Source: Nitrospirales bacterium (lineage in GTDB: Bacteria > Nitrospirota > Nitrospiria > Nitrospirales > UBA8639). Taken from it: a stretch of 64,000 bases of DNA. Shown piece by piece: positions 1 to 64,000 of this stretch. The notes beneath the pieces are model-generated. The model was not told the DNA's origin and made no database searches. It saw only the letters and a list, made by a program, of their open reading frames with translations. The position numbers were made by a program, and so were the translations under genes. Position 1 is the stretch's first letter. The number at the start of each line of letters is the position of its first letter. The DNA lies in contig JAJDBP010000007.1 of NCBI GenBank assembly GCA_029261295.1, positions 124,001 through 188,000 on the forward strand, written 5' to 3'.

Positions 1-678
1 TTCACAATCGTCGAACAGTGAACATTGGTCACAATGTGGCGTTCTCGCCTGACACACATGACGCCCATGCAATAAAATTCGCTGCGCCCCTATGGTCCAT
101 TGAGATTGCGGCATAAGAGATTGCAGATCTTCTTCGATTTTGGTTGGATCTTGGCTATCCGTCAAGCCCAGTCTATTGGCCACTCGCTTCACATGCGTAT
201 CTACCACGACCGCCGGTTCGCCAAAATAACTTCCTAAAATCACATTCGCCGTTTTGCGACCGACTCCGGGAAGCACGGTCAGCTTTTCCATCGAATCAGG
301 AACTTGCCCATGAAATTGTGTCACTAAGGCTTTTCCGCACCCGATAAGATGTCGTGCCTTACTTTTAAAAAACCCCGTCGACTTAATGAGTAATTCCACT
401 TCAGTCTGATCAGCCTTGGCAAAATCTTCCGCAGTTCGATAGCGCGCGAAAAGATTTGGGGTCACCTGATTCACCCGCTCATCCGTACATTGAGCCGACA
501 GAATGGTCGCCACCAATAACTCGAAGGGATTTTTCGAATTGAGTGCGACCGTGGGGTCAGGAATAGTTTGGGCTAATGTTGCGAGAATCCGTGCTACACG
601 TTTTTTTGCAGCATGTGGAGACCTCTGGGGAAGGCCTACTTTTTTTGAGGAAACCCTTGGAACCACCACTGCTCTCAT
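1..678 (-). CDS. nth: Endonuclease III (DNA glycosylase/AP lyase), 3' end beyond window
   Basis: Base-excision repair glycosylase/AP lyase that removes oxidised pyrimidines. The frame is open from the ATG at 678 to the window edge (226 codons), so the C-terminal end and stop lie outside. The helix-hairpin-helix segment LPGVGRKTANVIL carries the catalytic Lys, and the following VDTHVKR carries the catalytic Asp. At the window edge the four cysteines of the [4Fe-4S] cluster are complete with the family spacing C-x6-C-x2-C-x5-C. The start overlaps the hflX stop as ATGA (675-678), which implies translational coupling and a shared minus-strand transcript with tsaD and hflX. The short N-terminal extension rich in Arg, Lys and Val is ordinary for this family. 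Confidence 0.95.
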   Translation of the reverse strand, partial: MRAVVVPRVSSKKVGLPQRSPHAAKKRVARILATLAQTIPDPTVALNSKNPFELLVATILSAQCTDERVNQVTPNLFARYRTAEDFAKADQTEVELLIKSTGFFKSKARHLIGCGKALVTQFHGQVPDSMEKLTVLPGVGRKTANVILGSYFGEPAVVVDTHVKRVANRLGLTDSQDPTKIEEDLQSLMPQSQWTIGAQRILLHGRHVCQARTPHCDQCSLFDDCE

Positions 679-2378
679 CCAACACTCTTGCCCGATGTCG
701 CATTTTCGATCATGACCCCTGGGTTCATCCCATGATTAGGAGAATGAGGTCCCTGGAAGGTGGGGAGCAACCGGACAATCTCCTGTCGAATCAAATCAAG
801 AGACGCCTCCTCTAACGCTGAACCACCAATCCCCTTATACCGGCTACATAAACCCTGCATGTCTTCGTTTGCCATAAGATCCCCTTTATTGAAAAACCGA
901 AGACAGGGGATATTTTGAAGACCTAATTCCGTCAAAATAGTTTCAACAGCAGAAATATGCTGATCCGGATTTGGTGAATGCGCGTCAATAACATGTACGA
1001 GGACATCGGCTTCTTGTAATTCTTGTAACGTGGTTTGAAAGGCTGCGACCAAGTCTTTTGGTAAATCTCGAATAAACCCAACGGTATCAGTCAGAATAAC
1101 TTCTCCCAAGTTTGGAAAACCCAAACTCCGACTCACCGTGTCTAAGGTTTCGAAGACTCGATCTTTTACAGACACCTGACTGTCCGTCAACGCATTAAAC
1201 AAGGTCGATTTTCCGGCGTTGGTATACCCAATTATAGAGACCACAGGCAGCCCACGCTTGATTCGTCGCTTTCGCTGCTCTTGACGACCTTGTCCTATTG
1301 ACGTGAGATCTCGCTCCAAATGTTGAATGCGTTCACGAATCCGTCGACGATCCGTTTCCAACTTCGTTTCTCCAGGACCCCGAGTTCCAATTCCACCAGC
1401 AAGCCGAGAAAAAGCTGTGCTTGACTGAGCCAATCGCGGCAGCCGATATCGCAACTGAGCCAATTCCACTTGAATATTTCCGATATGGGAATGGGCTCGT
1501 TTGGCAAAAATATCAAGAATGACTTGCGAACGATCCAATACCCGAATATCGGTAATTTCAGAAATTCCTCGAACTTGTGCCGGCGTCAAATCTTGATCAA
1601 AGATTAACAAATCCGCTCCAGATTGCAGAGCCTGAATCGCTAAATCTTTCATTTTACCTGAACCCACCACATACTTAGGGTGTATGGCGGCAGGACGCTG
1701 CGTGACACATCCCAAGACCTCCACATCTTGCGCCCGCACCAATTCTTGTAGTTCATCTAACCGCTCTTGCTGAAAAGCGACATGACCTATTCCCACGCTC
1801 ACTAATAATGCACGCCCTTCCCGAACGCCTTCCTTGGATATTTGGCAGCCTTTCAGAATATCTTGCTCTAAGGACTGGACAAACTCCTGACAATTCATTT
1901 CAAAGGACTGAAACGCACAGGGCTGTATCTGCTTGTAACCCTGACCATTCGGGGAACTTGGCACGTTATGAGCCACATAGACATCCTGCAGTCCACCTGA
2001 TTTCCCCACGCCCAAAGCCATAATCAAATCCAAACGTAGGTGGGCTAAATCCGTGAGATCATCTTGAGTCAACGGTTGATTTTTCAGGTGCGTATGAACC
2101 AGTCGCACCCCACGCAACAACCGAAGGCCCGAACGAGTTCTCGACAAATTTGGAATCACTAATTCATGGTCATTCCCAATAATGACCGATTCGATTTGGC
2201 CCTGACGATTCACTAACAAGCCAATCTGACGACGAGTTTCAAAGGTCAGATCGGCACATTCCCTGGCCACATCTAAGGTGATGACTTTTTCAGGAGGAAT
2301 GCGTCGACGGTACAGCCGTTCGATACGGCCAACAAAATTGGCTTTTAACCCTTGAAGATTACCGAGTACTTGTGGAAT
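675..2378 (-). CDS. hflX: Ribosome-associated GTPase HflX, probable ATT start
   Basis: GTPase that binds the 50S subunit and splits stalled or stressed ribosomes. Counting from an internal GTG at 2270 (531 residues), an HflX N-terminal domain comes first, then the glycine-rich linker GGIGTRGPGETKLE (293-306), the G1 loop GYTNAGKST (348-356) and a DTVGFIRDLP switch. The same frame continues upstream of 2270 without a stop to 2396, and those codons encode a conserved HflX N-terminus (G-N-x-x-G-L-K followed by ERLYRRRIPPEKVI). No ATG, GTG or TTG exists there, but an ATT at 2376-2378 lies 8 bases after AAGGA, so I place the start at ATT (567 residues). The alternative is the GTG at 2270, or an indel linking to an out-of-frame ATG at 2403. 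It follows tsaD closely and overlaps nth. Confidence 0.9.
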   Translation of the reverse strand: MPQVLGNLQGLKANFVGRIERLYRRRIPPEKVITLDVARECADLTFETRRQIGLLVNRQGQIESVIIGNDHELVIPNLSRTRSGLRLLRGVRLVHTHLKNQPLTQDDLTDLAHLRLDLIMALGVGKSGGLQDVYVAHNVPSSPNGQGYKQIQPCAFQSFEMNCQEFVQSLEQDILKGCQISKEGVREGRALLVSVGIGHVAFQQERLDELQELVRAQDVEVLGCVTQRPAAIHPKYVVGSGKMKDLAIQALQSGADLLIFDQDLTPAQVRGISEITDIRVLDRSQVILDIFAKRAHSHIGNIQVELAQLRYRLPRLAQSSTAFSRLAGGIGTRGPGETKLETDRRRIRERIQHLERDLTSIGQGRQEQRKRRIKRGLPVVSIIGYTNAGKSTLFNALTDSQVSVKDRVFETLDTVSRSLGFPNLGEVILTDTVGFIRDLPKDLVAAFQTTLQELQEADVLVHVIDAHSPNPDQHISAVETILTELGLQNIPCLRFFNKGDLMANEDMQGLCSRYKGIGGSALEEASLDLIRQEIVRLLPTFQGPHSPNHGMNPGVMIENATSGKSVG

Positions 2379-2409
2379 ATTCTGGTTCCTTTGTTAACTG
2401 CATCTACAC

Positions 2410-3447
2410 TCAAGTGGATGCAGCTGCCTTGACGACAAATTCGTTCTTACAGTGCAAAGTCGATATTGCATCGACGTTCCAAGAAGCGCCTTCTTGCCGT
2501 TTCAATTTTTCCAACCCAGCGGCGGCAATCATCGCAGCGTTATCGGTACACAGGGAACGTGGCGGAAGGGTCAAAGGCAAACCGTTTTCTCGGGCTTGAG
2601 CCTCAAGCCTTTCCCGCAAACGTGAATTGGCGGCGACTCCTCCCACAACCGAAATGGCCTTTGCTCCATACTGCTTTGCCGCACGGCAAAGTTTTTCTAC
2701 CAATACGTCCACGATGGCTTCCTGATAACTCGCCGCAATATCGGCTATTGGCAACAACGTGGCTTTTCCTTTTTTAGAATTTTTCAGAAAATAGAGAAGA
2801 GACGTTTTGAGACCACTAAAACTAAAGGTGAGATCCCCACTATGAAGTTGAGGGCGGGGAAATGAAACCGCCTGTCGATTGGCATTTTTTGCCAATGAAT
2901 CTATTGCTGGCCCACCGGGATAGGGCAAACCCAACATTTTTGCACCCTTATCGAACGCTTCTCCTGCCGCATCATCCAATGTCCAACCAATAAATTGACA
3001 TTCTCCTCGAGAAGGCACCCAAGCCAGATGGGTATGCCCGCCAGAGGCCACGAGAACCATAGCCGGAGTTTCCATTTCAGGGTTAGCTAACCAGGCAGAA
3101 GCCAAGTGTCCCTCTAAATGATTCACGGCAACATAAGGAATGTTCCGAGCATAGGCTAAGGCTTTCGCGAAGTTCAAACCCACAATCAGCGCCCCAACCA
3201 AGCCAGGACGATTTGTGACCGCAATGCCTGATATGTCATCAAGAGAAAGAGATGCACTATCCAGAGCCTCTTTGGTCAAGGCTTCTAATCGTTCCATATG
3301 ACGACGAGAAGCCATCTCTGGCACAATCCCCCCAAACGGAGCATGCATCTCGACTTGAGAGTCGAGAACATTTGAAAGGATCTGCCCATTCCCATCTAAT
3401 ACTGCGACAGCTGTTTCATCGCACGATGTCTCAATGCCTAATATCAT
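2410..3447 (-). CDS. tsaD: tRNA N6-adenosine threonylcarbamoyltransferase
   Basis: Transfers the threonylcarbamoyl group to A37 of ANN-decoding tRNAs together with TsaB and TsaE (t6A synthesis, cytoplasm). The 345-residue length is typical. It opens with the ASKHA phosphate-binding segment GIETSCDETAVAV, has the metal-binding pair in NHLEGH (His110 and His114), and later the conserved VVASGGHTHL and VVGGVAANSRLR segments. AGGAA lies upstream of the ATG. It is the first gene after the clpC terminator on the minus strand and is followed within 31 bases by the start of hflX. Confidence 0.97.
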   Translation of the reverse strand: MILGIETSCDETAVAVLDGNGQILSNVLDSQVEMHAPFGGIVPEMASRRHMERLEALTKEALDSASLSLDDISGIAVTNRPGLVGALIVGLNFAKALAYARNIPYVAVNHLEGHLASAWLANPEMETPAMVLVASGGHTHLAWVPSRGECQFIGWTLDDAAGEAFDKGAKMLGLPYPGGPAIDSLAKNANRQAVSFPRPQLHSGDLTFSFSGLKTSLLYFLKNSKKGKATLLPIADIAASYQEAIVDVLVEKLCRAAKQYGAKAISVVGGVAANSRLRERLEAQARENGLPLTLPPRSLCTDNAAMIAAAGLEKLKRQEGASWNVDAISTLHCKNEFVVKAAAST

Positions 3448-3480
3448 GACCTACATTTCCTTCAAAAACACTTTTCCCAA

Positions 3481-3520
3481 AAACAACAAGACCCCCAGGA
3501 CGTCATGTCCTGAGGGTCTT
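3481..3520 (-). terminator. Rho-independent terminator after clpC
   Basis: The arms at 3488-3501 and 3507-3520 form a 14-bp stem with one mismatch around the loop GTCAT. Read on the minus strand, the stem is followed by TTGTTGTTTTT. It lies 30 bases after the clpC stop and just before the tsaD start, so it separates the two transcripts. Confidence 0.8.
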
Positions 3521-3550
3521 GGCTTAGACTCAAGTCGCGCTTACTTCCAA

Positions 3551-5980
3551 TCACACACTCGCTAACACTTCTTCCTCAATAAAACTTGGTGTCTGATCGG
3601 TGAGGACAACTTTAATTTTCTTCGCATCTTTGAAGCGGCCCTTAATGAGTTCTTCTGAAAGAGGGTCGCCTAAACGACGTTGAATCGTCCGCCGAAGTGG
3701 GCGAGCACCATATTGCGATTCAAAGCCTTCATCAATAAGCCATTGCTTCACTTCATCGCTCACATCTAATACCACACCTCGGTCAACTAATCGAGCGTTT
3801 AGTTCTCCAATGAGAATGTCAATGATACTGAACAAATGTTCTTTTGTCAGTTGGTGGAAGACAACCAATTCATCAAGGCGATTTAAAAATTCAGGGCTAA
3901 AGTGCCGTTTCAATTCACCCAAGACTTCGCCCTTTACTCGAGTGGTATTTTCGGATTCAACATCACGTTGAAATCCTAAGGACACACCCTTCTGAATAAA
4001 TCGCGTTCCAATATTCGAGGTCATCACTAAAATCGTATTTTTGAAATCCACCTTTCGCCCTAAACTATCCGTAAGGACGCCATCATCAAGTACTTGTAAC
4101 AACACATTAAAAATATCGGGATGGGCTTTTTCGATTTCATCGAATAACACGACCGAATAAGGACGACGTCTGACCTTTTCCGTCAATTGTCCACCTTCCT
4201 CATAGCCCACATACCCTGGAGGAGCCCCAAATAGTCTTGAACTCGTAAACTTTTCTTGATACTCAGACATATCAACTCGGATCAACGCTTCGTCTGTATT
4301 GAACAGAAACTCGGCTAATGCCCGTGCTAGTTCAGTTTTTCCAACACCTGTCGGTCCCAAGAAAATAAACGAGCCAATGGGTTTTTTAGCATCCTTCAGT
4401 CCAGCACGTGACCGACGGATAGAACGACAAATAGCTGAGATCGCTTCATCTTGTCCGATAATTCGCTTATGAAGGTAATCCTCCATATGCAAGAGCTTTT
4501 CCGTCTCTTCTTCCTCTAATCTAAAGAGAGGAATTCCGGTTATTTTGGAGACAACATAGGCAACATCTTCTCCAGTAATCACCGGACGATTTTTCTCTTG
4601 TTTCTTCTTCCAATCTTGCTTGGCATCATCCAATAATTTTCGAAATTTTTCTTCTTCTTCACGGAATTTCACAGCTTCTTCAAAATTCTGAAGACCAATT
4701 GCCACTTCCTTTTCACGAGCTACACGCTTGAGTTCTTGATCAAGCGATTTCAATTCGGGGGGAAGCGCATAGGTTAACAATTTTGCACGAGAACCGGCTT
4801 CATCAATCAGATCGATTGCTTTGTCAGGTAAAAATCTGTCAGTGATGTAACGATCCGTTAACTTAACGGCTTCTTCAACGGCTTCATCTGTATAATCCAC
4901 GCCATGATGTTCTTCATACCGATCACGTAGGCCTTGAATAATACTAATGGTTTCTTCCACGGAAGGAGGCTGTACATGGATTGATTGGAAGCGCCGTTTC
5001 AAGGCTCCATCTTTTTCTATATGCTTGCGATATTCATCAAGCGTCGTCGCCCCAATACATTGAATTTCCCCACGAGACAAGGCGGGCTTTAACATATTCG
5101 CCGCATCAATAGAACCTTCGGCTGCACCAGCACCAACTAAGGTGTGAAGCTCATCAATAAATAAGATGATATTCCCTGCCTGAGAAATTTCCTTCATAAC
5201 AACTTTCAGGCGTTCCTCAAATTGGCCACGATATTTTGTTCCGGCGACCAAAGAGCCAAGATCTAAGGCAATGACGCGACGGTTTAGCAGATTGTCTGGA
5301 ACATCTAATCCAATAATGCGCTGAGCCAACCCTTCAACAATAGCCGTCTTCCCAACACCAGACTCACCAATCAATGCTGGATTATTTTTGGTTCGCCGGC
5401 TCAAAATTTGAAGGACCCGTTCAATCTCATCTGCTCGGCCAATAACAGGATCTAGTGTTCCCTCTTGGGCCAATTGCGTGAGGTCTCTTCCAAATTCGTC
5501 TAAGGCTGGAGTGCTGCTCTTTTTATCCCGCTCTCTTGTCCCAGTTTTTCGCAAAAAGGTGACGGTTAATTGTCGGGCGGTGAGAAGATTTGCGCCAAGA
5601 CTCCGCAACACTTTTCCACCAATGCCTTCCTCCTCACGGAGCAAGCCCAATAGCAAGTGTTCACTGCCGATATGGTTATGCCCAAGAAGCCGAGCTTCTT
5701 CGACACCATATTCAATCACTTTTTTGACGCGGGGACTAAAGGGAATTTCGCCGAAGGTGACTGTCGTTCCACCACCGGGAAGATTACGTTCAATTTCTAA
5801 ACGGATTTGTTCCGGCGAGAGCCCCATCTTTTTAATGATCATGAGGGCAATGCCATCTGACTCGCGAAGAATAGCCAGAACCAGATGTTCGGTACCTAAA
5901 TAATCATTTTGGTGCCGTTCCGCTTCTTCTCTGGCAAGGATGATAATCTTTCTACCACGATCCGTGAATCGTTCGAACAT
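3551..5980 (-). CDS. clpC: ATP-dependent Clp protease ATPase subunit ClpC
   Basis: HSP100 unfoldase that feeds substrates to ClpP in protein quality control. The 809-residue chain has the double Clp-N domain (about 1-150), a first AAA+ module with the P-loop GESGVGKTA, a UVR-type coiled middle region around [16 protein letters not shown], and a second AAA+ module with GPTGVGKTE and a C-terminal ClpB-type small domain. The middle UVR segment and short linker identify ClpC rather than ClpB or ClpA. A strong GAGGAGGT site lies just before the ATG. It appears monocistronic: a promoter candidate lies at 6070-6099 and a hairpin terminator at 3488-3520. No mcsA, mcsB or ctsR is nearby. Confidence 0.97.
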
Positions 5981-6288
5981 TGTACCTCCTCTAGCCGATT
6001 ATGCGCGAAACTTTTCGCTCACCAATACATTCGGAACACACAAAAATTTCGAGGAAAATGCATGATTTCAGTCTATCCGCGACCCCCTAAAACTGTCAAG
6101 CAACGTGTCAGAATACATGAATGAGTTTCATGTCGAGTTACAAGAAACTCTACCAACAAAATTGCTTCAAAGGAAGCCTTGAAAATGGGGAAATTTTTGC
6201 CCAGTTCGTTGAAAGTATTCGACTCTTGCTAACACCTTCACCAAGAGACTACCATCGGGGTTCTTAGCTAATCCATCTCTCAAAAGTC
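5981..6288. other. Divergent intergenic region between clpC and nadK
   Basis: This 308-base stretch separates two divergent genes and contains the clpC promoter candidate at 6070-6099. No clear Shine-Dalgarno is visible before the nadK ATG at 6289, and I see no convincing -35/-10 pair toward nadK. No operator-like palindrome or RNA gene was recognised. Confidence 0.5.
6070..6099 (-). promoter_or_regulatory. Candidate sigma-70 promoter of clpC
   Basis: On the minus strand a perfect TTGACA (complement of 6094-6099) is separated by 18 bases from TAGACT (complement of 6070-6075), which matches the -10 consensus at four positions. It lies about 90 bases upstream of the clpC start. Assignment rests on consensus matching only. 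Confidence 0.5.
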
Positions 6289-7149
6289 ATGATACCTCTG
6301 CAAACAATTGGGATCCTCCTCAAACCCTCGGCGCCAAATATGCGCCAGCAAGTGGACCAAGTTCAGGAATGGCTTCGGCTTCATCAGAAAACCATCCTTC
6401 TTGATTCCAATAATATGCCACCTTCCCCATCCTGTCCTGAACGACAACGTATTGCCAAACATGCTGATCTTTTAATCGTCCTTGGAGGCGATGGCACCAT
6501 GCTAAGTGGAGCGCGTCTGGTAGAACAACGCGGTATTCCAATCTTAGGAGTCAACATGGGGGGCTTAGGCTTTCTCACTGAAATTAACTTTGACGACCTA
6601 CCAAAGGCGTTGGAGAAGATTTTCTCTGGCGAATTTCACTTAGATGAACGCTTAATGCTCGCAGTCCAAATCAAACGTGCCCAAAAAATCATTGGAACCT
6701 ATTCTGCCCTCAACGATGTTGTGGTGAGCAAAGGGCATTTAGCAAGAATGATTTCCACCACAGTTTCCGTCAATAATGCCTTGATGACGAACATGCAAAG
6801 CGATGGACTCATTGTTTCCACGCCTACGGGATCAACCGCCTATTCGCTCTCAACGAATGGACCCATTTTAGATCCAAGCCTTGATGCCCTATTAATAAAC
6901 CCCATATGCCCACACACATTGTCCCATAGGCCATTTCTTGCACCTTCTACGGCCTCAATTTCCATTGAGCTCACCAGCCAAGAACGCGCAATGGCGACGG
7001 TTGACGGACAAGAAGGACAAGAAATTCTTCCTGGTGACATGGTGGAAATTCGCGCGTCAGAACACCGCACCCAGCTTATCCGGTTTCCTGGCCGAAGCTA
7101 CTTTGAAGTGCTTCGTACCAAACTCCGCTGGGGAGACGGATTGGTATAG
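6289..7149 (+). CDS. nadK: NAD kinase
   Basis: Phosphorylates NAD to NADP with ATP or polyphosphate (cytoplasm). The 286-residue chain has the family signature GGDGTML (Gly66-Asp68-Gly69-Thr70), then LGVNMGGLGFLTE, the NDVVVSKG segment, and SDGLIVSTPTGSTAYSLS, which contains the second conserved motif. The C-terminal VDGQ loop is present. It is divergent from clpC and stands alone: the next gene is convergent. The start has no strong Shine-Dalgarno but matches the usual start of the domain. Confidence 0.96.
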   Translation: MIPLQTIGILLKPSAPNMRQQVDQVQEWLRLHQKTILLDSNNMPPSPSCPERQRIAKHADLLIVLGGDGTMLSGARLVEQRGIPILGVNMGGLGFLTEINFDDLPKALEKIFSGEFHLDERLMLAVQIKRAQKIIGTYSALNDVVVSKGHLARMISTTVSVNNALMTNMQSDGLIVSTPTGSTAYSLSTNGPILDPSLDALLINPICPHTLSHRPFLAPSTASISIELTSQERAMATVDGQEGQEILPGDMVEIRASEHRTQLIRFPGRSYFEVLRTKLRWGDGLV

Positions 7150-7287
7150 ACCAACCAAGCCCTTTGATTCTGTGAACGACAGACGTCGACGGAATATGAC
7201 AGGAAGCGACCTTGAAGTGCCGAGAAGGCTGTATTGAATAGGGCAAAAAGAGAACGGAGGAAAAATTAGGGAGAGCGAAATTTTATC

Positions 7288-7659
7288 TTAGGGCGAACAA
7301 TCCGGGCATTCATGCCGCTCATCGGTCAGATGAAATTCCTCGGAGGTCAAAGGGAAGAGCTGGTCGCACATTTCACAATACCGTATCTCAAAAAAGGCAA
7401 TTCCATCTTCATTAATTTCACAGGGCAACAATAAATCCAAGGGATCATACCCCAACGTCTTTTCGTCAGGAAATTTCACCACAGCGAGTCGAACATTAAA
7501 AAATTCAAATACCGCTTCCTGACCCTTATACCGATCCTCATGACCAATCACATAAACCGGCTGACCTTTACGTTTTATACGCAAATCCTTTAAAGTTCTC
7601 TCAGTTTGCGTCGCACAGAAAAATTCTTGAGGCACTGTCGGATCACTCATCGTTTTCAC
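7288..7659 (-). CDS. Small protein with a C-terminal zinc ribbon, function unknown
   Basis: I do not recognise this 123-residue protein. The C-terminal part holds two CxxC pairs (CEMC and CPDC, about 22 residues apart), a zinc-ribbon or rubredoxin-like knuckle. The N-terminal two thirds are mixed alpha/beta with no signal peptide or membrane segment, so it is probably cytoplasmic. The reading starts at GTG 7659, preceded by GAGGAT 4 bases upstream; an in-frame ATG three codons later is less well spaced. It converges on nadK and diverges from the ArsC-like gene. The coding quality (regular codon use, no rare start) supports a real gene. Confidence 0.75.
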   Translation of the reverse strand: MKTMSDPTVPQEFFCATQTERTLKDLRIKRKGQPVYVIGHEDRYKGQEAVFEFFNVRLAVVKFPDEKTLGYDPLDLLLPCEINEDGIAFFEIRYCEMCDQLFPLTSEEFHLTDERHECPDCSP

Positions 7660-7785
7660 GTATCCTCACACAATAAATTGTCACCCGCCACATTCAATAA
7701 CTAGGCGGAACAGCTTGTAGCATGGCCTCAAAAAGGAGGTCAAGGTCGCAGGGCTAAGCCCTTAACCTGCAAAGGAGATACACGG

Positions 7786-8136
7786 ATGTCAGAAATCACG
7801 ATTTATCAAAAACCTACTTGCTCCACCTGTCGAACGGTTATCAAATTGGTTGAGGAAAGCGGGCAACCTTTTACGACGGTCAACTATTATGAAAAACCCT
7901 TTTCCAAATCTAAACTTAAAGGGCTCCTCAAAAAGGCCGGCCTTAAATCATCTGATGTGATACGGAAGAAAGAAGACATTTACAAACGACTCAATCTCGC
8001 CCAATCCCATTTCACCGATGACGAATTGTTGGATATTATGATCAAACAACCAGATTTAATCCAGCGCCCCCTCGTCCAAAAAGGTGATCAAGTGATCCTC
8101 GCGCGCCCCCCTGAAACCATACTAGCTATCCTGTAA
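7786..8136 (+). CDS. ArsC/Spx-family thiol reductase
   Basis: Thioredoxin-fold protein of 116 residues in the ArsC family, which includes glutaredoxin-dependent arsenate reductases, Spx regulators and YffB. It starts TIYQKPTCSTC, so the redox motif is Cys12-x-x-Cys15, and it ends with the family's IQRPLVQKGDQVILARPPE segment, whose Arg contacts oxyanion substrates in arsenate reductases. An AAAGGAGA ribosome site precedes the ATG. No arsR, arsB or acr3 is adjacent, so arsenate reduction is not supported by context; a general thiol oxidoreductase role is equally likely. Confidence 0.85.
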   Translation: MSEITIYQKPTCSTCRTVIKLVEESGQPFTTVNYYEKPFSKSKLKGLLKKAGLKSSDVIRKKEDIYKRLNLAQSHFTDDELLDIMIKQPDLIQRPLVQKGDQVILARPPETILAIL

Positions 8137-8633
8137 AATCCTCAAAACAATGCACTATCTCATCTCGTTGTTCAAATTTGGCCGGCTTCTCTTCTCGCCA
8201 TACTGCTGCTAAGAATTATCAGACTCCAAGTTAAATTTATATTATGAATGAGCGGTTCCAAGACCATCTGTGAATAGGTGGGAAAATGGTGAGAGGAAAT
8301 CTTTGAATTGCACTAAAGAAGAAAAATTCAAGAAAGTGCTATGGTACACGGAACCTTTTGGGAATGCGGAAATCCCAAAATGTTGCTCTTCACCCTTGAC
8401 TTGCCATTTGGCTCATTCCTCTTAAGATCTTCAAGTAACACCACCTCACTCGGTTTAGTGAGATTGTGACAGAACATTTGACCCTCGTTCTAAAGATAGC
8501 CAAGGACAGCACGAGAAAATGGCAAAAGCCTTAGGAGCTTGCTGCACAGCTAAAGGTACAGCAAGCTCTACAGATACGTCAGTTCTACCCGCTACTCAAC
8601 CTACGTCGCTCAAGACATTAGCCCATGCCTCTT
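8137..8633. other. Convergent intergenic region
   Basis: This 497-base stretch lies between the ends of two convergent genes. It holds one perfect 10-bp inverted repeat (8535-8568), described separately. Short open frames here have no ribosome site and no recognisable protein. No RNA gene was recognised. Confidence 0.5.
8535..8568 (-). terminator. Inverted repeat, possible terminator of the CsgG-like gene
   Basis: GAGCTTGCTG and CAGCAAGCTC form a perfect 10-bp stem around a 14-base loop, 66 bases past the stop of the minus-strand gene. The following minus-strand sequence is only mildly T-rich, so termination is plausible but not certain; it could also be a protein-binding palindrome. Confidence 0.35.
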
Positions 8634-9539
8634 TCATTCCAATTGACGACAGATTGACCCCTTTGGAATGGTTTTTTCCGAAACAATCCATTCATCCACT
8701 TTCGCCTTCGACATACTTTTCAAACCAGCAGTTACCTGGATAATGGCAATTTGTTCTTCCGTCTGACCAAGTAGCTCGCCGGAATCAGGGTCACGAATTT
8801 CTTCACCCAGCTTTACCACTTCGTACCGGCTGCCTTTTGGCAGCTTAGCTCGAGCCAAATAGACCGTATCCCCAGAAAAATTTGCAACTTTAATTGGACT
8901 CAGCGTATTGACAACATTAGAAGCCAATTTGTTCGCCAAGTCCGAATAGATTTCGTCTTGAAATTGTTGTGGGATTGTCGCACTTGTATCACTCGGATTA
9001 ACTAATTTTGTGCTCTTTTCAGCCTGGAGATCTGCTGCAGCCTCAATCTGCCCAGTCTCAGTATTAACCAGCCTCATTGTAGCTCCAACCACCATTGACA
9101 TGATTTTCTGGCTCCCAGCGTTATAAGGAAGCTGTTTAAACGACACTCGTGGGTCTAACATCGTAATGGATCCAAAAATCATATAATCAGCTCCGAGCAT
9201 TTGCCCAATCCGTATGGCATTCTCAGGATTCGTCAATTCAGTTTGACCCATTTGAACCTCTCCCACAATAGTAGCCATTTTTTCTCGCTCTACAACTGCA
9301 ACCTCTCTAGAATTTGTGAGTTTCGTAATTAATTTGTTAGTGAGCAAACCAGTTTGACGTGAGGATTCGAAATTAGCACTTGAACTGCCTCGCTCTGTTG
9401 TCACCTTGATAAATGCAGACTCTGTGGTCCCAATATCGAAGTCAAAAATGGCAACAGTCGGAGATTTGGCATAACTCAGACTCGTGCTCAAGGCCAAAGC
9501 CAGAATAGCGAAAATTATAAGTATCAGTTTGTTACGCAT
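8634..9539 (-). CDS. Exported CsgG/TolB-N-like protein
   Basis: Periplasmic or outer-membrane protein of 301 residues. The N-terminus is a signal peptide (MRNKLILIIFAILALALS...YAK). The body resembles the CsgG family: VAIFDFDIG near the start, VAVVEREKM, IRIGQMLGADYMIFGSI and a later TGQIEAAADLQ segment, the usual layout of a CsgG-type alpha/beta domain. There is no lipobox Cys, unlike true CsgG. No curli subunit genes (csgA, csgB) are nearby, so curli export is not supported. It lies 68 bases downstream of a lipoprotein with related motifs and probably shares its transcript. Confidence 0.8.
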   Translation of the reverse strand: MRNKLILIIFAILALALSTSLSYAKSPTVAIFDFDIGTTESAFIKVTTERGSSSANFESSRQTGLLTNKLITKLTNSREVAVVEREKMATIVGEVQMGQTELTNPENAIRIGQMLGADYMIFGSITMLDPRVSFKQLPYNAGSQKIMSMVVGATMRLVNTETGQIEAAADLQAEKSTKLVNPSDTSATIPQQFQDEIYSDLANKLASNVVNTLSPIKVANFSGDTVYLARAKLPKGSRYEVVKLGEEIRDPDSGELLGQTEEQIAIIQVTAGLKSMSKAKVDEWIVSEKTIPKGSICRQLE

Positions 9540-9607
9540 AAAGACACCATTTTTCCATAATAGAGGTAAATAGGGGGCGAAAGAATACTTCCATTACAAA
9601 ATCTGCT

Positions 9608-10255
9608 TTATCGAGAAGGAAACGTTTCAAAAAGTTTAGTAATTAACTTACGGGCTTGCTCCTCTTTTTCAGGAGTCAAAGCTGCCCCGGTTAATGCACC
9701 AACGCCTCCGCCCGCAGCACCAGCTAGAACGGAGCCCGTCCGTCCTGCCCCTACAGCCCCTGCACTTGCACCAGCCCCTGCGCCAAGAATACCACCAGTC
9801 AAAGTATTCAGTGTCTTTCCAGTCGTCGCAGTTCCCGTTGCACTCCAGAGGATACTCGCATCCGAAACGCTGACCAATTTGGCACTCATCGCCATTTCAC
9901 CTTCGTAACGAGGCACATTGATAATTATTGCACCACTAACATTCAGCAATTTTGCAAGAGAAACTGGATCCGTCAGCTCGGTAGATTGTAAGCCTCGTTC
10001 CTCCATAATCCCAAGCATTTGTTGACGCTCCACTGGGCTAAAACCCTTAGACAATAGTTCAGTGTTAATCATATCTGTAAGCTGTTGCTTGGCGGCTTCG
10101 CTATCCATTCTTCCTTCAATGGTTACCACAGCAATTTTATCAAGACTTGAAAAATCATAATTGGCTTTGGCTGCCCCTTTTCCCTCTGTACTTGCGCAAC
10201 CGCTTAATAAACATATGGCTAGGACACCATACAAAATTGGGGAACAGGTCCTCAT
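9608..10255 (-). CDS. CsgG-like lipoprotein with a glycine-zipper segment
   Basis: Predicted outer-membrane lipoprotein of 215 residues. I start it at ATG 10255 because GGGAGAGAG lies just upstream and the signal peptide then ends in the lipobox LLSGC. After the mature Cys comes a domain with IAVVTIEGRM, ERQQMLGIMEERGLQ and LNVSGAIIINV, which parallels the CsgG-like architecture of the next gene. Near the C-terminus, a glycine- and alanine-rich stretch (GGILGAGAGAS and GGGVGALTGAAL) forms a glycine zipper able to insert in or pack on membranes. A longer frame starts 33 bases upstream but would place 11 charged residues before the signal peptide. Confidence 0.78.
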   Translation of the reverse strand: MRTCSPILYGVLAICLLSGCASTEGKGAAKANYDFSSLDKIAVVTIEGRMDSEAAKQQLTDMINTELLSKGFSPVERQQMLGIMEERGLQSTELTDPVSLAKLLNVSGAIIINVPRYEGEMAMSAKLVSVSDASILWSATGTATTGKTLNTLTGGILGAGAGASAGAVGAGRTGSVLAGAAGGGVGALTGAALTPEKEEQARKLITKLFETFPSR

Positions 10256-10620
10256 TTTCTCTCTCCCTTCGACAAAGCGCACATTCATAAATTGTCTCTA
10301 TAATATCTCGCAACTCTTTACGGCGAAATCTCTCAATCAGAATCTACATAGTCTAGAAAATCAACCATTTGGTGTTTCTGCCCTCTATTCTTAACTATAA
10401 CTTTAAAAAACAGCAAGCCCCCCCATAAAAAATCAAGACAATTACACTTGAGTTTACATTGTTCCCACACAATGAATTCCTTGATCGAGAATACAGAAGG
10501 AAATTCCTTGACACCACAGATAAAAACATCGTTTTTCAACGAAATCGAACTTAAAGAATAGGGCAAAGAATAGAAGGAAAAGAAAGCCGGTGACTTTTTC
10601 TCAAAATCTCCTGGAAACAA
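10256..10620. other. Intergenic region upstream of the lipoprotein gene
   Basis: An AT-rich 365-base stretch between two minus-strand genes that should carry the promoter of the lipoprotein/CsgG-like pair. A 95-codon open frame on the minus strand lacks a ribosome site and has an atypical composition, so I do not call it. I saw no convincing promoter or palindrome. Confidence 0.45.
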
Positions 10621-11235
10621 TTAAAATGGGCGAGGCGCATCCCCTTCTCCTCCGGTGCTGAAATATTCGGTTTTGAGATACTGGTAGGCCTCGATGATTC
10701 TACGGAGCTCTGGCTCTGAACTGCGATCCCCCTGCCGACTATCTGGGTGAAGTTTTTTGGCACGTTCTCGGAAGGCTCGGGTGACGACGGGCAAGGAAGA
10801 GCCAAATTCAACTTGTAAGATTTCGAAAGCTTGAATTGCTGATTGCACTTCACTAGCTGGAGCCATTGGGTCTCCACCACCACCAGCAGCCGCCTTAAAA
10901 AAATTAAACAGATTGATTTTATTTCGTCGACGACGCGGACGCTGACGAATTTCACTTTCAAACTCTTCGAACCGATCCTCAATAAACTCCAGTCGAGATT
11001 CCAACCGCTGCGCCGCGTTGAGCTCACAGATATGCTCGACCTCTTCCTCCACCAAGTTCAACATTCGATCCACTTCAAGCAAGCCCTCTTCCACAGTTAA
11101 ATAGGCTTCTGTCCGCTCCTGAAACATTGTCTCAATAGCAAAATCCAAACTTTTTTCGGTCTGCGCACGGAGTTGGGCAATACGACGAGCCATTCCAGCC
11201 ACAAACTTTCGTCGATTATGATTATTTAACGCCAT
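10621..11235 (-). CDS. Coiled-coil protein with a C-terminal J-domain
   Basis: Predicted DnaK co-chaperone-like protein of 204 residues. The first 100 residues are highly charged and helical, typical of a coiled coil. A basic patch RRRRNK (101-106) and a Gly-rich linker follow. Residues about 130-193 read as a J-domain: a helix II ending in KKLHPD with the HPD tripeptide at 163-165, then a helix III EAYQYLKTEYF. The J-domain is at the C-terminus, opposite to DnaJ, and there are no zinc or G/F regions. No dnaK or grpE is adjacent. It would presumably recruit DnaK to a partner held by the N-terminal helices; that is inference. Confidence 0.75.
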   Translation of the reverse strand: MALNNHNRRKFVAGMARRIAQLRAQTEKSLDFAIETMFQERTEAYLTVEEGLLEVDRMLNLVEEEVEHICELNAAQRLESRLEFIEDRFEEFESEIRQRPRRRRNKINLFNFFKAAAGGGGDPMAPASEVQSAIQAFEILQVEFGSSLPVVTRAFRERAKKLHPDSRQGDRSSEPELRRIIEAYQYLKTEYFSTGGEGDAPRPF

Positions 11236-11488
11236 ACGAATCGCTTAGAAGGATATTCCAGAACAAAAACGCGCTATTGTACCATACTTAGAACACCCTA
11301 ATGAGCGTCTTCCAGGTACGAAAAACGACTTTGGCAAAGAAAAACCAGGCATTGCTCACTATTTAGGGGGCTTGCTATTCTGCCTATCTTTGCGCCTGCT
11401 CTAGAAATTTAGCAACGTACTCCAAATCATTTTTCCGAAAAAGTTTCATTGATCTTTTAACCATCATAGATAATTAAAGGAGGTTCCA

Positions 11489-11986
11489 ATGGCACACAAG
11501 ATTTACATGATGGGAATGCTTTTTCTCTTTGCACCCGCTCTTCCAGCATTAGCCGTAAACCCTGCGGGTTATGGCGCGGCCGGGGGAGAATTTAATATTA
11601 AAATTTCCCGAGTACCATCTAATGAGCGCGCCAAGGCGAAAGCCACCAAATCACCCTTCGAAGCTACCCCTGAGATCCTCGCCGAAGGTAAAGAAATTTT
11701 CTTAGGGCGTGGAGGCTGTATCAGTTGCCATGGAGCAGAGGGGAAAGGGGATGGGGCTGGGGCCAAAAATTTACCTATTCAGCCAAGAAATTTCACCAAC
11801 CCAAAATTCAACAAATACCGCACTCCTGGAGAAATGATGTGGGTTCTGAAAAATGGGAGCATGGGACAAACAGGACGTGTACCTGGAACAGGCATGTTAC
11901 CAGTCGTCCAGCCAAATGGTTTTATTTCTGAATCGGATGGCTGGAAAGTCCTCCTCTATGAACGAAGCCTCGGCGAAAAGAAATAG
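11489..11986 (+). CDS. Exported monoheme cytochrome c
   Basis: Periplasmic class I-like cytochrome c of 165 residues. A signal peptide (1-22, ending ALPALA) leads to a mature chain with the single heme motif CISCH (Cys77, Cys80, His81) followed by GAEGKGDGAGAKNL, the usual loop of such domains. Met residues in NGSMGQTG or GTGMLP are candidates for the distal ligand. The ATG follows AAAGGAGG. A weak hairpin follows the stop. It likely transfers electrons in the periplasm; the partner cannot be told from neighbours. Confidence 0.92.
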   Translation: MAHKIYMMGMLFLFAPALPALAVNPAGYGAAGGEFNIKISRVPSNERAKAKATKSPFEATPEILAEGKEIFLGRGGCISCHGAEGKGDGAGAKNLPIQPRNFTNPKFNKYRTPGEMMWVLKNGSMGQTGRVPGTGMLPVVQPNGFISESDGWKVLLYERSLGEKK

Positions 11987-12010
11987 CCCTTAATCATTTT
12001 AAGGGTTTAT
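11987..12010 (+). terminator. Weak hairpin after the cytochrome c gene
   Basis: CCCTTAA and TTAAGGG (11987-11993 and 11999-12005) form a 7-bp stem with a TCATT loop, followed by TTTATTG. The stem begins right after the stop codon. It is short, so termination may be partial and allow read-through into the next gene. Confidence 0.4.
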
Positions 12011-12066
12011 TGTAGAAATTTGGCATTCACCATTGAGAAATCCAAAGATGGGATCATCTCTTCCCT

Positions 12067-15000
12067 ATGAGTAATACTTCAAGCGATCGCCAACCTAATC
12101 GTCTCATACACGAAACCAGTCCCTACCTCTTGCAGCATGCCCACAATCCGGTGGATTGGTTTCCATGGGGAGAGGACGCCCTCAAGCAAGCCAAAGAGCA
12201 CAACAAACCCATACTCTTGTCGGTGGGCTATTCTGCCTGCCACTGGTGCCACGTCATGGAGCGGGAATCATTTGAAAATGATTCCATTGCTGAATTGATG
12301 AATCGGTATTTCATCAATATCAAAGTGGACCGTGAAGAACGACCCGATATCGATGAAATTTACATGCAAGCCACAACGGCGATGAACCAGGGACATGGCG
12401 GATGGCCAATGACCGTCTTTCTGACTCCGGATCAAGAACCAATTTTTGCCGGAACATATTTCCCCCCTACCGATAAATGGGGAAGACCCGGCTTTGGGTC
12501 CATTGTGACAAACATTGGGGAAGCATGGACCAAGGACCAAGCGAATATTGTCCAACAAGCTGGAAAATTCACGTCGCGTCTCCGCACTGCGCTTCAACCC
12601 GCTTCCCCATTGGCGGTCGGTGAAGCAGATATAGAGAGCGCGGTCAAACAGTTTGCCCACGATTTCGATGCCCGGTACGGTGGCTTTGGCCGCGCGCCAA
12701 AATTTCCGCCAGCTACGGGCCTGTCTTTCTTGCTTCGCCAATATCACTGGAGTCGCCAGGAAAAAATCCTCACCATGGTCACGAAGACGTTAGATGGCAT
12801 GGCCGCCGGTGGCATGTATGATCACATCGGGGGAGGCTTTGCTCGCTATTCCACTGACGATGAATGGTTGGTCCCACACTTTGAAAAAATGTTGTACGAC
12901 AATGCTCTTCTTGCCCGCACGTACGTCGAAGCCTTTCAGCTCACTGGGCTAGAACGCTACCGCCAAGTGGCCACGGAAACCTTGGATTATATTCTCCGAG
13001 AAATGACGGCCCCGGAAGGCGGGTTCTATTCTGCAACGGATGCCGACAGTGAAGGGGTAGAAGGCAAGTTTTTCGTGTGGACACCAGAGCAGATTCAAGA
13101 GATCGTCTCTAATGAAGAAGACGCCAAAAGATTTTGCGCCTATTATGACATTACTGAAGAAGGAAACTGGGACCAGACCAGCATTCCTCGCACACAGAAA
13201 TCCCTCGAAGCGGTTGCTCAAGAATTAGGATGCTCCACCGCAGAACTGAAAAGTACCATTGATCGGGTTCGCCCTTTAGTCTACCAAGCCCGCCTAAAGC
13301 GCATTCCACCTGGATTGGATGACAAAATCATTACGGCCTGGAACGGCATGATGATTGGCACGATGGCTGAAGCCGGGCGCGTCTTCAACCATCAACCCTA
13401 TCTTGATAGCGCGGTCCGAGCCGCAGACTTTCTCCTCACCACACTTTCCAGACCAGAGAATCATTTATGGCGGACCTACCGTAACGGGAAGGCCCATCTT
13501 AATGGGTGCCTTGAAGATTACGCCTACGCATCAGAAGCAATGTTAGAGGTATACGAAGCAACGGGCATTGAACGATACCTCCATGAATCTGTCGCATTAG
13601 GTGAGAGGCTTATAAGAGATTTTGAGGACCGGGAACATGGAGGGTTCTTTACGACCGCGGTAGACCATGAAACTCTCATTCTTCGAGGACGAGAAGGTGC
13701 CGATGGTGCCACACCGAGTGGCAATGGCGTAGCCGCATCCGTTCTTGCACGCTTGTCATTTCATTTTGACCGAGAAGATTTTCGTACAGCAGCCACCAAT
13801 GCTGTCCGGGCCTATGGACAACAAATTGGGCAAGTTCCAAGAGGCTTTCCCAAAAGCCTGATGGTTGTCGATCTGTTACTTCGAGGGCCCATCGAATTGG
13901 CCCTCGTTGGCAGCAACGATCAAAAGTCCTACGCACAACTCCAAATGGCCGTGAATAGTTGTTTCATTCCCTATCGTATCATGGCCTACCGGCAGGACTC
14001 AGAGGTGGAAACAGCACATCCTCTCTTGACTGGTAAGACAACTGTGGATGGAAAGCCCGCCCTATACATCTGTAAAAATTTTGCGTGCCAAGCGCCCATC
14101 ATTGACCCAGAAGCCGTACCATCAGCACTACAGCATCCTGAAGGGCCAACAACGCAAGCTGAAGGAATACGGCAGGCCCTCACCACAGACGGCCTACCTG
14201 GTCATGCCACGCCACAGGGCACCGGAACCTATGTGGCCAATATCTTGGCAAGTGCTCGAACGACACGCCCATCTTCACACGGCTATACCACATTAGGATC
14301 GACAGGATTAACAACATCCCGAATCGGCTTCGGAGGCTATCGTATTAGTCTGGGAGTAGACGACCATCGAAACGCACTCGAAAAAGCCGTCCAGGAAGGG
14401 TGCAATCTTATCGACACGTCAACGAACTATGCCGATGGGCAAAGTGAGCGATTGGTCGGAACCGTCATCAAAGACCTTATAGCCAAACGATTTATTACTC
14501 GAGAAGAAATTATCGTTGTCTCAAAAATCGGCTACGTCCAAGGGAATAATCTGACGCGTGCCGAATCCAGAGAACAAGCCGGGAAACCATTTTCTGAAAT
14601 GGTGAAATACGGAGACGGCATTTGGCATTGCCTCCATCCTGATTTTTTGGAAGAGCAACTCACCATGTCTCTGGACCGGTTAGGTCTAGCAACAATGGAT
14701 GTCTGTCTCCTCCATAATCCTGAATATTTTCTATCAGATGCTAAGAGTCGAAACCTGTCCATCAACGCCATACAATTACAAGATCTACGGCAGGAATTCT
14801 ATCGTCGATTAGAGCAGGCTTTTTCCTACTTCGAGGCACAGGTCACTGCAGGGCGAATACAATTTTATGGCGTATCCTCAAATACCTGTACGGCCAAACC
14901 GGACAATCCTGAAGCCACGTCTCTCTCACAGATGCTCAAAGCCGCTCAAGCGGCGGCGAAACAAACCGGCAGGACAGCACATCATTTTCGAGTTTTGCAA

Positions 15001-15774
15001 CTGCCGATGAACCTCTTTGAAGCCGGTGCCCTCTTGACTCAGAACACGGGAAATGAAAATTCAGAGACAGCCTTGTCACTCGCTCGTGAAAAAGAGATCG
15101 CCGTGCTAGTCAATCGCCCGCTGAATGCCATCCCAGGCAAAGGTGGCGGGATGATTCGCCTGGCCGACCCACAAGCCGAAATCTCCAACACTAACTTTGA
15201 AGCCCAAAAGCCTAAAGTAGCGGCACTCGAGAATGACTACAAACAAGTCCTTGGGCCAAACATTCCACAACCAGATAAAGGCGCGTCGCCTCTGGATTAC
15301 TTCAACTGGGCCGAGGAACTCACACGCGTACGAACATCTGTCCAAAACTTAGAGCATTGGGACCAAATCGAATCACAAACGATTGCGCCACATGTGAATC
15401 GGGTATTCCAACTACTTACTCAGCATTTCACTGGCCGAAAAGAAGAAGAGCAAATTTGGCAATCTTGGCGAGATAAATATGTACCTGAACTGGTCGCCCT
15501 CTTAAAAGTCATGCGAATGGAAGCGGCACACAAAAGCGCGAAAAAACTCTCTGCAATAAAAGATCTGATTGATCCCTTACTGCCAGAAGACAAACACCAA
15601 GAATCCTTTTCCAAAAAATCTCTCTGGACAGTGGCCAGCACCCCGGGCGTCACCAGCGTTCTCAATGGCATGAGGCATACAGTCTATGTCGACGACTCCC
15701 TCACTATTCTCCAATGGGAACCACTCCCACACTCTCGTCCAGTATTTGAAGCTCTTATCGACACACCTCAATAA
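12067..15774 (+). CDS. DUF255 thioredoxin-like/six-hairpin protein fused to an aldo/keto reductase
   Basis: A 1235-residue two-part protein. Residues 1-735 match the YyaL/SPATA20 family: a thioredoxin-like domain with CHWC (Cys58-Cys61), then [25 protein letters not shown] and a long alpha/alpha-barrel part resembling sugar epimerases. From about residue 740 a second domain begins [18 protein letters not shown], a textbook start of an aldo/keto reductase. Its catalytic tetrad is complete: Asp783, Tyr788, Lys820 and His883. The frame is uninterrupted across the junction, so this is one gene, not two. YyaL-type proteins have no settled activity, and the reductase substrate is unknown. No strong ribosome site precedes the ATG. 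There is no signal peptide, so it is probably cytoplasmic. Confidence 0.92.
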
Positions 15775-16032
15775 ACAAAACCCCGGAATTGTAAAGCAAA
15801 CGCGGTTCTTATGGCTCACAACGGTTTGCCACATAGCGTCAATTGCCCTTCAGGAGGAAGAACGAAAGGAGGCAAATAAGGGAAGGGGATAAAAAAATAA
15901 TTAAGGTATTATGGCGTATCCTGAACAAAGGACAAGCCAAAGCCATTCATCTAGGTCTACTAGAGATTCAAAAAACTACGCATAACCAATTCTTAAAAAT
16001 TCCCACCGTGGTCCCTGAAACAAGGGTATGGA

Positions 16033-19000
16033 TTAAGATTTCTGCTCGCTACTTGTTCCATCTTCTTGCGAAAGACTTTCACGTAAGGATTTCAGTCCTA
16101 CACCAAGTTGTTCTCGAATTTTGGGTGTGGCTTGAGTGGCCACCATTGATTCAAAGAACCGGATGTTGGCAATAACAGAATCCATTTGCCTGGCTGAACC
16201 TCCCTGACGTTTGGCATCACGATATCCTTTCGCAATTTCCTTCTTATCGCTAACTGTCATCTTCTGGGCATAGAGTGAATCGAGGAGTTTCTGATCTGGA
16301 GTCAGGACCATATCCCAGAATGTTTGCCCCTTTCCCTTCAAATCCTTTGCCTTAATGGCTAATTCGGTTAGGCCCTGTGCAATCAAATCAGTACCATTCT
16401 TTTTCCCTCGTTGTGATGCGCGACCTTTCGGCGGCCCCCAAGAAAGGACAATCTCCGCTGCCAACCGATTCCCCAAGGGATAATAGACATCGTTTCGCTT
16501 TGTGTCCTTGCCAATTCGATAGCCCTCACCATAGCAATCTTGCATTTTCCCTAGGGCATTCCGCTGCTGTGCCTTATTCTTAAGGAGCATGGCTTTCCCT
16601 TTATACAGTTTACCTTTCAGAGAAAACCGCTCTTGCGTTTCTTGAATTTGGAGAAGGCCCGAAAGAATATTCTCCGCATCGTCAAACAGATCCTTGATCG
16701 GAAATTCCTTTTCGATCCCGTCAGGCTTCTTCTCGCCTTTCTCTTTCTGCATTTCTACGCGATCGAGCGCCCACCGAACCTTGAGATTGGCTAATTGTTC
16801 CAGCGACTCGACCGTCGAATCGGCCGGGTGCAAAGTTTTTCCCTGATCATAGAATCGGACGGCTTCCACAAAGAGACCCACTTCCCCATATGCTCTCCCT
16901 AATGCCGCACACATAGACGCGGAATCAGTCCAGTCTGCGCCCATGCCTTTTGTAAGATTGATGAGGTAGTTCCGTAGACGTTGCGTCTTTTCTTCGGAGG
17001 CGAATTTGGCCTTTTGAGTAATATTTTCCAATTCTTTCTTCAGCTCTGCCGAAGCCACAGGGCCTTCATCAGACGTTCCCCTTACGTACGATGGCTGTTT
17101 TGTCATGGCGAAATCCGGGTCTCCATAACATTGATACGCCCCCCATGTATTTGCACCAGGATGATTATTGAAGGTCTCTTCTCGGGCTAGCCGCACGGCA
17201 TCCCCAAACGTGCGTTGGGCGAACATGGTTTCATAAAAAACCTTGGCAAAGGTCTTCGCCGCCGCATCATCCACTGCCCATCCCGCAGCAACGACAGCCC
17301 GCACGCCCATTCGAATGAGTTGCGTAGCCAGATTGGACGCCAATCGGTGAAAAGCCACATCCTTTTGTTCTTTTTCACCCCTCGTGCTCCCGAGATAGCA
17401 ACAATTAATAAACACCAGCTCCGGGACAAAGCGCATTTGTTGAATTTCAGCCGGTGTGAGAAACATCCCATCGCCCAAAACCATTCCCGTCACTAATTTC
17501 TGATCTTCGGGCAACTCTGACCCAGGGAATGGAGTATTCGACTCAGCGCCTTTGGACTCAAGAGGAAATTCGAACACCCCATGGGCAGCTAGATGGACTA
17601 GCTTATAGGGTCGACTGTAGAGCGCCGTCAGAATAGCTTGGGGCGTAGCATCTTTCTCCACCAATTCCACTGTGCCATGGTAGCCACGCTCACGCAGAAA
17701 TTTTGCCACGTCTCTTGCTTCAGACGCCGCTCCGGGTAGTGGGGCAAATGTTCCAGTTGGTTCGTTATAGGTTGGATCTCCCACAACCAACGCATTGAAC
17801 TCAGTACCATGATAGACATTTTCACGAAACTCTGTGGTGGCCAATTGGCGAATCATCCCCGCCGTCACCGACAGCGGCTTTGATTCTTGGTCCAGGCGAT
17901 CATGCAGTAACTCCCAGGGATAGGCCGCCGAACCATCATCCAGAACCAGAGCTAAGTTGCGGTGATCGGTGGCGTATTCTTTCAAACGATTGGGAATAAT
18001 CAGCTCAAACAGGGTGCCGGATAATTCAGGATCGTTGGCGGTCGAGGCTACGGCACGATTTAAAAAACCCTCGACGAGCCGACGCTGAGTGGGTTGTAAA
18101 TATGTTTCGGCTCGTGCTCGATCAGTGAGAGTTTCAAATTTCAAGGCTCCATGCTCTTGCGTAATCCGCATCCGCTGCCACCATCCTGGGGACTCATCAT
18201 AGGATACCCGTGACAATCCTTCCTGCCCTTTTACCAGTAACTCTTTGAGAAGGAGCCCATCACGGAATTCTGCTGAATGTCCCAGTTGCAGTAACCGTTT
18301 CATCGCCTGAATTGCTAGATCTTCCCACAATTCGACAATCTCGACCGAATCAATTCTGGCGGTCAGAGGTCCCTGATGTTCGGACCCATCGCCACTCGTC
18401 TGCTCATCTGATTCTTTCTGAAATCCTGCGAATCGATTATTTGCGGAGAGGATGCCACGAAGAATGGCTTGTAAGGAATCAACAATCGTCAATCCCGCAC
18501 CTCCAGTCCCGACCAACAAACTCGTCAGAGAAAGAGACAAGGTAGTGGGACCAGAATGATATTCTCTGTCTCTATGGCATCGTTCACGCTCTTGTTCTAA
18601 ACACCGCAACATATACCGAGTGACCCCATGAGCCACCGTTTCGGATAACGATCCAGGCGTCAGATCACCAACCATTCCCAATCCAACAATAACCGCGCCA
18701 GGATACTTCGCTCCAGCAGCAACGCCATGTTCATTGAGAAAGATCGCACATGTGTTGAGTTTATTGGGATAGATATGAAGAGCATGCCGTTCTCGAAGAC
18801 GCCCATTGAGTTTCCAATCGATCGCCGCTTCTGCGCTCACAATGGTGTCGCCTTCATAATGCCCCACAAGGACAGGGGAAGTTGCGCGGTTCAGATTCCC
18901 ATGAATGATGCTCACTTGAATTTTTTTCGCAGATTCCACAGAAGCCCGTTCTGTTGTCGACCCTAAAGCTGAGGCAATGAGATCGGTTTCATTGGGATAT

Positions 19001-21612
19001 CGGGAGGGTCGTGCATCAGGCCATTCAAATGTCGTGGCCACCAGGCCGCGCCTCTGGGGAGGAGTTTGCCGTAATTTCGTGGTCTTTCCCCTAATCAACA
19101 AATCAAGCAACCCATCAAAACTTTCCGGCATATTGGCTAAATCCCCATGCTCACAATCGAGATAGTACGCTTGGGATTTCAGTTCTGCCGGAATACCGGT
19201 ATCCCACGGTACACGGCCATCCCCAAAAGGCGTGGCATCGACTTTGATCTGACGCCCTTGAGGCGCGTCTTTATCAATCCTGATATTGCACGGTGTCGCC
19301 TGGGCCGCGCCAGCTACATAAATCATTCGCTGCGGATCAATGGGGCTGCCTTGCAACAAATCACGAATGGTACGGGCTTCCATTAATTTGGCCACCTTTG
19401 GCAAAGGCCATGGGATCTCTGCAGAATGATCCATTTCTGTGTTGGCAGAGCCGCCCCCACGGGACTCCTCCACATCAAATCGACGGAGTAATTTCCACGA
19501 CTCTTCCCCATAGACATCTAAAGAACCTGTATGCGGCAACAATTGCAATACGCCATCAAAACAGGAAATGATCTCCAGCAATTCTTCTTGCGAATGCTTA
19601 AAATCAAGCAGGGCAAGTTTTCGCACTAACGGATCACGCCCCATGAGCATGGCTATGATGGCATGGGAACCTTGATTGGGTGTTCCAAGCATAATCAGAC
19701 GGGTTCCCGGATGCCGACACATCTCCTGCCACACGACTTGGCCCTCTTGTGTGGCCAGCATAGTCCGGACAATTAACCCTCCCATGGAATGCGCAATGAT
19801 TCGAATAGGGTGTTGCGCTGATGGGATGCGTTTTAAAGTTTTTTCTAAATCTTTTCGCAATTCATCCGCGAGCTTTAAGAGAGACTTTCTCCAATCATAG
19901 CCATAGGGAACCACTTCATGGGATGCGGCCAAAAATCTGATCAGGTCCTTATACCCTTTGCCAATGGGGCCATCCTGCTCTACATCCTTCGCTTGCGTTC
20001 TCAGCTTTTTAAGACCGCCTGTCGCGAGATCCAACATCTGCAACCAGACCCGGTCCTTCCCCACCTTGAGATGGCTGCCCATAATTCCAGGCAGCACATA
20101 CACGATAGACTGTTGCGTCTCCACGGACCGTGTTCGGTAGTCATCCGAGGTAATCTCATGAGACGCCTTTTCCAATACATGAAAATCCTTTTGCCCTTCC
20201 TTGTTGGTGAGAGCGCGGACTAACCGAGTGGCCGTTTCCGGATTCTTGAAATAGTGAAAATGGTCAACATTTCCACCTGTATCAATCCAATACTGAATCT
20301 TCTGTGTACGATCGGTCCCTCCCAACATGGCTAAAGTGTCCACAACCAAATCATGGTCACCTGGATAAAACCAATCCGCCAGTGTTTTGATTTTCCCTAA
20401 AACGCCCTCTCCTGCCACATCTCCCCCCAACACATGTAAATCAGCCTCGGTCCTAACACCGGGTCGATTTAATAGTCGAACCAAAGGCGAACCGGGCATT
20501 TGGGCTTCCAACCCAGGTAAGTCCTCTGGATCTGTTCTTTTCTTAACCACGGCGGCTAACAGCGCAGAGAGACCTTCAAATACAGGGTTATGCGAAAATC
20601 CTGGAACCTGTTCGAGAACATTCAACATGATCGAGACATATCGATCCAATCGTCCACTAGCTAATGTCGTACCAGCAGCCGGGCAGCCCACTCGGATAAA
20701 TCGCTCAATATGAAAGGAGTTCTTTTGAAGAATGCGATCTAACTGCTGTAAAGCTTTGAGGTCGCCACTTCTGTTTTGTTCAGAAAAAAGCTCTTCGTCC
20801 TCCTCCTCAAATGGCTTCCGATCCTTCACCATGCTGCGACAGAGCAATTCCCCAACAAGTCCCCCACGGGAATGGGACACCACATGAAGACGAGCATCAT
20901 GAGGCAGGATCTTCTCCAACTGCTGTGCGAGTTCCAATGTATTGACGATCGGACTCTCGGTAAGAGTCTTATGTTGAAACGCCAACACATGATTCGGAAA
21001 CTGTTCGAGCAATTGCTCCATGGGAGACTTCGCTTCAGAGACCGTCGAACTCCCTTCCCACAGTCCTCCAAAACTCCCGTCGGTGGATGAAGCCGTGCCA
21101 TGCAAAAAGAGCAAAACATCTCTCGTATCTTTGAGCCGACCCTTTGGTTTTTGATAATCCTTCCGACCCTTGGCTCCCCACAGGTACAGACCGGGGCCAG
21201 GATCAAGACGCCCCTCCACCTTGTCTCCCACAAAATCCGTGACGGTGCCTGCCACATCAATACCAAACACCTTCAACCCTTTAATCACCCATTCCCCGGC
21301 CCACCCCCTACTAGCCTGGGCAATAGGAAGCGCATGGGGAATTTCAACGCCCTGATGAGATTCGCCTCGAGAGGTCTTGGCCCCATAGTCCTTCTCGAAA
21401 TCTTCTCCCCGAAGCCATATTTTCAATCCGTTCTCAAGCTCAACCTGAACAAGATCATCGTCAGCCACGTCAATCGACTGCACGGCCCCTTCTGCACGGG
21501 ATCGATCTAATGTCGCGCTGTGTTTTTGCGTGAGGAACCCTGGTAACGCCTTGGCGGTTTCCGTGGCTTTTGAAGTTTGATCAAGCTCTCCATGAAAGAT
21601 AAATTTGCTCAT
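16033..21612 (-). CDS. CHAT protease fused to two alpha/beta-hydrolase domains and a TPR-like tail
   Basis: A 1859-residue multidomain protein without a signal peptide. Residues 1-100 are of unknown fold. Hydrolase 1 (about 160-470) has LLFLHGTAS and the nucleophile Ser248 in SHSRG. Hydrolase 2 (about 500-830) resembles LCAT/PGAP1 lipases: VYVLPGIMGSHL, Ser609 in AHSMG, an FGDGRVPW acid loop and the His-bearing CEHGDL. Residues 890-1060 are an unassigned alpha/beta region (VIVGLGMVGDLTPGSL). Residues 1210-1510 are a CHAT caspase-like protease: ALVVGDPTY, His1344 in HLAAHG and Cys1405 in FINCCYLG, then VVAAGWAVDD and CYGDPDF. The tail is helical and TPR-like (about 1520-1750). An AAAGGA site precedes the ATG. 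It lies 119 bases after the muramidase gene, same strand, probable operon. Confidence 0.88.
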   Translation of the reverse strand: MSKFIFHGELDQTSKATETAKALPGFLTQKHSATLDRSRAEGAVQSIDVADDDLVQVELENGLKIWLRGEDFEKDYGAKTSRGESHQGVEIPHALPIAQASRGWAGEWVIKGLKVFGIDVAGTVTDFVGDKVEGRLDPGPGLYLWGAKGRKDYQKPKGRLKDTRDVLLFLHGTASSTDGSFGGLWEGSSTVSEAKSPMEQLLEQFPNHVLAFQHKTLTESPIVNTLELAQQLEKILPHDARLHVVSHSRGGLVGELLCRSMVKDRKPFEEEDEELFSEQNRSGDLKALQQLDRILQKNSFHIERFIRVGCPAAGTTLASGRLDRYVSIMLNVLEQVPGFSHNPVFEGLSALLAAVVKKRTDPEDLPGLEAQMPGSPLVRLLNRPGVRTEADLHVLGGDVAGEGVLGKIKTLADWFYPGDHDLVVDTLAMLGGTDRTQKIQYWIDTGGNVDHFHYFKNPETATRLVRALTNKEGQKDFHVLEKASHEITSDDYRTRSVETQQSIVYVLPGIMGSHLKVGKDRVWLQMLDLATGGLKKLRTQAKDVEQDGPIGKGYKDLIRFLAASHEVVPYGYDWRKSLLKLADELRKDLEKTLKRIPSAQHPIRIIAHSMGGLIVRTMLATQEGQVVWQEMCRHPGTRLIMLGTPNQGSHAIIAMLMGRDPLVRKLALLDFKHSQEELLEIISCFDGVLQLLPHTGSLDVYGEESWKLLRRFDVEESRGGGSANTEMDHSAEIPWPLPKVAKLMEARTIRDLLQGSPIDPQRMIYVAGAAQATPCNIRIDKDAPQGRQIKVDATPFGDGRVPWDTGIPAELKSQAYYLDCEHGDLANMPESFDGLLDLLIRGKTTKLRQTPPQRRGLVATTFEWPDARPSRYPNETDLIASALGSTTERASVESAKKIQVSIIHGNLNRATSPVLVGHYEGDTIVSAEAAIDWKLNGRLRERHALHIYPNKLNTCAIFLNEHGVAAGAKYPGAVIVGLGMVGDLTPGSLSETVAHGVTRYMLRCLEQERERCHRDREYHSGPTTLSLSLTSLLVGTGGAGLTIVDSLQAILRGILSANNRFAGFQKESDEQTSGDGSEHQGPLTARIDSVEIVELWEDLAIQAMKRLLQLGHSAEFRDGLLLKELLVKGQEGLSRVSYDESPGWWQRMRITQEHGALKFETLTDRARAETYLQPTQRRLVEGFLNRAVASTANDPELSGTLFELIIPNRLKEYATDHRNLALVLDDGSAAYPWELLHDRLDQESKPLSVTAGMIRQLATTEFRENVYHGTEFNALVVGDPTYNEPTGTFAPLPGAASEARDVAKFLRERGYHGTVELVEKDATPQAILTALYSRPYKLVHLAAHGVFEFPLESKGAESNTPFPGSELPEDQKLVTGMVLGDGMFLTPAEIQQMRFVPELVFINCCYLGSTRGEKEQKDVAFHRLASNLATQLIRMGVRAVVAAGWAVDDAAAKTFAKVFYETMFAQRTFGDAVRLAREETFNNHPGANTWGAYQCYGDPDFAMTKQPSYVRGTSDEGPVASAELKKELENITQKAKFASEEKTQRLRNYLINLTKGMGADWTDSASMCAALGRAYGEVGLFVEAVRFYDQGKTLHPADSTVESLEQLANLKVRWALDRVEMQKEKGEKKPDGIEKEFPIKDLFDDAENILSGLLQIQETQERFSLKGKLYKGKAMLLKNKAQQRNALGKMQDCYGEGYRIGKDTKRNDVYYPLGNRLAAEIVLSWGPPKGRASQRGKKNGTDLIAQGLTELAIKAKDLKGKGQTFWDMVLTPDQKLLDSLYAQKMTVSDKKEIAKGYRDAKRQGGSARQMDSVIANIRFFESMVATQATPKIREQLGVGLKSLRESLSQEDGTSSEQKS

Positions 21613-21731
21613 GGCTATCCTTTCAATCAGAAAAAACTTTAGATCATTTCATGTACTTCGTATGATTCCAAAATCGTCAAAAGTTCTTCGATGGATTTTG
21701 GGCATCTACAACACCCCAGGCTCCATCTGGA

Positions 21732-22718
21732 TTAAAAAACTTCTTGCAATGTTTGGAATTCACGGAACCATCGAGCTAGGGTTTCATCATAATGATGTTT
21801 AGCATACCCAGGTCCATTATAGAATTTGGCAAGTTCGGCGAAATGTTCTTTCGTAGGATTTTTTCGAGATACAATATGCGATTTTTTTGACAGAAACCGC
21901 GCAACAAATACCACCTGCTCTGCAATAGAACTCTGAAACATCGAAACGGCAGATTTCGCCCCAACCCGTTTGTAGTTCGCGCCTAAAATTTGTCCCAACC
22001 CTTGGCTCATAGCCTGGTAACGAAGCTCAATGAGGTTAGCTCCACCTTGCTTGTTATTCAATCGCGTTAAAATATGCTGTTCAAATCGTGGGCGAACGAT
22101 GCCTCCAGTTTCTTGTTTAATAATCGCCAAGACCCATTCCGGCTGAATCTTCACATTTTTCTCCTCTTCTACCTGAACCACCGCAGCCTTCACCGCCCCT
22201 CCATACTTTGCCTTAATTTTCTGACAACTCAGCAATTGCCGCTGATCCAAGGCATTGAGATGAAATAAGGCATCCTGAAATGATCCACACAGCACTTGAT
22301 TCTGACTGATCGCGTCCTTAGCCTTTCGCAACATGGCTTCCATGGTCTTTAGAGTCAATTTCGTATCTGGAATCTTGACAATATTGGCCTTGGCAGTTCG
22401 CCATGTGCAGGGATAGCACAAGGTCTTCCGAGTTAGATGTGGGTTGAGCCCATGATCAAACTCAAACTGGGCCACCGCACGATTCGTTCCACGCCCAAAA
22501 TCACCATCAATAGCAAAAGCCCCAGTGGAAGATGTCGAATATCCAAGAAAGACAAGCATCCGTTGAACAGCTTTTATCGCATCCTCCCCAACTGACTGCC
22601 TGGTGATCCCGCGCTCACCTTTCTTAAACTGGGTGAGAACTCTTCGCCAACTTTGGGTTCTATCCCCAATAGGGGTTAACACCTGAGAAATTTTCTGATC
22701 TTCCAGTATTTGCTTCAT
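21732..22718 (-). CDS. Peptidoglycan-binding N-acetylmuramidase without signal peptide
   Basis: Predicted cell-wall hydrolase of 328 residues. Residues about 45-95 are a PG_binding_1-like domain (VQRMLVFLGYS, then AIDGDFGRGTNRAVAQFE). Residues about 150-325 match the DUF3380 N-acetylmuramidase family: the likely catalytic Glu203 in KQETGG, then FEQHIL, SQGLGQILGANYK and AKFYNGPGYAKHHYD. The loop after Glu203 is shorter than in most relatives. With no signal peptide it cannot reach peptidoglycan by Sec, so it would need lysis, a holin or a contractile injection machine. The ribosome site AGGAGG precedes the ATG. It is the first gene of the unit that includes the CHAT protein. A phage endolysin is the alternative, but no phage genes surround it. 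Confidence 0.88.
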   Translation of the reverse strand: MKQILEDQKISQVLTPIGDRTQSWRRVLTQFKKGERGITRQSVGEDAIKAVQRMLVFLGYSTSSTGAFAIDGDFGRGTNRAVAQFEFDHGLNPHLTRKTLCYPCTWRTAKANIVKIPDTKLTLKTMEAMLRKAKDAISQNQVLCGSFQDALFHLNALDQRQLLSCQKIKAKYGGAVKAAVVQVEEEKNVKIQPEWVLAIIKQETGGIVRPRFEQHILTRLNNKQGGANLIELRYQAMSQGLGQILGANYKRVGAKSAVSMFQSSIAEQVVFVARFLSKKSHIVSRKNPTKEHFAELAKFYNGPGYAKHHYDETLARWFREFQTLQEVF

Positions 22719-23108
22719 ACCTTACCTCCTAAACAAGACGAGTGAACATTCAACAAAGCCAATAAACCATTCCAGGATGATTCATTAATCTTCTAAGTCA
22801 TTAAGGATTGCCTGAAAAACCACTCCGTTCTCTTCATTTTGTCTATTGGGCCAGAATCAATGAATAACTTCAACCCTGCCTCCCTTGAGGCATTCACCTA
22901 TTTCCTACCGAGTATCAGGGGAAGACTGCGAGATGGTGGGAATTTCCTGAAGATTTATGATAGCGAAAAAAATCGGGTAGCCAGAAGGGCTTAATTTGGT
23001 ATTTGGGTCACAGGCAATTTTGTCTGGAAGTTTTCAGATTGAGGGGGCTTCAACCGATACGTAGAGCTAACGACCTTCAATATTTATGCACAAATAGGGG
23101 AAAACCAC
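22719..23108. other. Divergent intergenic region
   Basis: These 390 bases separate the minus-strand muramidase/CHAT unit from a plus-strand hypothetical gene, and should hold both promoters. I found no -35/-10 pair close to consensus, no long palindrome and no repeat. Confidence 0.45.
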
Positions 23109-24017
23109 ATGTCCTCAATTTCTAATATCCTGAACCAGTTCCCTGACTTTCAACAACTTTCTTCCCACACCCCGTTCGCACTAAAAACCCAGCAATTCCA
23201 AGCTCACGCGCAAACATCTACGACCTCTAATTTCAGTTTCACTACGTCAGAAGGAGATCGGGTTTCCCTGTCAAGTGGCTCAGAGAGCCAATTCTCCTTT
23301 GAATCTTATAATTTTCAAGGGTTGGTAGATGGGCAGACAGTAGATTTTCGCAGCCAACAATTAAGTACGTCGACTCGCTCAGATTTCAGCCTGTTCATTG
23401 AAGGCGATCTGAATGAACAAGAGCTGTCTGATATTCAGGCGTTCATCCAATCGTCTCAGAACCTTTTACAAGATATTGCGACAGGAAATATGGAGAACGC
23501 GAAGGAAACGGGCCTCTCATTAGGTGAGCTTGATTCTCTTTCGAGTGCCGCCCTCTTTTACCGTCAGGAAACGACCGTCTCGCTCGCAGTTCGTTCGACC
23601 CTCTTGGCTAGTCAAGTAAAGGAAGCTTCACACGAACCCGGGCGAAAAGGATTCAATGACGGGCAGAGTCATAAAATTGAAAACCTTTTTGACAAGATTC
23701 GCAAGGCACAAGAACAATTTCAGATTGAACCAGACAAATTGGCTAAACGATTACCAAAACTTCTCACCAAGCTCATTGAAACCTTGGAAAGTCTGTCGCC
23801 TAAGGAAGACTCCCCACAATCACTTTTCGATCAAGTCCGAAAAGAATTGTTCCCATCGCTTCTTCAAGCCACACAAAATCTCACTACTGACGAGAAGACC
23901 CCAGAGGAAGTCACTAAAGAAACCAATAATCAGGAGGGAGGAAATTCAGTTCCTCCACCAATACAACAGAACAGCGATATCCTGGCTAACCTTCTGAGTA
24001 AATCAACAGAAATCTGA
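23109..24017 (+). CDS. Hypothetical protein, Ser/Gln-rich N-terminus
   Basis: I do not recognise this 302-residue protein. The first 95 residues are rich in Ser, Thr, Gln and Phe, without signal peptide or membrane segments. A core follows with DFSLFIEGDLNEQELSDIQ (about 96-115), then helical, charged segments (IENLFDKIRKAQEQF, LPKLLTKLIETLESL) and a Pro/Gln/Asn-rich tail. The layout is like secreted or surface-associated accessory proteins, but I cannot name a family with confidence. GGGG lies 10 bases upstream of the ATG. It is isolated: both neighbours are on the opposite strand. Confidence 0.75.
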   Translation: MSSISNILNQFPDFQQLSSHTPFALKTQQFQAHAQTSTTSNFSFTTSEGDRVSLSSGSESQFSFESYNFQGLVDGQTVDFRSQQLSTSTRSDFSLFIEGDLNEQELSDIQAFIQSSQNLLQDIATGNMENAKETGLSLGELDSLSSAALFYRQETTVSLAVRSTLLASQVKEASHEPGRKGFNDGQSHKIENLFDKIRKAQEQFQIEPDKLAKRLPKLLTKLIETLESLSPKEDSPQSLFDQVRKELFPSLLQATQNLTTDEKTPEEVTKETNNQEGGNSVPPPIQQNSDILANLLSKSTEI

Positions 24018-24068
24018 TCCACACCCATCACCTGACGTTTTTAGCCGAAAGATCAATTTAAGATTTTC

Positions 24069-26639
24069 TCAATGCCACTGCCGTTGCCAGTTTTTCCATT
24101 CATGCGTCAAAAGATCTCCATTGAGAGAAACAGGGACGAGTTCTTGTTGCTGAGCTGTCGTGATGCGCATTGCTGATGAATCAAGTGAAGCAACAATGGT
24201 AATCGCGCCATCACGATCCGTCCGATACATGGGAAGCCCTTGTGCTTCATAGGCTGCCATGACCTCTTCCGCTGGATGCTTATAGCGATTATGAGATCCA
24301 ACCGATACGACCACGGCCTGTGCCTCAATCTGATTGATCCATCCCTGGTGGAGAGAACTCTTCGCTCCATGATGCGGAACCTTCACAATGTCGGCCATGC
24401 GACCACGAGGCAAGTGCTGTAACTGTTCTAATGCTTGGTGTTCGGCATCAGCCGTGAACAAGACCGAATGCGGCCCACAATCCAGCCTGACAACAAGTGA
24501 ACGATTATTCAACTCTTTCCCACTGATGTCCTGAGTTGAAACCCGCATGAATGAGATTTCTCTCGCTAAAGGGCTCAAAACTGCAAGCGAACAGAGACCA
24601 GATCCGATAATGTCAGAACCTCCTCCAATAACTTGATCATCAAGTCCAGTGGCTTCTACCGCAGCTGCAAGTCGTTGGTAAAATTCTCTGGAACGAGAAA
24701 CACCATTACTCCAATATTTCCCGACATCAAACGTTTGCAGAACCCAAGGCAAACCACCCACATGATCCCACTGCGGGTGCGTCGCCACAACATGGTCAAT
24801 GCGATGAATGCCTCGATCCCAGAGATAGGGACCGACGACGGCTCGCCCCATATTTAAGCGGCGATAGGATGGCCCACCATCAATCAAGACAGTTTGACCA
24901 TCTGGCAATTCAAGAAACGCAGCATCTCCCTGGCCTACATCCAAAAAGGTCACACGTATAATTCCTGATTCCCAACTCGTTCGTGGAGACCAAGCCCACC
25001 AGACAAGCATGCCCAACAGCATGGTGACACAACTCCATCGAACAAATTGTCGATGTCGGAACACCGCCAAACCAGCCAAGACACACCAGAACACCGCTAT
25101 CGAAGCCACATTGGGCGAGGCAACATGCCACTCTGCCCCGGGGATATGCGACATCCTCACCACCACTTGAGCAAACAGATCAAAAATCCATTGATTAACA
25201 AACACAAAAGGTAATGTCTCAGTACCAGTGAGAAGGACTCCCACTGCAGCGAGGAGGCCAACGGGAATCACCAATATGCCAACCACGGGAACAATGACCA
25301 TATTCGTAAACAACCCTAGCCATGGGATTTGGTGAAAATAGTACGCCACCAAGGGTAAGGTCGTCAGACTGACAGCTAGGGTCATAAGCCAAGCCAGCTT
25401 GGTGTTTTCCCAAACTCGGGCATGCCAGCTGAGAATCTCTGGTGCCCCGCCAACCTGCGACCCTGGCAGGATGGAATCTTCTGTTTTTCTGGCTAACAAC
25501 ACCAGCCCAATGGCTGCGACTGAAAGATAGGATAATTGAAAAGAAATATCATGAATCGCCTCAGGATAGGGCACCACCATCAGAAGCGCAGCCACAGCTA
25601 AGGCCGTCACGAGGTTCCGTTCACGTCCCAACCATATTCCCAAACAACACACCACGATCATGATCCACGACCTTACCGTGGCCATTTCTGCACCAGCTAA
25701 GAGCATATAAAATGAAACGATTGGCAACGTGACTAAGACTGAAAATTGTGTGGCTGTTAGATACAGTGAGACCCGTTCTAACCAACCTACGGGCAAACGA
25801 CGGACACTCCATTTGACGACGGCAAAAATGACAAGAGCTAACAAACCTAAATGGGACCCTGAGATGGAGAGAATATGAACGGTTCCGCTAGCCATAAAGG
25901 CATCACGGATACCTTGATCAATATAGCTTTGCTCCCCAATAATCATTCCTAGAAATAATCCCAATGCGGGATTGGAAAGATTTGCAGTGGCAACTTGATG
26001 AATCGCCTGGCGCCACCGATCAATCGTCCCAAAGAGCGTTTCCGCTAAAGACTGGTTCTCTGAAATTTGAAGGTGAACAACTTGGGGTCCAGATACCGTG
26101 GCAACCGCCTGAATACCTTTTTGCTTCAAATACTTCCCATAGTGAAACCCTCCAGGATTGAGTGTCCCAAAAGGTTCTCGTAAGCGTGCCCTAAAACTCA
26201 CATGATCACCGTAGACCAGAGCCGTATCAGACTCTCGCCACGTCAGGCGAATTCGTCTTTGAATGGGATAGGCCATTCCCTTGGATAGGATGTGATTGAC
26301 CTTCACCAAAAGAATCAGGCCAGCAGGCGTCTGGCGAACAGGCGCAACAATTTTTCCCTGAATTTGGACAGGTTGTTCCATCCATGGTGATAACAGCTGT
26401 GGGGCCTCTATCTTGTCCATAGCAGCCCAATGGGCCTGCCCCATACCGCTGACGACCACGACGAAAAGAAAGACACCTCCCCATCGGGAAAGCCGCCCTC
26501 GTTGTTCTAACCAGGTTAGGAAAATACCAAAACTAAGAAGAGCCCCAAGAAGCGAGAGGGGAAAAAAGGAGAGAAACGGACCGAGCCAAAGCCCAGCCAG
26601 ATAGGCAGCAACTCCATACAATATCATAGGGATTGACAA
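24069..26639 (-). CDS. comEC: ComEC/Rec2 DNA-uptake channel protein
   Basis: Inner-membrane channel for single-stranded DNA uptake in natural transformation. The 856-residue chain has N-terminal membrane helices and the ComEC N domain, a competence domain with many helices around residues 220-530 (for example GTVHILSISGSHLGLLA), and a C-terminal metallo-beta-lactamase fold: VTFLDVGQGDAAFLELPDG, then THPQWDHVGGL (the HxxxDH ligands) and VKVPHHGAKSS. The domain order and size fit full-length ComEC. It begins 6 bases after the glmM stop, so it is the distal gene of the cofactor run. A partner comEA gene is not obvious here, though a HhH lipoprotein lies at 56622. Confidence 0.95.
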   Translation of the reverse strand: MSIPMILYGVAAYLAGLWLGPFLSFFPLSLLGALLSFGIFLTWLEQRGRLSRWGGVFLFVVVVSGMGQAHWAAMDKIEAPQLLSPWMEQPVQIQGKIVAPVRQTPAGLILLVKVNHILSKGMAYPIQRRIRLTWRESDTALVYGDHVSFRARLREPFGTLNPGGFHYGKYLKQKGIQAVATVSGPQVVHLQISENQSLAETLFGTIDRWRQAIHQVATANLSNPALGLFLGMIIGEQSYIDQGIRDAFMASGTVHILSISGSHLGLLALVIFAVVKWSVRRLPVGWLERVSLYLTATQFSVLVTLPIVSFYMLLAGAEMATVRSWIMIVVCCLGIWLGRERNLVTALAVAALLMVVPYPEAIHDISFQLSYLSVAAIGLVLLARKTEDSILPGSQVGGAPEILSWHARVWENTKLAWLMTLAVSLTTLPLVAYYFHQIPWLGLFTNMVIVPVVGILVIPVGLLAAVGVLLTGTETLPFVFVNQWIFDLFAQVVVRMSHIPGAEWHVASPNVASIAVFWCVLAGLAVFRHRQFVRWSCVTMLLGMLVWWAWSPRTSWESGIIRVTFLDVGQGDAAFLELPDGQTVLIDGGPSYRRLNMGRAVVGPYLWDRGIHRIDHVVATHPQWDHVGGLPWVLQTFDVGKYWSNGVSRSREFYQRLAAAVEATGLDDQVIGGGSDIIGSGLCSLAVLSPLAREISFMRVSTQDISGKELNNRSLVVRLDCGPHSVLFTADAEHQALEQLQHLPRGRMADIVKVPHHGAKSSLHQGWINQIEAQAVVVSVGSHNRYKHPAEEVMAAYEAQGLPMYRTDRDGAITIVASLDSSAMRITTAQQQELVPVSLNGDLLTHEWKNWQRQWH

Positions 26640-26645
26640 ACATGG

Positions 26646-27995
26646 TTAGTGAATACATGATTTCACCACATTGACTAAATCTTCAGCAATGTCCTGTATG
26701 ACTTTATCATCTTGTCCTTCCACCATGACCCGGAGCAAGGGCTCAGTCCCCGAATACCGGACCAAAATTCTCCCAGTTCCGTTTAATTGACGTTCTTTGT
26801 CCTGAATCGCCTGTTGTAGGATTGGCAGAGATTCAAGATCGGGCTTATGAGGAACTTTTACCCCAAGCAAAACTTGAGGCGTAGAATGCATGCATTGAGT
26901 AATTTCCGAGAGGGGCTTCTGCTCCCGTTTCATGAGTTTGAGCATTTGTAACCCTGTGATCAAACCATCGCCACTTGTATGATAATCCATGAAAATCATA
27001 TGGCCAGATTGCTCACCACCAAGATTGTATTGATCTGCGACCATGCGCTCTAGTATGTAACGATCTCCCACGGCCGTGCGAATCAATGAAATGCCAGCTT
27101 TCCTCATGGAAAGTTCAAAGCCAAAGTTACTCATGACTGTTCCCACCACCGTATCTTTTTTTAATCGACCTTGCTGCTTAAGGTCCAAAGCAAAAGCCGC
27201 TAACGCATGGTCTCCACTTGCGACACCGCCTTGTTCACACACAAATATGGCACGATCAGCATCTCCATCCAAGGCAATGCCGATATCAGCCTTTCGATCT
27301 TGAACCATTTGTTGGAGTCGTTCGGGATGTACCGCCCCACATCCATCATTAATATTCAAGCCATCTGGTTCATTCCCCGTCACCCAGACCTTTGCGCCTA
27401 ATTCACGAATAACTTTTGGAAAGACGTGATACCCAGCCCCATTGGCACAATCCAACACCACTCTCAGGTTTTGAAAATCCATCTCCCGCGGCAATGACCG
27501 TTTGACGAACTCAATATATCGCCCCTCGGCATCATCAATACGAAAGGCTTTGCCAATGGCCTCCGCAGTGGGACGAATATGCTCAATTTCATTGGACAGA
27601 ATAAGGTTCTCGATGCGTCGTTCCAATTCATCTGGCAATTTCATACCATCATTGGAAAAAAACTTAATGCCATTATCTTGATACGGATTATGGGAAGCGG
27701 AAATCATGATCCCAGCATCAGCCCGAAGACTCCTCGCTAAAAAGGCGATAGCCGGAGTAGGTAACGGTCCCACCAACAAGACATCAACACCCATCGAACA
27801 CAACCCAGCCGTGAGGGCCGACTCCAACATATAGCCCGAAATACGTGTGTCTTTTCCAATGATGATTTGATGGCGACCTTTTCGCTTTTTAAAAACATGA
27901 GCCGCGGCCCGGCCAACCTTCATGGCCATCTCACTCGTCATTGGATCGAGATTGGCGACACCCCGCACTCCGTCAGTTCCAAATAATCTTCCCAT
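26646..27995 (-). CDS. glmM: Phosphoglucosamine mutase
   Basis: Converts glucosamine-6-phosphate to glucosamine-1-phosphate for UDP-GlcNAc and hence peptidoglycan and LPS. At 449 residues it has the family start LFGTDGVRG, the phosphoserine loop MISASHNPYQDNGIKF (the Ser is the phosphorylated residue), the metal loop ALDGDADRAIFV, the sugar loop GGEQSGHMIF and the C-terminal phosphate-binding VRYSGTEPLLRVM. It sits between folP and comEC on the minus strand; folP-glmM pairing is common in bacteria. Confidence 0.97.
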   Translation of the reverse strand: MGRLFGTDGVRGVANLDPMTSEMAMKVGRAAAHVFKKRKGRHQIIIGKDTRISGYMLESALTAGLCSMGVDVLLVGPLPTPAIAFLARSLRADAGIMISASHNPYQDNGIKFFSNDGMKLPDELERRIENLILSNEIEHIRPTAEAIGKAFRIDDAEGRYIEFVKRSLPREMDFQNLRVVLDCANGAGYHVFPKVIRELGAKVWVTGNEPDGLNINDGCGAVHPERLQQMVQDRKADIGIALDGDADRAIFVCEQGGVASGDHALAAFALDLKQQGRLKKDTVVGTVMSNFGFELSMRKAGISLIRTAVGDRYILERMVADQYNLGGEQSGHMIFMDYHTSGDGLITGLQMLKLMKREQKPLSEITQCMHSTPQVLLGVKVPHKPDLESLPILQQAIQDKERQLNGTGRILVRYSGTEPLLRVMVEGQDDKVIQDIAEDLVNVVKSCIH

Positions 27996-28032
27996 TGAAT
28001 ATTCTCTAGTTATGATATCAAGATGTCTTTAA

Positions 28033-28893
28033 TTACTTGTCGCACGATTTTCGCAAAGCTTGAGCCACCTGAATGGCATCTTTCATAGCGCCCACATCAT
28101 GAACTCGCAGAATATTGACTCCTTGCCAAACTGCTATGGCAACAGCCGCAGCATTTCCCGATTCTCGCTCAGCTACCGGTTTCCCCGTTAATTGCCCGAT
28201 AAAGGCCTTACGAGAAATCCCGACCATAAGTGGTTGTTCTAATTGAAGAAATTCTCCAATATTAGAAAGAATCTCAAGATTATGGTCACAAGTTTTCCCA
28301 AATCCGATTCCAGGATCAATGATAATTCGATCGGGGGAAATTCCCATGGATAGAGCCATCGTAATACTTTGGGATAAAAAGCTCTTCACCTCCTCAACCA
28401 CATCAATATAATGAGGAGTATTTTGCATGGTGGCACTGGACCCTTGCCGATGCATGAGCACCACACAAGCCCCTGATTCTTTGACAACTTTTCCCATATA
28501 AGAATCATCCCTTAAGGCACTCACATCGTTCACCATTGAGGCTCCACAATCCAAGGCCACTTGCGCCACAGAGGCTTTCCTGGTGTCAATCGAAAAAGGA
28601 ATATCTATGGATTTCCCTATGGCTTGGACAATTGGACGAATTCGAGTAATTTCTTCCTTTTCATCCACCTCTGACGCACCTGGTCTAGTCGATTCTCCTC
28701 CAATATCTATGATGTCAGCGCCTTGATTAACCATTTTTTGCGCCTGGTCAACCGCAAGGGAAGGATCCATAAACTTTCCACCATCGGAAAACGAATCTGG
28801 AGTCACATTCAAAATGCCCATAATAAGAGCATGAGAATCCAAGAAAAGATTTTTCTCTCGGCAACGAATCTCTGTAGGGGCAACGACAGCCAT
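28033..28893 (-). CDS. folP: Dihydropteroate synthase
   Basis: Condenses p-aminobenzoate with the pterin pyrophosphate in folate synthesis. The 286-residue TIM barrel has IMGILNVTPDSFSDGGKF, GADIIDIGGESTRPGA, the SIDTRKASVA strand, VNDVSALRD, the DPGIGFGKT loop and the C-terminal LRVHDVGA. These are the complete set of pterin and sulfonamide-site loops. It lies 166 bases downstream of ftsH and 37 bases upstream of glmM. Confidence 0.97.
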   Translation of the reverse strand: MAVVAPTEIRCREKNLFLDSHALIMGILNVTPDSFSDGGKFMDPSLAVDQAQKMVNQGADIIDIGGESTRPGASEVDEKEEITRIRPIVQAIGKSIDIPFSIDTRKASVAQVALDCGASMVNDVSALRDDSYMGKVVKESGACVVLMHRQGSSATMQNTPHYIDVVEEVKSFLSQSITMALSMGISPDRIIIDPGIGFGKTCDHNLEILSNIGEFLQLEQPLMVGISRKAFIGQLTGKPVAERESGNAAAVAIAVWQGVNILRVHDVGAMKDAIQVAQALRKSCDK

Positions 28894-29059
28894 AGAGGTT
28901 TGGTCCCTATACGGGATTCAGAAAATACTCCATTGATTGGATATAAAATTCTGTATCAGCCTTCCAATTCCTTGGGGTCTCCAAGAAAGAAGGAATTCTG
29001 AAATTCAGCCTAAGGGTTATGGTCTCTTGGGGGAGATTAAGGCAGAAGAATAATAGATG

Positions 29060-30883
29060 TCAGACTGCAGCAATCTGTTCGAGTGATGAAGACTGTTGAA
29101 CAATTTGGTCAACTTCTACTCCGTCCAAGACCTCTTTTTCCAACAGCGCTTCGGCAACAGCACGTAGTGAATGAATATGTTCCGTCAGCATTCGCGTTGT
29201 TCGGTCGTACGCTTCAACAACAAGCCGTTTGACCTCCTTATCGATTTCCAAAGCGACTTGATCACTAAAGTCGCGTTTAGAGCCAAAATCACGACCCAGA
29301 AATACTTCTTCATCTTTTTTCCCAAAGGTCAATGGACCAAGTTTTTCACTCATGCCCCATTCACAGACCATTTTCCTGGCTAATTCAGTAGCCCGTTCAA
29401 TATCATTACCGGCTCCAGTCGTCACACTTTTAAAAATTAATTCCTCAGCAACGCGCCCACCAAAAAGGATCGAAAGCGTGTTGTATAAAAATTCCTTTGA
29501 ATAACTATGACGGTCATCAATGGGCAATTGCATCGTCATACCCAAAGCTCGCCCTCGAGGAATAATGGTCACCTTATGAACTGGATCAGTGCCTGGCAAT
29601 AAAATAGCCATGAGTGCGTGGCCAGCTTCATGAAAGGCTGTGGTCCGCTTTTCCTCCTCGGTAAGCACCATGCTCTTACGCTCAACCCCCATCAGCACTT
29701 TATCTTTGGCATTTTCAAAATCAATCTGATCGACAGACTTTTTATCTAAGCGCGCAGCCCATAGAGCAGCTTCATTCACTAAATTTTCCAAATCCGCACC
29801 GGAGAATCCTGGAGTGCCCCTCGCAATTTGTTCCAAATCGACACCAGCAGATATCGGCACTTTTTTTGTGTGAACAGTTAAGATTTCGGCACGCCCTCTG
29901 ACATCAGGTCGATTGACCACCACCTGCCGATCAAAGCGACCAGGCCTCAATAACGCAGGATCTAGCACATCAGGTCGATTGGTGGCTGCAATTAAAATAA
30001 CCCCTTCGGTGGTATCAAACCCGTCCATTTCAACCAGTAATTGATTGAGGGTTTGTTCACGCTCATCATGGCCGCCGCCCATACCCGCTCCTCGCAATCG
30101 ACCCACCGCATCAATTTCATCAATAAAAATGATACAAGGGGCATGTTTCTTCCCCTGCTCAAATAAGTCACGAACGCGAGAGGCTCCGACTCCAACAAAC
30201 ATTTCGACAAAGTCAGAACCACTAATACTAAAGAAAGGAACTCCGGCCTCACCGGCAATGGCTTTGGCTAAAAGGGTTTTTCCTGTACCAGGAGGTCCCA
30301 CAATGAGGACACCCTTGGGAATCCGCCCACCCAGCTTTTGGAATTTTTGAGGGTCCTTAAGAAATTCAATAATCTCAACAACTTCTTCTTTGGCTTCATC
30401 GACGCCAGCCACATCGGCAAACGTGACTTTTTTCTTTTCTTCAGTGAGCATCCGGGCTCGACTTTTACCAAAGGAAAGGGCTCGATTACCTCCAACCTGC
30501 ATCTGCCTCATGAGGAAAAACCATAGACCTAAAAACAGAATAAAGGGGCCCCACGAAAGAAGGAAGGTGATGTACCACGGACCATCATCTTGTGGTTTCG
30601 CTTCTATTTGTACAGACTTTTCTCGTAAGACTTTGACGAGATCAGGATATTCAACAGCATATGTTTGAATACGGTTACCATCTCGTAAAATGGCACTGAT
30701 GTTGTTCTGTTTGATAATAACTTTTTCAACATCCCCTTTTTCTAAATGCCCCATAAATTCGCTGAAAATGACAGGATCTTCTGGATGTTGATTGGGTACC
30801 GTAAACAGATTAAACAGGAGGATCATAAATAGGCAAACGAATACCCAAAACAAAAGATTTTTCACACGAGAATTCATATTCAA
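29060..30883 (-). CDS. ftsH: ATP-dependent zinc metalloprotease FtsH
   Basis: Inner-membrane AAA+ protease that degrades membrane proteins and regulators. The 607-residue chain has two membrane helices (about 8-26 and 108-125) flanking a periplasmic domain, the P-loop GPPGTGKT, Walker [10 protein letters not shown], the second region of homology [20 protein letters not shown] and the zinc site HEAGH. The loop after Walker B reads [11 protein letters not shown], slightly off the usual form but intact. It lies between hpt and folP, as in many bacteria (tilS-hpt-ftsH-folP). Confidence 0.97.
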
Positions 30884-31007
30884 AACAACTCCCTCTAAAC
30901 AAGTATCACGGTCAAATAGCTAACCTAATGTAAAAACCCTAAGAGAACCAATTGATTGTACCACGCAATTTTGAGAAGTGACAACCATCATCGTCAAACC
31001 GGTTATC

Positions 31008-31541
31008 TCAAGCCTTAGCCTGATCCATTTGGGCTAAGTACGGAAGATTCCGATATTTCTGCTCAAAATCTAATCCATATCCCACAATATAGATAGGAGG
31101 CACCTCAAACCCAACGTACTTGGGCTGAATTTCCACCTCTCGATTCGCAGGTTTATCCAGCAATGTACAAATCTCTATCGACTCAGGATTATGTTTGCGT
31201 AAATGGGATTCCAAAACTTGTGCTGTTAACCCGGAATCAACGATGTCTTCGACCAACAACACATGTCGTTTAGTAATCTTCTCGGTTAACTCCGACCATA
31301 CTTTGACCGTTTTTGAAGAATGCCCAGCTTTTTTTGTACTTGTGCCAATGAGAAAATCAATTTGAACGGGCAATTGAATCACTCGAACTAAATCTGCAAA
31401 AAACACATAGGCCCCTTTGAGAACTCCAATTACCACTAAATCCTTCCCCTGATAGTCTTGAGAAATCTGCTGCCCGAGCTCCAGAATACGGGTACGAACC
31501 GATTCTTGGGTCACAAAAGGCTTTCCAAAAATTTCTGGCAT
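31008..31541 (-). CDS. hpt: Hypoxanthine phosphoribosyltransferase
   Basis: Salvages hypoxanthine or guanine with PRPP. The 177-residue protein has the type I PRTase PRPP loop VLLVEDIVDSGLTA, the N-terminal VVIGVLKGAYVFFADL, a flexible-loop Ser/Thr region (GTSTKKAG) and the C-terminal purine-specificity VPPIYIVGYGLDFEQKYRNLPYL. It follows tilS by 11 bases on the minus strand, and this tilS-hpt-ftsH order is widely conserved. Confidence 0.96.
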   Translation of the reverse strand: MPEIFGKPFVTQESVRTRILELGQQISQDYQGKDLVVIGVLKGAYVFFADLVRVIQLPVQIDFLIGTSTKKAGHSSKTVKVWSELTEKITKRHVLLVEDIVDSGLTAQVLESHLRKHNPESIEICTLLDKPANREVEIQPKYVGFEVPPIYIVGYGLDFEQKYRNLPYLAQMDQAKA

Positions 31542-31552
31542 CGATTGTTTCT

Positions 31553-32980
31553 TTAACTCGTCAATGTGGCAATGACCACGGAGGTTGTAGCGGATGAGAC
31601 CTGAAAACGCTCATCCATTCTCATTCCACCCACCAAAATAATCCCTTCAGGAGCCACCAATAAAGGTAGTGTTTCGCGCTGAGAACGCGGAAGCTTCATA
31701 TCGGTAAAAAAGTCCTGCAGTTTTTTCTGGCGCCCACCCATGCCTTTTGGCCGAAACACATCACCAGGCTGCCAACTCCGGATTCGTAATTCAGGAGTAA
31801 ACGTATCGGCATCCAGATGCATCTGAGCGGCACCTGATGAAAAAGCTACCTCATTAGTATGCCGAACCGCTAACATCAATTGTTGTCCAGTCAGTGGCCA
31901 AATAACTTCCCCTGGAACATCAACCGCAATTTCGTTCTCCTGAAAAACCCCCAAGGGTTTAGAACCCATTGTTTCCCTTTTTGAAAAAACCAGCCATTCA
32001 TATTCCTGAGTTACATGAACCGAATGAATGTGTAGTTTCCAACCAGTCTGCCCGCGCGCTAAGAGATCTAACAGTCGTTGAATGAGGTCAAAGCGTGGAC
32101 TTTGAAGATTCCCGTTTAGTTGCTTAAGCCCCTGCTGAACAACTCGTCGTTGAATCGCCAAAGGCAAAGCAAGCAATGCGGCTCGATCTATTTGAATTTC
32201 TCGTTTCCCTTTGTCCTCACCTATGTCTTGAAGGGCTTTAGCCGCAACATGCTCTAAATAGATATGGTCTTCTCGGATTATTTCGGCCTGACGCGACAAC
32301 ACCGAGACAAGCCCTGGAGCATAGTCTTGTAGTTGAGGCATTAAATTTTTTCGAATTCGATTTCGCAAATACGTGGTCTGATTATTTGAAGAATCCACAC
32401 GATAGGTCCATTGCCGCTGATCTAAATAATGCACAATTTCCCTTCGAGGAAAATTCAGAATTGGTCGTACAATTCGACCTCCCCGCGTGGGAGGGATCCC
32501 GCTTAATCCCCCTGATCCACTCCCGCGAATCATCCACATTAAGACAGTTTCAGCTTGATCATCAGCCGTATGCCCGGTAGCAATCTTGGTCGCCCCACTC
32601 TCCTGAACAATCTCTTCCAGGGCCTGATAGCGAACTTCTCGTGCATATGCCTGAAGTGACTGTTTGGATGATCGAACCTCTTGCTTACATAATCGAGGTG
32701 TTCGAATAAACACTGGAACGGTAAGTGCTGCTCCTAATTGCTCAACAAAGACAGCATCCTCCTCACTTTCCGTTCCACGAAGACCATGGTTAATATGGCC
32801 AATGCTGAGAGTCCACTTCCATCGCGGCGCCAAGGCGACTAAACAGGCTAGTAAGGCCACAGAATCCGGCCCTCCCGATACAGCCACCACGATTCGATCC
32901 CCCAGACGTAATAAGTTGCGAGCCGTAATAGCTTGGTGAACCTTCTCTTCTAACTTCAGAAGGGGTGATGACTTGGCCAT
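31553..32980 (-). CDS. tilS: tRNA(Ile)-lysidine synthase
   Basis: Adds lysine to C34 of the tRNA-Ile(CAU) anticodon, changing its reading from AUG to AUA. The 475-residue protein has the PP-loop VAVSGGPDSVALLACL near residue 30, the conserved GHTADDQAETVLM and IVRPILNFPRREI, and a C-terminal TilS domain ending with the KKLQDFFTDMKLP segment. Its ATG follows directly on the stop of ribF, in the reading order TAA-ATG as seen on the minus strand. Confidence 0.96.
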   Translation of the reverse strand: MAKSSPLLKLEEKVHQAITARNLLRLGDRIVVAVSGGPDSVALLACLVALAPRWKWTLSIGHINHGLRGTESEEDAVFVEQLGAALTVPVFIRTPRLCKQEVRSSKQSLQAYAREVRYQALEEIVQESGATKIATGHTADDQAETVLMWMIRGSGSGGLSGIPPTRGGRIVRPILNFPRREIVHYLDQRQWTYRVDSSNNQTTYLRNRIRKNLMPQLQDYAPGLVSVLSRQAEIIREDHIYLEHVAAKALQDIGEDKGKREIQIDRAALLALPLAIQRRVVQQGLKQLNGNLQSPRFDLIQRLLDLLARGQTGWKLHIHSVHVTQEYEWLVFSKRETMGSKPLGVFQENEIAVDVPGEVIWPLTGQQLMLAVRHTNEVAFSSGAAQMHLDADTFTPELRIRSWQPGDVFRPKGMGGRQKKLQDFFTDMKLPRSQRETLPLLVAPEGIILVGGMRMDERFQVSSATTSVVIATLTS

Positions 32981-33952
32981 TTAGCCATGCTCCTTATTCG
33001 TTGCCACTAGGTCCAGAGGACGGTCTTTATACTTTTCTAAAATTTTCCTTGCTTGGGCACCATCCTGCGCCATTTGTTTCAACAGATCATCAACACTTTG
33101 AAAAGTCATATCTCCTCTTACCTGTTGAATAAAAGACACAGAGATATCCCTGCCATATAAGTGCAACATCTGATCAAAAATATGGACTTCAAGCAGCCGT
33201 TCACCATCCTCAAAGGTCGGGCGTTTGCCAATATACGTCACCGAAGGAACAGAGGCGCCATCAATCTCCACCAAGGTGGCATAAATGCCATCGGCAGGAA
33301 GCACTCGATGAGTGGGAATACGAAGATTTGCCGTTGGCCACCCCAATTGGCGACCGCGCTTCTCTCCTTCTATCACCGTATTTGCTAACCGATACGGCCG
33401 ACCTAAACATTCTTTTCCCTCCACAACATTTCCGGCAGACAAGCATTGTCTAATACGAGTCGAACTCACAACCTCCTTACCTAATACAACAGGCGTGACT
33501 GGCTGTACGTCAAAATTTGTCAACCGCCCTAACCGTACTAAATCTTGAATCGTTCCTTCACGTCCTTTTCCAAATACAAAATTTTCGCCAACTAACAACC
33601 GTCGAACTCCCAAACCCTCATATAATACCTGTTGGACAAATTGATCTGGAGTCAACGAAGCCAAGGCCAGAGTAAAAGGAAGAATGATGAGTTCGGCGAT
33701 CCCTAGCTGCTCGAAAAAATCGTACTTTTCCTGAGCATCGGATAAAAATTTAGGAAGAGTTCCCGGCCGTAACACTTCGATGGGATGAGGGTCGAAGGAC
33801 AACACCATAGGACTCCCCTTCAAACGATCAGCTTGTTCAACGACGGCTTTGATTAAGGCTCGATGGCCGACATGCTGTCCATCGAAGTTCCCAATGGTGA
33901 GAACGGGAAATTCAGCAAGCGGAGCTGAAGGCAAACCTCTGACAATGTTCAT
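32981..33952 (-). CDS. ribF: Bifunctional riboflavin kinase/FAD synthetase
   Basis: Makes FMN and then FAD from riboflavin. The 323-residue chain has the nucleotidyltransferase part with [17 protein letters not shown] and [11 protein letters not shown], then the flavokinase barrel with [15 protein letters not shown] and YIGKRPTF. Its ATG overlaps the hemB stop as ATGA (33949-33952), a sign of translational coupling. No FMN riboswitch is visible: the upstream sequence is hemB coding DNA. Confidence 0.97.
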
Positions 33953-34932
33953 AGGTCATGTTGCGTAAGAAGCTGAGCAGCTTCTTTGGCAAAATAGGTA
34001 AGAATGAGGTCAGCTCCTGCACGTTTAATTGACAGAAGGCTTTCCATCATCACTGAAGATTCATCAATCCAGTTATGTTGAGCGGCAGCTTTAATCATGC
34101 TGTATTCACCACTCACTTGATACGCCGCAAGAGGGACATTCGCCATTTCACGCACCCGCCTTAGAATATCTAAGTAGAATAGCGCCGGCTTCACCATGAC
34201 GATATCAGCCCCCTCTTCAAGATCTAGCTCAACTTCGCGTAAGGCTTCTCGCGCATTGGCAGCATCCATTTGATAGGAACGTCTATCACCGAACGACGGA
34301 CTCGAAAAAGCGGCATCCCGAAAGGGAGCATAAAGAGCCGAAGCATATTTGGCTGAATACGCCATGATAGGCATTTCGGAATACCCTTCCTTGTCTAACG
34401 CTCCACGAAGCGCTTTGACTCGGCCATCCATCATGTCGGAAGGGGCTACCATATCCACTCCCGCCTCTGCATGGCTCAGTGCCATGGCTTGAAGACAATC
34501 CAAGGTTTCATCGTTGAGAATTTGGCCGTCACGGACAATACCGCAATGTCCATGAGACGTGTATTCATCGATACACACATCAGTGATCACGATTAAATCA
34601 GGAAACTTTGCTTTGATGGCTCGTACGGCTAATTGCACGACTCCATCTTTCTCAAGAGCAGAAGTTCCCTTTTCATCTTTTTGTTCAGGAATGCCAAAGA
34701 GAATGACCGCCGGAATCCCTAACGCGCACACATTCTCCATTTCTGGAACGAGACGATCGACGGACCAACGATACTGCCCCGGCATGGAAGGAATAGGTTC
34801 CTGTTTATTATTTCCAAAAGTGACAAACAGGGGGTAGATCAAATCGTCGGTGGTTAACTTAGCCTCGCGCACCATCCGTCGCAACGAAGCATGCTGACGA
34901 AGTCGTCGCATTCGATGAAGAGGAAATCCCAT
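33949..34932 (-). CDS. hemB: Porphobilinogen synthase (delta-aminolevulinate dehydratase)
   Basis: Condenses two aminolevulinate molecules to porphobilinogen. The 327-residue barrel has both Schiff-base lysines: Lys in [13 protein letters not shown] and Lys in [13 protein letters not shown]. The metal loop reads [14 protein letters not shown], with Cys at the first and third ligand positions and Asp at the second, so it is neither the all-Cys zinc type nor the all-Asp type. Downstream it overlaps ribF; upstream it is separated from the CBS protein gene by 117 bases. Confidence 0.97.
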
Positions 34933-35049
34933 TTCGGTTCCTACGGGTTCTTCAAAATTTTTATAAGAGTGAGAATTGGACCCACGAGTAAATCACCGCA
35001 GTTTGACTTCGAATGCCCCTCAAAAAATGAAGGCTACAACCATGTGAAA

Positions 35050-35442
35050 TTATTTTCGTGGAAGATTGGTTAAAAAGACCACAAGATCACGCACAGAAAT
35101 CATGCCCACCATCTTCCCGTCTTTGGTAATACCTAAATGCCGGATATGCTGTTTAGCCATCAGGTCGTTGGCATCCAACAATGTAGAATTTCCCTCTATA
35201 GAGGCAATAGGTGCCGACATAATTTTTTCGACTGTGGTCGTCAGAGGATCGGCGCCTGCCGCCACCACTCGTCGCACCAAATCCGTGTCAGTAAGTATCC
35301 CAATGATTTCTTCCCCGCTAGTAATGAAGATGCTACCAATCCCATTATCGCGCATCATTTCAGCGGCAGTCTTCACAGAAATATCACGGTCTACCTTGAC
35401 AATTTTTTCTAGGGGTACCATACACGACTTTACAGGAACCAT
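35050..35442 (-). CDS. Two-CBS-domain protein
   Basis: A stand-alone pair of CBS domains, 130 residues. The first domain runs from about residue 5 to 60 (IVKVDRDISVKTAAEMM, GIGSIFIT, IIGILTDTDLVRRV) and the second from about 70 to 127 (IASIEGNSTLLDANDLM, IRHLGIT, MVGMISVRDLVVFL). Such pairs bind adenosine nucleotides as energy or redox sensors. No catalytic domain is attached. Lying inside the heme run it may sense adenylate state for that pathway, but nothing in the sequence proves this; it could be an independent gene. Confidence 0.9.
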   Translation of the reverse strand: MVPVKSCMVPLEKIVKVDRDISVKTAAEMMRDNGIGSIFITSGEEIIGILTDTDLVRRVVAAGADPLTTTVEKIMSAPIASIEGNSTLLDANDLMAKQHIRHLGITKDGKMVGMISVRDLVVFLTNLPRK

Positions 35443-35543
35443 GGCGCTATTCCTCCAATCAATCGATTAACATTATATAATGACATCGTAGTCTACTCTC
35501 ATTGCATTAAGGACAGACTAATCTGCCATTATAACCATTTTCA

Positions 35544-37103
35544 TTATCCCAATGGCATCTGAGACTGACAGTGATGGGCATGGGCAACAATGGCCTCCAC
35601 TAAGGCCGGCACGGTATTTTCCGCAGCCACGATATCAACCGACAACCCCTCTTCTTTGACCGTATTCGCTGTGATAGGGCCAATACATGCCACTGTTGTA
35701 TTCTGTGTCAGCGCATGCATCTCAGCGCGACTGGCAAATTGCTGGCAGAAATTTTTAACAGTCGATGAACTCGTAAATGTTAAATAATGAATATCCTGAT
35801 TACGGAAACGATCAGAAATCGGGGTCCATTCTGATTCAGGCAACACGGCTTGATACCCATGAACGACTTGAACAAAAGCACCCATCTCTTTCAATTTCTC
35901 CGGAAGAATCTCTCTCGCCACTTTCGCACGAGGAATTAAAATTCGTTGCCCCTGTATACCCAAGCCACGTAAGGCTTCCAGAATCCCTTCAGCCTGAAAT
36001 TCTTTCGGAACAAGGTCAGCGATAATTCCCCAACGATTGGCTTCTTCTTCTGTACGAGGGCCAATGCAACACACCTTAGCTTTGCCAAGACACCGTGCAT
36101 CTTTTTGATGAAACCACAACCTTCCCATAAAGGCCCGGACTCCGTTCACGCTCGTAAAGATAATCCAATCATAGGTAGAAAGTTCAAGAATAGCCGCATC
36201 CACAGGCTTCCAGCTATCTGGTGGACAAATCTCCAAAGTGGGACATTCGATAGGCTCAGCACCCTGTTCTGCAAGCAAATTAGACAACGCTGGGGCCTGT
36301 GCTCTGGGTCTGGTCACTAAAATCCCTTTTCCAAATAAAGGTCGGGATTCGCACCAATTGAGACGGTCACGCAATCGGACGACTTCTCCTACCACAATAA
36401 CCGTTGGTGGACTGAAATCAGCTTTGGCAACTTTTTCCACAATATCAGCGAGAGTTCCAACCACCGTTTGCTGTCGGGCATAGGTCCCCCATCGAATGGC
36501 CGCAACCGGGGTTGTCGAAGGTTTTTTTTCTTGAAGCAGTCTGTCGACAATACTTGGAAGATTTTTCGTGCCCATTAAAAAAACCAGGGTTCCCTCTGAA
36601 GATGCCAAGCGAGGCCATTCCATCGCACTTGAAGGTTTTGTTGGATCTTCGTGTCCCGTCACAAACGCCACAGTTGAAGCCAGCGTTCTGTGTGTCACAG
36701 GAATTCCTGCATAGGCGGGGACCGCAACCGCGGCAGTCACCCCTGGAATAATAGAAAAGGCAATACCAGCTTCAGCTAGGGTTTCGGCCTCTTCCCCACC
36801 TCGACCAAAAACAAATGGATCACCACCTTTAAGGCGTACAACACATTTCCCTTCTTGTGCCCTTTCCACCAATAGGTCGTTGATTTCTGATTGATCGCGA
36901 TACGACCCACGGCCCTTTCGACCCACATAAATTCGCTCCGAAGTCCCCGGGGCATATTTCAACAGCTCAGGGTTGGCTAAATGATCATAAAGAACAACTT
37001 CGGCTATTTCCAAACATTCTTTCCCACGTAATGTCAGCAATTTAGGATCACCCGGACCCGCACCAACCAGATAGACATGAGATTTTTTTTGGATAATCCC
37101 CAT
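35544..37103 (-). CDS. cobA-hemD: Uroporphyrinogen-III C-methyltransferase/uroporphyrinogen-III synthase fusion
   Basis: A bifunctional enzyme of 519 residues. The N-terminal half is an SAM-dependent methyltransferase (SUMT/CobA): VYLVGAGPGDPKLLTLRG, VVRLKGGDPFVFGRGGEE, ITVIPGV-like IIPGVTAA and PVAAIRWGTYARQQTVVGTL. From about residue 260 the uroporphyrinogen-III synthase part begins (ILVTRPRAQAPALSNLL), with WIIFTSVNGVRAFM. It closes the ring and then directs it to siroheme. I start it at ATG 37103, 5 bases past the hemC stop. Two upstream in-frame starts (37121 and GTG 37148) would overlap hemC; the N-terminal homology begins only after 37103. Confidence 0.93.
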   Translation of the reverse strand: MGIIQKKSHVYLVGAGPGDPKLLTLRGKECLEIAEVVLYDHLANPELLKYAPGTSERIYVGRKGRGSYRDQSEINDLLVERAQEGKCVVRLKGGDPFVFGRGGEEAETLAEAGIAFSIIPGVTAAVAVPAYAGIPVTHRTLASTVAFVTGHEDPTKPSSAMEWPRLASSEGTLVFLMGTKNLPSIVDRLLQEKKPSTTPVAAIRWGTYARQQTVVGTLADIVEKVAKADFSPPTVIVVGEVVRLRDRLNWCESRPLFGKGILVTRPRAQAPALSNLLAEQGAEPIECPTLEICPPDSWKPVDAAILELSTYDWIIFTSVNGVRAFMGRLWFHQKDARCLGKAKVCCIGPRTEEEANRWGIIADLVPKEFQAEGILEALRGLGIQGQRILIPRAKVAREILPEKLKEMGAFVQVVHGYQAVLPESEWTPISDRFRNQDIHYLTFTSSSTVKNFCQQFASRAEMHALTQNTTVACIGPITANTVKEEGLSVDIVAAENTVPALVEAIVAHAHHCQSQMPLG

Positions 37104-37107
37104 CCTG

Positions 37108-38055
37108 TTAGGCCGCCCCATAAATTTCTTGCAATATGGGCTGTGCACCCCGCACTAATAATTCTTCCGCGACTGTAATGCCAAGAGATGCGGCCTCTGA
37201 CATTGGTCCAAACAACGAATACCTCACATAGCGTTTGCCATCAAGACTGACAACTAAACCATCCAACGTCAGCCGCTCACCGTCAAGCACGGCATGCCCA
37301 GCAATGGGTACCTGGCAGCCGCCCTCCAGTCGCTTTAAGAGTGCCCGTTCTGCCGTGACCGTCATCCGTGTCTCTTTATGCTCAAGCTTCTCTACCAAGG
37401 TGCGCACAAAATCATCATCATCTCGACCCTCAATACCTAAAGCGCCTTGTCCAATTGCCGGAAGGCTCACATCAAGGGGAAGACATTCGGTGATGTGCTC
37501 ATCCCACCCTAATCGCTTTAAACCAGAAGCCGCCAATACAATAGCATCAAAATGGTTTTCTTGAAGTTTGCGAAGACGGGTATCGACATTTCCTCGTAAC
37601 ATACCAATCTGAAGATCTGGACGGGCATGCAAGAGTTGAGACTGCCGACGCAAACTGCTCGTTCCCACCCGTGCTCCTAGCGACAACCCATGAAGTTGCT
37701 TCCCATCACGTGTTAGTAAGGCATCTCGAGGATCTTCACGCGCAGGAACACAAATAATGGTTAACCCATCAGGCAACACTGCGGGTAAATCTTTCATGCT
37801 ATGGACAGCAAGATCAATTTCTTTTCGCAAAAGAGCTTCTTCAATTTCCTTCACAAAGAGTCCTTTGCCACCAACTTTAGCCAGGGGAACATCTTGAATT
37901 TTGTCCCCACTCGTCTGAATTCGATGGAGAACAACAGAAAGATCAGGGGCGATGTGCTTGAGCTGGGCCTTCACCCATTCGGCTTGCCAAAGAGCCAGTT
38001 GACTCCCTCGAGTGCCGATCACAAGATTCGAGCGCGCTTGATTTTCCTTACTCAC
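37108..38055 (-). CDS. hemC: Hydroxymethylbilane synthase (porphobilinogen deaminase)
   Basis: Polymerises four porphobilinogens to hydroxymethylbilane. The 315-residue protein has IGTRGSQLALWQAEWVKAQL, HSMKDLP with catalytic Asp, RVGTSSLRRQSQLL, and the dipyrromethane-bearing Cys in RLEGGCQVPIAGHA. The start is GTG at 38055, overlapping the hemA stop as GTGA, so it is translationally coupled to hemA. The next gene, cobA-hemD, begins within a few bases of its stop. Confidence 0.97.
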   Translation of the reverse strand: MSKENQARSNLVIGTRGSQLALWQAEWVKAQLKHIAPDLSVVLHRIQTSGDKIQDVPLAKVGGKGLFVKEIEEALLRKEIDLAVHSMKDLPAVLPDGLTIICVPAREDPRDALLTRDGKQLHGLSLGARVGTSSLRRQSQLLHARPDLQIGMLRGNVDTRLRKLQENHFDAIVLAASGLKRLGWDEHITECLPLDVSLPAIGQGALGIEGRDDDDFVRTLVEKLEHKETRMTVTAERALLKRLEGGCQVPIAGHAVLDGERLTLDGLVVSLDGKRYVRYSLFGPMSEAASLGITVAEELLVRGAQPILQEIYGAA

Positions 38056-39410
38056 AGAGAATCTTTCTGGGAAAGGGATTCCTCAGACAGTTCATCGCTC
38101 ACCTCAGACTCCTTTGATGGGGCCTCTAATGAATGCAGGTCACGCTCTCGAAGTTCAAAAAACCGTCTAGCCGCCTCAATAAACGCAAAGCCATTTTGAG
38201 ATTGGGCTTCTTCCTTTAATGTCACCAAGGGCCCATGAAGCAATTTATTCACAATAGCCGAGGCTAACCCTTCAATGGCCACACGATCCTTATCCGAGAG
38301 TGTTCCTAATCGGTGAAAAGCTTTTTCTAATTCTGTATTTTTTATATCTTCCGCCTTATTCCTCAACGCCACAATTGTCGGCGTCGCCTCGAGACCACGA
38401 ACCCATGCCACCATGCTCTCAACTTCTTCTTTCACTAATTTTTCGGCTGTCGCCGCTTCCTTCAAACGTTCATCTTGATTATGACCAACATGAGCCTTGA
38501 GGTCATCAATATCAAAAACAAACGCGTTATCCACGTCTTTGACTGCAGGATCAATATTACGCGGAACGGTAATATCAATCAAAAAAATCGGCCGATTCCG
38601 TCGCTGATGAACGGCGCTTTCAATATCATCTTTAGAAATAACAAAGTGAGGAGCCCCCGTCGCACAAATAACAATATCTGCTTTGGGCAAGGTACTACGG
38701 AGCTGCTCGTAGGGTATCGCCTGCCCTTCAAACCGTTGTGCGAGCATGACGGCTCGGTGTTGATTGCGCGTGGTCAATAACACATCTTTCACACCCTGGT
38801 TGACCAAATGTTGCGCGGCTAATTTCCCCATTTCTCCAGCACCGACTAATAATACGACCTGTTGTTGAAGATTGGAAAAGACTTTCTTGGCCAATTCTAC
38901 AGCAGCATAACTCACGGAAACGGCATATTCCCCAATCCGTGTATTGGTACGAACACTTTTTCCTACTGATATGGCTTTTTTGACGACCTTATTGAGAATG
39001 ACCCCTGAAGAACGATGGGTGAGAGCCGACTCATAGGCTTGCTTCACCTGGCCCAAAATTTGTGGCTCACCTACAACCATGGAATCCAGACTCGCGGAAA
39101 CTCGAAAGAGATGAGCAATCGCTTCTTCATCACTATAGCGATATAAATGAGGGAGTAAATCTTCGGAAGACAAAGAAAAATGCGTTGCCACCAGAAAGTC
39201 TTCCAATTTACGAAATCCCCATTCCCCCTTCTCAGCAACGGCATAGACCTCAACGCGATTACAGGTTCCCAAGAACATCGCTTCCTTGATCCCAGGATAG
39301 GCCCTCAGCCTAGTCAGCGCTTCGCCAATTCGACTATCCGGAATGGCCAACAGTTCACGCAGTTCCACCGGAGCGGTCCGATGATTGATTCCTAACACAA
39401 TGATATTCAT
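38052..39410 (-). CDS. hemA: Glutamyl-tRNA reductase
   Basis: First committed step of the C5 heme pathway: reduces glutamyl-tRNA(Glu) to glutamate-1-semialdehyde. The 452-residue chain has GINHRTAPVELRELLAI, the nucleophilic Cys in FLGTCNRVEVYAV, the NADPH-binding segment VLLVGAGEMGKLAAQHL, and a long helical dimerisation tail. It overlaps the upstream ccsA/hemX-like gene and the downstream hemC at ATGA-type junctions (39407-39410 and 38052-38055). The residues past about 430 are acidic and variable. Confidence 0.97.
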   Translation of the reverse strand: MNIIVLGINHRTAPVELRELLAIPDSRIGEALTRLRAYPGIKEAMFLGTCNRVEVYAVAEKGEWGFRKLEDFLVATHFSLSSEDLLPHLYRYSDEEAIAHLFRVSASLDSMVVGEPQILGQVKQAYESALTHRSSGVILNKVVKKAISVGKSVRTNTRIGEYAVSVSYAAVELAKKVFSNLQQQVVLLVGAGEMGKLAAQHLVNQGVKDVLLTTRNQHRAVMLAQRFEGQAIPYEQLRSTLPKADIVICATGAPHFVISKDDIESAVHQRRNRPIFLIDITVPRNIDPAVKDVDNAFVFDIDDLKAHVGHNQDERLKEAATAEKLVKEEVESMVAWVRGLEATPTIVALRNKAEDIKNTELEKAFHRLGTLSDKDRVAIEGLASAIVNKLLHGPLVTLKEEAQSQNGFAFIEAARRFFELRERDLHSLEAPSKESEVSDELSEESLSQKDSL

Positions 39411-40216
39411 AAATGGGCCATAGCCTGAGGGCTTTTCATGAGAATGCCAACAAAGGTCAAGATCACTCCCGCAAATCCCACAATAGTCAAATACGCGGCC
39501 CGCTTAGCTCTCCAACCCACAGTTACCCGTCCCATGAGTACCGCGAAATAAAACACCCACGTGACCAGTGCCCAAACCTGCTCAGGATTCCAACTAAGAT
39601 ACGATCCCATTGTTAATTGGGCCGATACCGCCCCTGTCAGAATTCCCAAGGTTAATAAGGGAAACCCAAAGAGTATCGAGCGTTGATTTAAGGTATCTAA
39701 AAAATCTAAGGGAGGGAGTTTAAAATTTAAGACATTAAATTGTTTAGACCGCAACAATCGCTCTTGCATCAGATACATTAAACCTGCCACAAACGCCACA
39801 GCGAACCCAATGGTTCCTAAAATACTCAAGGTGACATGAACCCATACGGTCTGAAAGACCGGGGAAATAGTACTGGCTTCTACAGGCGCCAACGTGGCAG
39901 AGACCAAAGAGAGAAAAGCCAGGGGTAGAATAAAAGCCCCTAATACCTGTAACCCTCGCTTTAAACCAACCAACAAAAATACTAAAACCAAACCCCAGGC
40001 AAAAAATGACATCGCATCTCGAAATGTCATGATTGGAAATTGCCCAGTCGTAACAATGGCGAGTCCAAGCGTGCCGGTATGGGCGAGAAATCCAGCGCCA
40101 GCCACGAAAACAGCGACCTTAGCCAATACTTCCGAACGATGAAGGAGAAAGGCCAGAAAGAGGACCGTTCCACCAAAATACAGACTCATTGTCAAAAAGG
40201 ACAATGTTTCAGCCAT
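39407..40216 (-). CDS. CcsA/HemX-like cytochrome c assembly protein
   Basis: Inner-membrane protein of 269 residues with about eight hydrophobic helices. The sequence MGSYLSWNPEQVWALVTWVFYF resembles the tryptophan-rich loop of the CcmC/CcsA/HemX family (W-x-W type), which handles heme for cytochrome c maturation; I recognise the family but not the exact subgroup. It starts the minus-strand heme run and overlaps hemA by ATGA, an arrangement seen in many bacteria as hemX-hemA. A role in heme delivery or in controlling HemA level is the usual proposal for this family. Upstream lies the divergent rsmI. Confidence 0.88.
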   Translation of the reverse strand: MAETLSFLTMSLYFGGTVLFLAFLLHRSEVLAKVAVFVAGAGFLAHTGTLGLAIVTTGQFPIMTFRDAMSFFAWGLVLVFLLVGLKRGLQVLGAFILPLAFLSLVSATLAPVEASTISPVFQTVWVHVTLSILGTIGFAVAFVAGLMYLMQERLLRSKQFNVLNFKLPPLDFLDTLNQRSILFGFPLLTLGILTGAVSAQLTMGSYLSWNPEQVWALVTWVFYFAVLMGRVTVGWRAKRAAYLTIVGFAGVILTFVGILMKSPQAMAHL

Positions 40217-40419
40217 AACCCACCTTCATCATCTTAATGGTAAAAATTCCCAAATTCGAGTATAGATCTGCGTCCTGAGAAGGTCAAGAATATCAACAGG
40301 TTACTCCATTCCGCTTGGCAACAATACCCAGAAAAGTTATCTGGACAATTCAAAAAGTACTCAGTACGATGCCAGGCTCCTTCACAATTTCTCCAGGACT
40401 CTTCTACTGCCACATTATT

Positions 40420-41157
40420 ATGAGCGGCACCCTCTATATCGTCAGCACACCAATTGGCAACCTTGAAGATATGTCATTTCGAGCCGTTCGGATCTTAAAA
40501 GAAGTCTCGACGATTGCAGCGGAAGATACGCGAAGAACTCAAAAACTTTGCAACCACTATCAAATTGAAACTCCTCTAACCAGCTATCATGACTTTAATA
40601 AAGAAGAAAAAACCGAACTACTCCTACATCGGTTACACGGAGGGAATGATGTCGCCCTGGTCTGCGACGCCGGAACCCCACTTGTTTCAGACCCCGGGTA
40701 TTATTTGGTTAAAAAAGCCGTCGAAACCAACATTCCTCTCATTCCCATTCCAGGTCCTTCTTCGGTATTAACAGCCTTATGTGTATCAGGTCTCCCAACT
40801 GACCGATTTATTTTTGAAGGCTTTGTTCCTCGGAAACCAGGAGTCAGGGAAAAATTTTTTGAAAAGCTTCAACCGGAGGTGGGAACCATCATTGTCTTTG
40901 AAACTCAACACAGAATTATCAAAACCTTACGGGCCATTCACAAAACGATGGGAAATCGGAAAATTGTTCTCACTCGAGAACTCACCAAACTCAATGAAGA
41001 AATTATGCGAGGAACCGTAGAGGAAATATGCCAAATACTCGAAGGAAAAATAATTAAAGGAGAAATCACCCTATTGATTCAGGGACAACCACAAAGGAAA
41101 AGTAAACAAATAGCTTTTCCCAACTCTGATCCCATCACAAATCCTCCTTTTGAATGA
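40420..41157 (+). CDS. rsmI: 16S rRNA (cytidine-1402) 2'-O-methyltransferase
   Basis: SAM-dependent methylation of the P-site cytidine 1402 ribose. A 245-residue protein starting at ATG 40420, where the family N-terminus SGTLYIVSTPIGNLEDM begins. An upstream in-frame ATG at 40315 would add 35 residues that look non-homologous. Further motifs are AAEDTRRTQKL, VALVCDAGTPLVSDPG, PIPGPSSVLTALCVSGL and LTRELTKLNEE. The 3' end overlaps a convergent TusA-like gene by 23 bases. Divergent from the ccsA/hemX-like gene. Confidence 0.95.
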   Translation: MSGTLYIVSTPIGNLEDMSFRAVRILKEVSTIAAEDTRRTQKLCNHYQIETPLTSYHDFNKEEKTELLLHRLHGGNDVALVCDAGTPLVSDPGYYLVKKAVETNIPLIPIPGPSSVLTALCVSGLPTDRFIFEGFVPRKPGVREKFFEKLQPEVGTIIVFETQHRIIKTLRAIHKTMGNRKIVLTRELTKLNEEIMRGTVEEICQILEGKIIKGEITLLIQGQPQRKSKQIAFPNSDPITNPPFE

Positions 41158-41359
41158 CAATACGATAATAGGCCTCAACTTTCTCTTGGGATAACACTTG
41201 GTGCCCTTCATTCATAATACTTTTAGGAACATTGTGAATCGGGTCGCCATCGTCTAGTAGCACCGCTAACTGACTACCAATCTCCAAGGCATCTAACTTC
41301 AGCTTTGTTTTGACAAAATTATAGGGGCAAATGACCCCACGTAGATCTAACTCTTCCAT
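41135..41359 (-). CDS. TusA-like sulfur-carrier protein
   Basis: Small 74-residue protein of the TusA/SirA/YedF family: a two-layer fold with DLRGVICPYNFVKTKLKLD near the N-terminus. The conserved Cys-Pro start of the first helix is kept (Cys11-Pro12), but the next residues are Tyr-Asn where TusA normally has CPxP. Family members carry persulfide sulfur on that Cys for tRNA thiolation or sulfur oxidation. The C-terminal strand ends EAYYRIVIQKEDL. It overlaps rsmI convergently by 23 bases. Not in a dsr or tus operon here, so the partner is unknown. Confidence 0.85.
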   Translation of the reverse strand: MEELDLRGVICPYNFVKTKLKLDALEIGSQLAVLLDDGDPIHNVPKSIMNEGHQVLSQEKVEAYYRIVIQKEDL

Positions 41360-41430
41360 TTCTATTTGCCCTATACGATCTTTCTATCTAGTTAATTTCG
41401 CCCCTCATCAAACATTTACCGCACATAACA

Positions 41431-41466
41431 AAAGAGCGTGTCGGCTTTGAAACCGACACGCTCTTT
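41431..41466 (-). terminator. Rho-independent terminator of the exported-protein gene
   Basis: Arms 41431-41444 and 41453-41466 form a perfect 14-bp stem with an 8-base loop; on the minus strand the stem is followed by TTTTGTTATG. It begins 29 bases past the stop of the gene at 41495. Confidence 0.85.
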
Positions 41467-41494
41467 TTTAGAAACAAGACTTTATCGAAAGATC

Positions 41495-42250
41495 TTACTG
41501 AACGGTACCTTTGTTGAAGTTTGCCCGACTATCCCCGTAATCAGTTGCAATCGTCTTATCCGTTCGTGCGTTAACAGTGTCTGGTTGTGGCGCACATTGC
41601 CAGCAAGGAGCGGCACCGGTTGTCGCACCAACTGGACTGGTAATACCAGATGTCACATCACCCTGCTGAATGCCACCTTCAGGAACACCTGTGTAGCCAG
41701 CAGTTCTGGTGTTGATCCCTCGGTGTTTGTAAGGATTTGGACGTTGACCTAATCCACCACCAAAATCTTCATTATCGCCACCACCTAATAATTGACTTCC
41801 GTCTAAAATATAAACCGATTCAACCATTTTTCGACCCGTTGAAAACTTTTGTGAGTCAGTGACTTCCTGACGAACCTGAACCGAAACATAATCGCCTTTG
41901 CCAATGGCCTTAAGGTTTTCCATGTTTGTGTTTTTGTCAAAATACAAGGGCTGCATATTTAATGACCCAGTAAGGCTCTGCCGTTCGTCATGCGAACTTC
42001 CACCCATGTCTAAATACATGAGTCCGTTAGCCAGGTTCACTGCCACGACTTCACCTTGTACTGTTTCTGGGGCTGAGAGATACCGCAACATGTCCCCTTG
42101 ATCCATAACCCGCGATCTGTCGCCCACACCTTGTGAATCACCGACACCCGTACCATAACCGACGTGCTGAGGCGCACGCTCTTGCGCAAATGCTACGCCA
42201 ACCGAGCTTGCAAGAATGATAGCTGCTCCAATAATCCCTACCTTCCGCAT
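41495..42250 (-). CDS. Exported hypothetical protein
   Basis: Secreted or periplasmic protein of 251 residues, start at ATG 42250 chosen because AAGGAGGAG lies directly upstream and a clean signal peptide (MRKVGIIGAAIILASSVGVAFA) follows. A stretch of about 55 to 145 looks like a small beta domain (VQGEVVAVNLANGLMYLDMG, GDYVSVQVRQEV, ESVYILDGSQLL), similar in style to OB-fold exported domains. The remainder is low-complexity Gly, Asn and Thr with an isolated CWQC pair near residue 218. No family name can be given. It has its own terminator and no obvious operon partner. Confidence 0.8.
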   Translation of the reverse strand: MRKVGIIGAAIILASSVGVAFAQERAPQHVGYGTGVGDSQGVGDRSRVMDQGDMLRYLSAPETVQGEVVAVNLANGLMYLDMGGSSHDERQSLTGSLNMQPLYFDKNTNMENLKAIGKGDYVSVQVRQEVTDSQKFSTGRKMVESVYILDGSQLLGGGDNEDFGGGLGQRPNPYKHRGINTRTAGYTGVPEGGIQQGDVTSGITSPVGATTGAAPCWQCAPQPDTVNARTDKTIATDYGDSRANFNKGTVQ

Positions 42251-42467
42251 GTGGCTCCTCCTTGGAAACTGTGAGTTAATAATCAAAAAAAACGAACTAA
42301 AATTATCGTGACTTTTTCTTTCTTAATCGGGGCACAGACTATAGTCAAGGTAGAGGACGCTGTCAAGTTAATTTTGCCTTTGATTCCCCTACATACAACA
42401 ACGAATTTAATCCTAAGGGTTTCATCGTATTTGCCAAAATTTTCTACACATATGACAAGTCATTTAT

Positions 42468-42554
42468 TGGTGCCCGGAGGGAGGGTCGAACTCCCACTCT
42501 CGTTAAAGAACCGGATTTTGAGTCCGGCGCGTCTGCCAGTTCCGCCATCCGGGC
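42468..42554 (-). tRNA. tRNA-Leu (anticodon CAA)
   Basis: 87 bases including an encoded CCA at 42468-42470. The acceptor arms GCCCGGA and TCCGGGC pair over 7 bp. The anticodon stem CCGGA/TCCGG encloses CTCAAAA, giving CAA, so it reads UUG. A long variable arm and a T-arm with GTTCGACCC are present, as in class II tRNAs. Confidence 0.95.
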
Positions 42555-42710
42555 GACAGTTCTTATTTAACTTTAGTCTTAATGACCAGATATCTACCAT
42601 GAACCATATAACAGGTCAAACAACTAGAGCGTTCCATGATATTTCGAAAATACGTGCTTCATAACAGATTTTTAGCGTTAGGCATTTGCCTTGCCAGTCT
42701 AAGACTTCCC

Positions 42711-44939
42711 TCAACCAATTGATCCCAAATTTAATTTCTCACCCCATTTCCTCATGAGGGTATCCTTGAGAGCCAGATGTTCAGGAAACGATAAGGTCGG
42801 ATCATCTTGCAATACCTCTCTTGCAACTTGTCTCGCCTTCGATAAAAGATCAACATCCCTCGCCAAATCCGCGACTCGGAACGCAATCTCTCCCCATTGC
42901 TGCACACCCAATACTTGCCCTGGCCCTCGAATGTGTAAATCTTCTTCGGCTAAAGCAAATCCATCATTCAATTGAGCAAAGACAGCTAGCCGTCGCTTGG
43001 CGGTCGACCGTGAAGTCATCGCCGAAGGCGCACCGCGCTCATTGGGATGACGGGCATCCTTCGGACGTTCAACCCGCAACGTCATTTGCTCATTAAACAC
43101 TGGAATCCTTCCTAATGAATGAATGAGGAAACAATGTCCCTGATGCAGACCACGCCCAACCCTGCCTCGCAATTGATGAAGTTGTGCAAGGCCAAATCGT
43201 TCGGCATGCTCAATAAGCATGACCGTGGCGTTATGAACATCCAAGCCCACTTCGACAACCGTCGTGGCCACCAACAGGTCAATCTGTTGTTGTTGGAACT
43301 GCGCCATCACCAATTGCTTGTCACGGGACGAAAGGCGCCCGTGCAACAAACCAACCCGAAAAGGCGCAAATTGCTCACGAAATTGCTCTGCGGCCTCAAT
43401 CGCTGCCTGCAAATCCACTTTTTCCGATGGCTCCACTAAAGGATAAACCACATAGGCTTGCCGCCCAGCCTCTAATTCTTTTCGCAACAATTGATGCACT
43501 CGACTTCGATTCTTTTCCTCATACAACTTTGTTTGAATGGGTTTTTTCCCAGGCGGAAATTCATCAATCACCGACACATCTAAATCGCCGTACCACGTCA
43601 TAGCTAAGGTCCGTGGAATTGGCGTAGCCGTCATGACTAAGACATCCGGCTGCCAAGGCGCCTTGTCGCGCAAGATCGCACGTTGCAAGACACCAAACTT
43701 ATGTTGTTCATCCACAATCACCAATCCTAATTTGGCAAAATGTACATCCGGCTGAAGCAAGGCATGCGTCCCCACAACCACCTGAGTGTCACCCGATTGC
43801 AGCGCAACTAAGGTGGCCGCTCGCTCACCCGCAGCTTGACCGCCTTTCAACAACACACATGAAATATTGAGCGCATCATAAATGGGCTTAAGAGAAAGAT
43901 AGTGTTGTTCACTCAAGACTTCAGTCGGCGCCATCAGGGCGGATTGATACCCAGCCCCACACGCCAGCACCATCGCGTGAAGAGCGACAATAGTTTTCCC
44001 ACAACCCACATCACCTTGAAGTAAACGGTTCATACACGTCGGTTGCCCCATATCGTGGAAAATCTCCCGAATGACCCGTTCCTGGGCAGAGGTTAACGAA
44101 AAGGGCAAAATCGCCTTGAGCCGTTTTTCCATCGTATCGGGCTGAGAAAAGGCAATCCCAGGCGCAGCAGTCACTTGACGATGCCGCTTCATAGCCAGCG
44201 CCATCTGTAAAAGTAACAATTCTTCAAATGCCAGCCGCTGATGCTCAGGAGTCACATGTTGATTCAACAGGACAACAGATTGGGAGGGATTGGGACTATG
44301 GAGGATGGGCAACGCCTCAGATAATGTCGGCAAACCAAATCGTTCTCGCATACGACCAGGCAAGATCTCTTGAAGGTGTTGGGCATAATGTTCAAAAATC
44401 GACTGTATAATCCTCCGCAGTTGTTTCGAACTGAGCCCGTGGGTCTCATGATACACAGCAACAATTCGGCCACCAGGGCCATCTAGTGGGGAACCGGCCT
44501 TATCCAAAATTTCATACTCAGGCCCTTTGAGAAGGTTTTGAGATAATCCCTTCGGATTGTGACTCACCGTTCCTGTCAACAGAACAGTCACCCCTTCAGC
44601 AAATGTTTGCTCCAAATACGGTTGATTAAAAAAAATACAGTCAATGACACCGGTTTCGTCCCGAACAGCAATAGTCACCACCACCAAGCGGCGACGGGAA
44701 GTCGTCCGCATCCGGCAATATTCAATAGTGCCTCTAATCGTCACTTTCATTCCCGGAAGTAGATTCTGAATAGGAAGAACCTCCAGCCGATCATCATAGC
44801 GCCAAGGCACAAACCAAAAAGCATCTTCAATCGTGACAATCCCTAATTTTGCTAAAAGACGAGCCCGACGAGGCCCCACACCTTTGGCATATTGAATAGG
44901 GGTACTCCAAAGAGGGGATAGGCTCACCATGTTTGCCAA
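42711..44939 (-). CDS. recG: ATP-dependent DNA helicase RecG
   Basis: Branch-migrating helicase that remodels stalled forks and Holliday junctions. The 742-residue chain has an N-terminal wedge with OB-like strands (IRGTIEYCRMRT), Walker A in LLQGDVGCGKT, the DEQHKFGV motif II, motif III TATPIPRTLAMTWYGDLDVSVID, and the C-terminal VATTVVEVGLDVHNATVMLIEHAERFGLAQLHQLRGRVGRG split by a typical RecG arrangement. The first codon is TTG (44939) followed three codons later by ATG (44930); the latter may be the true start. It stands alone on the minus strand, divergent from rpmB. Confidence 0.96.
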   Translation of the reverse strand: MANMVSLSPLWSTPIQYAKGVGPRRARLLAKLGIVTIEDAFWFVPWRYDDRLEVLPIQNLLPGMKVTIRGTIEYCRMRTTSRRRLVVVTIAVRDETGVIDCIFFNQPYLEQTFAEGVTVLLTGTVSHNPKGLSQNLLKGPEYEILDKAGSPLDGPGGRIVAVYHETHGLSSKQLRRIIQSIFEHYAQHLQEILPGRMRERFGLPTLSEALPILHSPNPSQSVVLLNQHVTPEHQRLAFEELLLLQMALAMKRHRQVTAAPGIAFSQPDTMEKRLKAILPFSLTSAQERVIREIFHDMGQPTCMNRLLQGDVGCGKTIVALHAMVLACGAGYQSALMAPTEVLSEQHYLSLKPIYDALNISCVLLKGGQAAGERAATLVALQSGDTQVVVGTHALLQPDVHFAKLGLVIVDEQHKFGVLQRAILRDKAPWQPDVLVMTATPIPRTLAMTWYGDLDVSVIDEFPPGKKPIQTKLYEEKNRSRVHQLLRKELEAGRQAYVVYPLVEPSEKVDLQAAIEAAEQFREQFAPFRVGLLHGRLSSRDKQLVMAQFQQQQIDLLVATTVVEVGLDVHNATVMLIEHAERFGLAQLHQLRGRVGRGLHQGHCFLIHSLGRIPVFNEQMTLRVERPKDARHPNERGAPSAMTSRSTAKRRLAVFAQLNDGFALAEEDLHIRGPGQVLGVQQWGEIAFRVADLARDVDLLSKARQVAREVLQDDPTLSFPEHLALKDTLMRKWGEKLNLGSIG

Positions 44940-45107
44940 GAAGTGGGAAAAGACCAGATGAGAGAAAAAATCAGAAAATACGAAATTTCAGGCCTCGAAC
45001 AATTTTCCGCTCTTATAAGCAGTTTTGTCGGTCAGGACTCATGAACCAGATACATTCAGGGATCAAAAACCACCAGCCCGTACTCCCTTCCTTTTATTTC
45101 GAACCAA

Positions 45108-45135
45108 TTGCATGTACAATACCACCTGTGATAAC
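45108..45135 (+). promoter_or_regulatory. Candidate promoter of rpmB
   Basis: TTGCAT (45108-45113), a 16-base spacer and GATAAC (45130-45135) preceded by TG form a sigma-70-like element about 50 bases upstream of rpmB. Matches are 4/6 at each hexamer; consensus matching only. Confidence 0.35.
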
Positions 45136-45186
45136 ACATTCTAGTTAACGATTTCCGATTGGACCCAATAATTTCAGGAGTAGACG

Positions 45187-45378
45187 ATGGCTTTCTCTTG
45201 TGACGTGTGCGGAAAAAACAGACAAGTCGGTAATAATGTGAGTCATGCAAATAACCGCACCAAACGAGTATTTCGCCCCAACCTCCGAACAGTTCGAGCC
45301 GTGGTAAAAGGGGCGGTAAAAAAAATAAAAGTGTGCACACGGTGCCTGCGGTCAGGGTTTGTACAAAAAGCAGTCTAG
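45187..45378 (+). CDS. rpmB: 50S ribosomal protein L28
   Basis: Large-subunit ribosomal protein of 63 residues. It starts [25 protein letters not shown] and has a second cysteine pair in VCTRCLRSG, so this is the zinc-binding form of L28 with two CxxC pairs. The region [12 protein letters not shown] is the conserved rRNA-binding core. AGGAG precedes the ATG. It is a single gene, divergent from recG. No paralogue lacking Cys is in the window. Confidence 0.96.
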
Positions 45379-45511
45379 CCTTCACAATTCTTTTCAAAAA
45401 TTCCACATAATTTTTTCGTTTAAAAGGTGGCTTGACGTCCCTGCCTCCGCGCTGAATTTCTGTTCAATTCTGTACTTCACAGACCTGGCCTAGTAAGATT
45501 CAGGAGAAAAA

Positions 45512-46729
45512 ATGGGTAAAGAACCCAACCGTCCAATACCCACCCAACAAGACGGAAGGTTGATTATGACAAAATCTTTCATCAAGACACTTTTTACCCT
45601 TGCCATATTATCTATTTTAGCTTCAGGAGGATGGGCTGGCTCCAAACCTGGCGTAAGAGGTCAAGAAAGCATTCTCGATCCAAGCCCAAAAAGTATCGAA
45701 GCACCCACGTTTTTAGATAAAGATAAAACACTAACGGAACCCTTTAGGTATAACGAAAATCTCACTCCAGAAGAAAATGGGTTTGCGGCCTTGAAAATGG
45801 GAGATTTTCAGGCTGCAAAGGAAATTCTCTCACAAGCCTTACAGAAAAATCCGCAAAATGTGGGAGTATTGCTGGCTCTTGCTCAAATTGCGGTTCATCA
45901 TCGGGAACCAACCAAAATTGAGAACTACCTGAAGAAGGCAATGGAAGTAGAACCTGCCAACGGGGAAATCCTTGAGACGTTTGCGCATTTTCTAACATCC
46001 CAGAATCGGCTTCGTGAAGCCAAAGAAACATTCACCAAGGGAGCTCAGCAAAACCCTTCCGACCCCAAACCCTATTTCCATCTTGGTCGCTTGCATATGG
46101 AAACCAAACACTATGCCGAAGCGCAACAAGCTTTTGAATCTGCCCTAAAAATTGACAACAGTCTTATCTTGGGGCACCTAGGTGTGGGAGATTCATTAGC
46201 ATTTCGAGGGAAATACTCCGAAGCGCTGAACTCCTATTCAGCTCTACTCGATCTTAATCCAAAATTTGTGGCCGCCTACATTAGAATAGGGCAAGCTCAC
46301 GAAGGTCTAGCTGATATGGAGCTAGCCGAAATAGCTTACAGGGTGGCGATCAACTTAGACCCAAAACAAGGAATCGCCCTTAACAATTTGTCCTGGATAT
46401 TGGCAGAAAAAAAAGAAAGTCTCGACGAAGCATTGGTCTGGGCAAAAAAAGCAGTTTCCCTTACACCAAAGGTTTCCTCGGTCTATGACACCCTTGGATG
46501 GGTATACCGGGCACGAGGAGAGCTAGACAAAGCACACGCCACCTTTATGAAAGGCACGACCATTCCGCCTCTGGATCCCAGCCTCATGTACCATCTGGGA
46601 ATCGTTTTAACAGAACAAGGCAAAACGTCCGATGCAACCATGGCATTTAAAAATGCTTTAGAGCTGGCTCCAAACTTCCCAAATGCAAAAGACGCCAAGT
46701 CTCGACTAGCGCAATTGGAAAAGCCTTGA
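45512..46729 (+). CDS. Exported TPR protein
   Basis: A 405-residue protein with a signal peptide followed by at least eight tetratricopeptide repeats (first clear one near residue 87: AALKMGDFQAAKEILSQAL, then regular 34-residue units up to the end). TPR scaffolds bind partner proteins. Two starts are possible: ATG 45512 with AGGAG just upstream, or ATG 45566, which begins the signal peptide (MTKSFIKTLFTLAILSILA) after GGAAGG. The longer N-terminus would be an unusual 18-residue charged leader. It lies upstream of a PEP-CTERM protein gene; in that context TPR proteins often accompany exopolysaccharide and sorting systems, which is context only. Confidence 0.9.
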   Translation: MGKEPNRPIPTQQDGRLIMTKSFIKTLFTLAILSILASGGWAGSKPGVRGQESILDPSPKSIEAPTFLDKDKTLTEPFRYNENLTPEENGFAALKMGDFQAAKEILSQALQKNPQNVGVLLALAQIAVHHREPTKIENYLKKAMEVEPANGEILETFAHFLTSQNRLREAKETFTKGAQQNPSDPKPYFHLGRLHMETKHYAEAQQAFESALKIDNSLILGHLGVGDSLAFRGKYSEALNSYSALLDLNPKFVAAYIRIGQAHEGLADMELAEIAYRVAINLDPKQGIALNNLSWILAEKKESLDEALVWAKKAVSLTPKVSSVYDTLGWVYRARGELDKAHATFMKGTTIPPLDPSLMYHLGIVLTEQGKTSDATMAFKNALELAPNFPNAKDAKSRLAQLEKP

Positions 46730-47405
46730 ATGGCAGTGTCCTTTTCGAAAGGTGTTAACTCCAATTTTCGCCGTTGATCTTGACCTTCCCTTCCAAGCTC
46801 CGTTAGCACAAGTATTCTCCAGCCCTGTAAGTGCGCAATTTCAGATCTAAGTTAGATCTTGGCTCCTGCGTCCCCAAAAGGATCTTCACAAAACGTTTAA
46901 CAACGTCGGTTAAATTTACACATCATACCTCATAAAAAGTAAATTTCTTGTTAATTTTCAATATCTTAAATATTTATTTTTGGCACAGAACCACTGTCGG
47001 TTAAAAAGACTAACTGTCTTGCTTGTTAGCTAGAAGTATCCACTCTGGCATAATTCTTAAAATTCATTTATATTTCAGCTACTTACACGTCATTTATCAG
47101 TTATAATTACCCACCAATTTCTGGCAAAACACAAAGGGAAAGAAAACAGGCCCCATTGAATTTGTCAGGATTTTTTCCGCTTCTAAATATGCAATCTTGC
47201 GAAAGTTCATCTAACAGATGGTAAAAACATGGGAAATTTATTATTTAACAATACTTTATAAAAAAACCTCGGATAAATCTATGCTTGGTATTAAGTATGC
47301 ACATGAATATTAATTGTAAGGTAAAATACATGTAGGCAAATACCCTTCTTATTACTGAAATTTTAAGGGCTATTTTAAAAATACGTAGATTCAAGGAGGT
47401 CCCCT
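46730..47405. other. Long AT-rich regulatory region upstream of the PEP-CTERM gene
   Basis: A 676-base non-coding stretch, distinctly AT-rich. It has a sigma-54-like element (47285-47301), and about 300-400 bases before it two copies of GTCGGTTAAA (46905-46914 and 46996-47005), each within a short inverted repeat (TTTAAC-N7-GTTAAA for the first). The spacing fits upstream binding sites for an enhancer-binding activator. I see no gene here. Confidence 0.5.
47285..47302 (+). promoter_or_regulatory. Candidate sigma-54 promoter of the PEP-CTERM gene
   Basis: TTGG-N10-GCA: GG at 47287-47288 and GC at 47299-47300, separated by exactly 10 bases, with TTGG and TGCA flanks. It would start transcription about 90 bases before the gene. 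Exosortase/PEP-CTERM genes are often under RpoN control with the PrsK/PrsR pair in other bacteria. Confidence 0.4.
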
Positions 47406-48311
47406 ATGAAAATTTTTAATTGGAAATCGGTGGTAGCCGGGCTGGCTTTAGCCAGTCTGAGTTTTCTGCCAAATCAAGCACTCGCTGGTCCGTTTATTCT
47501 AGATGGTACCGATGCTGACGACCACGGCAGCTTCAACGGTAGCGTTAACATAGACGGCTGGTTTTATATGCAACGAGTGCTCGAAAATTTAGCTCCTGGG
47601 GTCACGAACGGGAATATGACCGTGGTCTCTCTTGGTGCAAACAACGTCACCACTTCCTCGACTGATTCGTATGATGCGGCCTTGTCCGCCTTTAACCAGT
47701 CCACCCTTTCGGGCTCAGGATGGTCATGGGTAAACATCAATGGCGTCACGGATATGACCACCTACATGACAGGCGGTACAGTCAACGGTGTCAGCCTCGC
47801 CTCGACGGGTATCATTGCCATCCCCTCCGATGGTAACACTGGAGACATTGACGGCAATGAGCAAGCTGTCTTAGACGCTAACGCCGCGGCGATCAATAAC
47901 TTTCTTGGCGCAGGCGGTGCACTTCATTCCCAATCCCACGATTACGGATGGCTGACTGCTTTGCTGCCAGCCGTAACAACCCCAAGCAACGGCACAAACT
48001 CTACAATTAATCTAACCGCAGCTGGGAACGCAGCGTTTCCTGGACTCCAGGATTCTGACTTGAGTGCTGGACCACATCACAATAGATTTTTAGAAAATGG
48101 AGCGTTTCCGACTACCATTCCTGTTCTTGGAATCAACACCTTGGATAACGCCATTATTATCGGTTCATCGGGAGGTTCCATCACCAACCCAGATCCTCCA
48201 GGAACTCCCACAAATCCAGGCGCTGTCCCTGAACCAGGAACCGTAATTTTATTCGGTACGGGTTTAGCAGGGTTGGCCGCATGGCGAATGCGAAAAGTCA
48301 AACAAGCCTAA
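47406..48311 (+). CDS. PEP-CTERM sorting-signal protein
   Basis: Exported surface protein of 301 residues, Gly/Ser/Thr/Asn-rich. It has a signal peptide (MKIFNWKSVVAGLALASLS...ALA) and, at the C-terminus, the sorting signal VPEPGTVILFGTGLAGL followed by AAWRMRKVK: a PEP motif, hydrophobic helix and basic tail. Exosortase cuts this region in other bacteria and the rest is anchored or released to the extracellular polysaccharide. The body has no domain I recognise; it may be a matrix protein. AGGAGG lies upstream of the ATG, and a perfect hairpin follows the stop. No exosortase gene is in the window. Confidence 0.93.
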   Translation: MKIFNWKSVVAGLALASLSFLPNQALAGPFILDGTDADDHGSFNGSVNIDGWFYMQRVLENLAPGVTNGNMTVVSLGANNVTTSSTDSYDAALSAFNQSTLSGSGWSWVNINGVTDMTTYMTGGTVNGVSLASTGIIAIPSDGNTGDIDGNEQAVLDANAAAINNFLGAGGALHSQSHDYGWLTALLPAVTTPSNGTNSTINLTAAGNAAFPGLQDSDLSAGPHHNRFLENGAFPTTIPVLGINTLDNAIIIGSSGGSITNPDPPGTPTNPGAVPEPGTVILFGTGLAGLAAWRMRKVKQA

Positions 48312-48347
48312 TATAGATCACTCCCTGTAAAAATGGGAAACCATTGA

Positions 48348-48386
48348 AAACCCTACCCGGAATGATTCCGGGTAGGGTTTTTTCAT
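48348..48386 (+). terminator. Rho-independent terminator after the PEP-CTERM gene
   Basis: A 14-bp perfect stem (48348-48361 with 48367-48380) around loop ATGAT, followed by TTTTTTCA. It lies 37 bases after the stop. Confidence 0.92.
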
Positions 48387-48469
48387 TTTCTTCTCAAATC
48401 ACATATTCCATTATAAAATTGAGGCATGTTAATTAAACCAAGCCTTTCCATTGACACATCTCTTTTGAA

Positions 48470-49054
48470 ATGAACATGACCAACTTTTTTCAGCCCAGAA
48501 CTACTCTCCTACTTTCAACACTTTCTATAACCATTTTTCTAGGGTCAATTGGGTTAGGAACTGTCTATTCTCTTCAGACCAAAGGACATTTTCCGGGCAT
48601 TACGTTCAATCATTTGTCGGATGCCGACCAACAATTTGCTACTGGTCAATACGAGGCAGCGGGTGTAGGCTATCGAATAGCCTCAACCATTGCCCCTGAC
48701 GATGATAAAGCCATAGTAAAATTTGGACTGGCCTCCTATTACTCTGCCCAACCAGAGCAAGCTATTGAAGCCTGGAAACAAGGATTGTCGATTAACCCCT
48801 ACCAGGCGGAAGCTCATTATCTATTAGGATTAGCCTATTTGGACAAAGGAGAGCTCAACAAGGCGGTGGGGCACAACCTTCAGGCAATCAAGTATCGAAC
48901 CAACTTTACAGAAGCCTATCATAACCTAGGAACAGCCTATGCACGCATGGGAAAATCCAGAGAGGCGATTCAGTCTTTTCAAAAGGCTTTGACCATCAAT
49001 CCTGAGTTTGCACCGTCCCTGAACAATCTCAATGACCTCCAAGCCCAACCGTAA
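48470..49054 (+). CDS. TPR protein with N-terminal membrane anchor
   Basis: A 194-residue protein with an N-terminal hydrophobic segment (about 12-34) and four TPR units after residue 50 (for example AHYLLGLAYLDKGELNKAVGHNLQAI and AYHNLGTAYARMGKSREAIQSFQKAL). It probably sits at the periplasmic face of the inner membrane. Its stop overlaps the start of the next gene by 23 bases (49032-49054), so the two are one operon. It follows the PEP-CTERM terminator, so it is transcribed separately. Function unknown; scaffold for the neighbouring membrane protein is a guess. Confidence 0.85.
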   Translation: MNMTNFFQPRTTLLLSTLSITIFLGSIGLGTVYSLQTKGHFPGITFNHLSDADQQFATGQYEAAGVGYRIASTIAPDDDKAIVKFGLASYYSAQPEQAIEAWKQGLSINPYQAEAHYLLGLAYLDKGELNKAVGHNLQAIKYRTNFTEAYHNLGTAYARMGKSREAIQSFQKALTINPEFAPSLNNLNDLQAQP

Positions 49055-50099
49055 TCCCCTATCGCATCCTCAACCGGTACCATTTTCACAAAATCTTGTG
49101 GGGAAGTGCTTTATTCACCCTGCAATAGACTATGGGCTTATCGCAGGTGGATGGAGCATCGCAGCAACTGGCTTTCTCCTGTTCAATCCTTCGCTCCTTT
49201 CCCGCCTTACCCCCAATAATTTGCCCTTACTTATTTTACTCGTGAATAGCTGTCACTTCGCTGCATCGACTGTCCGCCTATACACCAAACCAGAGTTTGG
49301 GAAGCAATGGCCATTTCTAACGGTAGGCTTACCTTTAGCAACCTTTGCCGTACTTTTTCTCTGCGTGGTACTTCCAGAAACCCTTGGGCCTCACTTGCAA
49401 GCCCTCTATTTAACATGGTCTCCCTTTCATTATGCCGCGCAGACATATGGGCTCGCCGTCATGTATAGCTTTCGCTCAGGATTTCGCTTGGACCTAGCTG
49501 GGAAAAATTTGCTGTGGTGGGCTTGCATGCTTCCTTTTTTCCGCGCCTTTTTGGGTGGACCAGATTCGGGATTAGGTTGGATCATCTCGCGCGATACGTT
49601 GTCTTCCTTTCCAATAATTCTGTCGAGTCTTGGTATCCTGACAGACGGATTATTGATCCTGATATTTTTGGTCCCTCTTCTCCTCATGATTCACCTTTAC
49701 CGGAAACACCGAAAAGTCCCGCCACTGATCATCTTGGTATTCATGTTTTCCAATGGCCTGTGGTGGACAACCTTGGATTACGTGAATGCTTTCGTGCTGG
49801 CCACGATTGCCCACGGGCTTCAATATTTAGGCATTGTGTTGGTTTATCATGTGAAAGACCAAATGCAATCGGTGGGCAACCGCCATAGCGCCCTTTTTCA
49901 TTCAGTCAAATTTTATGGGCAATGCCTGCTATTGGCCTACGGACTCTTTTATTGCTGGCCCTATGCGTTTGTCTGGGCTGGAGCCGGGTTAGCCGAAAGT
50001 ATGTTGCTCGTCATCGCTACCATCAATATTCATCACTTTATTGTTGATCGATATATTTGGCGGCAAAGTCCTCCGCCTGCTCAATTGCCTGCACACTAA
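49032..50099 (+). CDS. Multi-pass membrane protein, unknown family
   Basis: Integral membrane protein of 355 residues with about eight hydrophobic helices from residue 30. I cannot name the family. Striking motifs at the helix ends are LTWSPFHYAAQTYGLAV, ATIAHGLQYLGIVLVYHV and TINIHHFIVDRYIW: His-rich pairs on the same face, as in metal- or heme-linked membrane enzymes, but there is no known active-site signature. It overlaps the preceding TPR gene, suggesting they work together. The tail is short and Pro-rich. No ribosome site other than the preceding coding DNA. Confidence 0.8.
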   Translation: MTSKPNRNPLSHPQPVPFSQNLVGKCFIHPAIDYGLIAGGWSIAATGFLLFNPSLLSRLTPNNLPLLILLVNSCHFAASTVRLYTKPEFGKQWPFLTVGLPLATFAVLFLCVVLPETLGPHLQALYLTWSPFHYAAQTYGLAVMYSFRSGFRLDLAGKNLLWWACMLPFFRAFLGGPDSGLGWIISRDTLSSFPIILSSLGILTDGLLILIFLVPLLLMIHLYRKHRKVPPLIILVFMFSNGLWWTTLDYVNAFVLATIAHGLQYLGIVLVYHVKDQMQSVGNRHSALFHSVKFYGQCLLLAYGLFYCWPYAFVWAGAGLAESMLLVIATINIHHFIVDRYIWRQSPPPAQLPAH

Positions 50100-50174
50100 A
50101 TTATCATTAGGCCTTTTCTTTCAGGATCTCTCGCAACTTTGGCTTGCACCTAGCCTCAAGTTCGTTTATATCCT

Positions 50175-51776
50175 TTGATTGTGCAGCAGACTTCCCACCT
50201 TACTCGACTTATCGCAACCGGCCTAACCGGCTTACTCCATCCACTCTGTTTTCCGCATTTTGATGGAGGGTGGTTGGCCTGGATTGTCCTTGTTCCACTG
50301 CATTGGGCTCTCACCCAAGTTCCAGCAGGCAAAGCCTTCCAATACGGCTGGCTGGCAGGAACCATTGCTTTTGCTGGAACGATCCCGTGGGTGATTACGG
50401 CCATGAGTCAGTTTGGCCAATTGCCTTTCATGATCAGCGCCCTCTTGATGCTCTTGCTTGCAACATATTTAGGCCTGTTTGTTGGAGCCTATGCCTGGGG
50501 CTACGTTCATATTCTCAACAGAAATGTACAATGGCTGTGGCTCGGAGCTCCCTCTTTATGGGTGGCGTTGGAATATCTCCGCACCTATGCGTTGAGTGGA
50601 TTTCCTTGGACCCTATTTGGCTATTCGCAATATCAATGGCTATCGGTCATTCAAATATCGGATATCGCCGGTGTCTATGGTGTGTCTTTTATCCTGATCA
50701 TGGGCAATGTGGCTATCACGTCAATCTTGTTGTGGTTGTGGAAAAGACAAAGCCAAGTTGCGACCCCTTTTCCCTTTCAGGCCACACTGGCGTTTCTGGC
50801 CATCTTGAGCGCCTTCCTCACCTATGGGCAATGGCAGATCAAACAACAACGCGTATTAGATGAATCAGCCACATCTCTCTCCATTGGCCTCGTCCAACCC
50901 AATATTTCACAGGATAAGAAATGGGATACGGCCTATATCGATGAAACGCTCACACGTTATACGACTCTTAGCCAGCAAGCTGGAAAGAACCTCGATTTGC
51001 TTATATGGCCTGAAGCAGCCACACCTTTTTTCTTTGAAAAAGAATTAGCCTATCAAAAAATTATTCTCTCTCTTCTGCGAGATACGCAAAGCCCCTTACT
51101 TTTTGGAAGTCCCACCCTTCGTTTCAACCCGGATGGTAAGCCCTATTTACTGAACAGTGCGTACCTATTATCTCCAGAAAAATTGCTAACCGGACGATAC
51201 GACAAACGCCATCTCGTGCCATTTGGCGAGTATGTTCCTTTAAAGTCAGTATTGTTTTTTCTTGAAAAATTGGTCGTTGGGATTGGCGATTTCAAGCCAG
51301 GCGAGGGTCCAATGACTCTTCAACTTTCTGATTCAACTGAGTCGCCGCCTCTATCTTTTGGCGTGCCAATTTGTTTTGAGATAATTTTCCCCGATCTTGT
51401 GCGACGTATGGCCAAAGAAGGTGCCAACTTTCTCGTCACCCTTACCAACGATGCATGGTTTGGCGACTCCTCCGCGCCGTATCAACATTTTGCTATGGCC
51501 GTCTTTCGTGCTGTTGAAAATCACAGAGCTGTCGCGCGCGCGGCCAATACGGGCATTTCTGGACTCATCGGCCCGGATGGTCGTGTTCTAGCTCAAACGC
51601 CTATTTTTACTCAGCAAGCCATCACAGGATCCATTCCTCTTCGCCACACACCACCAACATTTTATACACAATATGGGGATGTCTTTAGTTGGGCTTGTGT
51701 TATACTGACGGGAATCTTTCTTATCGCGATTATCAGGAAACAAGAGCCCGAAAACTCACATCGAAATTCACACTAG
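50175..51776 (+). CDS. lnt: Apolipoprotein N-acyltransferase
   Basis: Completes lipoprotein maturation in the inner membrane by N-acylating the N-terminal Cys. The 533-residue protein has N-terminal membrane helices and a C-terminal nitrilase-fold with the catalytic Glu in LLIWPEAATP, Lys in GRYDKRHLVPFGEYVP and Cys in GVPICFEIIFPDL; the NDAWFGDSSAP loop is also conserved. The first codon is TTG at 50175 with a GTG two codons later. It precedes prfB-lysS-lolC/E-lolD, so two lipoprotein pathways meet in one plus-strand run. Confidence 0.95.
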   Translation: MIVQQTSHLTRLIATGLTGLLHPLCFPHFDGGWLAWIVLVPLHWALTQVPAGKAFQYGWLAGTIAFAGTIPWVITAMSQFGQLPFMISALLMLLLATYLGLFVGAYAWGYVHILNRNVQWLWLGAPSLWVALEYLRTYALSGFPWTLFGYSQYQWLSVIQISDIAGVYGVSFILIMGNVAITSILLWLWKRQSQVATPFPFQATLAFLAILSAFLTYGQWQIKQQRVLDESATSLSIGLVQPNISQDKKWDTAYIDETLTRYTTLSQQAGKNLDLLIWPEAATPFFFEKELAYQKIILSLLRDTQSPLLFGSPTLRFNPDGKPYLLNSAYLLSPEKLLTGRYDKRHLVPFGEYVPLKSVLFFLEKLVVGIGDFKPGEGPMTLQLSDSTESPPLSFGVPICFEIIFPDLVRRMAKEGANFLVTLTNDAWFGDSSAPYQHFAMAVFRAVENHRAVARAANTGISGLIGPDGRVLAQTPIFTQQAITGSIPLRHTPPTFYTQYGDVFSWACVILTGIFLIAIIRKQEPENSHRNSH

Positions 51777-51799
51777 ACATCACGAGAGGAACATCACTC

Positions 51800-52913
51800 A
51801 TGCTCGAAGACATTCGTACTCGTATGGACAACATAGACAACCATATCATCGATTTCCGGAGGTATCTTTGACCTCCCTCGCCTAACATCTGAACTCGACG
51901 AAATCCAGCAAGAAACGTCGCAGCCAGAATTCTGGAATGATCCCCGTCATGCGGCCAAAATTGGGCAACGTCAAGCTGAAATTGAAAGTCAGCTCCGTCG
52001 ACTCCAAACACTCGAACAACAACGGGATGATCTTCTCGCTATGCTTGACCTCATTGGACAGGAGGGTGATCCAGAATTAGAGGCCGAATGGACCGAAGGG
52101 ATTCAAGCGATTGAAAGTACCTTAGAGGCCTGGCGGCTGGAAAAACTCTTATCGGGTGAACATGATCGCAATAACGCCATTCTTTCCATTAACTCTGGAG
52201 CAGGGGGAACAGAATCGCAGGATTGGGCGCACATGCTCATGCGGATGTATGTTCGATGGGCACAAGAACGTGACTTTAAAGTCGACACGATCGATTTGCA
52301 GCCTGGAGATGAAGCGGGAATCAAAAGTGTGACATTAGGGATTTCTGGAACCCTGGCTTATGGCTATTTACGAGCCGAAGCTGGCGTCCATCGCCTTGTC
52401 CGTATTTCCCCGTTCGATGCCAATAAGCGTCGGCATACATCATTCGCTGCCGTGGGCGTGTACCCCGAGTTAGACGATGATATTGATATTGTGGTCGATG
52501 AGAAGGAATTACGAATTGATACCTTTCGGGCTGGTGGAGCGGGTGGCCAAAACGTCAACAAAGTCGAAACCGCTGTTCGAATGACCCACATCCCTACGGG
52601 CATCGTCGTTCAATGCCAAAATCAACGCTCGCAATTACAAAACCGAATTGGGGCTATGCGCGTCATGAAAGCGAAGCTCTTTGAAGTGGAGCAGCGGAAG
52701 AAAGAGGAAGAATTTCAAAATATTGTTGGCGAAAAAAAAGATATTGCCTGGGGCAGCCAAATTCGTTCTTATGTCTTTCAACCCTATCAAATGGTGAAAG
52801 ATCACCGAACGAATCACGAATCGGGTAATGTCGCCACCGTCATGGATGGTGCACTGGACCCGTTTATTGAAGCGTACCTGACGATGAAAGCCTCACAAGC
52901 CTCGACGTCCTAG
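51800..52913 (+). CDS. prfB: Peptide chain release factor 2 (programmed +1 frameshift)
   Basis: Terminates translation at UGA and UAA. Reading from ATG 51800, codons 1-23 end at a TGA (51869-51871) that sits in the classic slippery site CTT TGA C. After a +1 shift at 51868-51870 the frame continues from GAC to the stop at 52913, giving a protein of about 370 residues. Motifs in the second part include the peptidyl-transferase loop [17 protein letters not shown] and [17 protein letters not shown]. The tripeptide anticodon segment is in the SPF form ([11 protein letters not shown]). GAGAGGA precedes the ATG. Annotators that ignore the shift call a truncated gene at 52041. Confidence 0.96.
51856..51872 (+). 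promoter_or_regulatory. prfB programmed +1 frameshift site
   Basis: CGGAGGTATCTTTGAC: the internal Shine-Dalgarno-like GGAGG, then the CTT TGA C slip site. The GGAGG lies three bases before the CTT codon, the spacing known from other prfB genes. RF2 level autoregulates through it. Confidence 0.95.
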
Positions 52914-52967
52914 CGCATTCTCGTGTCACATGCCTTATTCTCATTAACCTTACATTTTGTAGATCTC

Positions 52968-54455
52968 ATGGATGAATTAAACGAACAACAGCAACAACGG
53001 CTCGACAAACTTCACCAGCTTCAAGACAAAGGAGTTCCGCCTTTCGGAACAAGTTTTCCTACGACTCATACACTTGAAACTATTTTGGAGTCCTATTCAT
53101 CTTCTAACAAAGAAGAACTGGAAACCACCCCCATTCTGTGCAAGGTCGCTGGTCGCATTACCGCCATGCGTCGTTTTGGCAAAGCCGCCTTTGCGGGGCT
53201 TCAAGAGGAAGGGCATCGCCTACAAGTCTATTTAAAAAAAGACCTACTTGGAGACCAATCATACGAACTCTGTCAGTCTTTGGACCTAGGAGATTGGATT
53301 GGGGTCGAAGGGCGACTTTTCCGAACCAAAACGGACGAACTCACCGTTGAAGTACAATCCCTGACGTTTCTCACCAAAGGGTTACGACCTCTTCCAGAGA
53401 AATGGCACGGGCTCACAGATATCGAAATGCGCTATCGCCAGCGATATGTTGACCTCATTGCCAACCCGACCGTGCACCAGGTTTTCCGCACCCGAAGTCG
53501 AATTATTTCGGCTATCAGAACATTTTTGACTGACCGGGAATTTCTTGAAGTCGAAACCCCCATGATGCATCCCATTCCCGGAGGCGCTACGGCCCGCCCA
53601 TTTGTCACCCATCACAATACGCTAGATGTCGACCTGTATTTACGCGTTGCCCCGGAACTCTATCTGAAGCGCCTTATCGTTGGTGGGTTTCGGCGAGTGT
53701 TTGAAATAAATCGAAATTTTCGGAATGAAGGGATTTCCACCATTCATAATCCAGAATTTACGATGCTGGAATTTTATCAGGCTTATGCGGATTATCATGA
53801 CCTGATGAATCTCACCGAACAATTGTTCTCCCAACTTAGCGTAGAAGTTTGTGGAAGTGCAACGGTGGATTATCAAGGGCAACACATTAATCTTGCTCCT
53901 CCTTGGAGGCGTCTGCCCTATTTAGACTCTATTGTGGATATAGGGGGATTGGATAACACGGTTCTCTCAGATCCTGATCAAGCAAACCAAGCTGCCAAAA
54001 CTTTGGGCCTGCACATCCCTCCCAAAGCCAGCCATATTGATACCCTTGTGGCGCTTTTTGAAGAAACGGTGGAGCCCGCCCTTATTCAGCCTACATTTAT
54101 CACCGATTTCCCTATTGAGATTTCCCCCTTGGCCAGGAAAAAAGAAGCCAACCCCGCCCTGACAGACCGATTTGAACTCTTTATTGGCGGGCGCGAATTG
54201 GCGAATGGCTTTTCAGAGCTCAACGATCCCATCGACCAGCGTCAACGTTTTGAAGTGCAAGTCGCCCTACGCGATGCGGGCGATGAGGAAGCGCAATTTT
54301 TGGACGAAGATTTTGTTCGGGCCTTAGAATATGGAATGCCTCCTACGGCCGGTGAAGGCATCGGCATCGACCGTCTCGTCATGTTATTAACGAATCAAGC
54401 CTCGATTCGAGATGTCATCCTCTTTCCCCAATTGCGACCGGATCATGCCTCGTGA
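52968..54455 (+). CDS. lysS: Lysyl-tRNA synthetase, class II
   Basis: Attaches lysine to tRNA-Lys. The 495-residue protein starts at ATG 52968 (MDELNEQQQQRLDKLHQL matches the usual N-terminal helix); a GTG at 52923 would add 15 residues without homology. It has the OB-fold anticodon domain (KVAGRITAMRRFGKAAFAGL), motif 2 FRNEGISTIHNPEFTMLEFY and motif 3 GMPPTAGEGIGIDRLVMLL. It follows prfB, a widely conserved pairing. The stop overlaps the lolC/E start as GTGA (54452-54455). Confidence 0.96.
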   Translation: MDELNEQQQQRLDKLHQLQDKGVPPFGTSFPTTHTLETILESYSSSNKEELETTPILCKVAGRITAMRRFGKAAFAGLQEEGHRLQVYLKKDLLGDQSYELCQSLDLGDWIGVEGRLFRTKTDELTVEVQSLTFLTKGLRPLPEKWHGLTDIEMRYRQRYVDLIANPTVHQVFRTRSRIISAIRTFLTDREFLEVETPMMHPIPGGATARPFVTHHNTLDVDLYLRVAPELYLKRLIVGGFRRVFEINRNFRNEGISTIHNPEFTMLEFYQAYADYHDLMNLTEQLFSQLSVEVCGSATVDYQGQHINLAPPWRRLPYLDSIVDIGGLDNTVLSDPDQANQAAKTLGLHIPPKASHIDTLVALFEETVEPALIQPTFITDFPIEISPLARKKEANPALTDRFELFIGGRELANGFSELNDPIDQRQRFEVQVALRDAGDEEAQFLDEDFVRALEYGMPPTAGEGIGIDRLVMLLTNQASIRDVILFPQLRPDHAS

Positions 54456-55735
54456 CCTTACCCTATGAAATCATAATCGGCCTGCGTTATTTGCGGGCCA
54501 AACGTCGACAACGGACGATCTCACTCAACACATTTATTTCTATCGCTGGAATCACCTTGGGAGTGGCCGCACTGATTGGAACCCTTGGCATCATGACGGG
54601 GTTTAAAGAAGATCTCCAGGCAAAAATCCTTGGCACCACCGCCCATATCATTGTCCAAGAACGCGGCACCAATGATATGAAAAACTATCAGGAATTCATT
54701 GAGCAAATCGAAACCGTTCCCGATGTCGTTGCCGCTTCTCCATTCATTTTCAAGCAAGTTCTCATTTCTTCAAAAAGCAGCGTGCAGGGAGTGATCTTAC
54801 GAGGGATTCAGCCAGAAAAAGAAATTCAAGTCACCGACTTACAAGCCAATATAAAATTCGGGGATTTGGCTGGGCTAGAAGATCCAGCCCTTGTCCCGCC
54901 TGAAAGCGGACATTCAATTTCAGGGCAAACACCCCCTCAAGTAAAAAATCGACCGGGTATTGTTCTCGGCAAAGAACTGTCAATGAAACTTGGGGTCTTT
55001 ATCGGTGATTCCATCAACGTGGTCTCACCTGTTGGTCCCATCAAATCATTCACCATGACCCCGAAAATACGCCCGTTTACCGTCGTGGGAATATTCGAAT
55101 CTGGGATGTTCGAGTATGACTCTTCCCTTTCCTATATCAGTCTCAATGAAGCGCAAAAATTCTTTGGGCTTGGCGATTCCATCACAGGCATTCAAGTAAA
55201 AGTCCATGATGTCTTTTTAGCCCAACACATTGCCCATCGAATTGAAGCTACCCTCGGCACAAACTTTATGGCCAGGGATTGGATGCAATTGAATCGCAAT
55301 TTATTTTCTGCGTTAAAACTAGAAAAAACCATGATGTTTCTGCTCCTCGTGCTTATTACTCTTGTAGCATCCTTCAATATCGTCGGCACATTGACGATGA
55401 TCGTGAATGAGAAACAACGGGAAATCGCTATTCTTAAAGCGATGGGCGCAACGCCACAATCTATCATGAAAATCTTTATGCTGAATGGGCTGGTGATTGG
55501 GTTGGTGGGAACGGGTATTGGCGTGCCCTTGGGCTATTCCTTCCTATGGCTCATCCAAAACTATTGGACCTTCGATGCATCAATCTATTACATTTCGCGT
55601 ATTCCCGTTCACATTTTGCCATTAGATGTGGTCTTGGTTGCCACATCAGCCATTCTCATTAGTTTTGCCGCTACATTTTACCCCTCTTGGCAAGCTGCCA
55701 AATTAGATCCTATCAGCGCCCTTCGCTATGAATAG
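54452..55735 (+). CDS. lolC: Lipoprotein-releasing ABC transporter permease (LolC/LolE)
   Basis: Inner-membrane permease of the LolCDE system that extracts outer-membrane lipoproteins and passes them to LolA. The 427-residue protein has the amphipathic start and first membrane helix (GLRYLRAKRRQRTISLNTFISIAGI), a periplasmic MacB-type domain, and three C-terminal helices after residue 280 with the cytoplasmic IVNEKQREIAILKAMGATPQSI coupling region. Start is GTG at 54452, overlapping lysS. It overlaps lolD by 8 bases. There is only one LolC/E-type gene here, so the complex may be a homodimer with LolD. Confidence 0.94.
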   Translation: MTLPYEIIIGLRYLRAKRRQRTISLNTFISIAGITLGVAALIGTLGIMTGFKEDLQAKILGTTAHIIVQERGTNDMKNYQEFIEQIETVPDVVAASPFIFKQVLISSKSSVQGVILRGIQPEKEIQVTDLQANIKFGDLAGLEDPALVPPESGHSISGQTPPQVKNRPGIVLGKELSMKLGVFIGDSINVVSPVGPIKSFTMTPKIRPFTVVGIFESGMFEYDSSLSYISLNEAQKFFGLGDSITGIQVKVHDVFLAQHIAHRIEATLGTNFMARDWMQLNRNLFSALKLEKTMMFLLLVLITLVASFNIVGTLTMIVNEKQREIAILKAMGATPQSIMKIFMLNGLVIGLVGTGIGVPLGYSFLWLIQNYWTFDASIYYISRIPVHILPLDVVLVATSAILISFAATFYPSWQAAKLDPISALRYE

Positions 55736-56465
55736 CATCGACACCCCGAAATCAGCTACGCCAACTCCGTTGGTTTTAGTCGATAACCTTCAACGATCAT
55801 TCAACATGGGGCCTCAAACTGTCCATGTCTTGAATGGCATCACGATGACTATACAACGCGGAGAGATGGTCGCGATTATTGGCGCGTCAGGAGCTGGAAA
55901 AAGTACCCTCTTACATATCCTGGGCACCTTGGATCGTCCCACAAAGGGAGAAGTCTTATTTGAAGGCCGCAATATGTTCAAAGTGAGTGAAACAGCACTA
56001 GCCAGCTTTCGAAATCGCCGAATCGGGTTTGTGTTTCAGTTTCATCATCTCCTTCCGGAATTCACCGCCTTAGAAAATGTCTCTCTGCCTGCCCTCATAG
56101 AAAAGACCCCCAAGCATACTGCCATTGAGTCGGCCAAATCGCTGTTATCCGAAGTAGGGTTATCCCATCGCTTCGATCATAAACCTGGAGAATTATCGGG
56201 AGGCGAACAACAGCGCGTCGCCGTCGCCCGTGCGTTGATCCGGCAACCCGATCTGGTCTTGGCAGATGAACCCACGGGTAATTTAGATACGCACACTGGA
56301 GACGAATTGTTCGATTTATTACGAAAGTTAAATGAAACACACGGGACAGCGTTTATCATCGTCACCCACAATGAAAAACTCTCTCACCAGACCGATCGTT
56401 TGATCCACCTCCAAGATGGCCAAATCCTGGAAGATCGCTCTCTGAAAAACTCCTCCGGTTCCTAA
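55728..56465 (+). CDS. lolD: Lipoprotein-releasing ABC transporter ATPase
   Basis: ATPase subunit that powers LolC/E. The 245-residue protein has Walker A IIGASGAGKSTLLHILG, the Q-loop region FVFQFHHLLPEFTALENVSLP, the ABC signature ELSGGEQQRVAVARAL and Walker B LVLADEPTGNLD, then the H-loop IVTHNE. The ATG lies inside lolC/E coding DNA, an 8-base overlap. A bidirectional hairpin terminator follows at 56486-56520. Confidence 0.95.
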   Translation: MNSIDTPKSATPTPLVLVDNLQRSFNMGPQTVHVLNGITMTIQRGEMVAIIGASGAGKSTLLHILGTLDRPTKGEVLFEGRNMFKVSETALASFRNRRIGFVFQFHHLLPEFTALENVSLPALIEKTPKHTAIESAKSLLSEVGLSHRFDHKPGELSGGEQQRVAVARALIRQPDLVLADEPTGNLDTHTGDELFDLLRKLNETHGTAFIIVTHNEKLSHQTDRLIHLQDGQILEDRSLKNSSGS

Positions 56466-56485
56466 AAATTTACCCAAGACAAAAA

Positions 56486-56520
56486 AAAGGGACGTTCATC
56501 GGAAATGAACGTCCCTTTAT
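56486..56520. terminator. Bidirectional Rho-independent terminator
   Basis: Arms 56486-56499 and 56505-56518 form a perfect 14-bp stem around CGGAA. On the plus strand the tail is TTTATATG after lolD; on the minus strand the tail is TTTTTTTTG, suiting the convergent lipoprotein gene that ends at 56622. Confidence 0.8.
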
Positions 56521-56621
56521 ATGTTGATGAAGAAAGAAGGCTCTCGCTTGTACTCAATCAGAAAGGCTTTTTCCTAATCACCCTCTCTGCAAACAATTAA
56601 AGCCATTGAACGATATGTCAG

Positions 56622-57398
56622 CTATTCCATCGGAGAGGCGGTTATGCGGCCTTTGATCTCATCAAACGTTCCCTTGGGAATGATGTTTTTGGCTACCAGT
56701 TCTCCACGTAAGCGATAAGGGCGATTTGAGACCACTTCTTCCGCAACATCTCGACTCAACCCTAGGGTTAATACGAGATCACTGACAGATGCTTTATTGA
56801 TATTCACCAATTCACCGCCAGCTTTGGCAATCGTGGGAAGCATGGCAATTTTTGGAACTTGTGGCTTGGCAACCTCTGAAGTCATAGAGGAAGAACGAAT
56901 CGATTTTCCTGAGGTCCCTTTAGAATTGGAGGTAGGAGTCTTCGCCTTTCCTAGCATCCGTCCATCAGCGGAATCAGCGTCCCCACGTGAAACCTTCAGT
57001 TCCTTTTTATACCGCAAGACCGTCTTTTTTAGTGTATTGTTTTGGGCCTTTACCTTTTGGTATTGGGAGGTAATGACTCGCAATTTCCTGCTAAGCTGGG
57101 CTTTTTCTTCATCAAGTTCTCGTTCACGGGTTTCCAATAACGTATGCTCGTTTTTACGACCTTCTTTTATCCGTTGAACTTCGGTGGTCATCATCTCTAA
57201 ATCTGTGGATATTTTTTCGTTCAATCCCCTGAGGTTTCGAATTTGCTCCTCAAGCGCTTCCTGATGCATGCGACCCTTTTCCAATTCAGCCTTGGCTGAT
57301 TCCATATCCGAGACCGCCGCTTCATAGGTGCCCTTGGACACAATACAACCGGAAAGGCCCACCATTAGCATTAACGCGATCATCACCCAGCGTGTCAT
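56622..57398 (-). CDS. Lipoprotein with coiled coil and C-terminal helix-hairpin-helix
   Basis: A 258-residue lipoprotein. Start ATG 57398 chosen because GAGGAGG precedes it and the signal peptide then ends in the lipobox GLSGC; an upstream in-frame ATG would add 12 charged residues. Residues about 25-135 form a long heptad coiled coil. A low-complexity linker follows. The last 60 residues form a helix-hairpin-helix domain (LVNINKASVSDLVLTLGLSRDVAEEVVSNRPY) like the ComEA C-terminal domain, which binds DNA or proteins. Lol-dependent sorting is expected. No neighbour links it to competence directly. Confidence 0.85.
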   Translation of the reverse strand: MTRWVMIALMLMVGLSGCIVSKGTYEAAVSDMESAKAELEKGRMHQEALEEQIRNLRGLNEKISTDLEMMTTEVQRIKEGRKNEHTLLETRERELDEEKAQLSRKLRVITSQYQKVKAQNNTLKKTVLRYKKELKVSRGDADSADGRMLGKAKTPTSNSKGTSGKSIRSSSMTSEVAKPQVPKIAMLPTIAKAGGELVNINKASVSDLVLTLGLSRDVAEEVVSNRPYRLRGELVAKNIIPKGTFDEIKGRITASPME

Positions 57399-57560
57399 AA
57401 CAACCTCCTCGTCCCTGCGAAAAAGAATATGCATCCGTCAGTTTTTATCGTTAAATTCATTGGTAGGCACTCTTAGACTCCTATGATAAGGATGTATTCC
57501 ATTGGCGAGGTTATGTCAAGACAAAAGGTCGGGTTTGACCCACGGGACGACACCCCAACC

Positions 57561-58352
57561 CTACGTATACCACTCAGGCTGTCGGTCTTTGAGTAGATCA
57601 TTATAGGGGTTGATGCGTTTATTCCGTGCCTGGGTCACATCAATCTCAGCAGCAAACAATTCAGGCTCCGTTGAAGAGGCCCGATGAAGGATTTTGCCAT
57701 TTGGGGCCACGATTTCACTCAGGCCAATAAAGGACAAGTTCGGCTTGTCTCCGCGTTCTTCATTTCCTATGCGATTAGCCGTAATGGCAAACACATGATT
57801 TTCCAGGCATCGGGTGACCATGGCATCAGGACAATGAGGGAGCACTAAGTTACTGGGGTGACAAAGGATATCAGCGCCCTTGAGCGCTAAGGCTCTTGCA
57901 GCTTCTGGATAAAACCAATCGAAACAGACCAAGAGTCCAATTTTGGCCGGCCCAATATCCCACACGTGAAACCCTGTATTACCCGGAGCAAACCAAAGGG
58001 TTTCTTCAAAAAATAAATGGGTCTTACGATAGGTTCCGACATATCCTTTTGGTCCAATCAGGATGGCTGAGTTATAGAGACAATTGACTCCCCTCTCAGC
58101 TAACCCTACAACAACATGCAGGGCGCGACCTTGAATGGCCTCTTCTATCTGTTGACAGACGGGACCAGATGGCACGTCTACAGCTAACTCCCACGCCTCG
58201 TCTTTGGACAGGAATTGGTAGCCCGAAAGGGCCAACTCTGGAAAAACTAAGAGATCCCCTTCAAACCCATTGATCGCCTGGATAATCTCCTTTACATTCG
58301 GTTGAGTCTTCCCAAATTGTGGGGAAAATTGAAAAAATCCGACTTTCATCAT
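57561..58352 (-). CDS. Carbon-nitrogen hydrolase (nitrilase superfamily)
   Basis: Cytoplasmic amidohydrolase of 263 residues. The catalytic triad is visible: Glu in VFPELALSGYQF, Lys in GTYRKTHLFFEE and Cys in GLLVCFDWFYPEAARAL. These are the standard nitrilase-superfamily residues. The specific amide or nitrile substrate is unknown; omega-amidases, N-carbamoyl hydrolases and carbamylputrescine amidases look alike at this level. It stands 85 bases from the SmbP-like gene on the same strand but separated by that gene's terminator, so it is likely transcribed from its own promoter. Confidence 0.92.
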   Translation of the reverse strand: MMKVGFFQFSPQFGKTQPNVKEIIQAINGFEGDLLVFPELALSGYQFLSKDEAWELAVDVPSGPVCQQIEEAIQGRALHVVVGLAERGVNCLYNSAILIGPKGYVGTYRKTHLFFEETLWFAPGNTGFHVWDIGPAKIGLLVCFDWFYPEAARALALKGADILCHPSNLVLPHCPDAMVTRCLENHVFAITANRIGNEERGDKPNLSFIGLSEIVAPNGKILHRASSTEPELFAAEIDVTQARNKRINPYNDLLKDRQPEWYT

Positions 58353-58382
58353 CTGGCCATTTTGTCAAAAGATTTCACAAAA

Positions 58383-58414
58383 AAAAGCGGGTAGAGTTTC
58401 CTCTACCCGCTTTT
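58383..58414 (-). terminator. Rho-independent terminator of the SmbP-like gene
   Basis: Arms 58383-58396 and 58401-58414 form a perfect 14-bp stem with loop TTTC; on the minus strand a T-run follows. It lies 23 bases past the stop of the SmbP-like gene. Confidence 0.88.
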
Positions 58415-58437
58415 CTCAAAATACTCAAGGCTAAGGA

Positions 58438-58794
58438 TTAATGAACTTCTTTCATATGCATGACCGCACTTTTGGCATGTTTCGTCCCAACTTCAGCATG
58501 TCCTTGCTTCCCGTGATTCACCGCTTCCATCAGTTCATGAACCCCTTCATCTAAATGAGGATTCTTCACCTCTTTTTGTGCAGCTTGAGCATGGGTTAAT
58601 GCCTCCTCTGCATGGCTGACTAATGCATCGGCGTGACCCATCCCACCATGTTCTACAGCACCTTCTGCATGAGCAATGGCCTCAGCAACATGCTCATTTC
58701 CACCAGCCATCGCCATTGAACCCCACGTCCCTACGATGAGTAATGCCAACATGCTGACCAGGCCAATTCCTTTGACCAATGTTCCAATACGCAT
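58438..58794 (-). CDS. Small His-rich metal-binding protein (SmbP-like)
   Basis: Periplasmic protein of 118 residues. Start ATG 58794 chosen by AAGGAGG just upstream and the clean signal peptide (MRIGTLVKGIGLVSMLALL...AMA); longer in-frame starts lack homology. The mature part is helical with spaced His and Ala: HVAEAIAHAEGAVEHGGMGHAD, then HAEEALTHAQAAQ, HLDEGVHELMEAVNHGKQGH and KHAKSAVMHMKEVH. This A-x-x-H-x-x-x-A/H pattern resembles SmbP, a copper-binding protein known from Nitrosomonas, but the exact function here is inference. A strong terminator follows. Metal buffering near the neighbouring cytochromes is plausible. Confidence 0.85.
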   Translation of the reverse strand: MRIGTLVKGIGLVSMLALLIVGTWGSMAMAGGNEHVAEAIAHAEGAVEHGGMGHADALVSHAEEALTHAQAAQKEVKNPHLDEGVHELMEAVNHGKQGHAEVGTKHAKSAVMHMKEVH

Positions 58795-58880
58795 CCCCGA
58801 CCTCCTTATGATAATAATAAACAACCTCTGCGTCTCTTGCGACAAGTTCTGTCTTATCCTCTCATGTCATCCTGAGAAGA

Positions 58881-59756
58881 TCAAGATGGTTTGACTGGTT
58901 CAGGATTATTCACCTTATGTAACAACTTGACATCTTTTTCGGCTGGAGCCGCAAAATCCCGCGACCATTCCCACCATGACCCAGGATAGGTTTTGACCTG
59001 GTCATATCCGACATAGCGAAGCAAACAATAGACCCATGCGGCTCGAAGTCCACCAAGACAATAGGTAATGATTTCTTGATCTTCTCGTAATCCATGATCT
59101 TCAAAGATAGCCCGCACTTGCTCAGCAGGCTTCACAGAGGCATCTCGTTGCAAAAATTGATTCCACGAAATATTCATCGCTGAGGGAATATGGCCAGGCC
59201 GTGGCAAACCATCAATTTCCTTTCCTGCATATTCCTCAACACTTCTGGCATCCAGGATGACCGTATTGTGATGTGGCCCCTTGACCAATTTCTTTAACGC
59301 ATCCTTCGTGATCATCAATTCAGGACGTACACTTACCGTGAAATCCCCCATGGCGGGTTTCACCACATCATGGTCAAACCGCCGTTGTTCTGCCACCCAC
59401 TTGACCCAGCCTCCATCCAAAATACGGACACTAGAATGTCCCAAGTATTGCAACATCCAAAACATCCGCCCTTCATCACCCCAATTATCAAAAGGATTAG
59501 AATAGATGACCACATCAGAAGTCTGGTGAATACCCAAAGCCCGAACCCGTTGCTCCAGTTGAGAGAGATCAGGGTTCAAGACTCCTTTCGAGACGGAAGA
59601 AGGATCACTATATTCATGCCAGGTGCTATTCACCGCCCCTGGGATATGAGAGGTGTAGGCCGCAGGCCCACGAACATCAATAATCACGAGGTCTTCACGC
59701 CCCAAATTTTGAGATAATGATTCAGTATCAATAAAAAAATCTTGCGTCGCCTTCAT
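58881..59756 (-). CDS. Two-domain rhodanese sulfurtransferase
   Basis: A 291-residue protein with two rhodanese domains. The first (about 20-140) has IIDVRGPAAYTSHIPGAVN and is likely inactive; the second (about 155-280) has VILDARSVEEYAGKEIDG and the active Cys in ITYCLGGLRAAWVY. The active loop is CLGGLRA rather than CRIGERS of thiosulfate or mercaptopyruvate sulfurtransferases. No signal peptide is obvious. It begins 6 bases after the stop of the five-heme cytochrome gene and forms one operon with it. Confidence 0.92.
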   Translation of the reverse strand: MKATQDFFIDTESLSQNLGREDLVIIDVRGPAAYTSHIPGAVNSTWHEYSDPSSVSKGVLNPDLSQLEQRVRALGIHQTSDVVIYSNPFDNWGDEGRMFWMLQYLGHSSVRILDGGWVKWVAEQRRFDHDVVKPAMGDFTVSVRPELMITKDALKKLVKGPHHNTVILDARSVEEYAGKEIDGLPRPGHIPSAMNISWNQFLQRDASVKPAEQVRAIFEDHGLREDQEIITYCLGGLRAAWVYCLLRYVGYDQVKTYPGSWWEWSRDFAAPAEKDVKLLHKVNNPEPVKPS

Positions 59757-59762
59757 AACCCT

Positions 59763-61094
59763 TTATCCCTTTACTGAATGAAGTGGAAACATCCCTGTCG
59801 GTTGATCAGGAAGACTGTGCTCTCCGGGTACCGCACAACCTACCCGAGGATCAATTTCTTGATCCTCTAGTGCCACCGCCAACGTCGGACCTAATGGAAA
59901 CTCTCGTTCATAAATCGTAAATACATACGGATCGTCTGCTGTCAGACTGTACTCATCCTTGAGCATCTGATGTTGGGTATCCGTCAAAATATGATACCGA
60001 ATTTTAGCATGTACACTCCACCCTTGTTCCCCTTGGGGTACTTCATAGCCAAATGTGTAGTCCCGACTGGCTAATGGCAACAAGCGGTTATCATAGACCT
60101 CCACAATGACCGGCTGCCAGAGAATCCAACGGCCCATCGTATCGGATTGTTGATGAACCACTGTTCCCTCTGAATTGCGCACCTCAAATTCCACGGTAAA
60201 GTGTCGATCTGGGTCCCCGGTAGGGATCTTATGACCCGCTCCGGCGTTGATAAGGGTCAAGGTGAAGGTCACATCCTCACCGGGCTGTGGAGTTGGCGGG
60301 TCAGCCTGAACCTGCACGGCCACTGCTCGCTTTATCATGTCGGGATCATGCCCGCCCCGCCAGAGATGCCGACGCCCGTTTCGAATGGGGCTCCCTTTTG
60401 CCATAGGGCGCTGCACTTCAGGCATATGACAATTCTGGCAAATTAGGCCTTTTTCTTTCTCGAAATACGCGCCTTCATATTCAGAGAAGGTCCCGCAGGG
60501 CGCCGCCACATAATATTGCGTGGGACCGGAAACCACACTATGGCACCGATAACAGACCTGGGTGGTGCGAAAAGACGGATCAAATTTTGTCGGGTGCGGA
60601 GCCGCCGAATCATCATAAGGACCTAGTATCATCCCATCGCGCACATGGCAGGCGGCACAGGTCACCCCCTCCTTCTGGTACTCAGCGTCAAACCGATAAT
60701 TGGGTATTTCAAATGCCTGCTCGACTCGCCCTCGTGGTATATCTTTCACCAGAGTGGGCTGCTGGTTTTCCAGAGGGGTATGGCAATTCAAACAGACCCA
60801 AATATTCTTATCTTTTTTCCAATAGGCTTGAAAAAATGGATCATGAAAGGCCTGGGCATGAATGCTCGACTTCCATTCTTGATAAATCTCTTCATGGCAT
60901 TGCCCACATTCTTCCGCTTTCAGACTCTGCAACCCGACAGGTACCTGCTGGTAGGGTATCGCATGAGCATAATCATCACGTAAACCAAATATCACGACGG
61001 GACGCACTTCTGTGTAAAAATAATAGACTCCGACTCCCAGCAATAAGAGAAGGGAAATCCAGATTCGCACATGCCAAGAACGTTTTTGTTGCAT
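59763..61094 (-). CDS. Membrane-anchored five-heme cytochrome c (c554-like)
   Basis: A 443-residue protein with an uncleaved N-terminal anchor (about 10-28) and a periplasmic part. There are five CxxCH motifs: CGQCH (Cys63), CLNCH (Cys101), CAACH (Cys146), CYRCH (Cys181) and CQNCH (Cys219). Between and after them the arrangement fits the cytochrome c554/multiheme family. The C-terminal 180 residues form a beta-rich domain (TFTLTLINAGAGHKIPTGDPDRHFTVEFE) with the conserved GHKIPTG turn. It likely passes electrons between periplasmic partners, for instance in nitrogen or sulfur oxidation. It lies in a tight operon between the deacetylase-like and rhodanese genes. Confidence 0.93.
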   Translation of the reverse strand: MQQKRSWHVRIWISLLLLLGVGVYYFYTEVRPVVIFGLRDDYAHAIPYQQVPVGLQSLKAEECGQCHEEIYQEWKSSIHAQAFHDPFFQAYWKKDKNIWVCLNCHTPLENQQPTLVKDIPRGRVEQAFEIPNYRFDAEYQKEGVTCAACHVRDGMILGPYDDSAAPHPTKFDPSFRTTQVCYRCHSVVSGPTQYYVAAPCGTFSEYEGAYFEKEKGLICQNCHMPEVQRPMAKGSPIRNGRRHLWRGGHDPDMIKRAVAVQVQADPPTPQPGEDVTFTLTLINAGAGHKIPTGDPDRHFTVEFEVRNSEGTVVHQQSDTMGRWILWQPVIVEVYDNRLLPLASRDYTFGYEVPQGEQGWSVHAKIRYHILTDTQHQMLKDEYSLTADDPYVFTIYEREFPLGPTLAVALEDQEIDPRVGCAVPGEHSLPDQPTGMFPLHSVKG

Positions 61095-61098
61095 GGTA

Positions 61099-62043
61099 CT
61101 AACTATCGAGTAGCGACTGGAGATGCTGATCGACTGATCCAGCCAAGGCTTGAAGGTGATAGCCCCCTTCTAAACAGGCCAAGATTCGATTATTTGAAAA
61201 ATTTTTCGCAATGGACAGCACTATGTTCGTAAGCTCCGCATACCCTTGTTCGGTCAATTCCATACTCGCAAGCGGGTCGTCTCGATGGGCATCAAAACCG
61301 GCAGATATCACGATAAACTCTGGCCGAAAGGCATCAGCCGCAGGAATAAGAACTTTTTGAAACACCTCCCGATATTCCTCATCACCCTCGCCCCCGGCTA
61401 AAGGTACATTAATCGTCATGCCCTTGCCCTGCCCTTCCCCTATCTCTGTTGCGCGCCCAGTCCCAGGATAATAGGGAAACTGGTGGGTACTAAAAAACAT
61501 CACCGAAGGGTCTTCATAAAAGGCATGTTGCGTCCCATTTCCATGATGGACATCCCAATCCACTATTAAGACTCGTTGTAACCCATGATGTTCCTGAATA
61601 TACCGTGCCGCAATTGCGACCGTGTTCAAAAAACAAAAACCCATGGCGCGATCAGCTTCGGCATGATGCCCTGGAGGCCGAACAGCACAAAACGCGTGAT
61701 CAATGTCACCAGTCATGATGGCATCCACCGCCGCAAGGGCTCCACCCGTCGCCCAATAGGCGGCCTCTAAGGTCCCTGGCGACATGGAGGTATCAGGATC
61801 AAGGGACGCATAGCCCTCCACGGGAGAACGTTGTTCAAGACTAGCAAGATAGGAGGACTCATGAATACGCTCAACCCATTTCCGCTCAGCACGACGAGGC
61901 GTGAGCTGATGCAAGCGAGTCCATGTTCCCGAGGATTGTAATTGAGTATTTATGGCTCGGAGCCTCTCCGGAGATTCTGGGTGACTGTGTCCCATTTCAT
62001 GGTCCAAATACCTCGGATCATAGACAAAGCCGACGCGTCCCAT
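61099..62043 (-). CDS. Histone-deacetylase-family amidohydrolase (AcuC-like)
   Basis: Zn-dependent deacetylase superfamily protein of 314 residues. It has the family start HPESPERLRAI, the His-His pair in RPPGHHAEADRAMGFCFLN, the metal ligands in VDWDVHHGNGTQHAFY, SAGFDAHRDDPLASM and the C-terminal CLEGGYHLQALAGSV. Zn ligands (Asp, His and Asp) are intact. Bacterial members deacetylate proteins, polyamines or other acetyl amides; the substrate cannot be told. It is the first gene of the operon with the five-heme cytochrome (4-base gap) and rhodanese. Confidence 0.93.
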   Translation of the reverse strand: MGRVGFVYDPRYLDHEMGHSHPESPERLRAINTQLQSSGTWTRLHQLTPRRAERKWVERIHESSYLASLEQRSPVEGYASLDPDTSMSPGTLEAAYWATGGALAAVDAIMTGDIDHAFCAVRPPGHHAEADRAMGFCFLNTVAIAARYIQEHHGLQRVLIVDWDVHHGNGTQHAFYEDPSVMFFSTHQFPYYPGTGRATEIGEGQGKGMTINVPLAGGEGDEEYREVFQKVLIPAADAFRPEFIVISAGFDAHRDDPLASMELTEQGYAELTNIVLSIAKNFSNNRILACLEGGYHLQALAGSVDQHLQSLLDS

Positions 62044-62246
62044 AACAATCAGTTTCCAGTCTTGAAGCTCACAGGCAAATGGGCGAGAAAATCAACAAAT
62101 ACCAGACTTGTATTGACTCATCTCAGGAAGGAAAATCGTCCAGAATCCTACCATAGGCCCTAGTCTTAGACAACGGATTGAGGCCCATGATAGGGTGATG
62201 ACTCTTTGGCCTTGCACACAATCATGATAGAGGGAAATCATCCACA

Positions 62247-62564
62247 ATGGCTAACCCAAAGATTGAACAATTTAAAAAAATTCTACAGATGGACCCTAAG
62301 GACGAAACCATGTGGTTCGGGCTTGGCAAAGCCTACATGGGGGATGAAAATTGGGCTGAAGCCGTCCCAGCACTAGAAGAATGCATCAAAGTCAGGCCCA
62401 ATTACTCGGCAGCCTACTTCGCCCTCGCACAATCACTACAGAAGCAGGAACAACTTGAAAAATGCCGATCGATTTGTGCAGATGGCATCACCGTCGCGAC
62501 CACAAATGGGGATTTACTCGTGATCAAAAACCTGGAAGAACTCCTTAACTCCCTTCCCTCCTAA
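62247..62564 (+). CDS. Small TPR protein
   Basis: A 105-residue cytoplasmic protein built of about two and a half TPR units: WFGLGKAYMGDENWAEAVPALEECI (about 23-48) and YSAAYFALAQSLQKQEQLEKCRSIC (about 52-76). No signal peptide or other domain. It likely mediates protein contacts; no partner is indicated by neighbours. The closest upstream gene is divergent and the downstream transposase is separate. Confidence 0.8.
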   Translation: MANPKIEQFKKILQMDPKDETMWFGLGKAYMGDENWAEAVPALEECIKVRPNYSAAYFALAQSLQKQEQLEKCRSICADGITVATTNGDLLVIKNLEELLNSLPS

Positions 62565-62576
62565 CCCCGGGATTTT

Positions 62577-62618
62577 TGACAATTGGGGTCAGACTCGCCA
62601 TCATGCCATGACAATTGG
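62577..62618 (+). repeat. Direct repeat TGACAATTGG before the transposase gene
   Basis: Two copies of TGACAATTGG (62577-62586 and 62609-62618), 22 bases apart, enclose GGTCAGACTCGCC. It resembles the element often found beside RAYT genes in other bacteria, but I cannot fold a convincing REP hairpin here. Confidence 0.5.
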
Positions 62619-62662
62619 TATGCTCTCAGCTGCCCTCAACGACTCGCCCTAAGGGAGAATCC

Positions 62663-63355
62663 ATGGCCCGCTTACCCCGTTTTTTCGCCCCAGACATTCC
62701 TCTCCACGTTATCCAACGAGGGAACAATCGCCAAAAGTTATTCAACCACATTGCTGATTATCAGGTATATTTAGACTGGATGAAAGAGGCCGCCCAAGAG
62801 CACGAGTGCGCCATTCATGCCTACGTGCTCATGCCTGACCATGGGCACCTCCTCGTCACGCCCAAACACCAGGAGAGTTTGCCCAAGACCTTTCAATCCC
62901 TAGGCCGACGCTATGTGCAATATTTTAATTCCACCTATGAACGAACAGGAACACTCTGGGAAGGGCGCTACCGCGCTACTTTGATTGAAAGTGAAACCTA
63001 CCTGCTCGCGTGTTCCCGATATATTGAGCTCAACCCTGTGCGAGCCGAGATGGTACGACACCCGCGCGATTATCGTTGGTCAAGTTATCACTATCATGCC
63101 GAGGGAAAATCGGTTCCTCTTCTTTCTCCGCATAAGCTCTATCAGCGTTTAGGCAGCACTGCCGCCGAACGACAGCAAGCGTATCGAACACTTTTTCGCC
63201 ATCACTTAAGTGGAGAAACCCTCGACGCCATCCGGGAGGCCACCAATAAAGCCTGGGTCTTAGGGAGTGACAAATTCAAAGACCGCCTCGCGAAAAAATT
63301 AGACCGTCGCGTGGCGCCATTACCGCGAGGCCGTCCATCACTAGGGAAAGACTGA
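62663..63355 (+). CDS. REP-associated tyrosine transposase (RAYT, Y1 family)
   Basis: HUH-type single-strand nuclease of 230 residues, IS200-like but single-copy and REP-associated. Start ATG 62663 chosen from AAGGGAGA just upstream and the MARLPRFFAPDIPLHVIQRG family N-terminus; a 16-residue upstream extension lacks it. The metal-binding HUH motif is His60-Gly-His62 in MPDHGHLLVTP, and the likely catalytic Tyr is Tyr120 in CSRYIELNPVRAEMV. The C-terminal part binds the REP hairpin in characterised relatives. Just upstream lies a direct repeat that may be its recognition DNA. No second transposon end is visible. Confidence 0.93.
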   Translation: MARLPRFFAPDIPLHVIQRGNNRQKLFNHIADYQVYLDWMKEAAQEHECAIHAYVLMPDHGHLLVTPKHQESLPKTFQSLGRRYVQYFNSTYERTGTLWEGRYRATLIESETYLLACSRYIELNPVRAEMVRHPRDYRWSSYHYHAEGKSVPLLSPHKLYQRLGSTAAERQQAYRTLFRHHLSGETLDAIREATNKAWVLGSDKFKDRLAKKLDRRVAPLPRGRPSLGKD

Positions 63356-63356
63356 T

Positions 63357-64000
63357 TCATAGACAATGCCCGGTCAGCGAAAAAAAGTCAGGTAGGCTGA
63401 TATTTCCGCCGGAAAGAAGGGCACCCACTCTCTTTTTTACCAAGGCAGGCTCCCCACGAAGAAGGGGTACTAAGGCCACCGCAGCTGATGGCTCGAGAAC
63501 CAGATGGAGGCGTTCAAACGCGATCTTCATGGCCGAGATAATTTCCTCTTCTTCGACCACAAAAATTTCTTCGACATGATCTTGCAACACACCAAACGTG
63601 CATTCGCCCAAGCTTGTCCGTAACCCATCCGCAATGGTGTCAGCCGGATCAGGCCTCACAATCATCCCCTGTTGCAAAGATAGGCAAGCATCCATGGCTC
63701 TCGCTGGCTCGCAGCCATAGACTTTGATGGCTGAATGTAGGCCATGAGCGGCAAGGCAGGCTCCTGAAAGCAATCCTCCTCCACCAACCGGTGCCAGAAT
63801 CACATCCAACGTGGGCTCGGCTTGGAGTAATTCCAAGGTGGCCGTACCCTGCCCGGCAATTACATCTGCATCATTAAAGGGATGGATGAACAGTCCTCGC
63901 TTTCGCCACACTAAGTCTTGAGCGAATTCCTGGGCCTCCTGACGTGTAGACCGCACAGTAACCGTCCCCTTTAGTTCTTCTACCCGCATTCGTTTGAAAA
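63357..64000 (-). CDS. PLP-dependent threonine/serine dehydratase, C-terminal part
   Basis: C-terminal 214 codons of a fold-type II PLP enzyme; the frame runs without stop past the window edge, and the visible ATG at 63989 is internal to a conserved region. The glycine loop for PLP phosphate is VGGGGLLSG, and the Ser/Thr-dehydratase C-terminal features PFNDADVIAGQGTATLELL and EPSAAVALVPLL are present. The PLP Lys and substrate loop lie outside. ilvA-type threonine dehydratase, serine racemase or a threonine ammonia-lyase are possible. Convergent with the transposase with 1 base between stops. Confidence 0.88.
   Translation of the reverse strand, partial: FKRMRVEELKGTVTVRSTRQEAQEFAQDLVWRKRGLFIHPFNDADVIAGQGTATLELLQAEPTLDVILAPVGGGGLLSGACLAAHGLHSAIKVYGCEPARAMDACLSLQQGMIVRPDPADTIADGLRTSLGECTFGVLQDHVEEIFVVEEEEIISAMKIAFERLHLVLEPSAAVALVPLLRGEPALVKKRVGALLSGGNISLPDFFSLTGHCL

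What the first reader, a model, noticed from the sequence alone, without database searches (positions are those of the whole stretch)
16033..22718. CHAT protease fused to two lipase-like domains, in one unit with an unsecreted muramidase
Seen: one 1859-residue frame with serine nucleophiles Ser248 and Ser609 in two alpha/beta-hydrolase domains, a CHAT His1344/Cys1405 pair and a TPR-like tail, 119 bases after a muramidase gene on the same strand. Known: CHAT caspase-like proteases act in bacterial conflict and immune systems; DUF3380 muramidases act as endolysins or injected toxins. Inference: a module attacking lipids, proteins and cell wall, perhaps an abortive-immunity or injected effector system. 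I know of no described system with this exact combination.
Basis: partly seen in the sequence, partly recalled or inferred. Interest (0 to 1): 0.85.

Follow-up and report, generated by a model that had tools for sequence, protein, structure and literature searches.

The report
Caspase-like protease with two lipases
The huge protein is real and is probably a self-destruct effector of a bacterial immune system, joining a caspase-like protease to two fat-cutting enzymes; the cell-wall enzyme beside it is mostly a neighbour by chance of location, not a conserved partner.

Summary
In detail: an intact 1859-aa frame (16033-21612, minus strand) carries two complete alpha/beta-hydrolase domains, a CHAT protease and a TPR tail, 119 bases after a 328-aa leaderless muramidase gene. 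Ser248, Ser609, His1344 and Cys1405 are conserved in the full-length relatives aligned, in Nitrospirota-type genomes and Bacteroidota.

The "one unit" reading fails. Of 21 genus genomes, 11 have the CHAT protein and 4 the muramidase; the two are adjacent only here and in one other. Two genus-mates carry the muramidase at this site without CHAT (a decayed toxin-antitoxin-like relic lies there instead); three others have neither.

Across 32 loci of the family, 22 have TIR, nSTAND1 (NLR-like), FGS-lectin, DUF4062, SLOG-SLATT or patatin genes within 5 kb; in one genus-mate the gene directly follows a diversity-generating retroelement with an nSTAND1-FGS sensor. It most likely works as a cytosolic death effector of NLR/TIR-type conflict systems: a sensor trips the CHAT protease and the LCAT/phospholipase-like hydrolases. 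In this genome the sensor is lost or encoded elsewhere. No type VI secretion sheath gene was found; an injected-effector role is unsupported. New variant of a known kind.

The parts
16033..21612 (-). 1859-aa protein DUF7379 hydrolase - LCAT-like hydrolase - M17_N-like - CHAT - TPR-S
20203..21225 (-). hydrolase domain 1 (about aa 130-470): HGT oxyanion 171-173, Ser248, Asp421, His451
   Evidence: Pfam DUF7379; invariant residues
19063..20115 (-). hydrolase domain 2 (about aa 500-850): PGIMGS 508-513, Ser609, Asp798, His822; LCAT / lysosomal phospholipase A2-like
   Evidence: Pfam LCAT; Foldseek best hits for the N-terminal model
18283..19005 (-). Peptidase_M17_N-like (macro-type fold by analogy) domain, about aa 870-1110
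   Evidence: Pfam PF02789 in 2 of 6 relatives, best E 0.0011, not in the window protein itself
17119..18024 (-). CHAT protease domain aa 1197-1498, His1344 and Cys1405
   Evidence: Pfam, conservation, SAVED-CHAT fold match
16462..16869 (-). TPR-S domain aa 1582-1717 within a helical tail to the C terminus
   Evidence: Pfam PF20308 32.4 bits, over its cut-off; 5 of 6 relatives
21613..21731 (-). 119-base spacer with ribosome-binding-like AAAGGA before the CHAT gene
   Evidence: promoter and terminator counts at shuffle level
21732..22718 (-). muramidase (PG_binding_1 + PF11860), leaderless; neighbour, not a conserved part

Best explanation
The 1859-aa protein is a cytosolic, multi-enzyme effector of NLR/TIR-type bacterial conflict (abortive-infection) systems. 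Shown: its architecture, intact catalytic residues across phyla, and its recurrent neighbourhood with TIR, nSTAND1, FGS, DUF4062, SLOG-SLATT and patatin genes. Inferred: an infection sensor (nSTAND1-FGS, in some relatives diversified by a retroelement) or a TIR-made NAD-derived messenger is read by the TPR tail and perhaps the M17_N-like domain; this switches on the CHAT protease, which releases or acts together with the two acyl hydrolases, so that proteins and membrane lipids are attacked and the infected cell stops or dies. In this genome the gene sits in a variable chromosomal site behind a resident muramidase gene, without an adjacent sensor; the sensor is either lost or elsewhere (the genome has 3 nSTAND1 and 14 TIR matches over cut-off). 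The muramidase is an independent gene whose presence here is incidental.
For: Domains; conserved catalytic sets; purifying selection; 22 of 32 loci with immune-type genes within 5 kb (with Pfam confirmation for key neighbours), against about 0.07 TIR or nSTAND1 genes expected per such stretch from this genome's own counts; TIR genes 4 and 44 bases either side in G414; nSTAND1 and TIR 88 and 61 bases either side in a Flammeovirgaceae MAG; retroelement RT, template repeat and nSTAND1-FGS directly upstream in G002; type I restriction genes beside the Azotobacter plasmid copy; SAVED-CHAT and LCAT/PLA2 fold matches. Literature: alpha/beta-hydrolase and caspase genes pair in conflict systems (PMC7159879); nSTAND1-FGE sensors diversified by retroelements (PMC10907252); a TIR messenger activates a caspase-like protease in type IV Thoeris (as cited in PMC12847820).
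Against: No activity, expression or phage test. In this genome no sensor is adjacent. Ten of 32 loci, this one included, show no such neighbour. Several of the 22 are genus-mates with one shared synteny, so they are not independent. The domain profiles were built partly from some of these same loci. PADLOC knows no such protein. AlphaFold models are of low confidence (mean pLDDT 55-57), and the M17_N call is weak.
Confidence: 0.66

Rival explanations
1. The muramidase and the CHAT-lipase protein form one functional module in this lineage: on activation the CHAT protease and hydrolases damage the membrane and the cytosolic muramidase reaches and cuts the wall, giving lysis.
For: Same strand, 119 and 38 bases apart in two genomes, G000 and G006. 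The two CHAT copies are only 60% identical while the muramidases are 84%, so adjacency was kept or gained twice. A PG_binding-CHAP protein lies 87 bases after the Terrimonas homologue. The muramidase is leaderless with Glu203 kept.
Against: Muramidase without CHAT at the same site in G011 and G013, with a decayed toxin-antitoxin-like relic in its place; neither gene in G009, G005 and G007; 8 CHAT-bearing genus genomes lack the muramidase (some drafts incomplete). A single origin of the G000/G006 CHAT pair is not excluded (AU p 0.18), so two gains are not shown.
Confidence: 0.13
2. A secreted or injected antibacterial effector pair (T6SS, eCIS or similar).
For: PF11860 and PG_binding domains occur in endolysins and injected effectors; weak match of the PG_binding domain to an effector structure (E 0.07).
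Against: No VipB and one weak sheath hit on another contig; no leader, no injection-type neighbour seen; homologues sit with intracellular sensors.
Confidence: 0.05
3. A housekeeping or stress-regulated CHAT hydrolase, with immune-looking neighbours only because variable genes cluster in islands.
For: Ten of 32 loci lack immune neighbours; this copy sits between resident genes.
Against: Patchy distribution (17 of 396 phylum genomes at E 1e-60); close same-strand spacing to TIR/nSTAND1 genes in unrelated lineages; plasmid carriage.
Confidence: 0.13

Closest known systems
alpha/beta-hydrolase + caspase pairs of MoxR-vWA (VMAP) ternary conflict systems (PMC7159879)
   Same: A caspase-superfamily peptidase and an alpha/beta hydrolase that operate together in an NTPase-regulated conflict system
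   Different: Here both are fused in one chain with a second hydrolase, and the partners are nSTAND1/TIR/FGS proteins; no MoxR-vWA pair was seen among the neighbours annotated
nSTAND1-FGE(CLec) systems diversified by retroelements (PMC10907252)
   Same: nSTAND1-FGS sensor, RT and template repeat beside the homologue in G002
   Different: There the effectors are reached through EAD8/trypsin or are fused; a free-standing hydrolase-CHAT effector was not found in the passages read
Type IV Thoeris (TIR messenger activating a caspase-like protease; as cited in PMC12847820)
   Same: TIR genes beside a caspase-superfamily protease in many relatives
   Different: Much larger multi-enzyme effector; messenger and activation not tested
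SAVED-CHAT and TPR-CHAT (Csx29) proteases of type III CRISPR
   Same: CHAT fold (best Foldseek hit 8tl0); TPR and CHAT in one chain
   Different: No SAVED domain matched; the TPR lies C-terminal and is of TPR-S type; no CRISPR link seen
LCAT / lysosomal phospholipase A2
   Same: Fold and Ser-Asp-His order of hydrolase 2
   Different: Cytosolic, fused, 12-16% identity
PF11860 phage endolysins (7rum, 7q4s)
   Same: Muramidase domain of the neighbour gene
   Different: Chromosomal, in a conserved synteny block without phage genes

Membership tests
CHAT proteases (PF12770) | CHAT profile over cut-off with His and Cys dyad | tested here: met
   117 bits against cut-off 24; His1344 and Cys1405 conserved
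CHAT proteases (PF12770) | proteolytic activity | not testable with these tools
   needs purified protein
alpha/beta-hydrolase lipases | Ser-Asp-His triad and oxyanion loop in both domains | tested here: met
   Invariant S248/D421/H451 and S609/D798/H822 over two phyla; PLA2/LCAT fold hits; geometry not measured
TPR-S sensors (PF20308) | profile over curated cut-off | tested here: met
   32.4 bits against 27.6
TPR-S sensors (PF20308) | binding of an NAD-derived messenger | not testable with these tools
   prediction recalled from the domain's authors; paper not held
nSTAND1/TIR conflict systems | sensor gene in the same neighbourhood | tested here: inconclusive
   Met in relatives (22 of 32 loci); not met at the window locus itself
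Type IV Thoeris | operon of TIR gene and caspase-like effector | tested here: not met
   No TIR gene adjacent in the window; so not filed as Thoeris
CRISPR SAVED-CHAT / Csx29 | SAVED domain or type III CRISPR neighbours | tested here: not met
   No SAVED match in the protein; no CRISPR gene among the neighbours annotated
MoxR-vWA ternary systems | MoxR ATPase and vWA protein nearby | tested here: not met
   Absent from the neighbours annotated
T6SS/eCIS effector | contractile injection machinery in the genome or beside the gene | tested here: not met
   one weak sheath hit elsewhere not followed
Prophage lysis module | phage genes around the muramidase | tested here: not met
   Conserved synteny between the DsbH-like gene and comEC in genus-mates; no viral contig match

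The most novel reading that the evidence does not exclude
A three-target suicide machine: the CHAT protease activates its own two phospholipase-like domains and a recruited cytosolic muramidase, so one trigger destroys proteins, membrane and wall; cell-wall enzymes would then be recurrent exchangeable partners of this effector family (muramidase here and in G006, PG_binding-CHAP in Terrimonas).
Probability: 0.1. Interest if true: 0.78.

Novelty: new variant of a known kind. Interest (0 to 1): 0.5.

Why it matters
A single chain joining a caspase-like protease to two lipase-type enzymes, kept intact over several phyla and on plasmids and placed beside NLR-like, TIR and retroelement-diversified sensors, would be an unusually direct bacterial parallel to inflammasome-style death, in which protease activation leads to membrane destruction. 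It gives a defined effector with testable catalytic residues for sensor systems (nSTAND1-FGS with retroelements) whose outputs are untested.

Tried and rejected
One conserved muramidase-CHAT operon: rejected by genus-wide comparison. CHAT relic in the muramidase-only genomes: none found; the gap holds a decayed toxin-antitoxin-like gene pair, read by eye. Prophage origin: no viral contig relatives, phage tblastn only 34-36% over the muramidase domain. T6SS/eCIS. PADLOC and NCBIfam found no family for the CHAT protein. PDB sequence search with the CHAT protein: nothing. Papers on TPR-S: none held. Operon promoter/terminator scan uninformative, at shuffle level. Two independent gains of CHAT beside the muramidase: suggested by the tree (97/97) but the AU test does not exclude one origin. 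The notebook says 23 of 32 immune loci; a recount gives 22.

Full report
Observation. The 1859-aa frame and the 328-aa frame are present as described, on the minus strand, 119 bases apart. Pfam finds DUF7379, LCAT, CHAT and TPR-S in the large protein and PG_binding_1 plus PF11860 muramidase in the small one. NCBIfam and PADLOC have no family for the large protein. A further domain, Peptidase_M17_N-like, lies at about 870-1110 (best E 0.0011 in relatives; not above threshold in the window protein).

Family. Full-length homologues occur in 7 genus-mates at 57-62% identity, in fragments in others, in another genus of the family (G028, contig-truncated), at 38-44% in other genomes of the phylum and at 31-35% in Bacteroidota and on plasmids of Paracoccus, Ensifer and Azotobacter. 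Close pairs show dN/dS of about 0.15-0.18, so the protein is kept by selection. The genome is probably a Nitrospirales bacterium; this rests on memory of the length of one relative's contig (4,317,083 bases, as in Nitrospira defluvii), not on a test.

Is it a unit with the muramidase? No. In the genus (21 genomes) CHAT is found in 11, the muramidase in 4, both adjacent in G000 and G006 only. The interval between the DsbH-like/aldo-keto reductase gene and comEC is a variable site: neither gene in G009, G005 and G007; muramidase alone in G011 and G013, whose gap carries a decayed toxin-antitoxin-like pair and no CHAT relic; CHAT and muramidase in G000; nSTAND1-FGS, CHAT and muramidase in G006; two other genes in the remaining clade. 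In most other genomes the CHAT gene lies beside an outer-membrane efflux operon, with a TIR gene downstream. The muramidases of G000 and G006 are 84% identical, the CHAT proteins 60%; the tree separates the two CHAT copies (97/97), but the AU test does not reject their being sisters (p 0.18).

What company does the CHAT protein keep? With domain profiles checked against Pfam for the main neighbours, 22 of 32 loci carry TIR, nSTAND1, FGS, DUF4062, SLOG-SLATT or patatin genes within 5 kb, nearly all on the same strand. The sharpest cases: TIR genes 4 and 44 bases either side in G414, one of them TIR-NACHT-TPR; nSTAND1-TPR 88 bases before and TIR 61 bases after in a Flammeovirgaceae MAG; TIR-FGS 20 bases after in G041; a caspase (C14) gene about 70 bases before in G179; two TIR-nSTAND1-WD40 genes flanking the Rhizobium plasmid copy. 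In G002 the gene follows a diversity-generating retroelement: an nSTAND1-FGS sensor with a variable repeat, an Avd-like small gene, a reverse transcriptase (read in two overlapping frames) and a template repeat in which 23 of 40 differences fall on its adenines (36 of 118 bases are A). G018 and G017 keep RT and/or template-repeat remnants upstream. From this genome's own 14 TIR and 3 nSTAND1 matches, about 0.07 such genes would be expected in a stretch of that length; related loci are not independent, so this is a rough yardstick.

Mechanism. The Foldseek best matches are the SAVED-CHAT protease filament for the C-terminal half and lysosomal phospholipase A2/LCAT for the N-terminal half, on models of low mean confidence. 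Together with the published pairing of alpha/beta hydrolases with caspases in conflict systems (PMC7159879), retroelement-diversified nSTAND1-FGE sensors (PMC10907252) and TIR-activated caspase-like immunity (cited in PMC12847820), the best reading is a death effector with three active sites, held off until a sensor or TIR messenger acts through the C-terminal TPR-S region. The messenger step is inference; the TPR-S link to NAD-derived signals is recalled from the domain's authors and could not be read here.

The window copy itself. It has no adjacent sensor. The nearest immune-type genes are a TIR-WD40, TIR-TPR, metallo-hydrolase and CHAT cluster to the left of the window (G000 C35, about 110-119 kb). 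TIR-DUF4062 plus nSTAND1 pairs lie on contigs C26 and C2. The window protein may be an orphan effector or may be served in trans.

Verdict. A real, intact, widely shared effector architecture that I did not find described as such in the papers I could search; a new variant of a known kind. The muramidase link, which made the finding look unique, is local. A faint hint that wall enzymes recur (Terrimonas PG_binding-CHAP) keeps the triple-attack idea alive at low probability.

Noticed in passing
L040 13408-18193 (G002): Diversity-generating retroelement with nSTAND1-FGS target, Avd-like gene, RT split over two frames and template repeat, directly upstream of the CHAT-hydrolase homologue.
   Followed up: partly
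L037 5566-14132 (left of the window, G000 C35 about 110-119 kb): Cluster of TIR-WD40, TIR-TPR, metallo-beta-lactamase-fold and a second CHAT protein (666 aa).
   Followed up: partly
window 12067-15774: 1235-aa fusion of a DsbH/YyaL-type thioredoxin protein with an aldo/keto reductase domain, conserved across the genus; only a 134-aa piece remains beside the insertion in G006.
   Followed up: no
L043 6028-7187 and L044 4303-5388: Decayed VapBC-like pair (read by eye) occupying the site where CHAT lies in the window.
   Followed up: partly
L027 15466-18300 (Hymenobacter): SLOG-SLATT protein after the CHAT homologue whose C-terminal third looks by eye like a peptidoglycan-binding plus L,D-transpeptidase-like region; Pfam did not call it.
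   Followed up: no
L125-L130: Shorter relatives (about 1000 aa) with M17_N-like and CHAT but no hydrolases; several have a same-length 278-aa gene just upstream, which in L124 is a caspase (C14).
   Followed up: partly
L082 5676-8960 and L083 5693-8938 (Paracoccus plasmids): About 1090-aa protein of almost no known family in a two-gene operon with the CHAT homologue; a candidate sensor.
   Followed up: no
window 23109-24017: 302-aa protein without any Pfam match, fast-evolving (57-63%) in an otherwise conserved block.
   Followed up: no
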